Shown: positions 1 to 64,000 of the stretch, piece by piece
Position numbering within the stretch: position 1 is the first letter of the stretch
Layout of the letters: each line of letters begins with the position of its first letter
From: Nostoc cf. commune SO-36
GTDB taxonomy: Bacteria > Cyanobacteriota > Cyanobacteriia > Cyanobacteriales > Nostocaceae
Length of the DNA: 64,000 nt
Assembly: GCF_023734775.1 (NCBI RefSeq)
Contig: NZ_AP025732.1
Location: forward strand, 6,694,501 to 6,758,500
Direction: 5' to 3'
Translations under genes and position numbers: made by a program
Notes under the pieces: generated by a model
Seen by the model: the letters and a program-made list of their open reading frames with translations, nothing else
Databases searched by the model: none
What the model was told of the DNA's origin: nothing

Positions 1-1
1 T

Positions 2-64
2 GAAGTACTCCGTCGGGCTGAAAAGGATCCGCATAAGCGTCCTGGGATTCATGTTGGGGGTTGA
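2..64 (+). CDS. possible C-terminal end of a gene entering from the left edge
   Basis: An open frame runs from the window edge to a TGA at 62-64 and encodes about 20 residues (including RRAEKDPHKRPG). It is followed at once by the G-rich tandem repeats typical of gaps between genes, which suits a gene end. The opposite strand is also open here but shows no start codon. The fragment is too short to name a family. Low confidence. Confidence 0.3.
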   Translation, partial: EVLRRAEKDPHKRPGIHVGG

Positions 65-65
65 G

Positions 66-125
66 ATAGAGGCAAGGGGGCAGGGAGTAGGGGAGCAGGG
101 GAGGCAGGGGAGGCAGGGGAGGCAG
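66..125. repeat. G-rich short tandem repeats
   Basis: Imperfect repeats of GGGGAGGCA and GGGGAGCA fill this stretch. This is the usual Nostoc-type low-complexity spacer. No gene is seen here. Confidence 0.6.
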
Positions 126-152
126 AAGGAGAATGACAAATGACAAAGGTGA

Positions 153-190
153 GCATCTTGCCCGCCCATAGTCAAAGGCGGGCAAGATGC
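153..190. repeat. 14-bp perfect inverted repeat (hairpin)
   Basis: GCATCTTGCCCGCC at 153-166 is the exact reverse complement of 177-190, with a 10-base loop. No T run follows on either strand, so it looks more like a dispersed palindromic repeat than an intrinsic terminator. It lies in the gap before the hybrid kinase gene. Confidence 0.7.
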
Positions 191-397
191 CCATCCCACA
201 AAAATAGTAAAATCATCCCGCAAACATGCAAGGCCTATTTTTTGCAAGTTTCATCATCAAACTTTTCCCAAGGTACAAAATAGGGATGTGGTAAAATCCT
301 GACGTAGATCATGATTCTAGGAGTATTCATAAAATAGATTTCTCTGTGATAACCTGCCAAATGTGGGGCTTAACTCTATCCCCTCCATTAATTCACG

Positions 398-3300
398 ATG
401 TCTCAGCAACAGCGCACCCTTTTAATTGTCGATGATTCCCCAGAAGATCGAGAACTCTATCGGCGGTATTTGCGGCGCGATCGCGAATATTCTTATACAA
501 TCTTTGAAGCAACCCTGGGACGTCAAGGACTAGAACTTTGGCAGCAACATCAGCCTGATGTTATTTTACTTGATTACCGACTCCCCGATCTCGACGGGCT
601 GGAATTTCTCGCACAATTGCAACCCCTAAGCCAAGGGATATGCCTACCTGTAATTGTTGTAACGGGGCAGGGCAATGAGGCGATCGCAGTTCAGGCGATG
701 AAAGCGGGCGCACAAGATTATCTTGTCAAAGAGCAAATTAGCCCAGAAGGGCTGCAAATAGCAGTCAATGGGGCAATTGAAACAGCGCGGCTACGCACCC
801 AACTACAACAACGTATTGAAAGAGATTCCGTAATCTCATATATTACTCAGCAAATTCATCAATCGCTGAATTTGGATGAAATTCTCCAGACAACCGTAGC
901 TGAAGTCCGGCGGTTTCTCCACACCGATCGCGTTCTGGTTTTTCAGTTAAAACCTGACGGGGATGGCACAGTAATCGCAGAATCAGTTGGGGCACAGTGG
1001 CGATCGCTGCTCTCATCTACTATCTATGATCCCTGCCTCGCTGAGAACTATCTGGCATGGAATCCACTGGAAACTGTCACCTACGATCCCGCCTTTGTTG
1101 AGAATTATATCCAACGCTATCGTCAGGGTTACGTAACGGCAATATTTGACATTCAGGATAGCAGTATCGATCCCTGTCATGTTGAATTGTTGGCTCAGTT
1201 TCAAGTAAAAGCTAATCTGGTAGTGCCGATTATTTACGATAACCACTTTTGGGGATTGCTAATTGCTCATAACTGTGAAACTCCTCGAAGGTGGCAACCC
1301 TTAGAGATTGACTTGCTCAAAGAACTAGCGATTCAAGTTAGCATTGCAATTCGCCAAGCGGAACTTTATCAGCAGGCACAGAATGAACTGACCGAGCGCA
1401 GACGGGTAGAAGCAGAATTACGGGAGAGTGAAGAACGTTTCCGGCAGATCGCAGAAAATATTGATGTAGTATTCTGGCTCAGAGAAGCGTCGGAAAATCG
1501 AGTCAGCTATGTCAGTCCTGCATACAAACACTTATGGGGATTGAACCCAGAGGAATTGTATCAAGGACAACAATCATGGATTGATCGTATTCACCCAGAA
1601 GATCGAGAATTGACAGACAGAGCGTTTCATGAAAAAGCTGTCGTCGGTCAATTTGATGAGGAATATCGGATTATTTTAGCCGATGGTAGTATTCGTTGGG
1701 TTCACGATCGCTGCTTTCCCCTGCGAGATGAAACAGGAGAGATTTATCGATTTGCTGGGATTGCCGAAGACATTAGCGAACGCAAACAGGCAGAGCAAGC
1801 TTTGCGAAACAGTGAAGAACGCCTGCAAATGGCTCTGGAAGGTTCTGGTGGCGGTCTATGGGATTGGAACATTATTACTAATGAAGATTATTTAAGTCCC
1901 AGATGGCTGGAAATGCTCGGATATGAAAAAGGAGAGTTACCGGATGACTTTAGCGGTTGGGAGCGACTAATTCATCCTGACGATAAAGTTTGGGTGATGG
2001 AACGGTTGAATGCCCATCTTCAGGACGATTCGGTGTCTTACAAATTTGAATATCAGATGTTAACCAAGTCTGGGGAGTGGAAATGGATTGCCAACCACGG
2101 AAAAGTAGTTTCGCGCGATCAACAGGGAAATCCCCTGCGAATGGCAGGTATTCATCATGATGTCACAGATCGCAAACAGGCAGAGCTTGCTTTGCGCCAG
2201 AGTGAAGAATTTAAAAACCGCATTTTAGATAGCAGTTCTGACTGCATCAAGGTATTAAGCCTAGAGGGGCGGCTCCTGTACATGAATACAGGTGGAATGT
2301 GTTTGATGGAAATTGACGACTTAGATTCCTATCTCAATACTGAATGGCTCTGTTTTTGGGAAAACAGCGATCGGCAACAGGCAGAACAGGCACTCGCTGC
2401 CGCTCAAATCGGCGAAATCAGCATTTTTTGCGGATACTGCCCAACCGTAAAAGGTACTCCCAAATGGTGGGAAGTGGTCGTTAGCCCGATTTTGGATGCT
2501 TCCGGGGAGATGGAACGAATCTTGTTGATTTCACGAGACATCACCGATCGCAAACAGGTAGAGAAGGCATTACGCCAAAGCGAGGAACGCTATCGCTGCT
2601 TGGCAGAATTAATCCCACAATTAGTGTGGACAGCCAACCCGGAAGGAGCGTTACTCGATGCCAATCAACGTTGGTTGGAATACACAGGGTTAACGCCAGA
2701 ACAAGCCCAGACAAGGGGTTGGAAAGAGATTGTCCATCCAGACGATGTACTTATTATGGCTCAACAGTGGAGCGAGGCAGTACAACACAGTACTTCTTAT
2801 CAAGCCCAAGGTCGAATGCGGCGGGCAGATGGTGTATATCGCTGGCATCTACACCAAGCAATTCCCCAAAAAGATCAGCAAGGTCAAATTGTCAAATGGT
2901 TTGGCAGTGCAACTGATATCGAAGCGCAAAAACAACTGGAGGCTGAACGCGATCGCTTATTCCAGTTAGAGCAAGCAGCCAGAGCAGAAGCAGAACGCGC
3001 CAATCGGATCAAAGATGAGTTTCTTGCCATTCTCTCCCACGAATTGCGATCGCCTCTCAACCCGATTCTCGGCTGGACAAAACTGCTGCAAACCCGCAAA
3101 TTCAATGAAACCAAAACAGCCGAAGCCTTAGCCATCATCGAACGCAACGCGAAATTGCAAACTCAACTGATTGATGACTTGCTCGATGTGGCCAAAATTC
3201 TGCGGGGTAAACTCAGCATCAATGCCGCTCCTGTAAATCTGGCATTTGTGATTGAATCTGCAATTGACACAGTAAGTACAACGGCTGTTGCTAAATCAAT

Positions 3301-4123
3301 TCTGTTGCATCCGGTACTGCGAATATTGGGACAAGTCTCTGGAGATTCTAACCGCCTTGCAACAGATCGTTTGGAATTTACTTTCCAACGCTATCAAGTT
3401 TACTCCCAAAGGGGGACGGGTAGAAATTCGATTAGAGCGAGTTGGGGATCAGGCACAAATTATCGTCAGTGACACTGGCAAAGGTATTAACCCTGACTTT
3501 CTCCCCTATATGTTTGAATCATTTCGTCAGGAAGATGTTTCAGTTACTCGCAAGTTTGGCGGATTAGGATTAGGGTTAGCGATCGTCCGCCAGTTGGTTG
3601 AGGCTCACGGGGGGGCTATCACAGCTAATAGTCCTGGCGAAGGGTTGGGGGCTACTTTTACAGTCCAGTTGCACTGCTGAATGTTCAATCGGAAATCAAG
3701 CAGACAAATGAGTTGTCACAACAAGCACTCAAACTCACGGGGATTCGAGTTCTTACAGTTGATGATGATGCCGATGCCCGTGAGCTATTAACAGTATTAC
3801 TTACTGAATACGGAGCTACAGTCTTGACTGTTACTTCTGCGGCAGAAGTTTTAGCAAACCTAGAGTCCTTTCAACCCGATGTCTTAGTGAGTGATATTGG
3901 AATGCCCGAAGTTGATGGTTATACTCTGATCCAACAAATCCGCGCTTTAACTGCTGAAAAAGGCGGACAGATTCCCGCGATCGCTTTGACTGCTTATGCC
4001 AGAGTTGATGATTACGAGCAAGCCATTACCTGTGGCTATCAACGGCACGTTACCAAGCCCCTTAATCCAGAAGAGTTAGTTCAAGCTGTGGTGGCACTGG
4101 CACACAATAGACTTCTTGCATAA
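398..4123 (+). CDS. hybrid sensor histidine kinase, REC-GAF-PASx4-HisKA-HATPase-REC (two compensating frameshifts)
   Basis: A soluble multi-sensor kinase for phosphorelay signalling; no membrane segment is seen. The order is a receiver domain (residues 8-130, phospho-acceptor Asp59 in [12 protein letters not shown]), a GAF domain (about 150-330), four PAS/PAC units (about 345-860, each ending in a DITDRKQ-type motif), HisKA (His881 in [12 protein letters not shown]), HATPase with DTGKG and [12 protein letters not shown], and a C-terminal receiver ([22 protein letters not shown]). One extra base near 3357 shifts the HATPase into another frame, and one missing base near 3672 restores the frame for the last receiver. 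Corrected length is about 1241 residues. The ligand sensed is unknown. Domain calls are firm; whether the gene is truly broken is not. Confidence 0.85.
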
Positions 4124-4299
4124 GTCGGGGAAAGGGGAAATTAAAAACCCTTAACCCTTACCCTTCCCCAAAACCAAACTTTGAGTTCAAAATGCAAAAC
4201 CCCAGTAGTACTGGAACAGTCTTACTACCTCTCTACATTGTTTTTTGATGCTACGTCTCTGTAGACATCGCTCAATTTTAAACATTAGTTGTCAAAATT

Positions 4300-4530
4300 T
4301 GAACGTTTGTTGCTAATGTTCTTCCATATATAAGAAAGGCTTAAGTATTTGCTGCAAATGTATACTTAGTTGCTGCAAATGCTTAATACTTTGCAACAAA
4401 TGCTCTTCCATGTATAAGAAAGGCTTAAGTATTTGCAGCAAATGTATAATTAATTGCTGCAAATGCTTAATGCTTTGCAGCTAATGCTCTTCCATGTATA
4501 AGAAACGTTTAAGCATTTGTAACAATCATT
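4300..4530. repeat. 84-bp tandem repeat array, about 2.5 copies
   Basis: CTTCCATGTATAAGAAA-type units begin at 4321, 4405 and 4489, an exact 84-base period, with a partial copy before the first. Each unit holds about three shorter sub-repeats around the near-palindrome ATTTGCTGCAAAT. The rest of the gap 4124-5010 shows no gene. Confidence 0.8.
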
Positions 4531-4572
4531 GTAATGAACTTATAAATCTATTTATTACCGGAAATTTAACTA

Positions 4573-4730
4573 AGACTTACGCACTCAGATCCCCCAACCC
4601 CATTAAAAAAAGGGCTTTAGAGGATGTTTGAAAAGTACTATTGTCGGTATCAAAAATTTTAGATCCCCCTAAATCCCCCTTAAAAAGGGGGACTTTGACT
4701 CCGGTTCCCCCCTTTTTTAAGGCTACCGTG
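4573..4730. repeat. C-run/G-run dispersed repeat with hairpins
   Basis: GATCCCCC motifs alternate with AAAAAGGGGG and TTCCCCCC runs that can pair (CCCCCTTAAAAAGGGGG at about 4675-4691). This resembles common Nostoc dispersed repeats between genes. No coding potential was seen from here to 5010. Confidence 0.5.
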
Positions 4731-5022
4731 TACACACAAGTCGAAAAAAGCTCGATTTTTCCATTCTTCTCTTGTTCTCATGTTCTGCATAGGAATGGCT
4801 TACCAGAGGCTAAAGATTGAGTCAGAGGCTCAATGAATGTATTCCCAGGCTTTGCTTGAGAACGAAGTACCTACAAGCGGAAAATCTAGTACTATGGGAG
4901 CAAAGCCTTCCCGGACGATGAGCTTAAAATAGGAAAGCGGTAAACTCAAAAGATAAGAAAATAGCAACTCCTCTTGCTATCAGTTAAGCTCAACTTTCGC
5001 TTCCCAATACTTGGGAAATTAT

Positions 5023-6063
5023 ATGCTACAGCTTGTATTGATTGTGTTTGTTGTTCTTTTAGGTTCAGCGCTTTGTTCTAGTGTAGAAACGGCCCTGTTC
5101 TCTGTTTCGACCCTAAGAGTCAGACAATTAGCACAATCAAATAACCGTTCAGTAGTAACACTTTTAGCGATTCGTGAAAACATGAATCGACCTATTGCGG
5201 CTATTGTAATCCTCAACAATACTTTCAATATCATTGGCAGTATTCTCACAGGTAGTGTTGCTACTCAAGTATTAGGAGATCAATGGCTTGGTGTATTTTC
5301 AGGAGTATTAACATTCTTGATTATCATCTTTGGTGAAATCATCCCCAAGACAATTGGAGAACGTTATTCTGAGCAAATTGCCATACTTGCGGCTTTACCT
5401 GTGGCTGGACTTGCTATTGCTTTCACTCCCTTAGTTTGGGTTCTAGAGAATGTTACTGCACCTTTTTCTAAAGGGCAAAAACGACCGACCACCAATGAGG
5501 CTGAAATAAAGCTGTTGGCGAAGATTGGGCATCAAGAGGGAATTATCGAAAGTGAGGAAGCAGAAATGATTCAGCGGGTGTTCAGATTAAATGATGTGAC
5601 TGCATCTGATTTAATGACACCCCGAATCATGCTGACATATATCTACGGAGATATGACTCTTACTGAAGCGAAAGCCAACATTATTGCGTCCCAACACAAC
5701 CGAATTATTGTAATAGATGGATCTCTTGATGAAGTCATTGGATATGCTTTAAAACAGAATTTACTGACAGCGATGGTTGAAGGAAGTAACAATCAAAAAA
5801 TTGCTAGTCTGACTCGAAAAGTGAACTTTGTCCCTGAGATAATTAGGGCAGATAAACTGTTGAAAAACTTCATAGAAGCTCGTGAACATCTTGCAGTAGT
5901 GGTGGACGAATATGGAAGCATCGCTGGTGTTATCACTTTGGAAGATGTGCTTGAGGTGATAACTGGTGAAATTGTAGATGAAACTGATAGAACTGTTGAC
6001 TTGCAAGAAATTGCCCGCAAGAAGCGAGAAAAAATGTTGCAGTCTATGAATGTTAACAATTAA
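5023..6063 (+). CDS. CNNM (DUF21)/CBS-domain membrane protein, CorC/HlyC-type
   Basis: A membrane protein of the CNNM family, linked in other organisms to magnesium or cobalt homeostasis. Residues 1-140 form the DUF21 region with about four hydrophobic segments (LVLIVFVVLLGSALCSSVET; LIIIFGEIIPKTIGE). Two CBS domains follow at about 190-320 (VTASDLMTPRIML; VVVDEYGSIAGVITLEDVLE). The common C-terminal CorC/HlyC transport-associated domain is absent: the protein ends about 25 residues after the second CBS domain. ATG at 5023 is preferred; an in-frame TTG at 5011 would add four residues. No strong ribosome site is seen for either. It stands alone. Confidence 0.82.
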   Translation: MLQLVLIVFVVLLGSALCSSVETALFSVSTLRVRQLAQSNNRSVVTLLAIRENMNRPIAAIVILNNTFNIIGSILTGSVATQVLGDQWLGVFSGVLTFLIIIFGEIIPKTIGERYSEQIAILAALPVAGLAIAFTPLVWVLENVTAPFSKGQKRPTTNEAEIKLLAKIGHQEGIIESEEAEMIQRVFRLNDVTASDLMTPRIMLTYIYGDMTLTEAKANIIASQHNRIIVIDGSLDEVIGYALKQNLLTAMVEGSNNQKIASLTRKVNFVPEIIRADKLLKNFIEAREHLAVVVDEYGSIAGVITLEDVLEVITGEIVDETDRTVDLQEIARKKREKMLQSMNVNN

Positions 6064-6121
6064 CCTTATAGCGGTTCTCGACAGGCGTGGGCTAGGGGGG
6101 ATCTAGGCTTCATCTAGATTT

Positions 6122-6166
6122 GTAGGGGCGCAAGACCTTGCACCCCTACTACATCATGTTTTTTTT
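6122..6166 (+). terminator. hairpin with a downstream T run
   Basis: GTAGGGG...GCAAG at 6122-6134 pairs with CTTGC...CCCCTAC ending at 6149. A run of eight T lies about ten bases further on. It may end transcription of the CNNM gene. The same stem resembles a dispersed Nostoc repeat, so a terminator role is uncertain. Confidence 0.4.
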
Positions 6167-6225
6167 AGATAAGTGCAAAAAGGACATAAACTTTTTGATG
6201 GAAAACGAAGCATTAAAAAGTGGTT

Positions 6226-6985
6226 ATGGCTAAATTTCTTTTTGTAACCGACCTAGATGATACCCTCGTACATCGCACCGTGGGCGATGATAGCGCTTTG
6301 CCAGAACTCAATCAACTGCTGAGTCAACATCGGCAAGAATATGGTACAAAAATTGTTTATTCTACCGGTGCGATCGCCTGTACTTTATAAAGAACTCCAA
6401 ACTCAAAAAAATCTTTTGCAACCAGATGCCGTTGTCTTGTCTGTTGGTACAGAAATTTACCTTGATGGTACTGATACTGCTGACTCAGATTGGTCAGAAA
6501 TCCTCTCTCCGGGATGGGATCGGGAAGCTGTATTATCTATTACTAAAAAATACCGTGGGTTAGTTCGGCAACCAGATTCAGAGCAGCGTCCCTTCAAAGT
6601 GAGTTTTTTTTTAGAACAAGAAACCTCTGTAAACCTTCTCTCACAACTTGAAGCAGAGTTGCAGAAATCTAAATTAAATGTAAAGTTAATCTACAGTAGC
6701 GGAATAGACCTTGACATTGTACCCCATAGCAGCGATAAAGGTCAGGCAATGCAGTTTTTACGCCAGAAGTGGAAATTTGCAGCAGAACAAACAGTTGTCT
6801 GTGGTGATTCAGGTAATGATATTGCTTTATTTGCTGTAGGCAACGAACGGGGAATCATTGTGGGGAATGCCCGAAAAGAGTTACTCCAATGGCACAATGA
6901 GCATCCCGCCGAACACCGCTACCTGGCTTCATGTTTTTGTGCAGGTGGAATTATTGAAGGCTTACATTATTTTGGTCTCTTGTAA
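6226..6985 (+). CDS. spp: sucrose-phosphate phosphatase (frameshifted)
   Basis: Catalyses the last step of sucrose synthesis, sucrose-6-phosphate to sucrose plus phosphate. The start at 6226 opens with the HAD motif VTDLDDTLV (catalytic Asp9 and Asp11). The late motif [12 protein letters not shown] supplies the metal-binding acidic residues. One extra base near 6370 breaks the frame between STG and RSPVLYKEL. Removing it gives a 252-residue protein, normal for cyanobacterial SPP. The extra base sits inside a perfect HIP1 octamer, GCGATCGC. The stop overlaps the ruvA start by one base, so the two are probably co-transcribed. A second in-frame ATG at 6341 lies after the first catalytic motif and cannot be the true start. 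Confidence 0.85.
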
Positions 6986-7618
6986 TGATTAGTTATTTAA
7001 AAGGTATAGTCGCTGGTATCCAAACAATTGGCGCTAGTCGCGTGATTCTGACTCTGGAAGTGAATGGCTTGGGGTATGATTTGCAAGTTCCCCAACGCCT
7101 AGCAAACCATTTACCAGAATCGGGAGGAGTAACACAAATTTTTACTCATCTGCAAATTCGCGAAGAAGTGCCCTTTCTTTATGGCTTTGCTTCACCAGCC
7201 GAACGCGATTTATTTCGCCACTTGCTGACTGTCACAGGTATTGGTGCAGCCTTAGCGATCGCACTCCTAGACACTCTGGAACTACCAGAGTTAGTCCAAG
7301 CAATTATCGCTGGCAACACACAAATGTTAATTCAGGCTCCCGGTGTCGGCAAAAAAATCGCTGAACGCATCTGTTTGGAACTCAAAAGCAAATTGGTCGA
7401 GTGGCGCAAATCAGCCGGGTTCTTCGTCGCCACAGGCGGCCCAGCACCAGGAATTCTCGAAGAAGTGCAAATGACCCTCTTTGCCTTGGGATACACTGCC
7501 CATGAGGTCAGTCACGCCTTATCATGTGGTCAGCGAAGACATCGGACTACCCAAAGATGCCTATGTCGAAGATTGGATTAAACAAGCGATCGCTCATCTC
7601 AGTAGCGAACAAGTTTAA
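6985..7618 (+). CDS. ruvA: Holliday junction branch migration protein RuvA (frameshifted near 3' end)
   Basis: RuvA tetramers bind Holliday junctions and load the RuvB motor during recombination and repair. The N-terminal OB-fold domain (about 1-65: [13 protein letters not shown]) is followed by the helix-hairpin-helix region ([37 protein letters not shown]). The C-terminal RuvB-binding domain ([13 protein letters not shown]) is cut by one extra base near 7522. Past it, the other frame reads [20 protein letters not shown] and stops at 7618, giving a 210-residue protein of normal length. Without correction the protein would end in about 20 unrelated residues at 7581. It overlaps spp by one base. 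Confidence 0.88.
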
Positions 7619-7627
7619 TTGTCATTG

Positions 7628-7734
7628 GGCATGGCGCATGGCGCATGGCGCATGGGTTATTCTCTTTGCCCCCTCATCCTTTTACATCCCCCTCATCTAC
7701 TCAATGCCCAATGCCCAATGCCCAATGCCCAATG
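7628..7734. repeat. two heptanucleotide repeat tracts before bioF
   Basis: GGCGCAT is repeated four times at 7628-7654, and CCCAATG about four times at 7702-7734. The second tract runs into the bioF start codon, so the ATG of bioF is part of the last repeat unit. Confidence 0.75.
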
Positions 7735-8895
7735 ACTGATCCTTATGCTTGGCTAGAACAGTCCTTAGCAACAATTCATCGGGCAGACTGGTATCGTTCG
7801 GTACAACCTATCAATGGTCGTCCGGGTGCAACGGTGGTTTTAGCTGGGCAAGAGGTAATTAATTTTGCCAGCAATGACTATTTAGGGCTTGCGGGAGATC
7901 AGCGATTAATTGCGGCGGCGATCGCTGCGATCGCTGAATTTGGCACTGGTAGCACTGGTTCTAGATTACTCAGTGGGCATCGGGGATTACACAGGGAATT
8001 AGAGGAGGCGATCGCATCTACCAAACAAACAGAAGATGCCTTGGTATTTAGTTCCGGGTATCTAGCCAATTTGGGGGCAATTACCGCTCTTGTTGGTAAG
8101 CGTGATTTAATTTTCTCTGACCAATACAATCATTCCAGTCTGAAAAATGGGGCGATTCTTAGCGGTGCAGCATTTGTAGAATACCCACACTGTGATATTG
8201 CAGTATTAAAAACTCAGTTGAGTCAACAGCGACAAAACTACCGACGCTGTTTGATTCTTACTGATAGCGTCTTCAGCATGGATGGCGATTTATGTCCGTT
8301 GCCAGCACTGTTGGATCTCGCTGATGAATTTAACTGTATGCTGCTAGTCGATGAAGCTCATGCCACTGGAGTACTAGGAAAAACTGGCGCTGGATGTGTT
8401 GAACATTTTGGATGTACAGGAAAGCAATTAATTCAAGTTGGAACCTTGAGTAAAGCTTTGGGTAGTTTAGGTGGGTATGTGGCAGCAAGTAGCGCTCTAA
8501 TTGACTTCTTGCGGAACCGCGCACCCACTTGGATTTACACCACTGGGCTTTCACCAGCAGACACAGCCGCAGCCTTAGCAGCAATCAAAATAGTGCAACA
8601 AGAACCACAACGCCGTGCTAATTTGTGGCAAAATGTACGTTACTTAAAAAATTTGCTCCAGCAACAGTTACCTAATTTAAAATTACTGCCTTCAGAATCA
8701 CCTATACTATGTTTTCAATTGCCAAGTGCTACAGATGCCCTCAAAGCTGGAAAACAGCTAAGAAATGCCGGCATTTTTGCCCCAGCAATTCGTCCTCCCA
8801 CAGTACCCACAAGTCGGATTAGAATATCTTTGATGGCAACTCATGAAGCAGTGCAGATTGAGAAATTAGTAGCAGTGCTGAAAGATATCTGTTAA
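7732..8895 (+). CDS. bioF: 8-amino-7-oxononanoate synthase (biotin synthesis)
   Basis: A PLP enzyme of the alpha-oxoamine synthase family that joins pimeloyl-ACP or -CoA with alanine. Its 387 residues match the family. Visible motifs are [13 protein letters not shown] near the N-terminus, [11 protein letters not shown], the cofactor region [13 protein letters not shown], and the PLP lysine in [13 protein letters not shown]. The frame stays open upstream through low-complexity repeat sequence, so the start was set at [10 protein letters not shown] (7732), where homology-like sequence begins. Related 2-amino-3-ketobutyrate ligases share the fold; BioF is the better fit by length and motifs. No other biotin gene is nearby. 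Confidence 0.85.
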
Positions 8896-9083
8896 CTCGT
8901 GAAACAATTTTAGTTAGATTTACCCCAGCGTTAAAAGTCTGTCCTCTGAGGATGGCGGGGATATTGAGTGAAAATCCAGGCTTTGAGTATTTGCAAGAAT
9001 GCTAACGTCTCGACCAATACATTAGGGACTTCCAATTAAAAATAATAATCAATCGCTGTGTAATACCAATTCACGAAAAGCCT

Positions 9084-9366
9084 GATACACATAGATTTAT
9101 CGTAGGGGCATGGCATTGCCCATTGGTGTCAACTTAAGCTAAAAATAGCTTCTCGCTTTGCCTCCACACCCGCCTTGGAATCAATTCCAAGGCTAATAGT
9201 TAAAGTCTACTAAAGTAGACTCAAGATTTTTCGGATTATTTAGTCATCTTCAGATGACTTTCGCTATTAGCAAGGAACTTCAGTTCCTTGCGAGACATAG
9301 CTTTTACGTTAAGTTGACACCTATGGGCAAAGACAAGCCCTTACCAGCGTATTTGTATCATTATTA
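9084..9366. mobile_element. MITE-like nested palindromic element
   Basis: Imperfect terminal inverted repeats (about 60 bases; perfect core GGTGTCAACTTAA at 9125-9137 against 9309-9321) enclose four perfect hairpins: 9173-9192 (CCTTGGAAT stem), 9204-9221 (AGTCTACT stem), 9242-9259 (AGTCATCT stem) and 9271-9290 (CAAGGAACT stem). No protein is encoded. The gap 8896-9691 holds this element and the palindrome at 9415, and no gene. Confidence 0.65.
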
Positions 9367-9414
9367 AAGTTAAATGGTATAAGTAAATGGGCGTAAATAA
9401 ATATAATATGTTCC

Positions 9415-9479
9415 GTCATTGCGAGTGAAGCGAAGCAATCCCAGAGACTTTGCGATTGCTTCGCTTCACTCGCAATGAC
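9415..9479. repeat. 26-bp perfect palindromic repeat
   Basis: The arm 9415-9440 (begins GTCATTGCGAGTGAAG) is the exact reverse complement of 9454-9479, with a 13-base spacer. A diverged copy lies at 55382-55459, which makes this a dispersed family. No T run follows. Confidence 0.8.
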
Positions 9480-9691
9480 ATCTTAATATTTAACAAACTT
9501 TGGGGGTTTAAGTCCCCAGCAAGACAGGCAGCCCGTTTTGTGTCGGAGTATAAATCCCCGTCACAAAACTTAATTGCGAATTGCGAATTGTTTTAATCAT
9601 GCCTACTTACTTAGGCAGGGGAGCAGGGGAAAAAGAAAAATATCATTTGAATAAACTTAAGCGTAAGCTAAAAATAAAAGACTTGGGTGCT

Positions 9692-11479
9692 ATGTCGATT
9701 CCAGGAATTTCTGAAGCAATAATACGCCATAATTCCAACGCTTCATCATACAGTCGTGGTGAAGAATATTATCGCAGGGGTGCGATACCTTCGGTGAGCT
9801 TCGCTAACGCTGATCTCAAAAAACGAGGTAATCTGATTCAAGCAGAGGTAGAAGGTGGCGAAATCACACCATATCGAGTCAGTATTCGTTTTGATGCAGG
9901 TGGAATCACCTCAGCTTGTTGTACTTGCCCTTATGATTATGATGGCTGGTGCAAACATATTGTTGCCACCTTATTAAGCTGTTCGCGTCAATCAGAGATC
10001 ATTGAAGAACGTCCAACGCTAGAACAATTATTAAATCGCCTCGATATCCTTCAAACTCAGCGATTACTGCAAGAACTGGTGGAAAATAGACCGGAAATAA
10101 TTGATGATATTGATGAGTTTGTCAGTTTGATAGACTTGCCAAAACCGCAAACAAAACAGTCTTCTACCCGTCAAAGCAAAATTGACACATCACCTTTTCG
10201 CTCTCATGTCAAGCGGATTTTGCGGGATGGATTGAAAGAATTAGAGTATGGTTCAGAAGAAGACCCATTTACAGATGATTTACTGGCTGTAATTGAGAAA
10301 GCGCGGGAGTTAGCAGAAAATGGAGATGGCAATAATGCGATCGCAATTCTCGAAACTATTACCGAAACTTATGCCCAAGAATGGGACGAGTTGCTAGATT
10401 ACGGTGGAGACAGTTATTCCATTGCAGAACCTCTTGATAGCGCCTGGACAGAAGCAATTTTGTGTGCAGAAATGTCTACAGGAGAAATAGTAGATTTGCA
10501 GTTGATGTTGGAATCCTGGCAAGACGAAATCAGTGCAGACTTTAGTATGAGTTTAGAAGCATTGCGTCAAGGTTGGGATTATGAACCACTGCAAGAAATT
10601 ATGCAAGGAGATGATAGCGCAGAACTTTGGGAAAATGAACGACCAAGCTATGCTGATGATTTAGCATTGATTCGCTTGCAAATTCTTGAACGTCAAAATC
10701 GTTACACAGAGTATTTAAATCTAGCTTTAGCAGAAGAAATGACTCTGCAATACCTGACGCAATTAGCAGCTTTGGGAAGAGTAGAAGAAGCCATGTCTGC
10801 GGCTAAAATTCTGATGGAAAAAGCAGAAGAGGGTTTTGCCTTGGCAAAAATATTGCGAGAAGATGGGTATTTGGTTGAAGCGTTAGAAATATGCCAAGCA
10901 GGTATCAATTTAACAGGTAACTGTTTATATGAATTTGCTACTTGGACAAGTGATTTAGCCCAAGGATTAGAAGATAATGCCACTGCGTTAACTGCCAGCA
11001 TCATTGCTTTTAAAATCAGACCATCGTTTCGAGACTATGGTAAGATTCAAGACTATGCAGGAGAAACTTGGTTGACACTCAAACAAGATTTACTGCAAAC
11101 ACTACGAGATCAGCCAGATTGGGGAATACGAGAAGCTCAAGTTGATATTTTTCTACATGAGGGATTAATTGATGATGCAATTAAAACAGTAGAGAGAGAT
11201 ACTTACTATACTTCAGAATTGGTTCATCGAGTCATGGATGCAGCAGTTTCCCATCGTCCAAATTGGGTAATTGATAACGCTCGCAGACGGGCAGAACCAA
11301 TTATGGAACAAGGGAAAGCTGACCGTTATGACGCTGCGGTTAGTTGGCTCAAAAAAGTCAAGGCTGCTTATATTCAACTAGGACAAAAAGCTGAATGGTC
11401 TGCTTATCGCTCAAAATTAGAAGCGGCTCATGGACGTAAACGCAAATTAATGGAATTATTTAAAGAACTGAATACATAA
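9692..11479 (+). CDS. SWIM zinc-finger protein, partner of the downstream SNF2 helicase
   Basis: A protein of about 595 residues with a SWIM zinc finger near the N-terminus (CCTCPYDYDGWCKHIVA, the CxC...CxH ligands). SWIM domains bind DNA or protein. The rest is helical, with TPR-like or HEAT-like repeat character and no clear catalytic motif. The start at 9692 (MSIPGISEA) is preferred; the frame is open back to 9581 but that stretch is lysine-rich and repeat-like. The stop is one base before the start of the SNF2 gene, so the two form a tight operon, a common arrangement in bacteria that suggests joint DNA remodelling. An unusual stretch, AIPSVSFANA, is encoded by an inserted repeat (separate entry). 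Confidence 0.8.
   Translation: MSIPGISEAIIRHNSNASSYSRGEEYYRRGAIPSVSFANADLKKRGNLIQAEVEGGEITPYRVSIRFDAGGITSACCTCPYDYDGWCKHIVATLLSCSRQSEIIEERPTLEQLLNRLDILQTQRLLQELVENRPEIIDDIDEFVSLIDLPKPQTKQSSTRQSKIDTSPFRSHVKRILRDGLKELEYGSEEDPFTDDLLAVIEKARELAENGDGNNAIAILETITETYAQEWDELLDYGGDSYSIAEPLDSAWTEAILCAEMSTGEIVDLQLMLESWQDEISADFSMSLEALRQGWDYEPLQEIMQGDDSAELWENERPSYADDLALIRLQILERQNRYTEYLNLALAEEMTLQYLTQLAALGRVEEAMSAAKILMEKAEEGFALAKILREDGYLVEALEICQAGINLTGNCLYEFATWTSDLAQGLEDNATALTASIIAFKIRPSFRDYGKIQDYAGETWLTLKQDLLQTLRDQPDWGIREAQVDIFLHEGLIDDAIKTVERDTYYTSELVHRVMDAAVSHRPNWVIDNARRRAEPIMEQGKADRYDAAVSWLKKVKAAYIQLGQKAEWSAYRSKLEAAHGRKRKLMELFKELNT
9782..9810 (+). repeat. dispersed repeat inserted in frame within the SWIM gene
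   Basis: GCGATACCTTCGGTGAGCTT and the following CGCTAACGC form a Nostoc-type extragenic repeat, here inside a coding region. It encodes AIPSVSFANA between GEEYYRRG and DLKKRGN without breaking the frame. Confidence 0.55.
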
Positions 11480-11480
11480 T

Positions 11481-14400
11481 ATGACTATTTTTGAGCCTAA
11501 TTCCAAAATACAACAAGCACTACTCGCAAAGAAATATTTCGAGTTACACCCTTCCTTACAAAAAATTATCCAGTTATTTTCGGTAATTTATGCACCGATA
11601 GACAAAAATTCATTCGTAAGTTGTCTTAGTAAAATTGATGCTTTAGATGAAAACAATAAACCTTGGGTTACTAAAACCCTCAGTTCCCAAATTGATAAAT
11701 TTTTAAAAGCAGGCTTGTTAATACAGGAAAACAGGCAAGGTGCTGAATGTCATCCGTTACTCACAGAAATTGCTACTCGCCACGCTGTACAAACCGGACA
11801 GTTTGAAATCCTGGTTACAGCAGTAGAGGAGAAGCTACCAATACGTACTCACTGGAACAGAGATTCTCGAATATTCTACAGCTTACGCCAGTGTATCAGA
11901 GAAATCCGCATTGGTATTTATCGTCAAGACCTTAGTTTTATTAATCAGCAAATTGAAGATTATCAGAAGTACGCTGATAGTGAAGAAAAAATAATAATAG
12001 AAAATATTTTTGAGCAAATATACAATAATCCATTTGATGCAGATTGGTTTAAGACCCTTCCACAAGCATTATATGAAAGTGGCATATCAAGTATCCTCTT
12101 CAATTCAGCCTTAAAATTATCCGCTTCTGAAGATGCGTTGATGCTGCTAGAAGAAGAATGCTCTACACCTGGAAAACATTGCTCAGATTATTTACATCTG
12201 ATTTTGACAGAACAACTGTTGTTACAGGGTTGTACCCAAGAAGCACAAGAAAGTCTGGAGCGGATATCAAAAGAATATCAAAATAACGCTGCGATCGTTT
12301 GGGGTTGGTTAAATTTTCTGCGGGGTGATAATGAACAAGCCATCAAATATTATAAAGATGCCCTGAAAGCCATCAAAAAGGCTACAGGCAAACGGCAAAT
12401 ATATTTCAATACAATTGGGGGCTTATTTTTTATCCTTGCACTTTTAAAAGATGGTTCAGTGCAACGCCTCAAAGAAGCAGAAGAGTACACCAGTTTGATG
12501 TCCCGTCAATCAGATCATTGGCTCAGGTTCATTTATGGCAGACTGAAAATGGTACTGCAAGTCCACCAAGGTGATATTACTCAAAAACAATTTGTAGTCA
12601 GTGGTCATATTTCTTCCGTGGAAGAAGAAAATAGCTTACAAACATTGTTTTGTTCGCTATGCCTTTACTGGATGGATGCTGAGAGTGCTAAAAAACGCTT
12701 ACCTAATTTACTAGAACCATTGTATCGGCGATCGCTCGCTTCCGGTTATCACTGGTTAGCAATGGAAACCGCAGAACTCCTATCTCGACTCAAACCAAGT
12801 AGTAACTATAAACAACTTGCAGAGGCACTGCGAGAAGATAGCAATATCCAAACCATCGTAGACTTAATTCGACCGCAAGAAGCTTGGGAAATGTGCCTCA
12901 ATGCCCTGGCAAATCTCCAAAAAGAACCACAAACCCCAGGAAAACCAGAATCGGAACTGCGTTTAGCATGGTTCATAACCTTCTATCCCAGCAGATGTGT
13001 CTTACAACCAAAGGAACAAAAAGTTAATGCCAAAGGAGAATGGAGTAAAGGTCGCCCCATAGCCCTCAAGCGTCTAAGCAGTGCATTATCTGAGTTTGAT
13101 TACATCACCCCCCAAGATATGCGGGTATGTAGTTGTATTGAGACATATAGTGATGGCTATTACGGCAAAGTTGATTATACCTTCGGTGAAAAAGCCATCT
13201 CTGCTTTAATTGGACACCCGTTAGTTTTTTGGGAAGATACACCCAATATCCGTGTAGAAATTGTCAAAGGAGAACCAGAACTACTGGTTAAAAAAGGGAA
13301 ACAAGATCGTCTCACCTTGGAATTTTCTCCCAAATTACCAGAATCACAAAATATTCTGCATATTAAAGAGACTCCAACCCGCATCAAAGTCATTGAAATT
13401 ACTGCCGAACACAGACGCATTGCGGAGATTATTGGTATAGATAATAAATTAAATGTGCCTGCGATCGCAGAGAAACAAGTTTTAGCAGCCATAAATGCCG
13501 TCTCTGGCATCGTTACCGTACATTCTGACATTGGTGGCGGTTCAGAAGGTGCAGAAGAAGTACCCGCCCAAACTCTACCCCATATTCATCTTTTACCTGC
13601 CAATGCCGGCTTGAAAATCAGCCTTTTGTCGCGTCCCTTTGCCCAAGGTGGCCCCTACTATCGTCCTGGTACAGGTGGTGAAACTGTAATTGCCGAGATT
13701 GACGGTAAACGTCTGCAAACTAGACGAAATCTGTCTGAAGAAAAGCAACTTGTCAAAGATGCTGTAGCCGCCTGCGCCACCTTGACTCAAACTGAAGAAC
13801 AAGATGGTGAATGGATTATAGACAATCCAGAAGACTGTTTAGAACTGCTGCTAGAACTGCAAGCACTGGGAAATAAAGTAGTCATAGAATGGCCACAAGG
13901 AGAAAAACTGCGTGTTAGCCACAATGCCGACTTGAAAGACTTTAATTTATCAATTCAACGTCAGCAAGACTGGTTTGCAGCAACTGGGGAGTTGAAATTG
14001 AATAACGACCTAGTGCTAGATATGCAGCAGCTACTAGAACTATTGGAGAAAACCCCCAGCCGTTTTATCCCCCTTGGTGATGGTCAATTTTTGGCTTTAA
14101 CTCAAGCTTTTCGGAAACGCCTCGACGAATTACGGATGTTTTCGGAAAAACATAGTAAAGGTATTCGTTTTCACCCCTTGGCAACATTAGGGTTAGAGGA
14201 TTTTGTCGATGAGGTAGGTAAGGTAAAAGCAGATAAACATTGGAAGGCACATAGAGAGAGGCTTAAGGAGGTGCAAAACCTCCAGCCGGAACTGCCATCT
14301 ACACTTCTTGCAGAACTACGAGACTACCAGATGGAGGGTTTTTGTTGGCTGGCGCGGCTAGCACATTGGGGTGTGGGCGCTTGTTTAGCAGACCAAATGG

Positions 14401-15692
14401 GACTGGGTAAGACCTTGCAAGCATTGGCTGTCATTCTCAGAAATGCCCATGAAGGCCCAACCCTAATTATTGCCCCCACTTCTGTGTGTATGAATTGGGT
14501 GAGTGAAGCGCAGAAGTTTGCCCCAACTCTCAATATTATTCAATTTTCTGGTGCTAACCGTCAAAAATTATTGGATGGTTTACAACCGTTGGATATGTTG
14601 GTATGCAGCTATGGTTTATTACAGCAGGAAGAAGTAGCGCAAATGCTTTCTAGTGTACAGTGGCAAACAATTGTCCTGGATGAAGCCCAGGCGATTAAAA
14701 ATATGACCACTAAACGTTCTCAGGCAGCCATGAACCTAAAATCTAATTTTAAGTTGCTGACTACTGGGACTCCCATTGAAAATCACCTGGGTGAGTTATG
14801 GAATTTATTCCGTTTTATTAATCCTGGGTTATTGGGTTCTTTTGAAAGCTTCAATCAACGCTTTGCTACCCCCATTGAAAAATATCAAGATAAACTTGCA
14901 CGTAATAAACTCAAGAAACTGATTCAACCATTTTTGTTGCGGCGGACAAAAAATCAAGTATTAGAAGAGTTGCCATCTCGTACCGAAATTTTGTTGCATG
15001 TAGAGTTAAGTCGAGAGGAAAAGGCATTCTATGAAGCGTTGCGCCGTCAGGCAATATCTAAACTTACCGAAACTGATGCCGAAGCAGGAAAGAAACATTT
15101 GCAAGTTTTGGCTGAGATTATGAAACTGCGTCGCGCTTGCTGTAATCCCAGCCTCGTTATGCCTGACACTGAATTACCCAGTTCCAAGTTACAACTTTTT
15201 GGTGAAGTGCTGGGTGAACTGCTGGAAAATCGTCATAAAGCGTTAGTGTTTAGTCAGTTTGTTGACCATTTGCACATTATCCGCGATTACCTCGAACAGC
15301 AAGGTATTAATTATCAATATCTAGATGGCAGTACTTCAGTAGTAGAGCGCAAAAAACGGGTAGATGCATTTCAAGCTGGTTCAGGAGATGTCTTTCTGAT
15401 TAGTCTCAAGGCGGGCGGTACAGGACTGAATCTAACTGCGGCTGATTATGTGATTCATACAGACCCTTGGTGGAATCCCGCAGTGGAAGACCAAGCCTCA
15501 GACCGCGCCCATCGCATTGGGCAACAACGCCCTGTTACCATTTATCGTCTAGTAGCAAAGGATACTATAGAAGAAAAGATTGTGCAGTTGCACCACCACA
15601 AGCGAGATTTGGCAGACAGCCTATTGGAAGGTGCTGATATCAGTGGCAAAATTTCGACGGAAGTATTGTTACAGTTAATTAGCGAAGGTTAA
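11481..15692 (+). CDS. SNF2-family DEAD/DEAH-box helicase
   Basis: A 1403-residue SNF2 ATPase of the HepA/RapA-like superfamily 2. The first 900 or so residues are a bacterial SNF2-associated region with TPR-like repeats at about 200-350. The motor holds Walker A DQMGLGKTLQAL (about residue 970), the DEAQ box VLDEAQAIK, TTGTPIENHLGELW, and the C-terminal helicase motifs LISLKAGGTGLNLTAADYV and DRAHRIGQ. It probably translocates on duplex DNA to remodel protein-DNA complexes in repair or transcription. It starts one base after the SWIM gene stop. All SNF2 motifs are intact. Confidence 0.9.
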   Translation: MTIFEPNSKIQQALLAKKYFELHPSLQKIIQLFSVIYAPIDKNSFVSCLSKIDALDENNKPWVTKTLSSQIDKFLKAGLLIQENRQGAECHPLLTEIATRHAVQTGQFEILVTAVEEKLPIRTHWNRDSRIFYSLRQCIREIRIGIYRQDLSFINQQIEDYQKYADSEEKIIIENIFEQIYNNPFDADWFKTLPQALYESGISSILFNSALKLSASEDALMLLEEECSTPGKHCSDYLHLILTEQLLLQGCTQEAQESLERISKEYQNNAAIVWGWLNFLRGDNEQAIKYYKDALKAIKKATGKRQIYFNTIGGLFFILALLKDGSVQRLKEAEEYTSLMSRQSDHWLRFIYGRLKMVLQVHQGDITQKQFVVSGHISSVEEENSLQTLFCSLCLYWMDAESAKKRLPNLLEPLYRRSLASGYHWLAMETAELLSRLKPSSNYKQLAEALREDSNIQTIVDLIRPQEAWEMCLNALANLQKEPQTPGKPESELRLAWFITFYPSRCVLQPKEQKVNAKGEWSKGRPIALKRLSSALSEFDYITPQDMRVCSCIETYSDGYYGKVDYTFGEKAISALIGHPLVFWEDTPNIRVEIVKGEPELLVKKGKQDRLTLEFSPKLPESQNILHIKETPTRIKVIEITAEHRRIAEIIGIDNKLNVPAIAEKQVLAAINAVSGIVTVHSDIGGGSEGAEEVPAQTLPHIHLLPANAGLKISLLSRPFAQGGPYYRPGTGGETVIAEIDGKRLQTRRNLSEEKQLVKDAVAACATLTQTEEQDGEWIIDNPEDCLELLLELQALGNKVVIEWPQGEKLRVSHNADLKDFNLSIQRQQDWFAATGELKLNNDLVLDMQQLLELLEKTPSRFIPLGDGQFLALTQAFRKRLDELRMFSEKHSKGIRFHPLATLGLEDFVDEVGKVKADKHWKAHRERLKEVQNLQPELPSTLLAELRDYQMEGFCWLARLAHWGVGACLADQMGLGKTLQALAVILRNAHEGPTLIIAPTSVCMNWVSEAQKFAPTLNIIQFSGANRQKLLDGLQPLDMLVCSYGLLQQEEVAQMLSSVQWQTIVLDEAQAIKNMTTKRSQAAMNLKSNFKLLTTGTPIENHLGELWNLFRFINPGLLGSFESFNQRFATPIEKYQDKLARNKLKKLIQPFLLRRTKNQVLEELPSRTEILLHVELSREEKAFYEALRRQAISKLTETDAEAGKKHLQVLAEIMKLRRACCNPSLVMPDTELPSSKLQLFGEVLGELLENRHKALVFSQFVDHLHIIRDYLEQQGINYQYLDGSTSVVERKKRVDAFQAGSGDVFLISLKAGGTGLNLTAADYVIHTDPWWNPAVEDQASDRAHRIGQQRPVTIYRLVAKDTIEEKIVQLHHHKRDLADSLLEGADISGKISTEVLLQLISEG

Positions 15693-15766
15693 GGCATTTA
15701 CCAAGGTTTTTTTGACAAAAATCGCTCATTCAATAAGCTCCAAGTGCAAAATTCTACAATATTGCG

Positions 15767-15800
15767 ATGCCTGCGGCGGTAAACTACGCTAATGCGAAAA
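15767..15800. repeat. dispersed GCGATGCCTGCGGCGG-type repeat
   Basis: GCGATGCCTGCGGCGG here recurs at about 37194-37215 (with GGCTACGCC) and in diverged form near 28262-28300. This is a familiar Nostoc extragenic repeat. Confidence 0.5.
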
Positions 15801-15907
15801 AAAGGATAAAACTATCAAGATTTGGCAACTGCGATAGGTGATTTACTCCCCAATCAGCAGAGGGACGGTAGAATATACCTAATTTTCGTAGCTTCAAAAG
15901 CCAAACT

Positions 15908-16654
15908 ATGACGATGCATTCCACACTCCAACGTGCATTTAATCACCGCCGCGTTCTGAAAGTGATCAGCGGTTTGAATAACTTCGACATCGCTAGCGTC
16001 GCTGCTACTGTCAAAGCTGCTGAATTTGGCGGTGCTACTTTTGTCGATATCGCTGCCGATCCTGCCTTAGTCCAGCTAGCTAAAAGTTTGACTAACTTAC
16101 CAGTTTGTGTATCAGCAGTAGAACCAGAGAAATTTGTGCAAGCTGTGGCAGCTGGTGCTGATTTGATTGAAATCGGCAATTTCGATTCTTTCTATGCTCA
16201 AGGACGCCGCTTTGAGGCTTTGGAAGTGCTAGCACTGACTAAGCAAACCCGCGTTCTTTTCCCCGAAATTACTCTGTCTGTCACCGTTCCCCACATCCTG
16301 GAACTAGATCAACAAGTACAGTTAGCAGAAGAACTGGTGAAAGCTGGAGCAGACATTATTCAAACTGAAGGCGGTACTAGCAGTCAGCCAGTCCACCCCG
16401 GAACTTTAGGATTAATTGAAAAAGCTGCTCCCACCTTGGCAGCAGCTTTTGAAATTTCTCGTGTAGTCTCAGTACCTGTATTGTGTGCTTCAGGCATTTC
16501 TAACGTTACTGCACCATTAGCGATCGCAGCTGGTGCAGCTGGTGTTGGTGTTGGTTCTGCCATCAACCAACTCAATAGCGAAGTGGCAATGATTGCTGCT
16601 GTGCGTGGCTTAGTAGAAGCCTTAGCAACTGCAAACAACCGCGCGATCGCTTAG
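15908..16654 (+). CDS. ycf23: Ycf23 / DUF561 family protein
   Basis: A 248-residue TIM-barrel-like protein conserved in cyanobacteria and some algal plastids; its function is not established. Family features are VLKVISGLNNFD near the start, ATFVDIAADPALV, CVSAVEPEKFVQAVAAGADL, IQTEGGTSSQPV and, near the end, VLCASGISNVTAPLAIAAG, which resembles the phosphate-binding loops of beta/alpha barrel enzymes. An ATG two codons later (15914) is an alternative start. It is monocistronic by spacing. Confidence 0.85.
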   Translation: MTMHSTLQRAFNHRRVLKVISGLNNFDIASVAATVKAAEFGGATFVDIAADPALVQLAKSLTNLPVCVSAVEPEKFVQAVAAGADLIEIGNFDSFYAQGRRFEALEVLALTKQTRVLFPEITLSVTVPHILELDQQVQLAEELVKAGADIIQTEGGTSSQPVHPGTLGLIEKAAPTLAAAFEISRVVSVPVLCASGISNVTAPLAIAAGAAGVGVGSAINQLNSEVAMIAAVRGLVEALATANNRAIA

Positions 16655-16712
16655 TTTTGAATGGGGAGTGGGAAGTGGGGAGTGGGGAGGGGGAGTGGTG
16701 AATATTAAAATT

Positions 16713-16789
16713 CCCTATTCCCTATTCCCTATTCCCTATTCCCTATTCCCTATTCCCTATTCCCTATTCCCTATTCCCTACTCCCTACT
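16713..16789. repeat. heptanucleotide array: nine CCCTATT and two CCCTACT
   Basis: Nine exact CCCTATT units (16713-16775) are followed by two CCCTACT units. It lies between the convergent ycf23 and aminotransferase genes and reaches to within 5 bases of the aminotransferase stop. Confidence 0.9.
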
Positions 16790-16793
16790 CCCC

Positions 16794-17942
16794 TCACCCC
16801 AAACAATCCTTCAACGCATAAATCACCCGGTCTTGCTGCTGTTGTGTCAGTTCTGGGAACATCGGCAAGGATATGACCTCATGGCAAGCTTGCTCTGCTA
16901 TAGGTAAATCCCCAATTTGATAGCCCAGACTTTGATACACTGGCTGCAAATGTAAAGGGTGGGGATAGTAAATCATTGAACTTACACCCTGCTCTTGCAA
17001 TTGACTACGCACCCAATCTCGATATTTGGCGCTAGAACCATTTCGCCCTTCGCCTGAGATGCGAACAGTGTATTGATTCCATACCCCAATACCCGCAGGT
17101 AATTCTTGGGGTGGGACGATCCCCGGAACTTGAGACAGGTACTGGTAGTAATAGTTGGCGATATCTCGTCGGCGATCATTCCAAATATCTAAATAACGTA
17201 GCTTAATCTGCAAAATAGCTGCTTGGAGAGCATCCAAACGGCTATTTACACCTATTTCTTCGTGTAAATATCGAATTTTACTACCATGTTCCCGTAGTAT
17301 TCGCAGTTTAGTGGCGATCGCAGGGTCATTAGTCGTTATTGCTCCGCCATCGCCGCAACCACCAAGATTTTTGGTAGGGTAGAAACTAAAGCAACCAATA
17401 TGTCCAATACTTCCTACTTTTTGATCAGCCCAAATTGCCCCTGTAGACTGAGCGCAATCTTCAATGATTGACAAATTGTGAGACTGAGCGATCGCCATCA
17501 ATGATGTCATATCCACGGGTTGTCCAAATAGGTGAACCGGGATAATCGCTTTAGTTTTGGATGTAATCGCCGCCGCAACTTGCTCCACATCCAAATTAAA
17601 CGTAGTCGCGTCAATATCAACAAAAACAGGCTTTGCACCCACGGCGCTAATCACTTCAGATGTCGCAATAAAGGTGAAAGGCGTTGTAATCACTTCATCG
17701 CCTGCACCAATGTCCAAGACTCGTAACGCTAAGTAGAGCGCATCAGTACCAGAATTACAAGCCACACATTCAGTAACAGTATTATAAGCGGCAAACTGTT
17801 GTTCAAAGCCTTGGACTAAGGGGCCGCCAATATAGCGGCCAGAAGCCAAAACCTCTAAGACGGCTGCACTTATTTCTGCTTCGATGGTGGTGTATTGCTG
17901 CTTGATATCAAAGGCAGGGATAGGATTTACACTTTGGATCAT
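16794..17942 (-). CDS. DegT/DnrJ/EryC1/StrS-family sugar aminotransferase
   Basis: A PLP-dependent aminotransferase acting on nucleotide-linked keto-sugars for surface polysaccharide or glycan synthesis. Its 382 residues match the family. Motifs are ACNSGTDALYLAL (PLP phosphate contact), ITTPFTFIATSEVI, IIEDCAQSTGA, and the PLP lysine in CFSFYPTKNLGGCGDGGA. The sugar substrate cannot be told from sequence. rfbB and a glycosyltransferase lie 3-5 kb away on the same strand, which fits a polysaccharide role. The ATG at 17942 is preceded by a clear gap. Confidence 0.87.
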   Translation of the reverse strand: MIQSVNPIPAFDIKQQYTTIEAEISAAVLEVLASGRYIGGPLVQGFEQQFAAYNTVTECVACNSGTDALYLALRVLDIGAGDEVITTPFTFIATSEVISAVGAKPVFVDIDATTFNLDVEQVAAAITSKTKAIIPVHLFGQPVDMTSLMAIAQSHNLSIIEDCAQSTGAIWADQKVGSIGHIGCFSFYPTKNLGGCGDGGAITTNDPAIATKLRILREHGSKIRYLHEEIGVNSRLDALQAAILQIKLRYLDIWNDRRRDIANYYYQYLSQVPGIVPPQELPAGIGVWNQYTVRISGEGRNGSSAKYRDWVRSQLQEQGVSSMIYYPHPLHLQPVYQSLGYQIGDLPIAEQACHEVISLPMFPELTQQQQDRVIYALKDCLG

Positions 17943-18287
17943 GAGTTCTCATTTTATCGGGAGATACAAAGGATGCACTTCGACAGTCAATTTTTGCTGA
18001 TTGAATTGTTAATCAAAGAGGAGCTACTAAAAGACTATCGCCCAAAATACGCATCTTATTAGGGTTTTTACTTAAATTGTGAGACGGGAAACTACCGCAG
18101 GGTACTGGGGACAGGGAAAATATGTAAAAATTTGGCAGGGGTGAGAACAAATTCCATAATTTTTCGTTTGAAAACCCAATCCCTCATCCCCGTCCCCAGT
18201 CCCTTTTACTCCAGATCAAACACATCGGATCAAAGTTCCAACTGTGTAGACTGTTTTGAAAAGAAAATACCAGGAGATAGAAAACCC
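17943..18287. other. gap between divergent genes
   Basis: About 345 bases between the divergent aminotransferase and permease genes. The right part stays open in the permease frame from 18132, but it reads as low-complexity sequence (PSLIPVPSPF-like) and lacks a ribosome site. No RNA gene or clear promoter motif was recognised. Confidence 0.4.
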
Positions 18288-19064
18288 ATGCAGGATCTGA
18301 TCAAGCTGGATTTCGTAGATTTAGCTGTTGCTGTCGGATTGATGGCGATCGCCATTGGTGTATCTGCCTGGGAAAAATTAGGGCTAGAGCTAAATTTAGC
18401 CTTTGCTACTGGGAGAACCATCTTACAACTTCTTGTATTGGGATACATTTTAGATTTCATCTTGGCTTTAGACAATGCTTGGGCAGTTTTGGCGCTATTA
18501 GCAATAATGCTGACAATTACGGCGATTGTCGCACGAAATCGCATCAGCCAAAAAATTCCTCATCTGTTGCCTTTGGTGTGGGGTGCAATTTTAATTAGTA
18601 CCGTCCTGACAGTGCTTTACACCAACTTCTTGATCATCCAACCAGAAAGATGGTATGAGCCACAGTATATAATTCCCTTGGCAGGGATAGTTTTAGGTAA
18701 TGCTACTAATGCAGCTGCGATCGCAGGCGATCGCCTTGTCAGCACCATTAATTCCAGCCATCTCGAAATCGAAACCCACTTGAGTTTAGGTGCTACTCCA
18801 GAGCAAGCAGTTAGCCAGTACCGCAAAGATAGTATCAGAGCGGCATTGATTCCCACTCTCAATCAAATGATACTTATAGGGATGGTCGCAATACCAGGAA
18901 TTACCACCGGACAGTTACTAGCTGGTGTGAAACCTCTAGATGCTGTCTCTTACGAAATTTTGATTATGTTCATGGTGGCTTTTGCTAACTTATTGACAAC
19001 AGTTTTAGTCACAAAAGGATTGTGTCGTCAATTTTTCAATTCTGCCGCGCAGTTGGTGAGGTGA
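18288..19064 (+). CDS. FetB-like (UPF0014) ABC transporter permease
   Basis: A polytopic membrane protein of 258 residues. In E. coli the related FetB works with FetA in iron export. About seven hydrophobic segments are seen, with the family motifs ATGRTILQLLVLGYIL, PLAGIVLGNATNAAA and LIPTLNQMILIGMVAIPG. The start at 18288 is set by the ribosome site AGGAGA at 18272-18277, ten bases before the ATG. No ATPase partner gene is next to it, so the partner is presumably elsewhere. Substrate iron is inferred only from the family. Confidence 0.83.
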   Translation: MQDLIKLDFVDLAVAVGLMAIAIGVSAWEKLGLELNLAFATGRTILQLLVLGYILDFILALDNAWAVLALLAIMLTITAIVARNRISQKIPHLLPLVWGAILISTVLTVLYTNFLIIQPERWYEPQYIIPLAGIVLGNATNAAAIAGDRLVSTINSSHLEIETHLSLGATPEQAVSQYRKDSIRAALIPTLNQMILIGMVAIPGITTGQLLAGVKPLDAVSYEILIMFMVAFANLLTTVLVTKGLCRQFFNSAAQLVR

Positions 19065-19159
19065 AGAGTTAATCTACATCCAAGAATATTTCATCATCTT
19101 GCCCTGGCAGATCAAGAGCAATCAACAGTGCTTGGTTCAATTGTGCTATAAATCAATAC

Positions 19160-19275
19160 GGTTGGGTTAAGCAAAGCGCAACCCAACAAACCCCGTAAAA
19201 AGTTGGGTTTCGTTCCTCAAACGCCACGTGCTACAAGTCGGCATAGCCGCCCAACGCAGTGGCTCCCCAACCTAC
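19160..19275. repeat. GTTGGGTT-type dispersed repeat
   Basis: GGTTGGGTTAAGCAAAGCGC, CAACCCAACAAA, AGTTGGGTTTCG and CCCAACCTAC form the usual Nostoc repeat with inverted GTTGGG/CCCAAC arms. The gap 19065-19334 has no gene. Confidence 0.55.
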
Positions 19276-19334
19276 AATTTTTTTCGCAACAATTTAGTCT
19301 TGCCACGCCACTACAAAATTACCCTCATACTGCC

Positions 19335-20529
19335 TTAAAATACAGATTTGAGTACAGCGATCGCTCGAACCCACAACATAATACTAGTAGGCGCTCCAAT
19401 TAGAATACCAGCGATCGCCCAACCTCTCTGATGCGCTTTGAATTGTTCAATACTGTTCCACCGTCTACTTTTCCAAGCCCATTCATTGCCTTTTGCACCG
19501 AATGCGATCGCCAGAAACAATGAAAATTTTGGGATAAAACAGAACACTCCACACCAGACTTGATTCGACCACATCCACAACCAAGGCATGAGAAATGCGC
19601 CCCAATTCCAACCGAGAATTTCCTCTGGGACTGTTTCATTGTGATTATTTATCCCACATCCAGAATTGTTGATTATTTCTTTTAGCGGCAAAAGCTGACT
19701 CTTGTTTGCAGATTTGATAGCCAAACGAGATTTGAGAACATTCAGCGCTTCGCGGGCATCAGTAAATCGTTGTTCTGGAGCAGGTTCTATCAACTTTTGT
19801 AGCCAATTGATAAAACTGGGACTCAAGTTAACTCGGTCTGCAAATTGCAACCGCAAATCCTGCTGGGGTAAATCACAAGGGGAAGTTCCTGTTAACAAAT
19901 GAATCAGAGTCGCACCCAGTGCATAGAGGTCTGAAGCAGCAACTGCTCGACCACCAAATTGTTCCATTGGGGCATAACCATAAGTACCGACAACGGTAAA
20001 AGTAACGCCCTCTCTTGCCGCTTTATCCTGAACTGCACCAAAATCAACTAAATAAATCCGATTATCTTCGCCCCAAATTAAATTACTCGGTTTAATATCT
20101 CTATGCAACACGCCTGGATTTAACTCATGTAGATAGATGAGAATATTTAAAACCTCAACAGCAATTTTTCTAGCTTGTTTTTCACTAAAACCTTTCGCCA
20201 ATAGCAAGTTTTTCCTTGAGTGACTCACCAGGGATATATTCTTGGATTAAGGCAAACCAAAGTGTGCGATCGTCGATACAAAAATAATCTATATATCGAG
20301 GGATGCGGGGATGATTTAGCTGTTTAAGTATTTGTGCTTCCCTCTCAAAAAGTTTCAAGTCATCCCACTGGACAGTACCGCCAAAGGCTAAAAGTTTGAC
20401 TACAACGGTGGAATTTTCGCCATCAGAGGCTTGTAAATCCAATGCTAGCCAAGTTTGACGAATTCCATTGTTGCCGAGTTGGCGTTGGATTTGATAACGA
20501 TCTTGTAATATCTGTTCTGCTTGCAGCAT
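19335..20529 (-). CDS. serine/threonine protein kinase with C-terminal membrane segments (frameshifted)
   Basis: A Hanks-type kinase of 397 residues after correction. The N-terminal lobe has the glycine-rich region QIQRQLGNNGIRQTW and a lysine in VVVKLLAF. The C-lobe carries HRDIKPSNLIW, VDFGAVQD in place of DFG-A, GTYGYAPMEQF, and SDLYALGATLIHLLTG. After residue 300 two or three hydrophobic segments (WGAFLMPWLWMW; WAIAGILIGAPTSIMLW) suggest membrane anchoring. One extra base in an A run at 20187-20190 (T run on the coding strand) breaks the frame between GERF and SEKQARK. The target is unknown. Confidence 0.85.
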
Positions 20530-20636
20530 CTGACACCTGCTGACAATTTACTCTGATTCCCTTATATTCAAGGATAGTCATTATCTACAGAAATTGTGGG
20601 AGCCTGATAATTTTTTGACCAAAGAGTAGCTAAACC

Positions 20637-20798
20637 GTGAGAAAACTTAGAACACTCGATGAATTTGAAGAAGAATACTTTCGCAAGCACCCAGAACAAA
20701 TCGACGATTATTTAACCGAGATATTTCAGGAATACACAGAAAACAATGATTACGGCACGTTGTTGGCATCCTTGCGCGTCGTTGCCGGTGTATGGTAA
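20637..20798 (+). CDS. short truncated antitoxin-like protein
   Basis: A GTG-started frame of 53 residues, MRKLRTLDEFEEEYFRKHPE and onward, ending in LLASLRVVAGVW. It resembles the N-terminal part of HigA-type addiction antidote proteins, in which an acidic helical start is followed by LALRxVAxAxG and an HTH domain. The HTH is missing and no frameshift was found that restores it, so it is probably a remnant. No toxin gene is adjacent. Family assignment is by recollected pattern only. Confidence 0.45.
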   Translation: MRKLRTLDEFEEEYFRKHPEQIDDYLTEIFQEYTENNDYGTLLASLRVVAGVW

Positions 20799-20826
20799 AT
20801 TAGTGATATAGGCGTTTTTGCTGATT

Positions 20827-21888
20827 CTACAGATAATTTTTGCGATAGTAAGCTTGATATTGGGCAGACAGTAAAGGTTCCCACCAATCACGATGATTGA
20901 GATACCATTCAACTGTTAAACGCAAACCCTCAGCAATTGTTACTGAAGGTGTCCAACCAAGTTGAGTTTTAATTTTGTTCGCATTAATTGCATATCTCCG
21001 GTCATGTCCCTGTCTATCCTTAACAAAAGTAATCAACTGCTCTGCTGGACGCACTGGTAAATCAGGTGCTAATTCATCCATCATTTGACACAAAAGTTGG
21101 ACGAGGTTAATATTTTCCACCTCGTTATTGCCACCAATGTTATACGTTTCCCCTGGTTGACCGTGATTGATTACCACATCTAAAGCACGGCAATGATCGC
21201 CTACATAAAGCCAATCCCGTACATTTTTACCATCACCATAAACAGGTAATGGCTTACCTATCAAAGTGTTGATGCACATCAAGGGAATTAGCTTTTCGGG
21301 GAACTGATAAGGGCCGTAATTATTAGAGCAATTTGTGATAATGGTTGGAAGTTCATAAGTATGATAATAAGCACGGACTAAATGATCGCTACCGGCTTTT
21401 GAGGCTGAATAGGGACTATTGGGAGCGTAAGGTGTAGTTTCACAAAAAGCTGCATCATCTGCGCCCAAGCTACCGTAAACTTCATCTGTAGAAACGTGTA
21501 GGAAACGATAATCAGATGGCTTGTCTTTTGCTTCCCAATGTTGTCGAAAAGCTTCTAGCAGGGTGAAAGTTCCCACTACATTAGTTTGTACAAAAGCAGC
21601 CGGCCCAAGAATTGAACGATCAACATGAGATTCAGCAGCAAAATGGGCGATGGTATCAATATTTTCGGTTGAAAATAACTCATCTATGATGGTGCGATCG
21701 CAAATATCCCCTTCTACAAACCGAAAATTCTCTCTTCCCTCAACCAGCGCCAAATTGAGACGATTTCCCGCGTAGGTAAGCGCATCCAACACCACCACCT
21801 GATCATCTGGATAAACCTGACACCAGTGATGCACAAAATTCGCCCCAATAAACCCTGCACCCCCAGTAACTAATAACCGCCGACTCAT
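20827..21888 (-). CDS. rfbB: dTDP-glucose 4,6-dehydratase
   Basis: Converts dTDP-glucose to dTDP-4-keto-6-deoxyglucose, the first committed step to dTDP-rhamnose and other deoxysugars. Its 353 residues match the family. The NAD-binding GGAGFIGANFVHHW is at 7-20, the catalytic STDEVYGSLG region follows, YSASKAGSD holds the YxxxK pair, and NCSNNYGPYQFPEKLIP and GDGKNVRDWLYVGDH are RmlB hallmarks. It lies 78 bases from the glycosyltransferase on the same strand, which is transcribed first. Confidence 0.93.
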   Translation of the reverse strand: MSRRLLVTGGAGFIGANFVHHWCQVYPDDQVVVLDALTYAGNRLNLALVEGRENFRFVEGDICDRTIIDELFSTENIDTIAHFAAESHVDRSILGPAAFVQTNVVGTFTLLEAFRQHWEAKDKPSDYRFLHVSTDEVYGSLGADDAAFCETTPYAPNSPYSASKAGSDHLVRAYYHTYELPTIITNCSNNYGPYQFPEKLIPLMCINTLIGKPLPVYGDGKNVRDWLYVGDHCRALDVVINHGQPGETYNIGGNNEVENINLVQLLCQMMDELAPDLPVRPAEQLITFVKDRQGHDRRYAINANKIKTQLGWTPSVTIAEGLRLTVEWYLNHRDWWEPLLSAQYQAYYRKNYL

Positions 21889-21966
21889 TCTATTTCCTCT
21901 CTTCTCTCTGTGATCTCTGCGCCTCTGCGGTAGCCTACGGCAAGCCTCTACGCGTCTACGTTTCTA

Positions 21967-22962
21967 TTACTTAAAATATTTCTTCCTCAGCTTCCCATAT
22001 ATCCTCTGAGCAAGTAATTTCGCCATCCGTATTTTCGTCAAACTCTTAATATTAGATGGCTGCTGAATCTTGTGATCAAAAAACTCATTTAACTCATCCA
22101 GAATAACTTGGAAACGCTTAATAATATTTTCAGTCCGATATTCAGCCAAAAACCCTTCAGACAAACTAAAAGCTACTGAAGAATCAATCACTTTGAGAAC
22201 ACGTTGGACATCATATTCTTGAGAATATCCAGCAATCTTATAGCAATTAAATCCAGGATCTAAGTAATCAGCTAGTCCACCATTGACACTAGAAAATACT
22301 TGACAACCGCAGGCAAGAGCTTCCATTGGTTGTAAACCAAATCCTTCGCTAACACGCTGTTGCGCCCAGTACTCAGCCGAATCATATAGGTAAACCTTAG
22401 CTCGGTTGAATAGTCCAGGTAAATCCTCTATGTATGAATCGACAACCAATACTTTACAACGTTTTTGCAACGCTGGAATCAATTCTCTCATTAAATATTC
22501 AGAAGACTTGCGAGCCTGAACTAAAACATCAATATCCCGTTCCTGCTCTAAATTTTGAAATTCATCAGAAATTTGATTGGGCAAATAATAAATCAAAGAA
22601 TTGGGTGATTTTTCTCCCCAGTATCCCATTGTGTAACGGCTAACAGTGATAATCGGAATACTCGCAGGTAGTCTAAATGGATAACCTGCACTGTGTGCAT
22701 GGTAAACCACATTGTATTGCTTAAGTTTAGCCACGAGTTGAGCTACATCAAATCCCCAACTGATGACAAAAATTACATCATTTAAATTTTTCTCTTTTAG
22801 CAAATCATCAAGAAAAAGTTTATCTTTTTCCCGTTGACGGTAAGTTACAACATCAGCACTACAAAACTGCTGAACCAGATTAAGGGCTTTTAACTCAGCC
22901 CAAAGACCACCACAAGCAAATTTGCCATCTGTACCGGGGAGTAAGAAGTAAAGTTTTCTCAT
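21967..22962 (-). CDS. glycosyltransferase, GT4-like
   Basis: A 331-residue protein with a GT-B C-terminal half: VSEGFGLQPMEALACGCQVF is the conserved EGFGLxxxEAxACGxPV donor-site motif, followed by VNGGLADYLDPG. The N-terminal part starts at MRKLYFLLPGTDGKFACGG, a substrate-domain loop. It is cytoplasmic or membrane-associated and probably adds a sugar to a surface polysaccharide or lipid-linked glycan. It lies upstream of rfbB with the same orientation. Donor and acceptor are unknown. Confidence 0.8.
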   Translation of the reverse strand: MRKLYFLLPGTDGKFACGGLWAELKALNLVQQFCSADVVTYRQREKDKLFLDDLLKEKNLNDVIFVISWGFDVAQLVAKLKQYNVVYHAHSAGYPFRLPASIPIITVSRYTMGYWGEKSPNSLIYYLPNQISDEFQNLEQERDIDVLVQARKSSEYLMRELIPALQKRCKVLVVDSYIEDLPGLFNRAKVYLYDSAEYWAQQRVSEGFGLQPMEALACGCQVFSSVNGGLADYLDPGFNCYKIAGYSQEYDVQRVLKVIDSSVAFSLSEGFLAEYRTENIIKRFQVILDELNEFFDHKIQQPSNIKSLTKIRMAKLLAQRIYGKLRKKYFK

Positions 22963-23046
22963 AATTTTTTTATCGGAGTGGGAAATGGTAAAGCAGGGGT
23001 AGATGAAGGGGCAATATCTTCTTCATCCTCCTCATTCGTCTTATTC

Positions 23047-23747
23047 CTACTCTTGCCAGGCCACTTTAACAAAATGTGCCTCACGCCCCCAAACGTCGCG
23101 TGTACGGGTAATATTCTCAATTGCTAGGTTAAAAGGAATTGCAGTTGTTAGATAACGCTGTGCCACAGAACCTAAATCAGGTGCAAGTTCTGCGGCTGTT
23201 GTGCTGCTAACCCCAAACCTATAAGTTGCTCAATTGGTCGAAATGGTAACAACAGATGTACACCCACAGCTAGTCCAGCTGTTAAGAGCATCGCTACTGA
23301 TAAATTTGTGCCACAACGAGGATGTACAGCCAAATCCCATTCTCCACTAGTGATGCGATGTCGAGCAAGTGCGATCGCACGCCGCAAATCACTAATATTT
23401 ACCTCACCATAGAGGTAGAATCCTTGCTCGGTTGACAAACCGCCTAATAGCTCATCATCTAGTTGAACGTTAGTGGCTTCTCCTGTGGCAGGATAGGCAC
23501 TTTTTGATTCGCTAAGAACCCAAACAGTGGCATGCTCTAAAGCGTGAACCTGCCGCAGCATCAAAATTTCTTTCAACCCTGGAATAAACGATAGCTGTCT
23601 GAGTAAGTCGGCATCTTGTGTGGGTTGCGGAAAGTCTGAAAATCGACCTTCAAGACTCGGAACTTTCTCAGATACAGGTGACGTAAAACCAAAGTTAAAA
23701 AATTCAAAGGGAGACGAAGTACCTTGAGAAGAAGCGGAAGTATTCAT
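23047..23747 (-). CDS. DUF6391-type cyanobacterial protein (frameshifted)
   Basis: A conserved cyanobacterial protein of unknown function, 233 residues after correction. Residues 50-150 carry the most distinctive sequence (LKEILMLRQVHALEHATVWV and HPRCGTNLSVAMLL), followed by a hydrophobic stretch, TAGLAVGVHLLLPF. One base is missing from a C run at 23211-23214. Without it the protein ends at 23172 with an artificial tail. With it the frame continues through TRDVWGREAHFVKVAWQE to a TAG at 23047. The DUF name is from memory of the HALEHATVW pattern. Confidence 0.65.
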
Positions 23748-24116
23748 TGGAACACTGCTCCCAAAGCTGATGGGGTAATATAGATTTCTTTCAAATGTAA
23801 CGCTTGCACCACTGGATTGTTGCTAATTTTTGTAGATGATTGTTGAGTTGGGGCATTGGGCATTGGGTATGGGGCATTGTAGATGCTTCTCCCCAGTCCC
23901 CAATCCCCAGTCCCCAAATAAATTCTGAATTTTGAGTTTCCGAGTCCGAGGGTCAGCTGGCTCCACTAACATAAACTCCGGCTGAGTGAAGGACTCGGAA
24001 CTTTTGGTAGAGTGTTCGCACTGAAAACTTAGGCGTGAAAAGGGGAACAATCAGTAAACCTCAAAATTGGCTTACCATACCAGGACAGAGCAATTACGTT
24101 GCTAATAGTAAATTGC
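23748..24116. other. gap with heptamer repeats
   Basis: GGGCATTGGGCATTGGG at about 23852-23868 and CCCCAGTCCCCAATCCCC at about 23893-23912 are low-complexity repeats. A minus-strand frame at 23823-24050 reads partly as plausible protein but runs into these repeats and is not called. No RNA gene was seen. Confidence 0.4.
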
Positions 24117-24380
24117 TTATTCGATCTGGTTAGGCAGAGTACAGCAATTGACATCATTCAAACAGACTTTGCCCCACTGTAAAGCCCAGCGGACAAGGGC
24201 TACCCGATTTTCTGTCTCAGTTTTGGTAAGAATATTACTGATATGGTTATCAACTGTACGCTTGCTAATCTCCAGTTTTCCTGCAATCTCTTGGTTAGTT
24301 AAGCCAGCGGCTACTAAGTCGATAATTTGCAGTTCTCTGTCTGACAGACTAACGGGGGTCTCAGACTTGCCACCAGCCAT
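24117..24380 (-). CDS. pedR: small LuxR-type HTH regulator, PedR-like
   Basis: An 87-residue DNA-binding protein that is almost only a GerE/LuxR helix-turn-helix domain (LSDRELQIIDLVAAGLTNQE, then KLEISKRTVDNHISNILTKT), without a receiver. In Synechocystis, PedR (Ssl0564) is a similarly small regulator that senses photosynthetic electron transport through thioredoxin and a C-terminal cysteine. Here cysteines lie at 73, 79 and 80, consistent with such a switch. The PedR name is inferred from size, domain and cysteine placement. The neighbours give no further clue. Confidence 0.7.
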   Translation of the reverse strand: MAGGKSETPVSLSDRELQIIDLVAAGLTNQEIAGKLEISKRTVDNHISNILTKTETENRVALVRWALQWGKVCLNDVNCCTLPNQIE

Positions 24381-24742
24381 GACTATTTCTATCCTCCCTT
24401 GGTATATGTACTTAATCGCTCTTTCTAATTCTAGAAGATTCTTTTCTTGGTAGGGGTTTCAAGTGTTGGCAGTAATGTGATTGTCAATATTTTCTTTGGA
24501 TTTCAAGTTGGCATCAATAATAAACTATCCAGTGTTTAAAGTAGTAAATATAGCTCAATATAACAAATGTGTCGTCTAAGCACTTAGCTAAAGTCAGCAA
24601 AAATTAGAAGCATACATATTATATAAGTAGTAAAAAATGCCATTTAATTCTATGAAGGACTGGCGACAGATAAGCAGAAATTGCTGTAGATTTTATACTG
24701 TAAATTCCTAATTCCAAATCGAAATCTAAAACTGAAAATGAG
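24381..24742. other. gap between divergent regulator and sugar kinase genes
   Basis: About 360 AT-rich bases between the divergent PedR-like gene and the PfkB kinase gene. Both promoters must lie here. No specific operator or RNA structure was recognised. Confidence 0.4.
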
Positions 24743-25720
24743 ATGAGCAATCCTCGTGTTTTATGCCTTGGTGAAATTTTGTTTGATTGTTTAGCCGATC
24801 AATTAGGGCTAAAGCTGGAAGAAGTGAAATCTTGGACTCCCTATCCAGGAGGGGCACCAGCTAACGTAGCCTGTGCTTTAGTCAAGCTAGGTACCTCAGC
24901 AGGATTTATCGGAGCCGTTGGCGAAGATGAACCAGGGAATGAATTGGTCAAGCTATTACAAGATGTAGGTGTAGAGACGACGGGAGTACAACGCCATCCC
25001 ACAGCACCAACGCGGCAAGTTTATGTTACACGAGATATGGCTGGCGATCGCACCTTCGCCGGATTTGGTCAGTATGATACCGCAGAATTTGCCGATACTC
25101 ACCTGCAAGCAAAACAATTGCCAAGTTCGCTCTTTCAAGAGGCAGATTTTCTGGTTTTGGGTACTTTGGAATTAGCTTATCCTGAAAGTGAAAAAGCAAT
25201 TCACCGCGCTCTAGAGTTAGCAGAAAATTACGACTTGAAGATTGTGCTGGATGTCAACTGGCGTCCTGTATTTTGGGATGAGCCAAATATCGCCCATCAA
25301 AAAATTCCAGAATTATTTAAGCGAGTTGATTTCCTTAAACTTTCCAAAGAAGAAGCTGAATGGCTATTTGAAACCGCAGACCCCGGAGCCATCACTTATC
25401 GTCTAGCTTCAATTGAAGGAGTATTAGTGACAGATGGAGAAAACGGTTGTACCTATTGTCTGGGTGAAAACGAAGGCAAATTACCCTCGTTTTCCATCCC
25501 TGTTGTTGATACAACTGGTGCAGGAGATAGCTTTTTGGCAGGATTCATCCATCAATTGAGTCAGCACGGCATTCACAGCTTGCGGGATGCAGAAACAGCA
25601 AAACGTATTGTCACTTATGCCAGTGCTGTTGGAGCGTTGACTACCATTAAAGCAGGTGCGATCGCTTCTCAACCGACTGCTGCTGAAGTCGAAGCTTTTC
25701 TCGCCACACATCAACTCTAG
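24743..25720 (+). CDS. PfkB-family sugar kinase, probable fructokinase
   Basis: A 325-residue ribokinase-like enzyme that phosphorylates a sugar with ATP. Signature 1 is PYPGGAPANVACALVKLG (about 35-52) and signature 2 is DTTGAGDSFLAGFIHQL (about 257-273), which holds the catalytic Asp and anion hole. The N-terminus RVLCLGEILFDCL is typical of fructokinases. A sucrose-related role is plausible because spp lies elsewhere in the window, but they are not linked. The start ATG at 24743 is in the normal family position. Confidence 0.87.
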   Translation: MSNPRVLCLGEILFDCLADQLGLKLEEVKSWTPYPGGAPANVACALVKLGTSAGFIGAVGEDEPGNELVKLLQDVGVETTGVQRHPTAPTRQVYVTRDMAGDRTFAGFGQYDTAEFADTHLQAKQLPSSLFQEADFLVLGTLELAYPESEKAIHRALELAENYDLKIVLDVNWRPVFWDEPNIAHQKIPELFKRVDFLKLSKEEAEWLFETADPGAITYRLASIEGVLVTDGENGCTYCLGENEGKLPSFSIPVVDTTGAGDSFLAGFIHQLSQHGIHSLRDAETAKRIVTYASAVGALTTIKAGAIASQPTAAEVEAFLATHQL

Positions 25721-26370
25721 GAATTAACATAAGCCACTGGGATATCAGCCACCACAGGCTGATACTTCCGGCTAGAAAATGGACGAAAATCGTCATCCCA
25801 TTCTGCTTATTAAATAGTTTTAAAACCCTAAGAGAAACACTTTTGCACTGGGTGTAAATGCTTCAGCCAGAAGCAAGGAACATAATATTTTTGCATACGC
25901 CCTCTGGGAAATTTAGTTTGGAGCCGTTATTAAGCTTCAGAAAATAATATATTAATTTTTAATACAATAAATTAGTTTTATAAATATCAATTTTATTTAG
26001 TTTTATCATAGGTCTAACAGAAGTTATTGGCAACCTTTGATAATGATTCAAGGTTAGTCGCTTTAGGGCATGAAGCACAGGGGAAAAAGTTTAAACATTT
26101 TGCCTGTAGTCGTGAAACTTGTCGCAAAAACTCAGATTCAACTTTAAGACGAGATTGTAATGCATAGGTTCTGCAACCTTTGCACCGCAAAAAATGATAG
26201 AGTTTTATTTCTTAAACCTTCTGACTTTAAAGAGCAGAGGAAGAGAAAGACATTTTCATACTTGGCGGTGAAACTTATTTCATTGGGACTGTCTTCTGGC
26301 TTAACTAGCACGTCATTGATCTCCAAAATCTGACAATAAAAATTTTAATAGAAATATTGGGGCTGTATAC
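25721..26370. other. 650-base gap without a recognised gene
   Basis: A small hairpin (TATCAGCC...GGCTGATA, about 25743-25764) lies just after the sugar kinase gene but has no T run. The rest is AT-rich. A 60-codon minus-strand frame at 26144-26326 has no ribosome site or recognisable motif. Confidence 0.4.
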
Positions 26371-27501
26371 ATGACTTCCAGCATTCCAAAAGATATCAAA
26401 ATACATACTCCTTTAGTAGGAGATGTGAATAATAAAAGTCGAATTACTTACCAAGCGAGTCGCACAGCGATCGCTGGATTCAATGGAATCGTAATGGCAG
26501 AGGCAGAGGCTTATATCAATGGGCTAAAAATCCCCGATCCTCTGCTTAAAATCCTTTTAAATCTATCTATCCAAATCAGTTACAAGTATTTTCCTTCTCT
26601 TTTAGTTCCCTATGAATGGCTGTTACAAGAAAGCGATCGCCTTGCAGAAGGATCACACGAATTAATGAAGGTTCAATACAACCTACCAGAAGAAATGTTC
26701 AGTCTGATGTTGAAAGAGACAGAACTTTTATATCCCAAATACAGTATGGCTTTATGGGAGAAAGGAGCATCTAACCTTGAGCAAGCTCAAATGGATATGC
26801 TCGACGATTTAATTGCAAAAGCAGGCATTGAAGATGGAGACGAAATTTTAGATTTGGGATGCGGTTGGGGTTCTGCATCAAATTACATTCTTTCCCGGTT
26901 TCCGCGTGTGAAAGTAACGGCTGTTAATTTGAGCCATCAACAATGCGAATATATACGGAAGAAAATGCTAGATCCTAGGAGTTACCTTAGTTCAGATAGA
27001 TTCACTCTATATGAAGAAGACTTTAATGATATTAATTTGGAGACTAAGTTTGATAAAATTATGACGATTGGGGTGTTTGAACATGTAGGTAATTTAACAA
27101 AATCATTCTCAAAGCTGGCTTCTATCCTCAAAGATGATGGTAAGGTTTTAATTCACATTATCACAACCAAACTACCTTACAATATAAGCCATCCTTTTAT
27201 CAATAAATATATTTTCCCCAATATGCGGGTGTGGAATTATGATGTTATATCAAAGATTAATACAGACCTAAAAACCATTAATCAATGGTATTTAAATGGT
27301 GCTAATTACTCAAATACCCTCAGAAATTGGTTGATAAATTTTGATCAAAATCAAGCAAAAATCAAAGATTTAAATTATGGCATGAACTATGGCAAGTTCT
27401 GCCGGATGTGGAGACTTTATTTGCTCTTGTGCATAATGTATTTTGACGGTTGTAATGGTGAGATTCTTGGTAACGGTCAATATTTGTTAGGGAAGTCCTA
27501 A
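26371..27501 (+). CDS. SAM-dependent methyltransferase, cyclopropane-fatty-acid-synthase family
   Basis: A 376-residue class I methyltransferase. The SAM-binding motif I is ILDLGCGWGSASNYIL (about 166-181). MTIGVFEHVGNLTKSFSKL matches the CFA synthase motif EHVG. The N-terminal 100 residues are the helical region seen in the CFA/coclaurine N-methyltransferase group, including YPKYSMALWEKGASNLEQAQ, the substrate-site region. It could act on lipids or small amines; sequence alone cannot decide. The stop is four bases from the stop of the convergent deacetylase gene. Confidence 0.82.
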   Translation: MTSSIPKDIKIHTPLVGDVNNKSRITYQASRTAIAGFNGIVMAEAEAYINGLKIPDPLLKILLNLSIQISYKYFPSLLVPYEWLLQESDRLAEGSHELMKVQYNLPEEMFSLMLKETELLYPKYSMALWEKGASNLEQAQMDMLDDLIAKAGIEDGDEILDLGCGWGSASNYILSRFPRVKVTAVNLSHQQCEYIRKKMLDPRSYLSSDRFTLYEEDFNDINLETKFDKIMTIGVFEHVGNLTKSFSKLASILKDDGKVLIHIITTKLPYNISHPFINKYIFPNMRVWNYDVISKINTDLKTINQWYLNGANYSNTLRNWLINFDQNQAKIKDLNYGMNYGKFCRMWRLYLLLCIMYFDGCNGEILGNGQYLLGKS

Positions 27502-27505
27502 TAAT

Positions 27506-28213
27506 TTAGCGATCGCCTAATCTATCGAGAGCAATCCTCCGCTCCTTAACTTGCTGCCATAGAGTATCAACAGTTACAAACTCATAACCTTGTTGTAGCA
27601 GTTGCGGAATGAGAATTTTAATTGTGGCAGCAACATCTTCTCCACCGCAAGTACCATCATGCAAAACAATTATTGAACCATTTTTGACCTGCTGCATAAT
27701 TCGCTGTACCACGGTGGTGACACCTGGACGCACCCAGTCTTCTGGTACAACGCTCCACATAACTGGGCGGTAATTCCACTGAAAAAACAATTTTAAAGTA
27801 GCAGGTGTAAATAAACCATTGGGGGGACGGACATCTCGCACTTGTTCAGGTTGCAGGTTGCAGGCATTGTAAATGGCAGCTTGGGTTTTTTCTAAACTAT
27901 CCTTCAAGTCATTTGGGGAAAGTATGGGAAAAGAGCGATGATCGTAACCATGCAATCCGATCCAGTGTCCGCGATCGCTAACGGCTTTGGCAATGTCTGG
28001 TGAACGGTTAACGCAAACACCCAACCAAAAAAAACTTGCTGTAATGTTGTAATGGTCTAACACTGCCAAGACTTCGGGTGTGTATTGAGGATGAGGCCCA
28101 TCATCGAATGTGAGTGCGATCGCTTTAGTATGAGAATTTCCAGCCCAAAGGCAGTTGGGAAAACTGGGCCGGAGAATGCTGTAAAAAATTGGAAACAGGG
28201 GAGCTAGTTGCAT
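27506..28213 (-). CDS. polysaccharide deacetylase (NodB domain)
   Basis: A carbohydrate esterase family 4 enzyme that removes N- or O-acetyl groups from peptidoglycan or polysaccharide. It has 235 residues. ALTFDDGPHPQYTPEVL holds the metal and catalytic Asp pair, HGYDHRSF the metal-binding histidines, RPPNGLF motif 3, and IIVLHDG motif 5. The ATG at 28213 (MQLAPLFPIFYSILRP) is preferred. The frame is open further up to 28411, but that part encodes cysteine- and arginine-rich text derived from a dispersed repeat. The N-terminal hydrophobic residues may be a signal or anchor. Confidence 0.83.
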   Translation of the reverse strand: MQLAPLFPIFYSILRPSFPNCLWAGNSHTKAIALTFDDGPHPQYTPEVLAVLDHYNITASFFWLGVCVNRSPDIAKAVSDRGHWIGLHGYDHRSFPILSPNDLKDSLEKTQAAIYNACNLQPEQVRDVRPPNGLFTPATLKLFFQWNYRPVMWSVVPEDWVRPGVTTVVQRIMQQVKNGSIIVLHDGTCGGEDVAATIKILIPQLLQQGYEFVTVDTLWQQVKERRIALDRLGDR

Positions 28214-28564
28214 TTTGCGTTTATCTGCTGACAACTTTTTGTAGGTGTTGCTTGCGAAACTGCGACACCGAATAGCCCGTCGTAGACATCGCACCGCATA
28301 TATACAATGCCTCAATATTTTAGCCAAATTATCAGAACACGAAACTTCGTGCTTATAACTTGAAATCTTAAGCAATATCAAGAAAATTGTAGCGACTGTC
28401 TTAAAAGTCAAGCGATCGTTAGCAAAAAACCGTGACTCTAAACATTGACGTGGATTAATTAACAGTTCTGTTTCTAATCCTCCTGTTGCCTCTAAGACGA
28501 TGAGTTTGATTAAAACTCCATCCCTATTGAAATTGAAAGATGCTTACAAAGACCTTTATCAAAG

Positions 28565-28762
28565 CAGAATTCAGGAGTCAGGAGCCAGAATGGGCTAAAC
28601 GCCCCGCTATCGCTAACAGAATTGAATTCTGTGCGAGTGGCGAATGAATAAAGGGCGTTTTTGCACCCCCGCTAAATTAAAAATTTAGTGGTCTACAATT
28701 AGTGGCGGGTCTGAATCCCTCACTTTCTTGTTCTGACTCCTGAATTCTGACTTCTGGATTCT
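28565..28762. mobile_element. MITE-like dispersed element (copy 1 of 3), CAGAATTCAGGAGTCAGGAG ends
   Basis: It begins CAGAATTCAGGAGTCAGGAG and ends with the inverted form TTCTGACTCCTGAATTCTGA. Similar elements lie at 35782-36060 and 45563-45945. There is no protein. Together with the repeat-derived stretch 28214-28564 it fills the gap before the terminator. Confidence 0.7.
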
Positions 28763-28766
28763 TCTT

Positions 28767-28801
28767 CAAAAAAACCTCTCTCAGAAGCAAAGAGAGGTTT
28801 T
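28767..28801 (-). terminator. intrinsic terminator of the 584-residue protein gene
   Basis: Arms AAACCTCTCT (28772-28781) and AGAGAGGTTT (28791-28800) form a stem. On the minus strand it is followed by a run of about seven T. It lies 14 bases past the stop at 28815. Confidence 0.85.
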
Positions 28802-28814
28802 GAAACTAACTTTT

Positions 28815-30569
28815 CTACCCGCCTATAGTCCGCGTATAAATTACCTGACTTTGGGAGTCATAGAGGAAAAGGGACAGGTTGGCATTGTCACCAATTACAG
28901 CTAAGGCTTCCCGTAAGATTTGCAAGTGATTGGTAACATCAACGGCAGTATCCGAATTCTCCGAATAAGGATTAGCCGAGTTATTTTGCCTTATTTTGTC
29001 ATACTCAGGTGTTAATCGGACAATAATTCCTGCATCGTCAATGCTAAAGGTGCAAATCCGAATTACATTAATACAGGTTTTATCTAAATCAGTGCGGGTT
29101 TGTTGTAAAGTACTAACAACTTGTAGTTTTTCTTGTGCTTGTTTGAGCGCAGTTGAATAGGGTTCGATGAGAGACTGAGCCTGAGTATAGTACAAGCTAT
29201 CTTGGCGAACTTTTTTAACCGTTTGTAAAGCCTGATCCCAATATGTTGCTGCTGCTTGCCATTGGTTTTGCTGTTCATATACTTTGGCTTGCTTGGCAAT
29301 GGTAAGGGCTTGTTGATAGGTTTTAACAGCTAATCCTTCTTTAGTCGTGCGATCGCGTGCTAATACAAACTTAGGTTTATAATCTACCAAAAGCTTTTGG
29401 GCATCTTGGTATGCAACGCTAGTCCGGGGAATAGTATTCAAGGCATTAATTACCACCAGCCAAGTAGACTGCACTTTTTGCCAGTCATTTATGGATTTAG
29501 CAGTAGCTTCTCGCTTCTCGCCTGCAACGGCTACAGCTTTTGCTGCTGTTAGTTTTTTCAGCCATTTTTCCTCCGTAAATATTTGCTGATTTACAGCATG
29601 CAAACGGACACGGAAATTAAGTAATTTACCCTGTGCCAATCCATAAAGTTCACTACTAGAACTTATAGTTTCTAGTGGCGCTATAGCCTGTCGCCACAAG
29701 TGTTGCCTAGCTTGTAATTCCTCTAGACTATACGCAGGAGTTTGAACTTTTTGTGTCGCTAAAGATGCCGTCTGCAAAGCTTTGACCACTCGGCTGATTT
29801 TTTCTGACCGTCCAGACAAACTTGCTTTTATTTCTTCAGACGCCTGATAATGCGGCGACCAACTAGGAATTACATTCAAGGCTGTACTGGTTGCCGCAAG
29901 TTTCTGTTGTACAGCTACTAATTCTTTTTCAGACCTAGCACGACGTATCAATTGCGGAGATTTTATTTTTAATTGCTCGGCATTTTGTATTTCTTTACAC
30001 TCAGACATTACACAAGGGCGAGTTAATAAGTAAGCACCACAACTTAAAACTAGAGTTCCCACCAAGGCTATAACCAGTAGGATCGGTTTGACTTGAAATC
30101 CTGGCTTTGATGCCGACAAATTCGGCACATCTGCAAACGGATCAAACGCTTCCTCTTGATCAGTCTCATCGATTAACGGAGAATATGTCAGAGATGATGA
30201 GGGGGATAAGTAGGATATTGCTTCCTCATCTCCCCATTCTCCCATTCCCCCATCCCCCCATCCTGCCGTCTGCTTCAATGTCACGAAACATTTGGCATAA
30301 GGGAGTTGTTCACCAAAAACTCTGAGGAAACATTGCACCCTCTGCTCTTTTGGGGGTGCTAGAGACTGAAGTACTTCCTCAATAACTGCAAAAATTAGTT
30401 GAGGATCAACTATTACATCTGATGCATGTTGGGTTAAAATCATCAGCTCGTCTTTATTGACGGCACACTTAACCTCGAAGATTTCAGCCGTTGAAACTTC
30501 TACAAGTAATTGCTCCTGCAAAGTTTTGCCTAAAAGCTGTAAATCTTCCTGCTGGACTGCTACTTTCAT
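28815..30569 (-). CDS. uncharacterised cyanobacterial protein with one transmembrane segment
   Basis: Not recognised as a named family. The start at 30569 (MKVAVQQEDLQLLG) is chosen because GGGAAAG lies just before it; the frame is open to 30656. The protein has 584 residues. Residues 1-110 form an alpha/beta domain (LMILTQHASDVIVDPQLIFA). A low-complexity linker follows, then one membrane segment (ILLVIALVGTLVLSCGAYLL, about residue 170). Residues 200-500 are helical, with repeating AKQAKVYEQQNQWQAAATYW-like units reminiscent of TPR or coiled coil. The C-terminus (DNANLSLFLYDSQSQVIYTR) resembles a small globular domain. The topology suggests a scaffold with a large outer region. Transcription ends at a clear terminator. 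Confidence 0.7.
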   Translation of the reverse strand: MKVAVQQEDLQLLGKTLQEQLLVEVSTAEIFEVKCAVNKDELMILTQHASDVIVDPQLIFAVIEEVLQSLAPPKEQRVQCFLRVFGEQLPYAKCFVTLKQTAGWGDGGMGEWGDEEAISYLSPSSSLTYSPLIDETDQEEAFDPFADVPNLSASKPGFQVKPILLVIALVGTLVLSCGAYLLTRPCVMSECKEIQNAEQLKIKSPQLIRRARSEKELVAVQQKLAATSTALNVIPSWSPHYQASEEIKASLSGRSEKISRVVKALQTASLATQKVQTPAYSLEELQARQHLWRQAIAPLETISSSSELYGLAQGKLLNFRVRLHAVNQQIFTEEKWLKKLTAAKAVAVAGEKREATAKSINDWQKVQSTWLVVINALNTIPRTSVAYQDAQKLLVDYKPKFVLARDRTTKEGLAVKTYQQALTIAKQAKVYEQQNQWQAAATYWDQALQTVKKVRQDSLYYTQAQSLIEPYSTALKQAQEKLQVVSTLQQTRTDLDKTCINVIRICTFSIDDAGIIVRLTPEYDKIRQNNSANPYSENSDTAVDVTNHLQILREALAVIGDNANLSLFLYDSQSQVIYTRTIGG

Positions 30570-31142
30570 AGAGCTTTCCCGCTGAATTTCTATATTGTTT
30601 TGATTATTTTTAAGAGGATGAAATGAACTTTCTCGGTTTATTGAATGCAAATGCACAGTTTAACCAATCACAGCCTAAAAATCTGAACGACCAACTTTCT
30701 AACACAAATTCTGAGTTTTCACCAAAAATTAAAAAAGTAGTTATTGTTCGCAGCGATACATTTTCGTTGTGCTAGATGCAAAATTAAATAATCTGTCTCC
30801 AGGTATAAATATCAAATAAAAAATGGGAATAATAGAGGTTTTCACCATTCCCCGGCATTGTTTCCTGGCAATTAAATTTATAGGAGATACTAAGCAGATG
30901 GGCAATAATAAATTAAACTATGTTACACAATGTAAAATTAGTTAAATTGTCTCTTGGTCAGGGGTTTAGCCCTGAGTACATACCTTTAATTATTCATGCT
31001 TGTTTACTTTCGTAAAAAATTATAGTTACAGACCACTTGTGACCAAATTATCCAAGGGTTAAGAAAACGATGTTATGTCAGAGGGTTTTGACAGAAATGC
31101 TAGTTATCTTCTATGCTGGAAAACTTATTGAGGAGATTAATT

Positions 31143-31232
31143 ATGTGTTGTGGCTTTGGCACAAACAGGTTAGCTGTCGAAATTAATGTACCTCATTTGC
31201 TGAATTCGATAAATTCGAGCCGTGAAAAATAA
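31143..31232 (+). CDS. possible 29-residue small protein
   Basis: The frame starts MCCGFGTNRLAVEINVPHLL and ends after SREK. It is preceded by a strong ribosome site, GAGGAG at 31130-31135, seven bases before the ATG. No family is recognised. It sits 110 bases before the ATP-grasp gene on the same strand and may be a leader or a small protein. The rest of the gap 30570-31341 shows no gene. Confidence 0.4.
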   Translation: MCCGFGTNRLAVEINVPHLLNSINSSREK

Positions 31233-31341
31233 ATTTTTATACCTGCCAAAAGCTAAATTCTGCAATAAAGGTGCTGCAAAATATTAAGACAGGAATCAGC
31301 AGAAACTTGGAAAGTGTCAATAGTAAATATAAGGTGTACCA

Positions 31342-32568
31342 ATGGATTTATTAGAGTATCAAGTTAAAGAATGGTTCGGGAAAATAGGCATTCCGGTATT
31401 GCCTTCTCAACGAATTGACCATCCTACAGATTTGAAACGTTTAAAAATTCGTTTTCCAATTGTACTAAAATCTCAAGTACACGGAGCAGAACGGGCAAAA
31501 GCAGGTGGGGTCAGGTTTGCCCAAACAACTATCGATGCGATCGCAGCTGCTCAAAATATCTTTAATCTACCAATATGGGGCGAATTGCCGGAGGTTGTGC
31601 TGGCAGAATCTCAATACGATGCCAACCAGGAATTTTATCTCGCGGTGGTCTTAGATACTGCTGTCTGCCGACCAGTACTTTTAGGTTGCAAAGAAGCAAA
31701 CATCGATTGGGAATCTGCTGGCGAAAGAATGCATCATGTTGTCGTGGAACAGGAATTTTCGCCATTTTATGCCCGACGACTGGCTTTGAAGATGGGTTTA
31801 CAGGGGGCGCTGATGCAGTCGGTAAGTAGCGTTGTTCAGAAAATGTACCAGTTATTTGTGCAAAAAGACTTGGATTTAGTCGAAATAAATCCCTTGGCAG
31901 TCAGTGCTACTGGTCAAGTTATGGCTCTTAATGGTAAAGTCAGGGTCAATGAACGGTCAATCAAGCGTCATCCCGACCTTGCCGAGATGGCAGCAAAAAT
32001 TATTAGCCGTAATACCAGTACTGGAATCAATGGTATATTGGGCGATTGGGATGGTGTAGAAATGCATGGGAAAATCGGTATTTTAGGTAATGGTACTGGT
32101 TCAGTCATGGCAACTCTGGATTTAGTCGCTAATGCTGGTGGCAATCCAGGTGTTTGCTTGAATCTACGTCATGCTTTCCTTACAGATACTAAACCAACTA
32201 CCTTCCGCGATCGCCTAGAGACAGGTTTGAAAATGCTGGAGGCTGATAAAAGCATTCAAGTAATCCTAATTAACTTTCTAGGTAATATTCCTCAAACTGA
32301 GGAAGTAGCTGAAGTTATAGCCAAATTTGTGCAGCAAGACAGCAGCGAACTTAAATCACAGATTGTGCATTCTAATGGTATTAAAAGTAGGCGAGAACTG
32401 AAGTTTTCACCTTTGGTTGTCCGTCTTGCTGGTTCTGAATTTAATGCTGCTAGAAAATATTTAACAACGCTAAAAACCCACAGCGATGCATTACTTGTGG
32501 TAGAAAACTTAGATGAGGCAGTAGAAGCAGCAGTTCGTCTTGCTAAACCAACCGTTAGTAAGAAGTAG
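31342..32568 (+). CDS. succinyl-CoA synthetase beta-like ATP-grasp protein
   Basis: A 408-residue homologue of the beta subunit of succinate-CoA ligase (ADP- or GDP-forming). The ATP-grasp domain shows FPIVLKSQVHGAERAKAGGV (about 39-58) and DLDLVEINPLAV. The C-terminal CoA-ligase domain has IGILGNGTGSVMATLDLV. The canonical AGGRGKAGGVK loop and the GNGAGLVM region are altered, and the end of the protein diverges. ATG 31342 has AAGGTG seven bases upstream. It is followed by the alpha-like gene after 90 bases, as in sucCD operons. Whether it makes succinyl-CoA is doubtful (see the partner). Confidence 0.78.
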   Translation: MDLLEYQVKEWFGKIGIPVLPSQRIDHPTDLKRLKIRFPIVLKSQVHGAERAKAGGVRFAQTTIDAIAAAQNIFNLPIWGELPEVVLAESQYDANQEFYLAVVLDTAVCRPVLLGCKEANIDWESAGERMHHVVVEQEFSPFYARRLALKMGLQGALMQSVSSVVQKMYQLFVQKDLDLVEINPLAVSATGQVMALNGKVRVNERSIKRHPDLAEMAAKIISRNTSTGINGILGDWDGVEMHGKIGILGNGTGSVMATLDLVANAGGNPGVCLNLRHAFLTDTKPTTFRDRLETGLKMLEADKSIQVILINFLGNIPQTEEVAEVIAKFVQQDSSELKSQIVHSNGIKSRRELKFSPLVVRLAGSEFNAARKYLTTLKTHSDALLVVENLDEAVEAAVRLAKPTVSKK

Positions 32569-32658
32569 TAAAAATTGAATCAATACGACAGTGCAAACTT
32601 GTCGTTTTTATGCCCAGTATTCCAAGGCACTGGGTTGTTAAACTTAAGGTAATTTTTT

Positions 32659-33540
32659 ATGAACTTAACGCCAGAGAGTAAAGTCTTAATTCAAGGCTTT
32701 TGTGAATTTATATCAAGCACTCATGTTGCTCAAATGCAAGCTTATGGCACGAATTTGGTAGCTGGTGTTAATCCTGGATGTGGCGGACAGGAACTGCATG
32801 GACTGCCAGTATTTGACTTAGTAGAAGAAGTAATAGAACAATTTGGGACAATTGACACAACAATTATCTGTGTTGACCCTTACGACGTGTTAGATGCGGC
32901 ATTAGAAGCGATCGCGTCTCATATTCGCCAGATTATTATTATCACTGGTGGCGTGCCACCTTTAGATATGGTGCAATTACTCCGCAAAGCCGAAGCCTGT
33001 GAAACTTTGGTAATCGGGCCAAACAGTCCGGGGATCATTGTACCGGGAAAAATTCTCTTAGGGACTCAACCTAGCGAATTTTATACCCCTGGGACAGTGG
33101 GGATCGTCAGTCGTAGCAGCACACTCACCTACGAAATTGCCTACGAATTAACAAAAGCAGGTTTAGGGCAGTCGATTAGTGTCAGTATTGGTAGTGATGC
33201 GATCGTTGGTTCCTCCTTTCTGCAATGGCTGCAAATTCTCGATGAGGATGAAACTACAGAGGCGATCGTTTTAGTCGGTCAACCTGGTGGTGGTAGTGAA
33301 GAAGCAGCAGCGCGGTACATTACTGAGGCAATTGATAAACCAGTAATTGCCTATATTGCAGGCCGACTTGCACCACCAGGAAAAACTTGGCGACAAACCG
33401 GGACTTTAGCAACGGTTATCGGACGCGATCCTAATTTTGGCACAGCCCAAAGTAAATTAGCTGCTTTAAAAGAAGCGCAAGTTCCAGTAGCGGAACGCCC
33501 TTCTCTAATTCCCCAATTATTGAGAAAAGAGATTAACTAA
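32659..33540 (+). CDS. succinyl-CoA synthetase alpha-like protein lacking the catalytic histidine
   Basis: A 293-residue homologue of the alpha subunit of succinate-CoA ligase. The CoA-binding Rossmann part (VLIQGF...LVAGVNPGCGGQE) and PNSPGIIVPGKILLGTQP are family-like, as is VGIVSRSSTLTYEIAYELT. The active site differs: where SucD has GEIGG it reads GQPGG (Gln207), and where it has the phosphohistidine in GKRMGHAGA it reads GKTWRQTGTLA (Gln246/Thr247). The usual phospho-transfer chemistry should therefore not work. It probably forms a complex with the upstream beta-like protein. The true reaction is unknown. Confidence 0.78.
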   Translation: MNLTPESKVLIQGFCEFISSTHVAQMQAYGTNLVAGVNPGCGGQELHGLPVFDLVEEVIEQFGTIDTTIICVDPYDVLDAALEAIASHIRQIIIITGGVPPLDMVQLLRKAEACETLVIGPNSPGIIVPGKILLGTQPSEFYTPGTVGIVSRSSTLTYEIAYELTKAGLGQSISVSIGSDAIVGSSFLQWLQILDEDETTEAIVLVGQPGGGSEEAAARYITEAIDKPVIAYIAGRLAPPGKTWRQTGTLATVIGRDPNFGTAQSKLAALKEAQVPVAERPSLIPQLLRKEIN

Positions 33541-33625
33541 TTACTAATTCGTAATTCGTAATTGAATTCTTAACTACGAATTACGTTAGCGTAGCGGGGC
33601 GAAGCCCATTACGAACTACGAACTA
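33541..33625. repeat. inverted ATTCGTAATT/AATTACGAA-type repeat
   Basis: ATTCGTAATTCGTAATT near 33546 and AACTACGAATTACG near 33572 can pair. A short GCGTAGCGGGGCGAAGCCC insert lies between this and a second TTACGAACTACG block. It is a common Nostoc dispersed repeat downstream of genes. Confidence 0.5.
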
Positions 33626-33630
33626 TTTGG

Positions 33631-33732
33631 TCAGTCTTGGGAACGATTTTGAGGGAATAGGTAGGCGATCGCAGCGTAACCTGAAAGACTGAGTAAACCA
33701 ACCAAAAAAGCAGCTAAAACAAAAGTAGACAT
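33631..33732 (-). CDS. 33-residue single-pass membrane protein
   Basis: The frame starts at 33732 and encodes MSTFVLAAFLVGLLSLSGYA followed by a short hydrophilic tail, FPQNRSQD. It has one clean transmembrane helix (about 4-24) and a typical size for the small subunits of thylakoid complexes, but it does not match a PsaX, PsbX, PetN or similar sequence I can recall. It could be a minor photosystem, cytochrome or NDH subunit, or an unrelated peptide. A HIP1 site lies within it. Confidence 0.5.
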   Translation of the reverse strand: MSTFVLAAFLVGLLSLSGYAAIAYLFPQNRSQD

Positions 33733-33868
33733 AATTTTATACTCAATGCAATTCCCAAATCTCAGCATCCATCAACAAACCAAGATTTGGGATATTTTCA
33801 AATTAGCAATTGGGTATGACACAGCCGTGACTACCTTGTGTCAATCCCTGGGATCTCAAGGTATTGTC

Positions 33869-34957
33869 TCAAGCCAAAGGCAGAAAAAACCGAAACGTAC
33901 TGCCAACTCCCAACTCGCTTTCTACCTGAATTTTGCCGCCTTGTAATTCAATCAAACGTCGGGAAATAGTTAAGCCAATACCAGTACCCCCCGAATGGCG
34001 ATCGCGCGATTGGTCGGCTCGCCAGAAGCGCTCAAACACATCAGGTAAATTTTCTGGAGCGATACCAATACCTGTATCCACAACCGCAATCCAGAGTTGA
34101 GATGCTTCAGTCCCAGCACGAATAGTAATTGAACCTTCATTTGTATAATGCACTGCGTTACCTAACAGATTAACCAACACCTGTTCTGTGCGGTCAATAT
34201 CTGCCAATACAGGAGGCAACAGAGATGGACATTGCAATACCAAAACTGGCCCATCTTCCAACAGCTGGTCAGTGAATTTCTCCACTAATGACTCTAACAA
34301 CGGACGCAGATTTACCCGTTGTATATTAATTGGCAAATAACCAGCTTCTGCCTTAGACAATTCTTGTAAATCGTTCACCAACCGTTCTAAGCGTCTAGTT
34401 TCTTTAGCTAAACGCCGATAAATTTCAGGAGACGCTTCAATTTCCCCATCAGCCAGTTCTTCCAAGTAACCGCGCACCACTGTTAACGGAGTCCGTAATT
34501 CATGAGTCATGTCTCCAATCACTTCTCGCCGCCGCGCTTCAACCCCTTCTAAACTGGCTGCCATCCGGTTGAAACTAGCACCCAGTCTATTAAGTTCTGG
34601 AATGTCAGACAGAGGTAATCGTGCATCCATCTGACCAGCAGCAAATTTTTGGGTGATTTGTTCCATCTCCGTCAAGCGTTGCATAATCCGTCTAGACACC
34701 CAGTAACTCAATCCTCCAGCTGCGGTGCTACCAACTAAGACTGACCAAATAGTGCTTCGCTGCCAAGCAAATTCAAATCCTGTAACCAATTTAGTACGAA
34801 CATTGATTAAGTTGAACCCCTGATTTTCTAATCGTTCCAAATGCAAGATAAACAAGTGAGGGGAAGAGATTTTGCTGATGCTTACCAGACTAGCTAACCC
34901 TACAATCATTACTATTAAGTGGGAGAAAAATAGGCGTCCTCTCAGCCCCATCTTCAT
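33869..34957 (-). CDS. sensor histidine kinase (HAMP-HisKA-HATPase)
   Basis: A 362-residue membrane kinase. TM1 is at about 9-28, TM2 at about 72-90 (WSVLVGSTAAGGLSYW), with a short outer loop of about 40 residues between them. HAMP follows (about 90-142), HisKA has His152 in MTHELRTPLTVVRGYL, and HATPase has NLLGNAVHYTNEGSI (N box), VDTGIGIAPENLPDVFERF and GGTGIGLTISRRLIE (G boxes). It starts five bases after the stop of the response regulator gene, so the pair is co-transcribed. The signal is not known; the short sensor loop suggests membrane or intramembrane sensing. Confidence 0.92.
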   Translation of the reverse strand: MKMGLRGRLFFSHLIVMIVGLASLVSISKISSPHLFILHLERLENQGFNLINVRTKLVTGFEFAWQRSTIWSVLVGSTAAGGLSYWVSRRIMQRLTEMEQITQKFAAGQMDARLPLSDIPELNRLGASFNRMAASLEGVEARRREVIGDMTHELRTPLTVVRGYLEELADGEIEASPEIYRRLAKETRRLERLVNDLQELSKAEAGYLPINIQRVNLRPLLESLVEKFTDQLLEDGPVLVLQCPSLLPPVLADIDRTEQVLVNLLGNAVHYTNEGSITIRAGTEASQLWIAVVDTGIGIAPENLPDVFERFWRADQSRDRHSGGTGIGLTISRRLIELQGGKIQVESELGVGSTFRFFLPLA

Positions 34958-34962
34958 AACAT

Positions 34963-35673
34963 TTACGCTACCAAAGGATCTTCAAATTTATAGCCAACCC
35001 CAACAACAGTTTTAATAAAAGTAGGATTTGCCGAATCAGGCTCAATCTTTTTTCGCAACCGAGCTACATGAGTATCTACCACTCGTTCATCGCCAAAAAA
35101 GTTATCTCCCCAAAGTTTATCAATTAGTTGAGTGCGGTTCCAAACTCGACCAGGATTGCTCACAAAGGTAGTTAGCAAGTTAAATTCTAGGGTAGTTAAG
35201 TCCAAAATCTCAACTTCCTGAGAATCCATCTGACGACTGGCAGTGCGCTGGTCTACATCGACAATAAAGTGTTGGGTACGATTGACTTGATGTTGTCCTC
35301 CTTGGCGGAGGCTACGCCGCAATAGTGCCCGTACCCTAGCTACCAACTCTCTAGGGCTAAAGGGTTTAACCATGTAATCATCAGCACCAGTAGATAAACC
35401 AATGACGCGATCAATTTCCTCACCCTTAGCCGTGAGCATCAAAATATAAGGATCTTTTGCACCTGGTTTCTGGCGAATTCGGGCACAAACTTCCAGCCCA
35501 TCTAAACCAGGAATCATTAAATCTAAAATGATTAAATCCGGTGGTTGCTCCTGAAACATCCGCAAAGCATTGATGCCATCTCGCGTAGTGCGACAAAAAA
35601 ATCCTTCTTTTTCTAAAGAGAGTTCAATTAAATGAGCAATTTCTGGCTCATCTTCAACTATTAAAATATCCAT
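34963..35673 (-). CDS. OmpR/PhoB-family response regulator
   Basis: A 236-residue regulator. The receiver domain (2-118) has Asp8, phospho-acceptor Asp51 in LIILDLMIPGLDG and Lys in YMVKPFSPRE. A winged-helix DNA-binding domain follows (about 140-232: LTTLEFNLLTTFVSNPGRVW; RVVDTHVARLRKKIEPD; VVGVGYKF). The linker LRRSLRQGGQHQ is encoded by a GGCGTAGCCTCCGCC-type repeat sequence, perhaps an old repeat insertion. It is the first gene of the two-gene operon with the kinase. Target genes are unknown. Confidence 0.92.
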   Translation of the reverse strand: MDILIVEDEPEIAHLIELSLEKEGFFCRTTRDGINALRMFQEQPPDLIILDLMIPGLDGLEVCARIRQKPGAKDPYILMLTAKGEEIDRVIGLSTGADDYMVKPFSPRELVARVRALLRRSLRQGGQHQVNRTQHFIVDVDQRTASRQMDSQEVEILDLTTLEFNLLTTFVSNPGRVWNRTQLIDKLWGDNFFGDERVVDTHVARLRKKIEPDSANPTFIKTVVGVGYKFEDPLVA

Positions 35674-35781
35674 TTCAATATACGGTCGAGCAAAATAGGC
35701 AGATGGGATTGGGGACTAGGACGGATATGGATGGGGATTTAAACCCCACCCAATCTGATAACCGATAAACCTTTTATAAGA

Positions 35782-36060
35782 AGAATTCAGAAATCAGGAG
35801 TCAGAAAAAAGCCATGAATTCTGTACGAGTGGTTGATAGCGCAGCGTATACCCTTCGGGATGCTTCGCTTAGAGCGAGTCCGCGTACCCTTACAGGGAAG
35901 CAAGCTACGCTTTTAGCGTCTCGTAGAGAGCGTCTGAATATTGGTTTAAAACCTTGCCCGCAAGTGGCGCGAAAAGAATTAAAGTATTCCTCCTAATTAA
36001 AACTTCATCCCTTCATGGGTGGAGTATTCTGACTCCTGTATTCTGACTCCTGACTCCTGT
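35782..36060. mobile_element. MITE-like dispersed element (copy 2 of 3)
   Basis: Left end GAATTCAGAAATCAGGAGTC and right end TTCTGACTCCTGACTCCTG are inverted relatives. The inside contains nested repeats such as TCTCGTAGAGAG and GCGAGTCCGCG. No protein is likely. Confidence 0.65.
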
Positions 36061-36113
36061 TTATAAGCTTGCAATAGCTCAGTATAGATTTCGATAGATT
36101 TGAAATAGGCTAT

Positions 36114-36812
36114 TTAAAGATTTGAATTGGAAGGCGTGCGATAACTATAGCCAAGATTAGAATCTTTTTGAATGTATGTTTTAATACTATCGAGATCAAT
36201 GAAGCAGTCAGCAACATCAATCAAACTTTCACTAGTCGTTGTTTGCAGGCTGACCACTTCTACCCGAACCCCCATTCTGCTGACGGCGTTCACAGCGTAA
36301 GCTAAGTCCCCATCTCCACTAACTAAAACGGCAGTGTCATAATAAGGAGCTAAAGTGATCATGTCTACAGCAATTTCTACGTTCAGATTTGACTTTTTGA
36401 AATTCTCTGCTGCTAGAACAAGCTCTTTTGCCACTACACGATAGCCATTACGACGCATCCACAATAGAAAACCCTGTTGCTTTTCATTGCTGAGATCAAC
36501 CCCAGTATAAAAGAAAGCACGCAATAGTCTAGAACCGTTAGTTAAATGACAAAGCAATTTCACATAGTCAATTTCTATACCCAACTGTAAAGCTGTATGA
36601 AATAGGTTTAAGCCATCAATAAAAATAGCAACTCGACCACGATTCAAGCTATTGAAAATCGAATCATCAGGTGCAGTATCATGCATCTTCTTAGTATCTT
36701 TACCTTTGACAGCACTATCACTCAAATTTTGCCCTTGCCAATTGGGTTTAGCTTTAAGTATTTTAGGTTCCTTAAATTCATTTCTTTGTTTGCTAAAATT
36801 AGTTATAATCAT
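36114..36812 (-). CDS. NYN domain protein (LabA/DUF88)
   Basis: A 232-residue protein with a PIN-like NYN ribonuclease fold at about 57-215. Metal-binding acidic motifs are FIDGLNLFHTAL (Asp) and VLVSGDGDLAYAVN (Asp-x-Asp). VEIAVDMITLAPYYDTAV is a third conserved segment. The cyanobacterial LabA group has been linked to circadian output in Synechococcus. The first 55 residues are hydrophilic and probably disordered. The gene stands alone, with 300 bases of repeat sequence downstream. RNase activity is inferred from the fold only. Confidence 0.82.
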   Translation of the reverse strand: MIITNFSKQRNEFKEPKILKAKPNWQGQNLSDSAVKGKDTKKMHDTAPDDSIFNSLNRGRVAIFIDGLNLFHTALQLGIEIDYVKLLCHLTNGSRLLRAFFYTGVDLSNEKQQGFLLWMRRNGYRVVAKELVLAAENFKKSNLNVEIAVDMITLAPYYDTAVLVSGDGDLAYAVNAVSRMGVRVEVVSLQTTTSESLIDVADCFIDLDSIKTYIQKDSNLGYSYRTPSNSNL

Positions 36813-37290
36813 TGATACCTCTGATTTTAAAATTGGAAAAAGTTTTGAGTAAATTGTCTATAGTATAGTCTGTGCTGATTTATAAACCTACTAGGTAATG
36901 GTATTAAGTCACTAGATGCAAATAAACTTAACTGTCGCTAAACAGAATTAAAAGTAGGCGAACCAAGGGTTTGTCATCTTTGTCAGGGTGGGTTGAACAA
37001 GATATTACCTATGCCCACAGATATGTTAATCTTTACCTACCGAGACAGCAAGAGTCTGGAAAAAATAAATCTTTTGTTCAAGTAGGAACAATAAGCTGGG
37101 AACCTCATCTATCTATATTTTATTTTACCTCTGTATTTTAATAACCTTATAGATCAAATACTGGCAAAATTAGAAGCACTAACAATGTAATGTGCGATGC
37201 CTGCGGCGGGCTACGCCAAAATACCTCAAAAGCTAGGTTGTACTAAAATATTTAAGTAATATTTAATGTAATAAGCACTGACGAAAATAT
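36813..37290. other. gap with a dispersed repeat
   Basis: A GCGATGCCTGCGGCGGGCTA repeat lies near 37194. Otherwise it is AT-rich with no plausible gene. Confidence 0.4.
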
Positions 37291-37292
37291 TA

Positions 37293-37324
37293 GATTCCCG
37301 ACTTTTTGAAAGAAGTCGGGAATC
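37293..37324 (-). terminator. hairpin past desB
   Basis: GATTCCCGACTT (37293-37304) pairs perfectly with AAGTCGGGAATC (37313-37324) around an 8-base loop. It lies just past the desB stop on the minus strand. The following bases are AT-rich but lack a long T run, so it is a probable, not a certain, terminator. Confidence 0.65.
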
Positions 37325-37330
37325 TGAGTC

Positions 37331-38410
37331 TTAGGCTTTAGCTGACTTGTTCTTAGATGTGTAGTAAACCTTACTACCAGTATCAGGTACAAAATGGCAA
37401 CTGATACATGAATTCCATAATGACTTCCAAATTGGTTCTTCCGATTTATGGAAATACTCGCCCATCACTGGTTTTATTGCCTCAGTTGCCTTCAGCAAAT
37501 TGTAGTGAGGGATATTGAGGAATATATGGTGAGCAACATGAGTACCGATATCGTGATGGATATGATTAACCAAACCATAATCACGGTCAATACTAGAAAT
37601 TGCACCTTTCAAGAAAGTCCAATCTTCTCCACGATACCAAGGAAGTTCTGGCTCAGTATGGTGCAAGAATGTCACCAAATCTAGCCAAACTATGAATACA
37701 AGGTAGGGCACTGCATAATATTTCAGCAACCACATCCAACCCCATTGGTAGGTGAGGAAACCTAGCAAACCAACCATGCCAATCAAAAGTACAGTGCTAG
37801 TGAGGACATCCCATTTTTCTGATGGCTTGAAAAGTGAACTACTGGGTAAAAAGTGGGAGCCTTCTTTATTAGGAGAACGCTTAAACAGATATACAGGATA
37901 AGCCAAGAGAAAAACATAATATCTGCCTATCTTTTGGGCTAAAGGCATATCTTTATATTGGGATTCTGTCACAGGATACCAGCTTTCATCGTTATCAATA
38001 TTGCCAGTATTTTTGTGGTGAGTTCTGTGACTAATCCGCCAACCATGATAAGGAACAAGTATTGGTGTGTGAGAAAGATGTCCAATCAAATCATTGAGCC
38101 ATTTCTGCTTAGAAAAAGATTGGTGTCCGCAGTCATGCCCGACTACAAACAAAGCCCAAAACATCGTTCCTTGCATTAGCCAGAAAATCGGAAAGAAAAG
38201 CCAAGAATCCAGGTAAGAAGCAACTGCATAAAGCAGACCGATAATCAGGATATCACGAAAAAAGTAAAAAAGTGATTTTGTCACATTGGGCTGAAAGCAT
38301 TCAGCAGGTATTGCAGCTTTTAAATCCCCAAGTGTGAAAGGTAATTTAGTTGTATCCTCAGAAGTTTCACTGTTAAGAGGATTGTTGAAACTGATGGTAT
38401 CTAATTGCAC
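37331..38410 (-). CDS. desB: omega-3 (delta-15) acyl-lipid desaturase
   Basis: An integral membrane di-iron enzyme that adds the omega-3 double bond to membrane fatty acids, important at low temperature. It has 359 residues. The three histidine boxes are HDCGH (VVGHDCGHQSFS), HRTHH (RISHRTHHKNTG) and HVAHH (GTHVAHHIFLNIPHYNLL). Several membrane spans surround them. The N-terminus (FTLGDLKAAIPAECF) is typical of the DesB/FAD3 group. It is the last gene of desC-desA-desB on the minus strand, 218 bases after desA. A hairpin follows its stop. Confidence 0.92.
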   Translation of the reverse strand: MQLDTISFNNPLNSETSEDTTKLPFTLGDLKAAIPAECFQPNVTKSLFYFFRDILIIGLLYAVASYLDSWLFFPIFWLMQGTMFWALFVVGHDCGHQSFSKQKWLNDLIGHLSHTPILVPYHGWRISHRTHHKNTGNIDNDESWYPVTESQYKDMPLAQKIGRYYVFLLAYPVYLFKRSPNKEGSHFLPSSSLFKPSEKWDVLTSTVLLIGMVGLLGFLTYQWGWMWLLKYYAVPYLVFIVWLDLVTFLHHTEPELPWYRGEDWTFLKGAISSIDRDYGLVNHIHHDIGTHVAHHIFLNIPHYNLLKATEAIKPVMGEYFHKSEEPIWKSLWNSCISCHFVPDTGSKVYYTSKNKSAKA

Positions 38411-38585
38411 TGGATTCTTTTGTTGAATAGAAATCGGAACTTTATTTGAGACAAAATTATCTCATCTTTAGGATGCCCACGACATTAGCGATCGCTAACA
38501 AACAAGAGGATAATTTCTGGCAATTTATCTAATAATTTTATTCAGTAAACAATTGCCAGATTCTATATAAACACAGCATGATAAA

Positions 38586-38607
38586 CGCTCTTGTTGGTTC
38601 AAGAGCG
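38586..38607 (-). terminator. hairpin between desA and desB
   Basis: CGCTCTTG and CAAGAGCG form an 8-bp stem at 38586-38607. A second small stem (AGAGCG/CGCTCT) overlaps the desA stop. It could be an attenuator or terminator past desA. No strong T run is seen. Confidence 0.4.
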
Positions 38608-38628
38608 TGAGTGTAATCAGAGCGCTAT

Positions 38629-39681
38629 TTATCGCTCTGCGTAATGTTCGTTGAAAGTCTTATAGCCAACATCAGTTGTGTATAGTTGGCACTGGTCTGT
38701 AATCTGCTTCATTAAAGGCCAAGAAAACTGACACTCATCATGCAGATAAGGCTCCCAATTTTCTTTGATGCTGCTGTAAGCTAGCCGCAAATTATAAGAC
38801 GGAATTGCAGTGGAAATATGATGAGGCACATGAACATTGATATCGTGGCACAAAATTTCTACCCAGCGCGGATAATCGCAATGAATAGTGCCATTTAGCT
38901 GTGCTAAAGCTTCGTTCCACTTGTTCGCTGTCGCAAAAGGAACATCTGCGGCAGTGTGGTGAACAATAGTAAAAGTACTCATCCAAAAATGGTAAATCAT
39001 CCAGGGCACTAGCCAAAACTTGACAAATCCCCAGATACCAGTTGTGGCGATGAGAATTGGGAAAGCGATCGCCGCAAACACAACTACTACTGCCACAGAA
39101 AGCTTGATACTCGATTGGTCTTTAGTTTTGAAGTTCCGCCAATCAAAATGCACCACAGCCCAATGTCCAATGGAACCTACCCACCAGAGGCGTTTACGCA
39201 TGAACAACTCAAAAGCAGACTGCCGGGTTTTATCCCAATCTTCAAACACTTCCGGTCTGATTGGATGCCAAGCGTTATCCTCATCCAGTTTATTGGTATG
39301 AGTATGGTGATAATTATGCTTAATGCGCCAACTGTGAAAGGGATAAATTAACGGCATCATGAAGAAATGCCCCACCAAATCATTTACCCAACGACTTTTG
39401 GCAAAAGACCTGTGACCACAATCATGGCCAATTACAAAAAAACCTGTTAAAGCAGTGCCCGTAAAAATCCAAGCTAGAGGCAAGAGAAACCAAGGAGTGA
39501 TAATCAGGCTGTAATAGCCCAGTGCAACCGCCAAGACACTGAGCAGTACTTGTGTCCAAGCTTTGCGACGGTTTTGTTGAAAACATTCCCGTGGCAGGGT
39601 TTTGACAATATCTTTGAGCCGAAAGTCGGAATTACTAGGCTCGTCACTTAGTTTCTGGCTATTAATTATTGATGTAGTCAT
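38629..39681 (-). CDS. desA: delta-12 acyl-lipid desaturase
   Basis: Introduces the delta-12 double bond into fatty acids of membrane glycerolipids. It has 350 residues. The histidine boxes are HDCGH ([16 protein letters not shown]), HNYHH ([18 protein letters not shown]) and HVPHH ([18 protein letters not shown]). Membrane spans lie at about 45-85 and 195-240. The start is ATG 39681 ([13 protein letters not shown]); a GTG two codons upstream is the alternative. It sits between desC and desB, and the order matches the known Nostoc/Anabaena desaturase cluster. Confidence 0.92.
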
Positions 39682-39864
39682 GGACACCTAAAAAACAACA
39701 AACTCCTCCACCAAGTCACCAAAAAAGTGGCTTGCCGCAAAATTTCTTAATATTAGCGCTTCGGATTATAGCAATCTAACCGACACAAGCGCACCAGTAA
39801 ATAGCTTTTTCAAAAGTGAGGAGTTAGAAGTGATGAGTTAAAAACGTTACACATCCTAACTCCT

Positions 39865-39892
39865 GTAGAGACGAGATTAATCGCGTCTCTAC
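39865..39892. repeat. GTAGAGACG...CGTCTCTAC palindromic repeat
   Basis: A 9-bp stem with the palindromic GATTAATC centre lies between desC and desA. A related copy is at 50283-50308. It is a common dispersed repeat in Nostoc. Confidence 0.7.
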
Positions 39893-39894
39893 CC

Positions 39895-40716
39895 CTAACT
39901 ACTTTTTGTTGGGGCCAACTTCACATTAGTAGCCAGACCAACTGCTTGCAGCAATTGAACAGTCATCCAAGTTAAATCGATTTCCCACCATTCCAGCCCA
40001 TGACGAGCCGAGTATTGAAAAGCATGATGGTTATTATGCCAGCCTTCACCGAAAACTAATACGGCTACCCACCAGCAATTAGTCGATTGATCCCCAGAAT
40101 CATAGCTCCGATAGCCAAATTTATGAGTAGCGCTGTTCACCAACCAGGTGCAGTGGTAAACCCAGACAATGCGAACAAAAATTCCCCAAATAACAAAAGG
40201 CCAGCCACCCAGAAGCAAAAGCAATACGCCTAGAGCAACCTGGATCAAAATGAAATATTTTTCTAAAAACTGATAAACTGGGTCTTCTGCAATGTCTTTG
40301 GTGAAACGAGGAACATCAGCGTGAGCGGGACAATAATGAATCAGCCAATCCATGTGGCTCCACCAGAAGCCTTTAGTAGAATCATGGGGATCAGCGTCAG
40401 TATCGGAGTGTAAATGATGAATGCGATGTGTCCCGATCCATTCAATTGGGCCGCCTTGACACGAGAGTGTGCCGAAGAAAACCAGGAGATATTCTAGCCA
40501 CTTGGGAGTTTGAAAACTGCGGTGGGTGACAAGGCGATGAAATCCTAGAGTAACGCCCAAGCCGCCAGTTACCCAGTACAGCAAGAAACCCACACCAACT
40601 GCCGTCCAGCTAAAGTTACCAGGAACAAAGGCAAATAAAGCGCCGATGTGCAGTCCAATGAAGAACAGGGTATTAACCCAGTTAATTTGAGGTTTGGTTG
40701 AAGTAGCAATTGTCAT
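39895..40716 (-). CDS. desC: delta-9 acyl-lipid desaturase
   Basis: Makes the first double bond, delta-9, in membrane lipid fatty acids. It has 273 residues. Histidine boxes of the acyl-lipid/acyl-CoA delta-9 group are HRLVTHRSF, HRIHHLHSDTDADPHDS and HNNHHAF. Four membrane segments are seen (LFFIGLHIGALFAFVPG; VALGVLLLLLGGWPFVIWGI and others). It is the first gene of desC-desA-desB. The start at 40716 lies 90 bases from the divergent PLP-enzyme gene start. Confidence 0.92.
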   Translation of the reverse strand: MTIATSTKPQINWVNTLFFIGLHIGALFAFVPGNFSWTAVGVGFLLYWVTGGLGVTLGFHRLVTHRSFQTPKWLEYLLVFFGTLSCQGGPIEWIGTHRIHHLHSDTDADPHDSTKGFWWSHMDWLIHYCPAHADVPRFTKDIAEDPVYQFLEKYFILIQVALGVLLLLLGGWPFVIWGIFVRIVWVYHCTWLVNSATHKFGYRSYDSGDQSTNCWWVAVLVFGEGWHNNHHAFQYSARHGLEWWEIDLTWMTVQLLQAVGLATNVKLAPTKSS

Positions 40717-40806
40717 GCAGTAACCTGAATTTGATTTTTCCAGCCTAGTCTGCGCGATTTTAAAATCCGCATATCTATAATTTAATTTTTTTTGAACGAG
40801 GAACTG

Positions 40807-42059
40807 ATGAACAGCTTAGAGCAGCTGCAGCAAGCAGAACAGGCACTATTAGAAATTTTTTCTGGAATTGACACTCATATCAAGCATAATCTAAAACGAG
40901 TGCTGGATGCCTTTCGTAATCACCGTGTAGGCGCACACCACTTTGCTGGTGTAAGTGGCTATGGTCACGATGATTTAGGACGAGAAACTTTAGATAAAGT
41001 TTTTGCCGAAGTTATGGGTTCTGAAGCTGCGGCCGTGCGGGTGCAGTTCGTTTCAGGAACTCATGCGATCGCTTGTGCTTTGTTTGGTGTTCTCCGTCCT
41101 GGAGATGAAATGTTAGCAGTGGTCGGTTCTCCCTACGATACGCTTGAAGAAGTCATTGGTTTACGAGGTAAAGGTCAAGGCTCCCTTATCGAGTTTGGCA
41201 TAAATTACCGCCAATTGGAGCTAACCAGAGAAGGAACTATAGATTGGTCATCTTTAAGTACTAATGTGACTGAAAACACTCGTTTAGTGTTAATTCAGCG
41301 CTCATGTGGCTATTCTTGGCGACCTAGTTTATCAATTGCCGATATTGAAAAAATCGTCCACTTAGTCAAACAGCAAAACCCGAACACCGTTTGCTTTGTG
41401 GATAACTGCTACGGCGAATTTATTGAAACCAGGGAACCTACAGCCGTAGGTGCTGATTTAATGGCGGGATCGCTGATTAAAAATCCTGGGGGAACCATTG
41501 TTAGTGCTGGTGGTTATGTTGCCGGCCGTGCCGACTTAGTAGAGGCATCCGCCTGTCGCCTCACTGCTCCCGGTATTGGTAGTTATGGCGGCGCTACTTT
41601 TGACCAAAATCGCCTGCTGTTTCAAGGCTTATTTCTAGCGCCGCAAATGGTAGGAGAGGCAATGAAAGGGACGTATTTAACTGGTTATGTATTTGACAAA
41701 CTCGGTTATCCAGTTAATCCGCACCCTTAGCTCCCCGTGGAGATGTAATTCAGGCAATAAAACTTGGTTCTGCCGAAAAGCTAATTGCTTTCTGTAAAGC
41801 CATACAACAGCATTCTCCCATCGGTTCTTACTTAGACCCTGTTCCAGATGAAATGCCGGGGTATGAGAGCCAGGTGGTCATGGCTGGAGGGACATTTATT
41901 GAAGGGAGTACCTTAGAATTATCGGCAGATGGGCCTTTGCGTGAACCCTATGTGGTTTATTGCCAGGGGGGAACTCATTGGACTCATGTAGCGATCGCAC
42001 TGGAGGCTGCTATCAATGCAGTTGGCAGTATCGATAGACAGGAGAATCGTCAGGAATGA
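40807..42059 (+). CDS. methionine gamma-lyase family / aluminium-resistance-type PLP protein (frameshifted)
   Basis: A fold-type I PLP enzyme of the cystathionine beta-lyase-like group once named for aluminium resistance; its physiological substrate is unknown. The corrected protein has 417 residues. Recognisable parts are AHHFAGVSGYGHDDLGRETL, VQFVSGTHAIACALFGVLRP, CFVDNCYGEF, and the PLP lysine in AGSLIKNPGGTIVSAGGYV. One base is missing near 41721. Past it the frame continues through LAPRGDVIQAIKLGSAEKLI to GGTHWTHVAIALEAAI. The start at 40807 follows the ribosome site GAGGA; a TTG at 40792 is less likely. It overlaps the hydrolase gene by four bases. Confidence 0.82.
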
Positions 42060-42907
42060 GCGATCGCCACAATATTACTACTGCTACACGCCTGAATGTC
42101 TATATCCAAGGTCAAGGATTCCCCATTTTGGGCTTACATGGCCATCCTGGAAATGGTCGTAGTCTTTCTGTCTTCACCAATCATTTATCAAAACGCTATA
42201 AAACTTTTGCCCCTGATTTACGCGGATACGGCAAAAGTCGCTACAACAGCAATTTTGACATGAATGACCATTTGACTGATTTAGAAGCGCTGCTAGACCG
42301 CTTAGAGATTGAAAAGTGCCTAGTATTGGGTTGGTCACTTGGGGGCATTCTGGCAATGGAACTAGCATTACGTTTACCAGAGCGCATTACTGGGCTGATT
42401 TTGGTGGCGACAGCTGCAAAACCCCGTGGTAGTCATCCTCCTATTAGTTGGCAAGATAATTTATATACTGGCGTTGCTGCCCTATTGAACTATATAAAAC
42501 CGAGTTGGCGATGGAATATTGAAACTTTTGGCAAGCGATCGCTCTTTCGTTACCTAATCCAACAACATACACATAGCACTTACAATTACATAGCTAAAGA
42601 AGCAGTACCAGCTTATTTACAAACTTCCCCTGCTGCTACTCGCGCCCTTTATAGTGCAATTCAATCGGGATACAACCGACTTCTAGATTTGCAACAAATT
42701 CAATGTCCTAGCTTAGTACTTGCTGGTGAGCAAGACCGCCACATCACATCTAATTCCAGCTTAGAAACTGCTGGACACCTGCAAAATTCTCAGTGGCAGT
42801 GCTATCCTCATACCGCCCATCTTTTTCCTTGGGAAGTCCCCCAGTTGGTTCTCAGTGACATTGATCGTTGGCTGGAAGAACATCCGCAGGTAATCAGTAG
42901 TCAATAG
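42056..42907 (+). CDS. alpha/beta hydrolase
   Basis: A 283-residue alpha/beta-fold hydrolase. LGLHGHPGNGRSL is the oxyanion-hole loop, LVLGWSLGGILAMELAL holds the nucleophile Ser in GWSLGG (GxSxG), and the C-terminal VLAGEQDRHITSNSS and YPHTAHLFPWE give the acid and base. The start overlaps the stop of the PLP-enzyme gene (ATGA), so the two are translationally coupled and may act on related substrates. The substrate is unknown. Confidence 0.83.
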   Translation: MSDRHNITTATRLNVYIQGQGFPILGLHGHPGNGRSLSVFTNHLSKRYKTFAPDLRGYGKSRYNSNFDMNDHLTDLEALLDRLEIEKCLVLGWSLGGILAMELALRLPERITGLILVATAAKPRGSHPPISWQDNLYTGVAALLNYIKPSWRWNIETFGKRSLFRYLIQQHTHSTYNYIAKEAVPAYLQTSPAATRALYSAIQSGYNRLLDLQQIQCPSLVLAGEQDRHITSNSSLETAGHLQNSQWQCYPHTAHLFPWEVPQLVLSDIDRWLEEHPQVISSQ

Positions 42908-43033
42908 GTAAAAAATTTTGACTATTGACGAAGAATAAATGGAGAAAGAAGATGTGGTGACGCAGTGAGTAAAAGAATTATCTGTGTCTTTGCGTCTCCA
43001 TATCCCTACATCGTGTTTATTCTCTGGCCTAAC

Positions 43034-43336
43034 TTAAATTTGACCGCCAAAGGCAGGCTGTACTTTGCGGTCAAATCTTTCCCCCAAGTCGTCAGCAATT
43101 GTTAAGGTATTAGGTTTGCAACGCTTGACATTTACAACAATTCCCGTAGCTCCTTCAAGCTCCAAATCTTCTATGTATCCTTTGCTTGCTAAGGTTGCAT
43201 CAGAAGAACTCAGAAATGGCCCGAAGTAGTACGTGCAACGGGGATTCTGCGTCACAATCTCTACCCACCAAGCCAAGCCGAGGTTCTCGAACGTGTTAAT
43301 CAACACTTCCTTGAGGTTATGCCAAATGGTTTTCAT
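43034..43336 (-). CDS. DUF1816 protein
   Basis: A 100-residue cyanobacterial protein of unknown function. WWVEIVTQNPRCTYYFGPFL followed by GYIEDLELEGATGIVV is the DUF1816 signature. It has no signal or membrane segment. It appears monocistronic. Confidence 0.75.
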   Translation of the reverse strand: MKTIWHNLKEVLINTFENLGLAWWVEIVTQNPRCTYYFGPFLSSSDATLASKGYIEDLELEGATGIVVNVKRCKPNTLTIADDLGERFDRKVQPAFGGQI

Positions 43337-43423
43337 GGTTTTCGCCGATTTATAAACGTGCTACAGGGTGTTAAACGATATGATGCTTTATTATCTTTTA
43401 CATTTCTTTATACTCTGTTACTG

Positions 43424-44605
43424 TTATTTTTTCAAAGAAATTTTTTGTAATTTTTCTAGGTGCAGCGTATTTAGCGATCGCTGACGATAAACTTCATAAA
43501 GCGCCATACCCGCCGCTACAGAGGCATTGAGGCTGGGAGTTTTACCCTGTAGAGGAATCGATACTAAAAAATCACAGGAGCGTTGAGTTAACATACCCAG
43601 ACCTTCACCTTCTGAGCCGATTACCAAAACGATGGGGCCAGTGAAATTAACTGTATGCACAGGTTCGCTTCCACTTGCAGCAGTGCCATAAATCCAAAAG
43701 CCAGCTTCTTTTAATTCTTCTAAAGCACGACCGAGGTTGACAACTCTAGCTACAGCAAAATTTTCTAAAGCACCTGCTGCAACTTTCATTACAGTAGAAG
43801 TGATGCCAGATGCTCTTCTTTGGGGAATAACTAACCCTTGAGCGCCTATTGCTTCGGCAGTGCGAATAATTGCTCCCAAGTTGTGGGGATCAGTAATTCC
43901 ATCAGCCACGACAATTACAGGATCGGTTATAGATTTCGCTTGTTCCATTAGATCCGCCAATTCGATGTAGGCGTAGGGAGCAGTTTGTGCTGCCACACCT
44001 TGGTGATTGGCCCCGTTAGTAAGATGGTCTAAACGCTTGGGTTCAACCTCATCAATAACTGTGCCATTTTCCTTTGCTTGCAAGAGGAAATGGTGAAAGC
44101 TGGGATCGTAGCGCAAACGGGTAGTAATCCAAATCCGATTGAGATTGCGCTGATTTTGCAAAGCACTCAATACGGGGTGACGACCGTAGATGAGATCGTT
44201 ATCTTCTTCTATCGGTTGTGTAGATACAGACGGCTGGGAGAAGTTGCTATTTCGTTGTCGGGAGTTGCCATAGCTGGAGTTGCTATCTATTTTCCTGGGA
44301 TTGCGAGTCGGATTAACAACAGAGATGGTATTGCCATCTACTTTTCTGGGATTGCGAGTCGGATTCGCAACAGAAATAGGATCGCTATCTATTTTTCTGG
44401 GATTGCGAGTTGGATTCGCAGCAGAAATAGGATCGCTATCTACTTTTCTGGGATTACGAGTCGGATTCGCAACAGAAGTAGGATTACTATCTACTTTCCT
44501 GGGATTACGAGTCGGATTAGTAACAACACGTTTACCTTTAATTTTTACGGGTTGTCCACGATTAGCTTCGCCAGAAGTCTTGACTTTTCTTGGTTTATTC
44601 TGCAT
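43424..44605 (-). CDS. rlmB: 23S rRNA (guanosine-2'-O-)-methyltransferase RlmB, SPOUT family, with repeated N-terminal extension
   Basis: Methylates a conserved guanosine of 23S rRNA (G2251 in E. coli). The catalytic part starts at about residue 137: [20 protein letters not shown] is the substrate-binding domain, and the SPOUT motifs are [20 protein letters not shown] (motif 1), VIGSEGEGL (motif 2) and [20 protein letters not shown] (motif 3). It has 393 residues against about 250-290 in most RlmB. The extra N-terminal part is basic and holds five 17-residue repeats starting NPTRNPRK. The mrnC gene lies upstream on the same strand, 92 bases away. Confidence 0.9.
44264..44518 (-). repeat. five 51-bp tandem repeats within rlmB
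   Basis: Each unit encodes NPTRNPRK[VI]DS plus seven variable residues, about 30-114 of RlmB. The repeats are nearly identical at the DNA level (GGGATTGCGAGTCGGATT on the plus strand), which indicates recent duplication. Confidence 0.85.
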
Positions 44606-44697
44606 TTGAGTTATAGATATAGCGTATGGTTGATCATCCCGATTACCTCAATTTTTTGAACCTAATCTAGTGTTGTGCCTACTGTGAAACTGAGTTT

Positions 44698-45216
44698 TCA
44701 CTCCTTTTCTATATGAAGTATTTGCAACAGTTCGGTTAGACGCTGGTAATCGGTGAGATATAAGTAGCCAATTAAGGTTTCTAGACTAGTTGCCTGTTGA
44801 TAAATTTCGGGATTAAGTCGCTTAGGGCGTCCTGTTGCGGCGTTTCTACCCCGTCGGACAATTTCTAATTCGGTATCCCTGAGATGAGGAATCAGCGATC
44901 GCAAATGTAGCGCTTGTGTTTCCGCTCTTACCTGCTCCACTACCAGACTATGGTAAATTCCTGACCGCTGCAATGGCAGCAGATAGAAAATTCTAACATA
45001 CAACTCATAAATTGCATCCCCCAAATATGCTAAAGCAATAGGAGAAATGTTTTGCACTTGTGAGAGAGAAATCTGTTGGAATGGCGCTGTGGTTGCCAAG
45101 AGTGCTTGGTTCCAAGATAAACTCTGTTTGGGAGCTTTATCTTGTCCATCTAATAGCTCTTCCTCCTGTGACTTCACAAATAAATCATTCCTTGATGGGC
45201 TACATTTGGCAGGCAA
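44698..45216 (-). CDS. mrnC: mini-ribonuclease III
   Basis: An RNase III-like domain without a dsRNA-binding domain, used in 23S rRNA 3' end maturation in Bacillus. It has 172 residues. The catalytic segment is IALAYLGDAIYELYVRIFYL (acidic residues in GDAIYE), then EQVRAETQALHLR, and ATSLETLIGYLYL carries the second acidic site. The first 45 residues are extra and hydrophilic. It sits next to rlmB, a common cyanobacterial pairing of two 23S rRNA maturation genes. Confidence 0.87.
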   Translation of the reverse strand: MPAKCSPSRNDLFVKSQEEELLDGQDKAPKQSLSWNQALLATTAPFQQISLSQVQNISPIALAYLGDAIYELYVRIFYLLPLQRSGIYHSLVVEQVRAETQALHLRSLIPHLRDTELEIVRRGRNAATGRPKRLNPEIYQQATSLETLIGYLYLTDYQRLTELLQILHIEKE

Positions 45217-45562
45217 TCTTTACAAAGACTGACTTTTCTGAAGTATGCCATGCTAATATACTTAGCATAATCAATACTATCAAAATTACTTCCTAATTTC
45301 ATCTTTTTGATTGATAGTTGGCATTTTTAAGTCACCCTGATGTCAATAGCCTATAAACCAAATTTCGCCTACTTCTTGTGGTGTAGGGCTAAAATGGGGT
45401 AAAATTTGGACATCAAATTCACCCTTTTACTTGATCGCATTGCCATCCTTACTTAGTAAGCTGCAACTATTCACTATACAGTATTAAGCCAACTCCACCT
45501 GTAGATAAATCTACTGGCTTTGCATTTCTGACAAATTTTTCAGACTTGATTGTTTATCAAAA

Positions 45563-45945
45563 CAGAATTCAGGAGTCAGGAGTCATAATCAGCTTGATTG
45601 AAGAAGAATTCAGAAGCCAGAATTCAGGAGTCAGAATCAATGAGTGGGGGATTCAGACCCGCCACTCATTGTAGACCACCAAATTTTCAATTTGGTGGGG
45701 GTCTTAAACCCATTTATTCAGACGCGACGCTCGAGTACTCGCTAACGCTGCGCTATCCGCCAGTCGCGCAGAATTCATTCTGAATTCTGGCTCCTGACTC
45801 GTGAATTCTGTTTGATCAATTGGAGTCCGGCAGACGGATGAATAAACGGCAGTTTTGACCCCACACTAAAGAAAGCATATTTAGCGGTCAACTAAACAGT
45901 GTTAGGTCTGAATTCCCCACGCTTTCCATTCTGACTCTTGAATTC
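45563..45945. mobile_element. MITE-like dispersed element (copy 3 of 3), nested
   Basis: It begins CAGAATTCAGGAGTCAGGAG and ends TTCTGACTCTTGAATTC. A second EcoRI-rich palindrome (GAATTCAGGAGTC... at about 45604-45635 and GAATTCTGGCTCCTGACTC at 45782-45800) lies inside, so one element appears inserted in another. The gap 45217-46155 shows no gene. Confidence 0.65.
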
Positions 45946-46048
45946 TTAATTTAACTTATATTTTAGCCAACTATTACATAGCTAAGAACTGGTTGTTTAT
46001 ATCTTTTTATTGCTCAACTTTAAACATAATAGTTCAACTGGCTTTGTG

Positions 46049-46077
46049 CCTCTCCCACAAGGAGAGAGGTTTTTTTT
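46049..46077 (+). terminator. orphan intrinsic terminator
   Basis: CCTCTC (46049-46054) pairs with GAGAGG (46064-46069) and is followed by eight T (46070-46077) on the plus strand. The nearest plus-strand gene upstream, the hydrolase, ends over 3 kb away, so it may end a small non-coding transcript. Confidence 0.65.
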
Positions 46078-46155
46078 GCCAGAAGTTTTAAAAATTAAGC
46101 TATCCGATGTTGAATCTAAATAGCTAAATTGAACTCTCAGGTCGAGCTATCAAGA

Positions 46156-46518
46156 CTACTTGACGTTTTCTAGAGCGTCTTCAACTGATTTTTGCAGGGA
46201 GAGAAACTTCTCTAGGCGAACAAGCTTGACCGTTTGAGTTACACGGGCATTTGTGACAATTTGCAAAGTGCCATCAGCAGTTTGAGCCTGCTTGGCTAGC
46301 TGCACCAGAGCGCCTAAGCCAGAGCTATCAATAAAGTCGATTTGTGAGAGATCCAAAATAATGTGCTTAGGGCCCTCATCAATCTTGCTGCCAAGTGTCT
46401 TGCGAAATGTCGGCTCAGAAAAAGCATCTAACAAACCTGTGAGGCGGAATAGCTGACAGTTATCCCGGACTTCACGAGTGCCCCTCAGGCTAACGGTTAG
46501 ATTTAGTGGCTCAGCAAT
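46156..46518 (-). CDS. STAS-domain anti-sigma factor antagonist
   Basis: A SpoIIAA-like protein of about 120 residues that would bind and sequester an anti-sigma factor. The STAS core reads CQLFRLTGLLDAFSEPTFRK, then HIILDLSQIDFIDSSGLGAL, where Ser in DSSGLG is the phosphorylation site. The usual start triplets ATG, GTG and TTG would cut off the first strand: the first in-frame one is a TTG at 46434. Homology-like sequence (AEPLNLTVSLRGTREVRDN) extends upstream to an in-frame ATT at 46518, five bases after the perfect ribosome site AGGAGG. An AUU start is therefore proposed. The partner anti-sigma is not in the window. Confidence 0.75.
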   Translation of the reverse strand: MAEPLNLTVSLRGTREVRDNCQLFRLTGLLDAFSEPTFRKTLGSKIDEGPKHIILDLSQIDFIDSSGLGALVQLAKQAQTADGTLQIVTNARVTQTVKLVRLEKFLSLQKSVEDALENVK

Positions 46519-46596
46519 AATTCCCTCCTCATGAGTTAAAGTGAACGCTCAAGTATAGATGGTTTTTGAGCAAATTGTCTACAATCTGCTGGAATA

Positions 46597-46624
46597 GGGC
46601 ATTGGGCATTGGGCATTGGGCATT
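46597..46624. repeat. GGGCATT heptamer repeat, four units
   Basis: Four exact GGGCATT units, followed by a CCCTATTCCCCATT tract, lie between the carA stop and the STAS gene. Confidence 0.85.
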
Positions 46625-46685
46625 GAGTATTGGAAAACTCTTCCCTATTCCCCATTCCCTATTCCCCATTCCCCATTTCCTATTT

Positions 46686-47849
46686 TTACCTCACCTCTGC
46701 CACGGCTTGACGTGCTGTTCGCATGGATTGAACAAATTGCTCAAACAAGTAATCAGCATCGTGGGGGCCAGGGCTGGCTTCTGGGTGATACTGTACGGAG
46801 AATACAGGTAGAGATTTATGACGTACTCCGGCAATGGTGCGATCATTTAAATTCAGGTGACTGATTTCCACATCTGCCGTAGGTAATGAATCTGGGTCAA
46901 TAGCAAAACTATGGTTTTGGCTGGTAATTTCTACCCGTTGTTGTAGGCCTGCTGGCTGATTCAAACCACGATGACCAAATTTGAGTTTATAGGTTTTTGC
47001 CCCCAGTGCATGACCTAAAATTTGGTGTCCCATACAAATACCAAAGATGGGTTTTTGACTTAACAGGAGTGCTTTGGCAGTTGCAATCCCTTCGGTGACG
47101 GCAGCAGGGTCGCCAGGCCCGTTAGAAAGAAATACACCATCTGGATTGTATTTGAGAATTTCCTCTGGTGGCGTATCAGAGGGTACAACAATTACCCGGC
47201 AACCATAACTTACTAAGCGACGTAAAATATTACGTTTAACGCCAAAGTCAAGGGCAACAACGGTAAAGGGTTCTCCAAGATTTTCCGCAGCCTCAGAGTT
47301 GAATTCCCAAGCTGCAATTGTGGGATCTGACCATTCGTAAGCCTTTGCGGTGGTAACTTCACGAACCAGATTCAATCCTGCCATGTTGGGAGCTGCTTGT
47401 ACCCGCTCTAACAATTCCGCTTCATCGAGAATGGTTGTAGAAATGCCACCGTTCATCGCTCCGAACATCCGAATTTTGCGGGTTAGGGCGCGGGTATCGA
47501 TGCCGTATATCCCTGGTATTTGGTTTTGTTTGAGGTAGTCAGGTAAAGATTGTGTCGATCGCCAGTTACTTGGACGTTGACAAATATTCCGTGCGATCGC
47601 ACCCTGCACTTGGGGGCCATCTGATTCTTCATCTTCAGGATTTACGCCGGTATTTCCCAATTCAGGATAAGTAAAAATGACTATTTGACCAGAGTAACTA
47701 GGGTCAGTCAGGACTTCTTGATAGCCGGTCATGCCAGTGTTGAAGACCACTTCTCCGATCGCTGTTCCCGTAGCACCGAAAGACCAACCGCGATAAGTGG
47801 TTCCATCTGCTAGGACAAGTAAAGCTGGTATTGAGTCAGTCAGAGGCAT
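46686..47849 (-). CDS. carA: carbamoyl-phosphate synthase small subunit
   Basis: The glutamine amidotransferase subunit that supplies ammonia to CarB for carbamoyl phosphate, used for arginine and pyrimidines. It has 387 residues. The N-terminal domain opens with [20 protein letters not shown] and contains [20 protein letters not shown]. The class I amidotransferase triad is Cys in [14 protein letters not shown] and His/Glu in [13 protein letters not shown]. carB is not adjacent, which is usual in cyanobacteria. Confidence 0.95.
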
Positions 47850-47857
47850 AGTAAATT

Positions 47858-47893
47858 GGGGAGTGGGGAGTGGGGAGTGGGGAGTGGGGAGTA
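47858..47893. repeat. GGGGAGT heptamer repeat, five units
   Basis: Five GGGGAGT units directly before the carA start, followed by GAGTTAGGAGTTTGGAG-type repeats at about 47915-47940. Confidence 0.85.
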
Positions 47894-48148
47894 GGCAAAA
47901 CAGTTCTGAGTGCTGAGTTAGGAGTTAGGAGTTTGGAGTTATTCTCCCCTCTACCCCACTTAGCACTCTTGAGAGGCGTTGGGAAAACTCTTCCCCATTT
48001 CCTACTCCCCATTCCCCAATACTGCGATTGTTAATTATCCCATGAGTTGAGCTATTGGAAGTTTTTAAGATAGTTAATTAAAATTAAAAGGGAATTATTT
48101 AAAGTAGCGGGAGTGGATTTGGCAAAGCTTGGGCAGTTAAAATTAATT

Positions 48149-49186
48149 ATGCTTCAGTTTTTTTTATCCCGTGTAACCCTAATTTTTGTATCAAGCGCTC
48201 TAGCGGTTTTGTCTGTTGCCTGTAGTGAAGACAAACGGAACACTGCAACTGGTGGCAATGAGCAACCCACGCCAATTGGGGTGGCATCAATTCAGCCTGC
48301 TGTTGAACCAGTCACACCAGCAGCTACCCCAGAAGTACAACCGCTAGATTCGTCTGAAAGTGAACCAAGTCTTTTTGAGATGGGGCGAGACAAAGCTGTT
48401 GGCGCTTGGAGTATCAGCCAATCGGCTCAATCTCCAGATGACTGGAATTTGGTGGCGAGTCAGTACCAACATGCGATCGCGTTGATGGGAAAAGTGCGAC
48501 GACAAAGCCCAGAATTTGCGATCGCTCAAACTAAAATAACTGAATATCGCCGCCAAGTTAAATATGCCCAACAGCAAGCTAATCCTCGCCCTGTGCCAGT
48601 TAGGGAACCTCAAAAAATAGTCGTTGTTGTTCCCCAGATGGCAACCAAACCAAAATATATCTCACCTCCACAAGAAACAAAACCGTTGTCACCAGAGCCA
48701 GGTTTGCCTTCATCAGCAGTGGTAATTCCAGATCAGGAAGTATTTACAGCCCCGATTAAAAGGCGAATTGGTGGCACGCCAATTGTGGAAGTCACCTTCA
48801 ATGGCCGACAACAATTTGAGATGATCGTGGATACGGGAGCAAGTGGGACTGTGATTACCCAACAGATGGCTAATGCTTTAGGAGTCGTGACAGTGGGAAA
48901 AGCTAAAGCAAACACCGCGAGTGCCAGAGCTGTAGAATTTCCGGTGGGCTATGTTAATTCGATGGCAGTTGGCGGGGTAATTGTAAATAAAACACCAGTT
49001 GCGATCGCAGGTGCGGAACTAGAAACTGGCCTTCTAGGACATGACTTTTTTGGCAATTACGATGTCACCATCAAACGTAATGTCGTAGAATTTCGTCCGC
49101 AGTTGCGATCGCAAATTAATTCCCCAGAAACTCAACTAACTGCTCCAACTTCGTCCAAGCTGCCCCACTTTGTAGGATATCCTTAG
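48149..49186 (+). CDS. lipoprotein with retropepsin-like aspartyl protease domain
   Basis: A secreted or membrane-anchored protease of the clan AA retropepsin-like type (TIGR02281-like). The N-terminus from 48149, [20 protein letters not shown] then LSVAC, is a lipoprotein signal with a lipobox Cys at residue 25. A proline-rich linker follows. The protease domain holds the active-site Asp in [16 protein letters not shown] and the second conserved part [13 protein letters not shown]. An upstream GTG at 48113 would add 12 residues but weaken the signal peptide. The 3' end overlaps trpD on the other strand by 71 bases. Confidence 0.8.
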
Positions 49187-50189
49187 CGATTTTAATCCCT
49201 TGGGCGTGATCGAGGAAAGCGATCGTACCCGCTACTTGTAGCGCCAATGACGCATTCAAAGCGACTGCATCCTGTTGCGCCTGAGTTCCCTTACCTTGGA
49301 GTACAGCCTTGAGAATCACCGCATTCTCTTGCACATCCCCACCCCGCAGCATACCTATGGGAGCAGGCGTTAAATCCAAATCTAGGGGATTAATGGTAGT
49401 TAACTGCACTTCTCCTTCTGATAACACTGCCAAATCAGTTAAATCTCCTAACCCAGCCTCATCAAGTTTTTCTCGCCCGTGTAGCACAATTGCCTTTTCT
49501 TTGCCCAAATTTTGTAAAGCTTGGGCAACAGTTGCCAAAAGCTTGGGAGTAAATAAGCCCACCACTTGCCCAGTTGGACGCAAGGGGTTTACCAACGGCC
49601 CCAGCAGATTAAACACTGTTCGTACCTTCAAAGTTCGCCGTAATTGGGCAACTGCCTTGAGTGCTGGATGCCAACCAGGGGCAAACAAGAAGGTGATGCC
49701 AACTTCTTGTATTGCTGCTTGCACTTTTTCGCTAGAAGCACTTAAGTTGACTCCCAAGGCTTCCAAAACATCTGCACTTCCTGTGAGACTTGACGCAGAA
49801 CGATTGCCATGTTTGGCCACCGATACACCAGATGCAGCAGCAACAAAAGCAACCGCCGTAGAAATATTAAAAGTTGATGATCCATCTCCACCAGTGCCAC
49901 AGGTATCAATTAGGGAGATTGGTGATTGAGTCGATTTTTCTCCAGCCCCCATTTTTGATTGAGACTGTAATACTTCGGCCATACCGGTCAACTCGTCGGC
50001 AGAAATGCCTTTAAAGTTCAGCGCTGTTAAAATAGCCCCTGATAACTCTGGAGGAACGGCTTCACTGAGCCATCCTTGCATCAATTCAGCAGATTGAGTA
50101 CGGGATAATGATTGTCCATCTATCAATTGTTGCAGCAAGATATACCAGCTAACAGAAGATTCTTGAGCAGGGATTGGGAAAGTTGTCAT
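49116..50189 (-). CDS. trpD: anthranilate phosphoribosyltransferase
   Basis: The second step of tryptophan synthesis from chorismate, joining anthranilate and PRPP. It has 357 residues. The PRPP site is [18 protein letters not shown], then [20 protein letters not shown], and the anthranilate region is [20 protein letters not shown] with [18 protein letters not shown]. All motifs are intact. Its 3' end overlaps the aspartyl protease gene on the opposite strand by 71 bases. No other trp gene is adjacent, as usual in cyanobacteria. Confidence 0.95.
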
Positions 50190-50282
50190 AGCTAAGGTTT
50201 ATGGTATTGTAGGGTGCAGCTACATTGAAGGGTATGGGAGCTATCCTACCGGAAAATTGGCAGTTCTCAAAGTTAGCTTGAC

Positions 50283-50308
50283 TAGAGACGCAATTCCTCG
50301 CGTCTCTA
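50283..50308. repeat. TAGAGACG...CGTCTCTA palindromic repeat
   Basis: An 8-bp stem, a relative of the copy at 39865-39892. It lies between trpD and the ferritin-like gene. Confidence 0.6.
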
Positions 50309-50328
50309 CAGATTGCGATCGCCTAGCT

Positions 50329-51340
50329 CTAACTATTTATGAGGAAATCTGGCCCATAATTACCACTACCATCAGGTAATGGGGTTTGCATAAGTTTAAC
50401 AGCAGATTCTTTCAACTGAAACATATCACCAATTGCAGTATTAAGGAGGTCTTGATTGCCATTATTCCAAGCACCTTCAAGATTATCTAAGACTAATTGA
50501 AAAGTGTTGTTAAAGGTATCTAATAGCTGTTGAACTTCTTGAGGTGGATTATTCCAACCACCTTTAGGAACTTTCGCCATTTGATATGTCTCAGGAAATG
50601 GAACAACATCACCTGCATATTTCCACATACCATCAACTTGAATCAATCTTTGTCCATGAGAAATTTCATCAAATTTATAATAATGAGCTAGTTCTCCCTC
50701 AAATTCGTCTGAATCTGGTGATAAGGAAGTTCCTTCTCCTTGCACCTTAATTTCATTAATTGCCTTCTCTACATCAGCAAGTGTGTTGATTGCGTATAAT
50801 TCATGTTTTGGCCCAACTGCCCCAGTTAGCTGATTAGCACCAGTCATCTTAGGTTGCAATTCTTTAAATGCTTCAAGGATTGCATCGTAAAAAGCACCAA
50901 TGGTGGGAAAAGTTTCGCCTAAAAAGAAGGCAATTGGCCCACTTTCAGGATATTCAATTTGTTTGCAAACTTCATCTAAATAAGTCTTACTCAGACCTGC
51001 CAAATATACAGTCAACTGAGGTCGTACACCTCCTGGTAAGGGGCCTGGATAAGTAGGTAAAACGGTGCTGATTTGTGGTTTGCCGCCGATAGTTGTCAAC
51101 ATATTAGCTACTAATCCCATGTGTAGCATTTCTTCAATTAGAACTGTGCGAATCAATCTAGCAGCAGGTGCTTGCAAATCTTTAATAGACCACCAAGCAC
51201 AAAGATATGGTGGTAAAGTAGCTAACTCCAGTTGTATAGCTGCATTTAAAACTGTTCTTGAGCCAGTCAATATCTCTTTCTGCGCTTTCAGTTTGTAAAA
51301 GTTCTGCAATTGAAGCATTCTTAATTTCTGTAAAACTCAT
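50329..51340 (-). CDS. ferritin-like domain protein of the VioB/RebD-associated type (frameshifted)
   Basis: A ferritin-like four-helix protein (PF12902-type), related to domains in VioB and other iminophenyl-pyruvate dimer synthases. The corrected protein has 336 residues. The true start is ATG 51340, MSFTEIKNASIAELLQTESA, preceded by AAGGAA. One extra base in an A run at 51248-51251 separates it from the remainder, AAIQLELATLPPYLCAWWSI. Helix motifs with metal-ligand residues are IQLELATLPPY, IEEMLHMGLVANML and KFDEISHGQRL. The substrate is unknown and no pigment pathway genes are nearby. Confidence 0.75.
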
Positions 51341-51602
51341 AAATTTTCCTTGACTATTGGTTGCGAAGAATCAATTAATATACGGTAACTTCCGTATATT
51401 CCCGCTACAGGATAGCTTTAGCTCTAAGTGTTAAACTTCAGTGATAATACTGGTATACTCTTAGAATCAAGTCAAGATTTATTGAGAGCTACTAATTCTA
51501 TTGCAGAGATTGCGATCGCACTGGTGTCATACCATTTCCAAAAATTTATGAAAAAACCTGCCAATCTTTTAAAAAGACTAGCAGGTATGGCTTATCATCA
51601 AT

Positions 51603-51675
51603 CGGAGCGGCGGGATTCGAACCCACGACCTCCACTACCCCAAAGTGGCGCGCTACCAAGCTGCGCTACGCCCCG
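51603..51675 (-). tRNA. tRNA-Pro, anticodon GGG
   Basis: On the minus strand a 73-base cloverleaf folds: acceptor CGGGGCG with CGCTCCG, D-stem GCGC/GCGC, anticodon stem CCACT/AGTGG with loop TTGGGGT (anticodon GGG), and T-arm GTGGGTTCGAATCCCGC. The CCA end is not encoded. A small hairpin follows its 3' end at about 51557-51590. Confidence 0.95.
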
Positions 51676-51726
51676 GTCAGAATTACCATCATATAGCAAA
51701 ACTCTAAGATAATCAAGAGGTAATAT

Positions 51727-52092
51727 TTAAAAAACCTTAAGCATCTCAGTCGCTTGCAGTAAATCTAGAACAGCAGAAGCATCCCATTTACCTTCAACAC
51801 ATCGCCCTGTATTCAAGATGAGGCGTAGGCTATAAGCATGAGGAAAGCCTTCTACCTCCATCCATAATAAATCGCTCTCGGCTTCACAAGCAATTTTTTC
51901 TTCTTCCATCAATTCAGTTGCAAGTTGCTTCATGGTGTCTGCTAGCTGCGCTAATAGACGGCAAAAATCATTCAACTCGGCTTCGGTTAACTCTATTGCC
52001 CAATCATCTGTACCCACTAAACCTTTAAATTCAGGTGCATCGGGGTTCCAACCAATACGCCAACCCGATCCGCTTTTGATAACGCGTTCCAT
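51727..52092 (-). CDS. DUF1818 protein
   Basis: A 121-residue cyanobacterial protein of unknown function. It starts MERVIKSGSGWRIGWNP and contains FKGLVGTDDWAIELTEAEL and LRLILNTGRCVEGKW, the family's conserved parts. It is soluble with no signal. It lies 52 bases from the next gene upstream, on the same strand as the secreted protein and rpoZ. Confidence 0.78.
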   Translation of the reverse strand: MERVIKSGSGWRIGWNPDAPEFKGLVGTDDWAIELTEAELNDFCRLLAQLADTMKQLATELMEEEKIACEAESDLLWMEVEGFPHAYSLRLILNTGRCVEGKWDASAVLDLLQATEMLKVF

Positions 52093-52143
52093 AGTTTAGT
52101 TTTTAAAGGCAGAGGTACGCAGAGGCGTAACGCAAAGGAATGG

Positions 52144-52752
52144 TCATTTTAGTAGTTCAGCACCTCCTCGTTGTGCTGGCTGTGGAGTAGTTGATGTATT
52201 CGGACTGGGTGCGGTGTTGGTGTTAGGAGATAAGGTATTTTGGGAAGTAGGATTAAATATATTGACTAAGACTTGCACTAAGGCATTTCGTTCGCTGCGG
52301 GTGAGACGAGTGATTGCTTTGCGATCGCCTTCTATCGGATTTTGCCGTAATGAATCGTTGCCTGGATAGGTAGTATCATACATAATTTCATTCGCACCTA
52401 GGTAATCAGCTAAAGTTAGCTTCCAATCGAAGCGATAAATTGGGGCACGCCCTTTGGTATAAATATGGTATCGGATCAGGCGAGTTACTAAGGTGTTGTT
52501 TTCAGCAACTTTGCCATTTTCTTTACTGATATACTTGTTTTCCCGTGGTAAATCTGGCAACTGTTGATACACTAGCTGCCAAACATCGCTTGGAGTGATT
52601 CTCTGAGCATATACAGGTTGGATACTAAATAAATTTTTCTGTATTGATTTGTCCGCCCCTGAACCCAAAACAATTACACCCACTACCATTAAGGCAGTGA
52701 GTGTCTGCCAGGGTTTAAATAGGGATTGAATGAACGAGAAATTTTTGCTCAT
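52144..52752 (-). CDS. secreted or membrane-anchored cyanobacterial protein of unknown function
   Basis: A 202-residue protein with one hydrophobic segment (about 15-32: WQTLTALMVVGVIVLGSG) that is either a signal or an anchor, then a globular region (SDVWQLVYQQLPDLPRENKY; YRFDWKLTLADYLGANEIMY) and a Thr/Pro/Asn-rich tail (TAPSPNTSTTPQPAQR). No family is recognised. It lies 22 bases downstream of rpoZ on the same strand and may be co-transcribed with it. Confidence 0.65.
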   Translation of the reverse strand: MSKNFSFIQSLFKPWQTLTALMVVGVIVLGSGADKSIQKNLFSIQPVYAQRITPSDVWQLVYQQLPDLPRENKYISKENGKVAENNTLVTRLIRYHIYTKGRAPIYRFDWKLTLADYLGANEIMYDTTYPGNDSLRQNPIEGDRKAITRLTRSERNALVQVLVNIFNPTSQNTLSPNTNTAPSPNTSTTPQPAQRGGAELLK

Positions 52753-52774
52753 CCTACCTTCTCTAAAGCCTTTT

Positions 52775-53011
52775 TTATAGTTCGCCGATAATTTCTGGCT
52801 GAGTCAATTCATCGGACATTTCGATAATTGCTCTTAGTACTGGCTTCATCATTGCATCTTCGTTACTTTCAAAGTCTTCGTAACGCCGACGTTTAGCACG
52901 ATTTGCCACCTGAACCGTAATGCGGTAACGATTTGAGGCTGCACTAATCAGATCCTCAGCACGGTGCATAATCTGAGACTGAGTTGTCTCGAACTTAGAA
53001 CGCTTTAGCAT
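52775..53011 (-). CDS. rpoZ: RNA polymerase omega subunit
   Basis: A 78-residue subunit that helps assemble RNA polymerase. The cyanobacterial form is recognised by [20 protein letters not shown] (helical core) and [11 protein letters not shown]. The C-terminus [20 protein letters not shown] matches the family. The start ATG is at 53011. Confidence 0.92.
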
Positions 53012-53160
53012 AATCAGTGGTTCTTGGGGTCATTATCCAGTGTAACAGTACTAAATCAGTCTGCTGCTGTCTGTTTAATGCCAGCAACCTCTCTATTGAT
53101 AGAGGCTAAGATATTTTAGTCACTTTATAAGTAACTTGTAGTATTAAATAACGCACCCTC

Positions 53161-53580
53161 ATGGCTGACCTTGTGGAAACTGCGATCGCAGCAGGTAATT
53201 TCAATACCCTAATAAAGGCTGTTAAAGCTGTCAATCTCATAGAAACTTTGAAAAATCCTGGTTCTTTCACGCTCTTTGCACCGACTGACGAAGCTTTTGA
53301 TAATCTGCCAGAGGGAACTTTAGATTCGCTATTACAAGATATCCCCAAGCTCCAGAAAATTGTGGCGTATCATGTTGCTAGTGGGGATGTTCGGTCTGAT
53401 GATTTGGCACAGATTAATGAGGCACAGACGCTTGAAGGGTCAATTGTAGCCATTGAATCTGCCGACGGTAAGTTTAAGGTGAATGACGCCAATATCGTCA
53501 AAACAGATATTCTGACAGACAATGGCGTGATCCATATTATTGATGCGGTGTTGATGCCTGCAATGGTGGCGGGAAGGTAA
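53161..53580 (+). CDS. fasciclin (FAS1) domain protein
   Basis: A 139-residue protein made of a single FAS1 domain, an adhesion-type fold. Motifs are FTLFAPTDEAFDNLPEGTL (H1), KIVAYHVASGDVRS, and NGVIHIIDAVLMP (H2). No signal peptide is present at MADLVETAIAAGNF, so it may be cytoplasmic or exported by another route. Its function in cyanobacteria is not settled. Confidence 0.87.
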   Translation: MADLVETAIAAGNFNTLIKAVKAVNLIETLKNPGSFTLFAPTDEAFDNLPEGTLDSLLQDIPKLQKIVAYHVASGDVRSDDLAQINEAQTLEGSIVAIESADGKFKVNDANIVKTDILTDNGVIHIIDAVLMPAMVAGR

Positions 53581-53586
53581 TGTAAT

Positions 53587-53640
53587 TGGGCATGGGGCAT
53601 TGGGCATGGGGCATTGGGCATTGGGCATTGGGCATTGGGC
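53587..53640. repeat. GGGCATT heptamer repeats
   Basis: Seven imperfect GGGCAT/GGGCATT units just after the fasciclin stop, in the gap to the convergent amylase gene. Confidence 0.85.
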
Positions 53641-53681
53641 AAGTTATTCCATTCTTGCTTCCCCTGCTTCCCCTGCTCCCT

Positions 53682-55148
53682 CTAATCCCCAGCCCCCAGA
53701 ATGCACCCACTGCGTGCGGGGACAGTTAACGACAACTGCTGAGTTTCTCCTTCACCATTCCACTCAACTTCAGCAGTGCCATATAAAAGCTTGTTGGGTT
53801 GAGTACGCAAACTGACGACATCTGCATTCGCTGTTGCCGAACTTGTGCCAGCGTTGACGGCAATTATCAATTCTTCTGTCCCTAGAGTTCGCGCAAAGAT
53901 ATAAATTTGTTCTTGAGCATGGAGAACTTGGTAATCACCTGTACGCAAGGCTGGGTATGTGTGGCGCAGGGCAATTAATTGACGGTGAGTATTGAAAATT
54001 TCTCGATTCCAGTTAGCTTCTAAGGGAAAGCCACGCCGTGAGTCTGGATCTATTGCACCTGGTAAACCAACTTCATCACCATAGTAAATACTGGGGGCAC
54101 CGGGAAAGGTGAGTAGCAATAGAGTTGACAATTCTATACTACCTATATCACCGTCTGCAATGGTCATCAATCTAGCTGTATCATGACTTGCTAGCAAATT
54201 GAGTTGAGTTAGCTGAATTTCCCAAGGGTAAAGTTGCAGTACTTCTTGGATTTTGGTAGCGTACTCGGCGGCAAATAAGGGTGGGTAGGGTTGATAGTCG
54301 CGGCTTTGGACTTGTTCTAAGTCTACGCGATCGCCAGCTGCAAAGGCAATTGTCGGCCCAGCAAATAGATAATTCATCACGCCGTCAAATTGCGTTCCAT
54401 CCAACCACTCACGGGAATCTCCCCACACTTCGCCGACAATATAAGCTTCGGGATTGATGGCTTTGACGCGATCGCGAAATTCCTGCCAAAAACCAGGAGT
54501 TTTTATTTCAAATGGTACATCTAATCGCCAACCATCAATGCCGAATTTTATCCAATATTCGGCAATTTCCATAATGTATTCTCGTACTTCTGGGTTGTCG
54601 TGGTTAAATTCTGGTAAAGCACGATTTCCTGCCCAACCTACATAATTAGCAGGGAATTCCCCATTGTATGCTGAAAGGGGCCAGCCTTCAATTTTGAACC
54701 AATTTACCCAAGGTGAATGGGGGCCATTTTCTAAAACGTCGTGGAAAAAGAAAAAGCCCCGGCTGGAATGGTTAAACACTCCATCCAGAACTACTTTGAT
54801 ATTCCTTTGGTGGGCTGCATCTAGCAATTCCTTAAAAGCCTCGTTGCCCCCTAACATCGGGTCAACTTGATAATAATCGTGGGTATGATAGCGGTGATTG
54901 CTGGCAGATTGAAAAATGGGTGTGAAATAAATCGCGTTAATCCCCAAATCCTGGATGTAGTCTAAACCCTCCATGATGCCCCATAAATCGCCACCTTTAT
55001 AGCCTTGGAGTGTTGGCATAGAGTCCCAATCTTCCCAACGGGCTTCCCGCAATAACCGTTTGCGCGGCTGTTTGCTTCTAGCAAAGCGGTCTGGGAAGAT
55101 TTGGTAGAAAACCGCGTGCTTTACCCAGTCTGGTGTTTGAATTTGCAT
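53682..55148 (-). CDS. alpha-amylase family enzyme (neopullulanase/cyclomaltodextrinase-like)
   Basis: A glycoside hydrolase family 13 enzyme acting on alpha-glucans. It has 488 residues with an (alpha/beta)8 barrel. Conserved regions are VVLDGVFNHSS (region I), DGWRLDVPFEI with the nucleophile Asp (region II), IVGEVWGDSREWLDG with the acid Glu (region III), and LLASHDTARL (region IV). FYQIFPDRFARS at the start and GYKGGDLWGIMEGLDYIQDL are typical of neopullulanase-type enzymes. No signal peptide is seen, so a role in glycogen or maltodextrin use inside the cell is likely. Confidence 0.9.
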   Translation of the reverse strand: MQIQTPDWVKHAVFYQIFPDRFARSKQPRKRLLREARWEDWDSMPTLQGYKGGDLWGIMEGLDYIQDLGINAIYFTPIFQSASNHRYHTHDYYQVDPMLGGNEAFKELLDAAHQRNIKVVLDGVFNHSSRGFFFFHDVLENGPHSPWVNWFKIEGWPLSAYNGEFPANYVGWAGNRALPEFNHDNPEVREYIMEIAEYWIKFGIDGWRLDVPFEIKTPGFWQEFRDRVKAINPEAYIVGEVWGDSREWLDGTQFDGVMNYLFAGPTIAFAAGDRVDLEQVQSRDYQPYPPLFAAEYATKIQEVLQLYPWEIQLTQLNLLASHDTARLMTIADGDIGSIELSTLLLLTFPGAPSIYYGDEVGLPGAIDPDSRRGFPLEANWNREIFNTHRQLIALRHTYPALRTGDYQVLHAQEQIYIFARTLGTEELIIAVNAGTSSATANADVVSLRTQPNKLLYGTAEVEWNGEGETQQLSLTVPARSGCILGAGD

Positions 55149-55908
55149 GAATAACTTTTTGTACCTTTAGAAGCGATCGTTGCAAATATTAGCTTTTTTA
55201 TGGCTCTTACTTATGATAGAGAATCTGTCATCTGTCAGTAGTCATTAGTGATTTAACTTTTTTCCTGCTGTTTTATACGTAAATGTTATCAGTCTTAACT
55301 ATTTTGATTGCAGTTTGTTTTGGTTTTTAACAGATCAACAAGTTAGACCTATCATTGATATCATGTGCGACTTAATATTTATGTCAATTGCAAGCGAAGC
55401 GCGGCAATCCCAAAGCCTTGCGATTGCTTCATTCCACTTCGTTGCATTCGCAATGACATATCGTAAGTGATTTGCCGAACTTGATATGATTCCTAAAATT
55501 TTCTTTAACAAATTTATAGTTTTTATTTATTCCTTAATTATTCTTAATTTTCTTTTTTTGACTTTATCCGTAATGATTTAGGCAGACAGTGGATATATTT
55601 AATAGCTTCATAAAAATTACCTGTTACCCCAGTCTTAGGTAATTCTTAGATGCAACTGCTCAAGGATGTCTCATGAGCCAAATAAAATCAATATGAGGGA
55701 GATGTGATTCAGGAATATGAGTTATGAATTAGCAATTGTCTTAGGAATAACTTACAGCCGCCTAAGCTTATTTGATGTTATCTATGAAAACAATAGATAA
55801 CTATAGTCGCATCAAATAATTAAGGCTAAAAAACTACGATACTAAAGCGACTATTCTTACTAGAATCACTATTTTGCTTTCAGGAAATAAATTTAATTTG
55901 AGGTAAAG
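55149..55908. other. 760-base gap upstream of the protease cluster
   Basis: AT-rich, with no plausible coding frame. It contains the diverged palindromic repeat at 55382-55459 (left end GTCAATTGCAAGCGAAGCGC, right end GCATTCGCAATGAC), related to 9415-9479. The promoters of the divergent amylase and subtilase genes must lie here. Confidence 0.45.
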
Positions 55909-57635
55909 ATGAAGCACGAAAAACTTTCTCCCGGACTACTTTTGGCATTTCAAGACTATCAAAACGAAGGAGATCAAGCTTTAGTTACACACAAGCGATC
56001 GCTTGGCATCATTGCCCACAAAAGCCCGGTAAAGCCCACTAAGAGCGTCGTTTTTATCTACTGCGACCCTGATGCAGACTTAAGTTATCTATCACAATAT
56101 AATATTGAAGTCAATCAAAACTCTGGAAGTGTGCGGACAGCTTTCTTACCCTTAGAAAGTTTAGATGTCTTATCTGAAGAAGATGTTATCCAACGCATCA
56201 AGCCATCACGCAAACTTCATTTGAGGATGGACACTGCAATAGGAACAGTCAAACTGCCGGAATTTAAGAATCAAACCGGACTGACTGGTAAAGGAGTAAT
56301 CATCGGCATTATAGACAGTGGCATTGATCCGAAACACCCTGCCTTTGCTGGACGAATTTTACACATTTGGGATCAAACACTACCAGGCCCAGGAGTCACA
56401 GAGGGCGGCTATGGGGCTGAATTCACGGGAGCGCAACTGACAATTTCTCAAGATACTGGCGGTCATGGCACTCACGTTGCCGGAATTGCCGCCGGTGCTG
56501 ATGCTAGCTATGGCGGTGTAGCACCAGAAGCAGAATTAGTTATTGTCAGGTCAGATTTACAGGATGCCCACATTGCTGATGCTGTGCGTTACATTTTCCG
56601 ACTTGCTAAAGAGTTAGGACGCCCAGCAGTGGTAAATCTCAGCTTGGGTGGACACGCTGATGCCCATGATGGTAGTGATTCCTTATCCAAAGTTATTGAT
56701 GCCGAAACTGGCCCTGGAAGAATTGTTTGCTCTGCTGCGGGTAACGAAGGAAACGCTAACATTCATGGACAAACGACAATACCCAGTGGACGCACTCGTG
56801 GTATGCGCTTTAATGTTCCTTGAATCAAGTAGGCATAGTTTGGTTAAACGCTTGGTATTCTAAAGATAGCGAATTGGAAGTGTCCGTGCGGAGTCCTAAC
56901 GGTTTTGTAACTCCCTTCCAAAAAATAATTACTGATGGTAATGCTGCACAAGATTACCAGTTACCAGATTCACGGGTGCAATTAGCGACACCACCACCAG
57001 ACCAAGCCAACGGCGACCATAATTTCTTTGTGCAAATACGCGGTATTGGCCCCTCGCAAGTCATGGGAGGTATTTGGCAGCTGCGAGTCCGCAACTGTTC
57101 TTCAACTGACACATGTTTGAATGTGTGGACACTAGATGACACTTCATCAGTGTTTTTTACAGGTAAAAGTGTGAAGGATGCGGTAAAAATTGGCTCACCA
57201 GGAGCCGCCAGCAGTGCAATTACAGTTGCTGCCTATACTACTAGAACCAAGTACACAGATATTGATGGCCAAGTACGAGAAATGGGCTTAGAATTAAATA
57301 CTGTTTCCGACTTCAGTAGTGAAGGCCCCCTACGCAATAATGGACACAAGCCGGATGTAGCAGCACCAGGAGCGATGATTATTTCCACCCTTTCCGCCGA
57401 TGCAAATTTTGACCGTTCATCGATGATTAATTCTAAGTTTGTGGTGCAGGCGGGTACGAGTATGGCGACACCCTTTGTAAGTGGGTTAGTAGCACTGTTG
57501 TTGCAGCGAGATCCTAAACTTGATCCGGCTGCTGTGAAAGACTTGCTACGTAAAAATAGTGCTATTCCCGGAAAACCCCCAGGCACATTTGATGAGAAAT
57601 GGGGTTATGGAGTGATTAACGCTTTGAATCTGTAA
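55909..57635 (+). CDS. S8 subtilisin-like serine protease (frameshifted)
   Basis: A subtilase of 575 residues after correction. Residues 45-110 resemble an I9-type inhibitory propeptide (VVFIYCDPDADLSYLSQYNI then LDVLSEEDVIQRIKPSRKL). The catalytic parts are Asp136 in IIGIIDSGIDPKHPA, His186 in GGHGTHVAGIAAG, the substrate-site Asn in CSAAGNEGNANI, and Ser in AGTSMATPFVSGLVA. A jelly-roll-like insert lies between the Asn and Ser parts. One base is missing near 56818 (TTT to TT). There is no signal peptide, so it probably acts inside the cell. The stand-alone propeptide-like gene follows after 114 bases. Confidence 0.85.
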
Positions 57636-57749
57636 TTAGATTGAGAAAGGTGGATATTATTTCTGTACAAGGGTAGGCAATAATAACCTATAAATTTGAT
57701 AAGTTAGGGTAGACAGTAATTGTCTACCCTCTTTACTAAGGAATTGCTG

Positions 57750-58049
57750 ATGAATTATCAAAAATTAGATGCTGCTCTTGCTACAGCGCTGAATGATGTT
57801 CAAAATTCAGAAGAACCAAGTTTGACAGTTTTCATTCATACTGAACCAATTTTAAACTCTGCTGCAACTGCTGTTTTAGAAAGTTTTGGTGTCAGTGGTG
57901 TTAGCAGTGGCAAAGATATTTTCACGGCAACACTCTCACCAAATGCCATTTCTCAGTTGTCAGAGCAACCTTGGGTGAAATATTTGAAGCGATCGCAGCA
58001 ATTAGGTTTGGTTAATAGGAGACTAAATATAGGAAAATTGGGTGTTTAA
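57750..58049 (+). CDS. stand-alone subtilase propeptide-like (I9-type) protein
   Basis: A 99-residue protein starting MNYQKLDAALATALNDVQNS. Its core, SLTVFIHTEPILNSA, FTATLSPNAISQLSEQPWVK and YLKRSQQL, follows the order and spacing of the N-terminal propeptide of the upstream subtilase (VVFIYCDPDADLS, RTAFLPLESLDVLSEEDVIQ, RIKPSRKLHL). I9-like propeptides inhibit their proteases, so this may be a separate inhibitor. The assignment is by pattern, not by search. An in-frame ATG at 57750 is chosen, 114 bases after the protease stop. Confidence 0.55.
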   Translation: MNYQKLDAALATALNDVQNSEEPSLTVFIHTEPILNSAATAVLESFGVSGVSSGKDIFTATLSPNAISQLSEQPWVKYLKRSQQLGLVNRRLNIGKLGV

Positions 58050-58092
58050 TGGGCATTACCTAACCCTACACTGTGCGGATAATTTTTTGCGT

Positions 58093-58464
58093 TTATTGTG
58101 AGTCAGGTTTTGGTTTTTCTGCAAACTTACACTTCACCTCAATTTGCAGATTACTTTCGGCTGAACCTTCGGTAATGTAAGGAATGCCTGCTTTGCCACC
58201 CAACTTAATGCCAAATGTAAGTTTTACCTCCTCAATCTCAGCAGTATTGAAGTCTTTAAAAGCACTAAGAGCATAGATAGTATAAGAGCGAATCATTTGC
58301 CGAGCTTGTTGCATCCGAGCGATCGCATCTGTTCGCACATCCTTGTATTCTATGCCATCGTCATCCTCCTCAATTTCCGAACTTGTTTCGGTGGCTGTGA
58401 GGTTGATCTCAATCTGCTCAATCTCTCCATCTGCTTCAAAAAATAGTTGCTGTACTTCTGACAT
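58093..58464 (-). CDS. Trypco1-like (CU044_2847-type) protein
   Basis: A 123-residue protein starting MSEVQQLFFEADGEIEQIEI with an acidic middle region. The C-terminal VKLTFGIKLGGKAGIPYITE followed by ESNLQIEVKCKF has the pattern of the trypsin-co-occurring domain 1, a small domain found next to proteases and STAND proteins in biological conflict systems. It is divergent to the caspase gene, with starts 146 bases apart, so both may share a control region. The function is inferred from context. Confidence 0.65.
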   Translation of the reverse strand: MSEVQQLFFEADGEIEQIEINLTATETSSEIEEDDDGIEYKDVRTDAIARMQQARQMIRSYTIYALSAFKDFNTAEIEEVKLTFGIKLGGKAGIPYITEGSAESNLQIEVKCKFAEKPKPDSQ

Positions 58465-58609
58465 GGGATACCTCAGTTAAATTTTTGTATCGTGTCTGAA
58501 AAATTTCAATTTGCTTGTAGAAAAATAATAGATGGTATTGTTTCTAGTAACACAGTCATCATTGTGTCTCTCAAGATTATCCCGCATTTTTCAACCTAAG
58601 GTGTGTTAA

Positions 58610-61600
58610 ATGGCACGATACGCGCTTGTTATTGGCATCGCTGAGTATGTCAGCCTATCATTACCGCGTTTGTCGAAGACTACAAATGATGCTGAAGCGA
58701 TCGCGCAACTCCTAGAGCAGTATGGTGATTTCCAGTCTGTGCAAAGACTACCACAGCGCTGGAACAAAGATAAAAACGGCTATGAAATGGCAGCGTCAAA
58801 AGTTACTGGCGCTGAAATCGGTCAAAAAATCAAAACATTCCTGCTAGAGCAAGCTGCTAATAATGAAGCGCTGATTTATTTTAGCGGGCATGGGTTTACT
58901 ATTTCCGACAACTTAGGACAACAAAAAGGATATTTGGCAAGTTCCGATTGTCAGATTGAATTTAAGGATAACGAAAATGTTGAACAAAAATATGGCATTG
59001 ACTTGGATAGCCTTAACGACTTAATTCGATATTCGCAATTGAGTAGTTTAGTGATGCTACTCGATTGTTGTCATAGCGGCTATTTTTTAGAAAAACAATT
59101 AATAGAAAGAACTCTTAACGCTTTCAGTAAACAAAAGGATTATTACTTAATTACAGCTTGTCGCCGCTTTGAACGCGCAGCAGTTATTAAGAGTGAAGAA
59201 TATAGTATTTTCACAGGTGCTGTTATCAAGGGATTAGCAGTTGAAAATGCAGGGAGTAGTAGGCGAATTAGTAGCGATCGCTTATTCGATTTTGTCAGCA
59301 ACGAATTGAAAGGTTCAGTACAAGAACCAATTCGTATGGGCTTAGGAAGTTTGATTACTTTGATAACTTATCCTCAATTAGATATTCCGAAAGAAGAAGT
59401 TGCTTTTAATCGGAGAAATCCTTATCGAGGACTTTATGCTTTTGAATTCGAGCAAGCACAATATTTTGGTGGACGACAACAAGCAGTTCGCACACTGATT
59501 TTACGTTTGCTGGATAGTCGTTTTTTGGCTGTAATTGGCTACTCAGGTAGTGGCAAATCTTCGTTGGTAAAAGCAGGTTTGTTACCGCAACTGAAAGACA
59601 ATCGCTGCCTGGAAGCAGTGAATGGACGATCGCATCTTTTACCCCTGGAGAACACCCTCTAGGCAAATTAGTTGATATTCTGGCTCGACAACAACAAAAT
59701 CAGCCTTATGTGCTATTTATCGATCAGTTTGAAGAAATATTCACTCTCTGTGAAGACGAAGAGGAAAGAAAAGCTTTTATCCGCTCAGTGGTACAGGAAG
59801 TTAAGGCGGCTGAAAAACAAACGCGGATAATTTTGACAATGCGAGGTGATTTTTTAAATAAATGTGCTGAATATCTAGAAATTATTACTCTTATTAATAG
59901 CGATCCTCCCACAGCATTCATCGTCACACCAATGTCTTTTGCTGAATTACAGGAAGCTATTGAAAAACCTGCGAATTTGCATGGCGTGACTTTTGAACAT
60001 GGTTTAGTATCGCAAATTGCTCAAGACATTATTGGACAGCCGGGAGCATTACCACTCTTACAATACGCCCTTAAAGAACTATGGCGAGTTTGTATAGAAG
60101 CGGAATCTCCACAACCACTTTTAACTCACATAGGATATGAAGAAATTGGGGGAGTTATAGGAGCTTTAGACAAACGAGCTACAATTTTATATCAAAGTTT
60201 TACAACCGTAGATCAAAAGTTTGTCCAAAGCTTATTTATGGAGTTGGTGCAATTAAGTAAAAGTGGAGGAGTGACGCGGCGGCGTGTTAGCTGGGAGAGA
60301 TTAGCAGCAATTTCAGATTCTCCACAACAGCTGCAACGGGTGATAGGATTATTAGCTGATTCCCAACAACGCTTAATTATCACTGATGAAAAGACAATAG
60401 AAGTCGCCCATGAAGCGCTGATATCTGAGTGGAAATTACTCAACAGTTGGATTGCTAAAGATTTGGAGAATATTCGTCTCCATCGCTCTTTAGAAGAAGA
60501 TTGTCAAGAATGGCAGGAAATATTTAATAAATCCGATGATGCACTATTAACGGGTGCAAAGTTAGCTGTAATTGCGGAGTGGGTAGAGAAAACTCAACCA
60601 AGATTTACGCCACCAGAAATAGAGTTTTTGCAAAAGAGTTTAAAAAGGCGCAATCGAGAAATACAATCTGAACTAGAGCATGAACGCCAATTGCGAGAGC
60701 TAGCAGAATCTCGACAAGAAGAAGCAGAAGCTAGGGCCAAAGCTGAAGCAGAAAAAACAACAGGAAGCCCGTAATAGAGTTAAAGCTGAAAGGCAAAAAA
60801 ATTGGTGGTTGTCTTTAGCAGTAGTTAATTTGACAATAGTTGCAGTCTTGGTTATTGGACTGAAGCAACAAGCAAATCAACGAGAAAAAGCTGTTATCGA
60901 AGTTTTAATTTTAGAACCAGAACAGCTATTGAAAGTCCACAAACAGTTAGAAGCATTGATAAAAAGTGTAAAAGTACTGAAATATTTAAAAAAAATTGGT
61001 GCAGAGCAAATCGCATCTACTAAAAGGCTCCAAAATATTATCTCTCAATCCAAAGAGCGCAATCGCTTAGAAGGACATAGTGAGACAGTTAATGATGTTA
61101 GCATTAGTCCAGACGGTAACATGATTGCTTCTGCAAGTAACGATAAAACTGTCAGACTTTGGACTAAGGAAGGTAAGCCATTCAAACAACCTCTAAAACA
61201 CAATAGTGCGGTTTGGGCTGTTACTTTTAGTAACGATGGTAATTTGCTTGCTTCCGGCGATGCTGGTGGAATTGTCAACATTTGGAATAGTCGAAATGGA
61301 GAGCTGAAACAAAAATTTCTCCCACCAAAAAATGTTAAAGAAGACGATAGGCTTGTTTTAAAAGTGAGCTTTAGTCCTGACGATCGGACAATTGCCTCGG
61401 CTAATTGGGATAAAACTGTAAAAATTTGGAATGTTGCAAATGGTGATTTAATCAAAACCTTGACAGATGGAAATCGGGTTAATGCCGTGAATTTTAGTTT
61501 AGATGGTAATATGATTGCGGCTGGTGGAGATGATAAAACTGTCAAAGTTTGGAAAGCTCAAGATAAAACATTATTGAAAAAGCTTGCAAACGGAGATGTG

Positions 61601-62068
61601 ATTTATGGAGTAAGTTTCAGTCCAGATGCTAGTATCCTAGCTTCTGCTAGTCAGGATAAAACTGTAAAAATTTGGGATGTTGCTAGTGAAAAAATTAAAA
61701 GAACATTCCATCATCAAGACTCAGTTTATGCAGTAAGTTTTAATCAGGATGGTAATATGCTAGCTTCTGCTAGTAAAGATAAAACTGTGAAAATTTGGAG
61801 TATTCCTAACGGCAATAAATTAGAAGAATTTTGGCACAGTGATAGTGTCAACAGCGTTACTTTTAGCCATCAGGATCAAATGATAGCATCGGCTCAGAGT
61901 AAAATCGTCACGCTTTGGCATATCAATTCAAATATAAGTAATGTAAAAGTAAAAAGTCGAGATGAATTATTAAAATATAGTTGCGATATTCTGCGAAATT
62001 ATTTAACTAACAATTCCCAGATATCAAAAGAAGATAAACATATCTGTGATGAGTTTTACAAGAGATAG
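58610..62068 (+). CDS. caspase (metacaspase-like)-nSTAND1-transmembrane-WD40 protein (two compensating frameshifts)
   Basis: A conflict-system effector and sensor of 1152 residues after correction. The caspase domain (1-240) has His94 in YFSGHGFTI and Cys154 in LLDCCHSGYF. An nSTAND1 NTPase follows, with Walker A GYSGSGKS (about 310-317) and Walker B YVLFIDQFEEIFTL. A charged coiled coil (RQEEAEARAKAEAEK) precedes a transmembrane segment (LSLAVVNLTIVAVLVIGL, about 735). Seven WD40 blades make a propeller (about 820-1120; KTVKIW motifs), with the short tail SRDELLKYSCDILRNYL. One base is missing near 59605 and one is extra in an A run at 60752-60757, so first and last parts share a frame. Confidence 0.85.
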
Positions 62069-62126
62069 ATGCTTTGAGGCGATAATTAAATTTAAATCAA
62101 AATCACATTTGAAATTAAAGGAATTT

Positions 62127-63398
62127 ATGCTAGAAACCAACAGTAAATTGCTGGAAATTATCCACGACTTAATTAAAGATATCGTCGAGCAAAATCCCAA
62201 AGCAATTTATTATATACAGGAAATGATCTATGAAGGTAAATATGGTCGGCGCTTGCAAGGATTTGATGGCAATGTTCCAGCACATGATGACAATGTTAAT
62301 GATGTTAAAGTAAGTTTAGACGGTAAGATGATTGCTTCTGCAAGTGTAGATAAAACTGTAAAAGTTTGGCGTAAGCAAGAAGACGATACTTTTTTATCAA
62401 CTTCATGGAAAATGATTGATAGTTTGGATATACAACATCAAAGCCCAGTTTGGTCTGTTACTTTTAGTCGTAATGGTGAGTTGATTGCTTCTGGTGATGC
62501 TGATGGAATTATAAAAATTACAAGCATAAATAATAACAGTATTAATAGACAAATAAAACCAAAAGAAGATAATGATGAGATTGTTTTAAAACTTATGTTC
62601 AGCCCTGACGATCAGTCAATTGTATCTGCTAATTGGGATAAAAACGTAAGGGTTTGGAAGCTTTTAGATCATAACTATGAACTCATAAAAATTGGCGAAC
62701 ACGACGATAAAGTTTATGGAGTGTGTTTTAACTCTGATGGTAAGTTTATCGCTTCTGGTGGTGGAGATAACAAAGTAAATATTTGGAGTTTACCTCCTGA
62801 TGCTAAACTGCTACATTCTTTAGTGCCTGAATTAGAGAAAAAAATGGCTCAAAAAACTCCAGTTTTTGATGTCAAGTTTAGCTTTGATGGTCAAATGATA
62901 GCTGCTGCTTATAAAGATAACTTTGTTCGGATTTGGGATATAAAAACAAAGAAGACTATAAAAAATTGCAAACATAAAGATACAGTGTATGGAATCAGTT
63001 TCAGTCCTGACAATCAGATGATCGCCTCTGGAAGTAAAGATGGATTTGTAAGAGTTTGGTCTACCGTGACTTATGGAGATTTAAATGCAGAACCAATAGC
63101 AGAATTTTGGCATGGGGTTCAGATAAATAGCGTTAGTTTTAGCCATGATGGTAAGTTTATCGCTTCTGGTGGTGATGATAAAAATGTTAGAATTTGGGAT
63201 ACCGTAAACATTGGTGAAAGTAGACAAGAACTAATAGAACGAATATCAAAAGATACATATAATTATTTAATAAACATTGTTAATCAACCAGCAATTTTTG
63301 ATATTTTACAAAATTTGTTAAGTATTGATAAAACTAAAGCAAGGGAGATAAATATCGGAGATTTTCTTAAGAACGTTTTTTTAACTCCAGGCAATTAA
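62127..63398 (+). CDS. second WD40 beta-propeller protein, paralogue of the upstream propeller
   Basis: A 423-residue protein from ATG 62127 (MLETNSKLLEII), which has AAGGA before it; the frame is open from 62046 and overlaps the caspase gene. An N-terminal helical part (about 1-45) precedes seven WD40 blades in the same order as the caspase protein: for example SPDDQSIVSANWDKNVRVW here against SPDDRTIASANWDKTVKIW there. The C-terminal tail SRQELIERISKDTYNYLIN matches the upstream tail. It has no effector, NTPase or membrane segment. It may be a decoy, regulator or alternative sensor subunit. Confidence 0.85.
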   Translation: MLETNSKLLEIIHDLIKDIVEQNPKAIYYIQEMIYEGKYGRRLQGFDGNVPAHDDNVNDVKVSLDGKMIASASVDKTVKVWRKQEDDTFLSTSWKMIDSLDIQHQSPVWSVTFSRNGELIASGDADGIIKITSINNNSINRQIKPKEDNDEIVLKLMFSPDDQSIVSANWDKNVRVWKLLDHNYELIKIGEHDDKVYGVCFNSDGKFIASGGGDNKVNIWSLPPDAKLLHSLVPELEKKMAQKTPVFDVKFSFDGQMIAAAYKDNFVRIWDIKTKKTIKNCKHKDTVYGISFSPDNQMIASGSKDGFVRVWSTVTYGDLNAEPIAEFWHGVQINSVSFSHDGKFIASGGDDKNVRIWDTVNIGESRQELIERISKDTYNYLINIVNQPAIFDILQNLLSIDKTKAREINIGDFLKNVFLTPGN

Positions 63399-63530
63399 AA
63401 AAATGCCTAGCCTAAACTAGCAAACTAATAGTAATGTCAAAAACACAATGATTGCTTTAAGAGATACTTTTAGGCGAAAAACATTGATGGCTTCGTAAAA
63501 CAAAAAATTTAAAAATGGGAGTTACTGCAC

Positions 63531-63725
63531 ATGAAATTAATTCTACTGCCGACAAACGTAGAAGAACCTTCTGAAACCGCGAATTTTTGGTTGAAGAGTA
63601 ATTATTATCGACCGTTTCAGCAATCAATTAACTTAATTGAACTTTGCGATCGCGGATGTCCTCGGAAAGATAAAGATTCTCCACGTTGTCTACTAAAAAA
63701 AGGGGTTAATACAAATTCTGTGTGA
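63531..63725 (+). CDS. short protein of unknown function, possibly truncated
   Basis: A 64-residue frame starting MKLILLPTNVEEPSETANFW with GGGAG 12 bases before the ATG. The first 40 residues look like a real N-terminus; from CDRGCPRKD on, the sequence appears to be a dispersed repeat read through. It may be a truncated gene of the conflict cluster. No family is recognised. Confidence 0.35.
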   Translation: MKLILLPTNVEEPSETANFWLKSNYYRPFQQSINLIELCDRGCPRKDKDSPRCLLKKGVNTNSV

Positions 63726-63896
63726 TTTTGCCAAAAATCAGATACTCTTGCCTCTAATTCCTCCAAACAAGGGGGATTGGAGGTATTGTGATGTGCAAAA
63801 GAATAGAAAAATGGTAGTCGTCGTAGAACTAGTGTAGCGATTGATCGCACCCATTCTTCATACTCACTAATACAAACGTTCTAGCTTTTCTCCTTA

Positions 63897-64000
63897 TCAG
63901 CCCCACCATCCATACACTACCAGCATTCTGTAAAATTCATCCCAAAGAATCAGATGATCCCCCTTACCTGTGGTGGCAGACAGTCCTAAACTGAGAGTGA
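63897..64000 (-). CDS. possible C-terminal end of a gene entering from the right edge
   Basis: The minus strand is open from the window edge to a TGA at 63897-63899 and encodes about 34 residues (GKGDHLILWDEFYRMLVVYG near the end). Short but protein-like. It cannot be named. Confidence 0.25.
   Translation of the reverse strand, partial: TLSLGLSATTGKGDHLILWDEFYRMLVVYGWWG

Follow-up and report, generated by a model that had tools for sequence, protein, structure and literature searches.

Genes of the amylase–glgC interval

The window analyzed here is a 64,000 nt stretch of the chromosome of Nostoc cf. commune SO-36 (below, the window strain). In Nostoc chromosomes, the slot occupied by the proteases considered here has an amylase gene on one side and glgC on the other, both of them sugar-storage genes; in the window, the first border is an alpha-amylase family gene (53682..55148, reverse strand; PF00128, E = 4.3e-67), a conserved neighbor, and glgC lies immediately beyond the window end. 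Between them are genes for a subtilase and a 99-residue protein, here called S, both in forward orientation; a Trypco1 gene in reverse orientation; and, again forward, a gene for a caspase–nSTAND1–WD40 protein (the receptor), followed by one for a second WD40 propeller. An earlier note on this DNA, prepared without database searches, had recognized subtilase, Trypco1, caspase, and nSTAND1 domains and two WD40 propellers, and Pfam finds all of these in the places it gave. Conserved gene order is limited to an island: 14 of 116 ORFs from genome G037 have matches in a 200 kb stretch of the window strain's genome, all 14 form one collinear series, and the flanks are without matches.

In the assembly, the subtilase and receptor genes of the window strain are both split between frames, while relatives carry intact copies. 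The subtilase gene has one single-base length change (near 56820), the receptor gene two (near 59603 and 60744), and glgC one further. These four are included in 10 close same-strand frame changes in the 199 kb around the locus; elsewhere in this genome there are 12 in 400 kb, compared to six in 560 kb of G037, and this genome-wide excess makes assembly error a live explanation. The two proteins may be non-functional in this strain. It is possible, if doubtful, that the changes are real mutations in a decaying locus, with subtilase and receptor both dead there: the four fall within ~7.5 kb, as against 12 in 400 kb elsewhere, and caspase genes at the same place are broken or fragmentary in G038, G049, and G017. 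However, the inclusion of glgC and the absence of these single-base changes from G038, whose subtilase is the most similar among the relatives, fit assembly error, as does their abundance genome-wide.

A subtilase and a free prodomain homolog

The subtilase gene (55909..57635, forward; two frames as assembled) matches PF00082 in each half (E = 3e-23 and 1.8e-22) and the generic PADLOC "subtilase" model (E = 2.9e-17 and 1.3e-15); a match to IetS is weaker and partial, and every NCBIfam match is under cut-off. Its product resembles IetAS and the PADLOC "subtilase" in being an S8 peptidase, but differs from IetAS in that PADLOC detected no IetA in the eight gene pieces scanned. In most relatives the protein has 575 residues, with a prodomain at about residues 1–105 (the end point is approximate and inferred) followed by an S8 domain with an insertion. 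D136, H186, and S518, which we take to be the S8 catalytic Asp, His, and Ser, are invariant across 36 orthologs. Among solved relatives, CspB (4i0w) aligns over a single stretch (116–533; E = 9.9e-26), and 3afg in two separate stretches, between which the subtilase has ~180 residues and 3afg ~20. The protein, probably cytosolic, appears to be Csp-like: it shares with the Csp proteases (CspB, family S8) an N-terminal prodomain, the S8 triad, and, judging by length and alignment, an insertion in the catalytic domain, and it is collinear with CspB 4i0w. The Csp insertion is a jellyroll; the one here is at most a candidate for that fold. In CspB, the cleaved prodomain is described as remaining bound and blocking the active site (PMC3567191); the cyanobacterial locus differs in adding a second, separately encoded prodomain homolog.

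By profile comparison, this second homolog, S (57750..58049, forward), is a free-standing relative of the neighboring subtilase's own prodomain, without a catalytic domain. The hhalign match between the two is 97.4% over 91 columns (with an E-value for one comparison), against no more than 1.6% for each of 14 control windows, and in a phylum search with S all eight matches outside S genes were in subtilase prodomains. S carries a conserved L-x-L end and, as read by eye, several Arg/Lys residues in its tail. Pfam gives no match to the window's S even at E = 10, and a PDB sequence search yielded nothing credible. The I9 model does not recognize S at its cut-off: it matches 4 of 23 S orthologs weakly and below threshold (best E = 0.083), and none of 20 of the subtilase's own prodomains. 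What backs the earlier description of S as an I9-like small protein is the profile match to the subtilase prodomain, together with the sub-threshold I9 matches.

Stand-alone I9 inhibitors (SUB1-ProM, TgMIC5, and examples from Pleurotus, yeast, and Arabidopsis) are likewise small, free, prodomain-like proteins; SUB1-ProM is reported to be syntenic with subtilase genes and to inhibit its subtilase (PMC6993865). The examples named in the accessible parts of these sources are eukaryotic, whereas S and its subtilase are bacterial and the inhibition is putative. As to the proposal of a subtilase with a separate inhibitor, then, homology and co-retention (below) are in its favor and S is a candidate inhibitor. 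A literature search, with most subscription journals outside its reach, gave no report of a free prodomain homolog for a cyanobacterial subtilase. As a protease switch, a bacterial subtilase that retains a prodomain relative encoded by a separate gene would be both simple and testable.

The two genes are retained together. Among 148 genomes, 76 have both, one the subtilase only, one S only, and 70 neither (leaving aside a further, weak match to S in G073), a co-occurrence confounded by descent in that one family supplies most of the positive genomes. In a phylum set of 386 genomes, overlapping the first, the numbers are 16 with both, one with the subtilase only, and 369 with neither. A further test for S covered 24 genomes, ten of which (G091 and nine without the subtilase) had already been searched for S in the phylum search; it was found in 12 of the 14 newly tested ones, chosen for having the subtilase, with a weak match in G697. 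The subtilase is present without an S match in G590, G712, and G053, and S without a subtilase match in G083. In 64 of 77 S genomes the subtilase is no more than 20 kb from S, always upstream on the same strand; in several others (G071, G218, G056) the two are far apart, so neighborhood alone does not explain their co-retention.

This last point bears on a reading in which the slot is a neutral old neighborhood, a spot for insertion or retention, with the subtilase and S serving ordinary intracellular proteolysis and S having no present activity in trans. The slot does take other cassettes, including a pentapeptide/HTH pair (G015), a caspase–trypsin–pentapeptide cassette (G012), and another nSTAND1–WD40 gene (G063), and the Trypco1 remnants noted below represent turnover. 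Such a reading deserves some weight, but we hold it to be the less probable one: 73 of the 77 best S matches are stop-free, 11 alignment columns are invariant across 23 S orthologs, and co-retention extends to unlinked pairs.

Trypco1, the receptor, and its propellers

The Trypco1 gene (58093..58464, reverse; PF19493, E = 1.1e-17; NCBIfam CU044_2847 family, NF041216, E = 3.8e-24) is divergent from the receptor gene. The receptor begins with a caspase (C14) domain (58610..59404, forward; PF00656, E = 2.6e-17), in which H94 and C154 are invariant across 11 aligned domains; a His in SGHG and a Cys in DCCHSG, presumably the catalytic residues, are present. An nSTAND1 NTPase and a charged, helical-looking stretch follow (59405..60771, forward; PF20703, E = 1.5e-21 and, for the second piece, 1.2e-78), containing both of the gene's frame changes; Walker A (GYSGSGKSS) and Walker B (LFIDQFEE) were read by eye. 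The C-terminus is a WD40 propeller (60809..62068, forward; PF00400). An N-terminal effector, an NTPase with Walker A and B, and C-terminal sensor repeats, recognized by Pfam and by eye for the motifs, make this a STAND receptor of the nSTAND1 clade. Between nSTAND and WD40, a hydrophobic stretch of ~20 residues (~60809–60870), also found by eye, would fit a membrane anchor. The membrane-anchored caspase–nSTAND–WD40 protein of the earlier note agrees with the domains and with this stretch, but is in three frames in the window strain as assembled, as against a single open frame of 1124–1192 aa in 15 compared relatives.

The pairing is regular: Trypco1 is within 3 kb of the caspase at 59 of 64 caspase loci, divergent at 58 of the 64, and on the opposite strand at 68 of the 80 named loci, those ranked highest among 261. 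A papain-like C1 peptidase was considered as a constant third part and rejected; it occurs in 7 of 29 caspase-bearing stretches and at 8 of the same best 80 loci, too sparsely for it to be more than an accessory in some of the sensor blocks.

In Kaur et al. (2020), Trypco1 takes its name from trypsin neighbors, and the protein paired with the caspase is EACC1, which has a membrane helix (PMC7159879). As far as the accessible part of that account goes, the present locus resembles its Trypco1/EACC1 conflict systems in the Trypco1 domain, in a caspase as the conserved peptidase, and in a constant core with variable parts; it differs in the divergent pairing of Trypco1 with a caspase–nSTAND1–WD40 protein. 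Pfam and NCBIfam detected no EACC1 in the gene pieces scanned at the locus, and since the caspase's divergent neighbor is Trypco1, this is not the two-gene EACC1–caspase arrangement; the caspase model NF047832 scores 92.9 bits, below its cut-off of 140. A trypsin-like neighbor, as in a Trypco1–trypsin (VMAP) system, was not found by Pfam in the eight gene pieces scanned. Trypsin-like genes do stand beside Trypco1 in G012 (Pfam) and at loci L254 and L255 (profile). Cyanobacterial caspase/metacaspase proteins carrying WD40 repeats, some also with NACHT, have been described (PMC2853523), and the receptor shares with them the joining of caspase to WD40; a Trypco1 partner, an amylase–glgC home, and sensor-block exchange are absent from the accessible part of that description.

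The second, orphan propeller (62046..63398, forward; PF00400) is a tandem paralog of the first, with 42% identity over 368 positions; TRF found no tandem DNA repeat of propeller size. It had been proposed as a member of the system, but has no nucleotide match of at least 200 bases at the locus in six compared relatives, and we do not retain it as such. Alignment of the window DNA to these six stops at 60680–60800 and resumes at 63831–63868, the unmatched DNA spanning the end of nSTAND to just before glgC. For ten same-locus receptors (compared along with five others, all single-frame), median identity over 45 pairs is 89% for the caspase, 91% for nSTAND, and 35% for the C-terminal propeller part. 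Nearest neighbors differ by domain as well, in a comparison restricted to 57 receptors with a single frame and a length of 900 aa or more, and this extends to Microcoleus/Tychonema, where L257 and L260 are 96% identical in the caspase and 53% in the propeller. Among the propellers compared with the window's first, the nearest are those of Tolypothrix L248 (52%) and G098 (46%).

A sensor block of membrane stretch, propeller, and accessory gene (60750..63850, forward, as delimited by the alignment breakpoints) appears to be swapped between strains, with effector and switch near-constant. The low propeller identity could reflect very fast divergence instead. Within the block, an alignment of G028 and G041 remains, at 70–71% nucleotide identity, and G037 and G004 align straight through at 91%; block classes would produce this pattern, but so would unequal divergence. 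That the propeller is a sensor, as suggested earlier, is consistent with its strong variability beside near-identical caspase and nSTAND domains; what it senses may be invaders. The literature search, with the same limited reach, gave no report of propeller-block exchange in Trypco1–caspase receptors. A sensor block that differs at a shared breakpoint among close strains would be a natural experiment on propeller recognition, in which the block varies against a constant effector and switch.

Two modules in one neighborhood

The amylase–glgC neighborhood is home to these protease modules in other families as well. All four genes are together, at 58–69% identity, in a Symplocastrum torsivum MAG from another family; subtilase, S, Trypco1, and caspase are on one contig in G512, from a third; and a UBA8803 MAG keeps S–Trypco1–caspase (three of the distant linked records, those from Symplocastrum, UBA8803, and UBA11371, are MAGs). 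Caspase, S, and subtilase are within 15 kb of one another in 20 of 148 genomes, including the window strain and G084, of another genus. Given this linkage in other families, a reading that confines the meeting of the modules to Nostoc and near relatives is set aside. The co-localization in several lineages foreseen in the earlier note is therefore partly borne out, for four genes but without the second propeller and not as an obligatory unit, and its contrary case, in which the genes are never co-conserved in related genomes, is contradicted by the same data. In the 80 loci ranked highest among 261, a few of them truncated by contig ends, linkage to amylase, subtilase, S, or glgC holds for 20 of the 30 whose caspase has 57% identity or more, and for 0 of the 50 more distant ones. 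One linkage comparison covered 47 loci rather than every locus, with "linked" assigned by hand and L135 confirmed afterwards; homologous proteins were taken from the best 120 matches.

The modules are nevertheless separable: the Trypco1–caspase pairing is firm, while S is within 15 kb at just 21 of 64 caspase loci. Conversely, the caspase pair is within 15 kb of S in 21 of 77 S genomes, and dozens of genomes have S and the subtilase without it alongside. In seven Nostoc genomes, Trypco1 stands beside S, in most cases reduced to a remnant, and there is no caspase match within 3 kb; nSTAND fragments persist in two of them (G049 and G017). Four genomes (G108, G098, G119, and G141) have Trypco1–caspase with no subtilase or S match. 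Separable occurrence and the unconserved second propeller rule out an obligatory five-gene system.

In our best explanation, to which as a whole we give a probability of roughly 0.6, the amylase–glgC interval is an old shared home of two separable modules, subtilase–S and Trypco1–receptor. S would most likely bind the mature subtilase in trans and, like a cleaved prodomain, place its conserved L-x-L end in the groove of the active site; it would hold the subtilase off (or aid its folding) until S is removed. The receptor's propeller would bind a trigger, upon which nSTAND1 would open and oligomerize at the membrane, gathering caspase domains that would cut targets and bring about cell death or arrest. 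Trypco1, small and present in most cases, would act as partner or adaptor of the receptor.

That both modules are linked in several families could also reflect a joint function, and the earlier note had modeled a single integrated cascade of subtilase, S, Trypco1, and caspase receptor, whose co-localization would be selected. The proximity of the four genes in Nostoc and Symplocastrum, their presence on one contig in G512, the three kept in UBA8803, and the island of conserved order amid unmatched flanks are in keeping with this. One conceivable form, which we regard as more improbable still, is a relay: the trigger of the exchangeable propeller would oligomerize the caspase, which would cut S, with its Arg/Lys residues in the tail, and so free a stockpiled, prodomain-locked subtilase to kill or clear the cell. 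If so, S would serve as a fuse linking a latent subtilase to a polymorphic STAND receptor. We think an integrated cascade of any form unlikely in view of the infrequent proximity of the caspase pair in S genomes, the four genomes with Trypco1–caspase by itself, and the seven Nostoc genomes with S and Trypco1 matches but no caspase nearby; amylase and glgC, moreover, are equally part of the neighborhood.

A two-module locus and its state as assembled

We read this locus as an old slot, the interval between an alpha-amylase family gene and glgC, in which two individually coherent modules reside. In our window (G000:C1:6694501-6758500, in a genome of 7.4 Mb) the first consists of a Csp-like subtilase gene (55909..57635, +) and the gene for a 99-residue protein, S (57750..58049, +), and the second of a Trypco1 gene (58093..58464, -) and a divergent gene for a caspase-nSTAND1-membrane stretch-WD40 receptor (from 58610, +). 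The earlier note had proposed a single five-gene protease conflict cluster; the component families that it named are borne out by Pfam. The association of the modules is non-obligatory, since many genomes have one without the other; a functional link is possible, because linkage is seen in several families.

In the assembly the subtilase is spread over two reading frames and the receptor over three. Alignment with relatives places single-base length changes at the breaks; these are absent from G038, the genome with the most similar subtilase. A hexamer frame scan counted 10 near same-strand frame changes over the 199 kb that surround the locus, 12 over 400 kb of the same genome away from it, and six over 560 kb of G037. 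For 38 ORF rows of G037 and G041 a close orthologue was present in the window strain's sample; in nine of these rows (four genes of the window strain, of which three belong to this locus) that orthologue lay in several frames, against 0 of 23 in the reverse control. Assembly error and genuine decay are both possible. The glgC gene directly past the window end (L165:8-1314) is likewise split, by one single-base length change as assembled, which G038 also lacks.

Subtilase and S

By sequence, the nearest solved structures to the subtilase are Csp germination proteases, 3afg and 9ues. S matched no Pfam family, and its closest named homologues, among the best 120 matches listed, are mostly from Nostoc. 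A profile of 23 S orthologues matched the subtilase's own prodomain at 97.4% over 91 columns; controls (14 windows and two reversed alignments) gave at most 1.6%. Searched against 386 genomes of the phylum, all eight matches of the profile outside S genes fell within a subtilase prodomain, as did three of four in a further set of 24 genomes, where the fourth overlaps G697's own weak S match. The conserved part of S closes with an L-x-L motif that pairs in the alignment with L-x-L near the prodomain end, and some orthologues terminate there or shortly beyond; by alignment to subtilisins, this would be the cleavage site.

The two genes are largely retained together: among 148 genomes, the window strain included, S occurs in 77, the subtilase in 77, and both in 76 (exceptions: G083, S only; G053, subtilase only). 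The 386-genome set, which overlaps this one, has both in 16 and the subtilase alone in one (G053). Of the 24 further genomes, 14 were newly tested and picked because they carry the subtilase: S is present in 12 (G697's match being weak), and the S search found no match in G590 or G712. The other ten repeat part of the phylum search; G091 has both genes, and the nine without subtilase are also without S. In 64 of the 148 genomes the subtilase lies within 20 kb of S, always upstream on the same strand; in others they are well separated or on different contigs. Descent inflates all these counts, as the positive genomes are mostly of a single family.

Trypco1, caspase and a proposed sensor block

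Trypco1 lies within 3 kb in 59 of 64 caspase loci from the 148 genomes, divergently in 58; S is within 15 kb in 21 of these loci and the subtilase in 20. It is also present in 68 of 80 named loci (the best 80 of 261). Trypco1 genes adjoining S, with no caspase match found within 3 kb, occur in seven genomes and are mostly remnants; one more genome, G024, has a remnant plus an intact copy. All 11 aligned caspase domains keep the motif His and Cys.

Across 45 pairs of ten same-locus receptors, median identity is 89% for the caspase, 91% for nSTAND, and 35% (range 26-80) for the C-terminal part, which with a second propeller would form the sensor block (60750..63850). Window DNA aligns with six relatives from near the subtilase through the nSTAND end, with no further match of at least 200 bases until just before glgC. 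In five of seven pairs with G028 the alignment breaks within the same 100 bases; with G041 it runs on at 70-71% nucleotide identity, and with G012 it breaks earlier, directly after the caspase. G037 and G004 align without a break at 91%, and so have the same block class. Among 57 receptors compared, the closest propellers to that of the window receptor are those of Tolypothrix L248 (52%) and then G098 (46%), whereas the receptor's caspase has 91% identity to Nostoc; like incongruence is seen in G043 and a Microcoleus/Tychonema group. The second propeller is a tandem paralogue of the first (42% identity). G041 also has a second, orphan propeller adjoining its receptor (L107:6328-7404), more like G041's own.

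The slot across lineages

G037 has 116 ORFs in the region of the locus, of which 14 match (60% or more) within 200 kb of the window genome; they form a single collinear island of ~19 kb: three genes (one presumably fasciclin-like), amylase, subtilase, S, Trypco1, caspase, glgC, an AAA protein, DnaJ and three more. Among the same best 80 of 261 loci, linkage to amylase, subtilase, S or glgC is seen for 20 of the 30 caspases at least 57% identical and, within the fetched flanks, for none of the 50 more distant ones. Arrangements vary: amylase-subtilase-S-Trypco1-caspase in Symplocastrum (58-79%); S-Trypco1-caspase in UBA8803, with the subtilase on a separate contig; amylase-Trypco1-caspase in Trichocoleus and G098; caspase-glgC in UBA11371; amylase and glgC flanking either side in G119; and, on a single contig of G512, amylase-Trypco1-caspase and subtilase-S-glgC. 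A caspase tree of 47 rows (not every locus), with linkage labelled by hand, shows clustering of linkage, with seven label changes against 16.0 in shuffles; it is compatible with a single old origin followed by losses and with repeated arrival alike.

Other genes also occur at the slot or beside caspase loci of other genomes. A variant cassette in G012 (L112:6266-10840) has a caspase without nSTAND, then a trypsin-like and a pentapeptide gene; by eye, the tail of the caspase has a GSG-INY-EA-like motif in common with the pentapeptide protein. Trypsin is also found by profile in L254 and L255. In some Nostoc, and in three other lineages, a gene for a papain-like C1 peptidase lies convergent with that of the caspase (L102:11770-12927; L116:12709-13992; L270:11510; L293:11612). 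In G015 (L111:10517-13374), pentapeptide and HTH genes are inserted with the subtilase on one side and S on the other, and some other genomes have similar-sized genes there. In G063 an nSTAND1-WD40 protein of 1540 aa is encoded downstream of S (L118:6768-11390), ~28 kb from the genome's Trypco1-caspase pair, which adjoins glgC.
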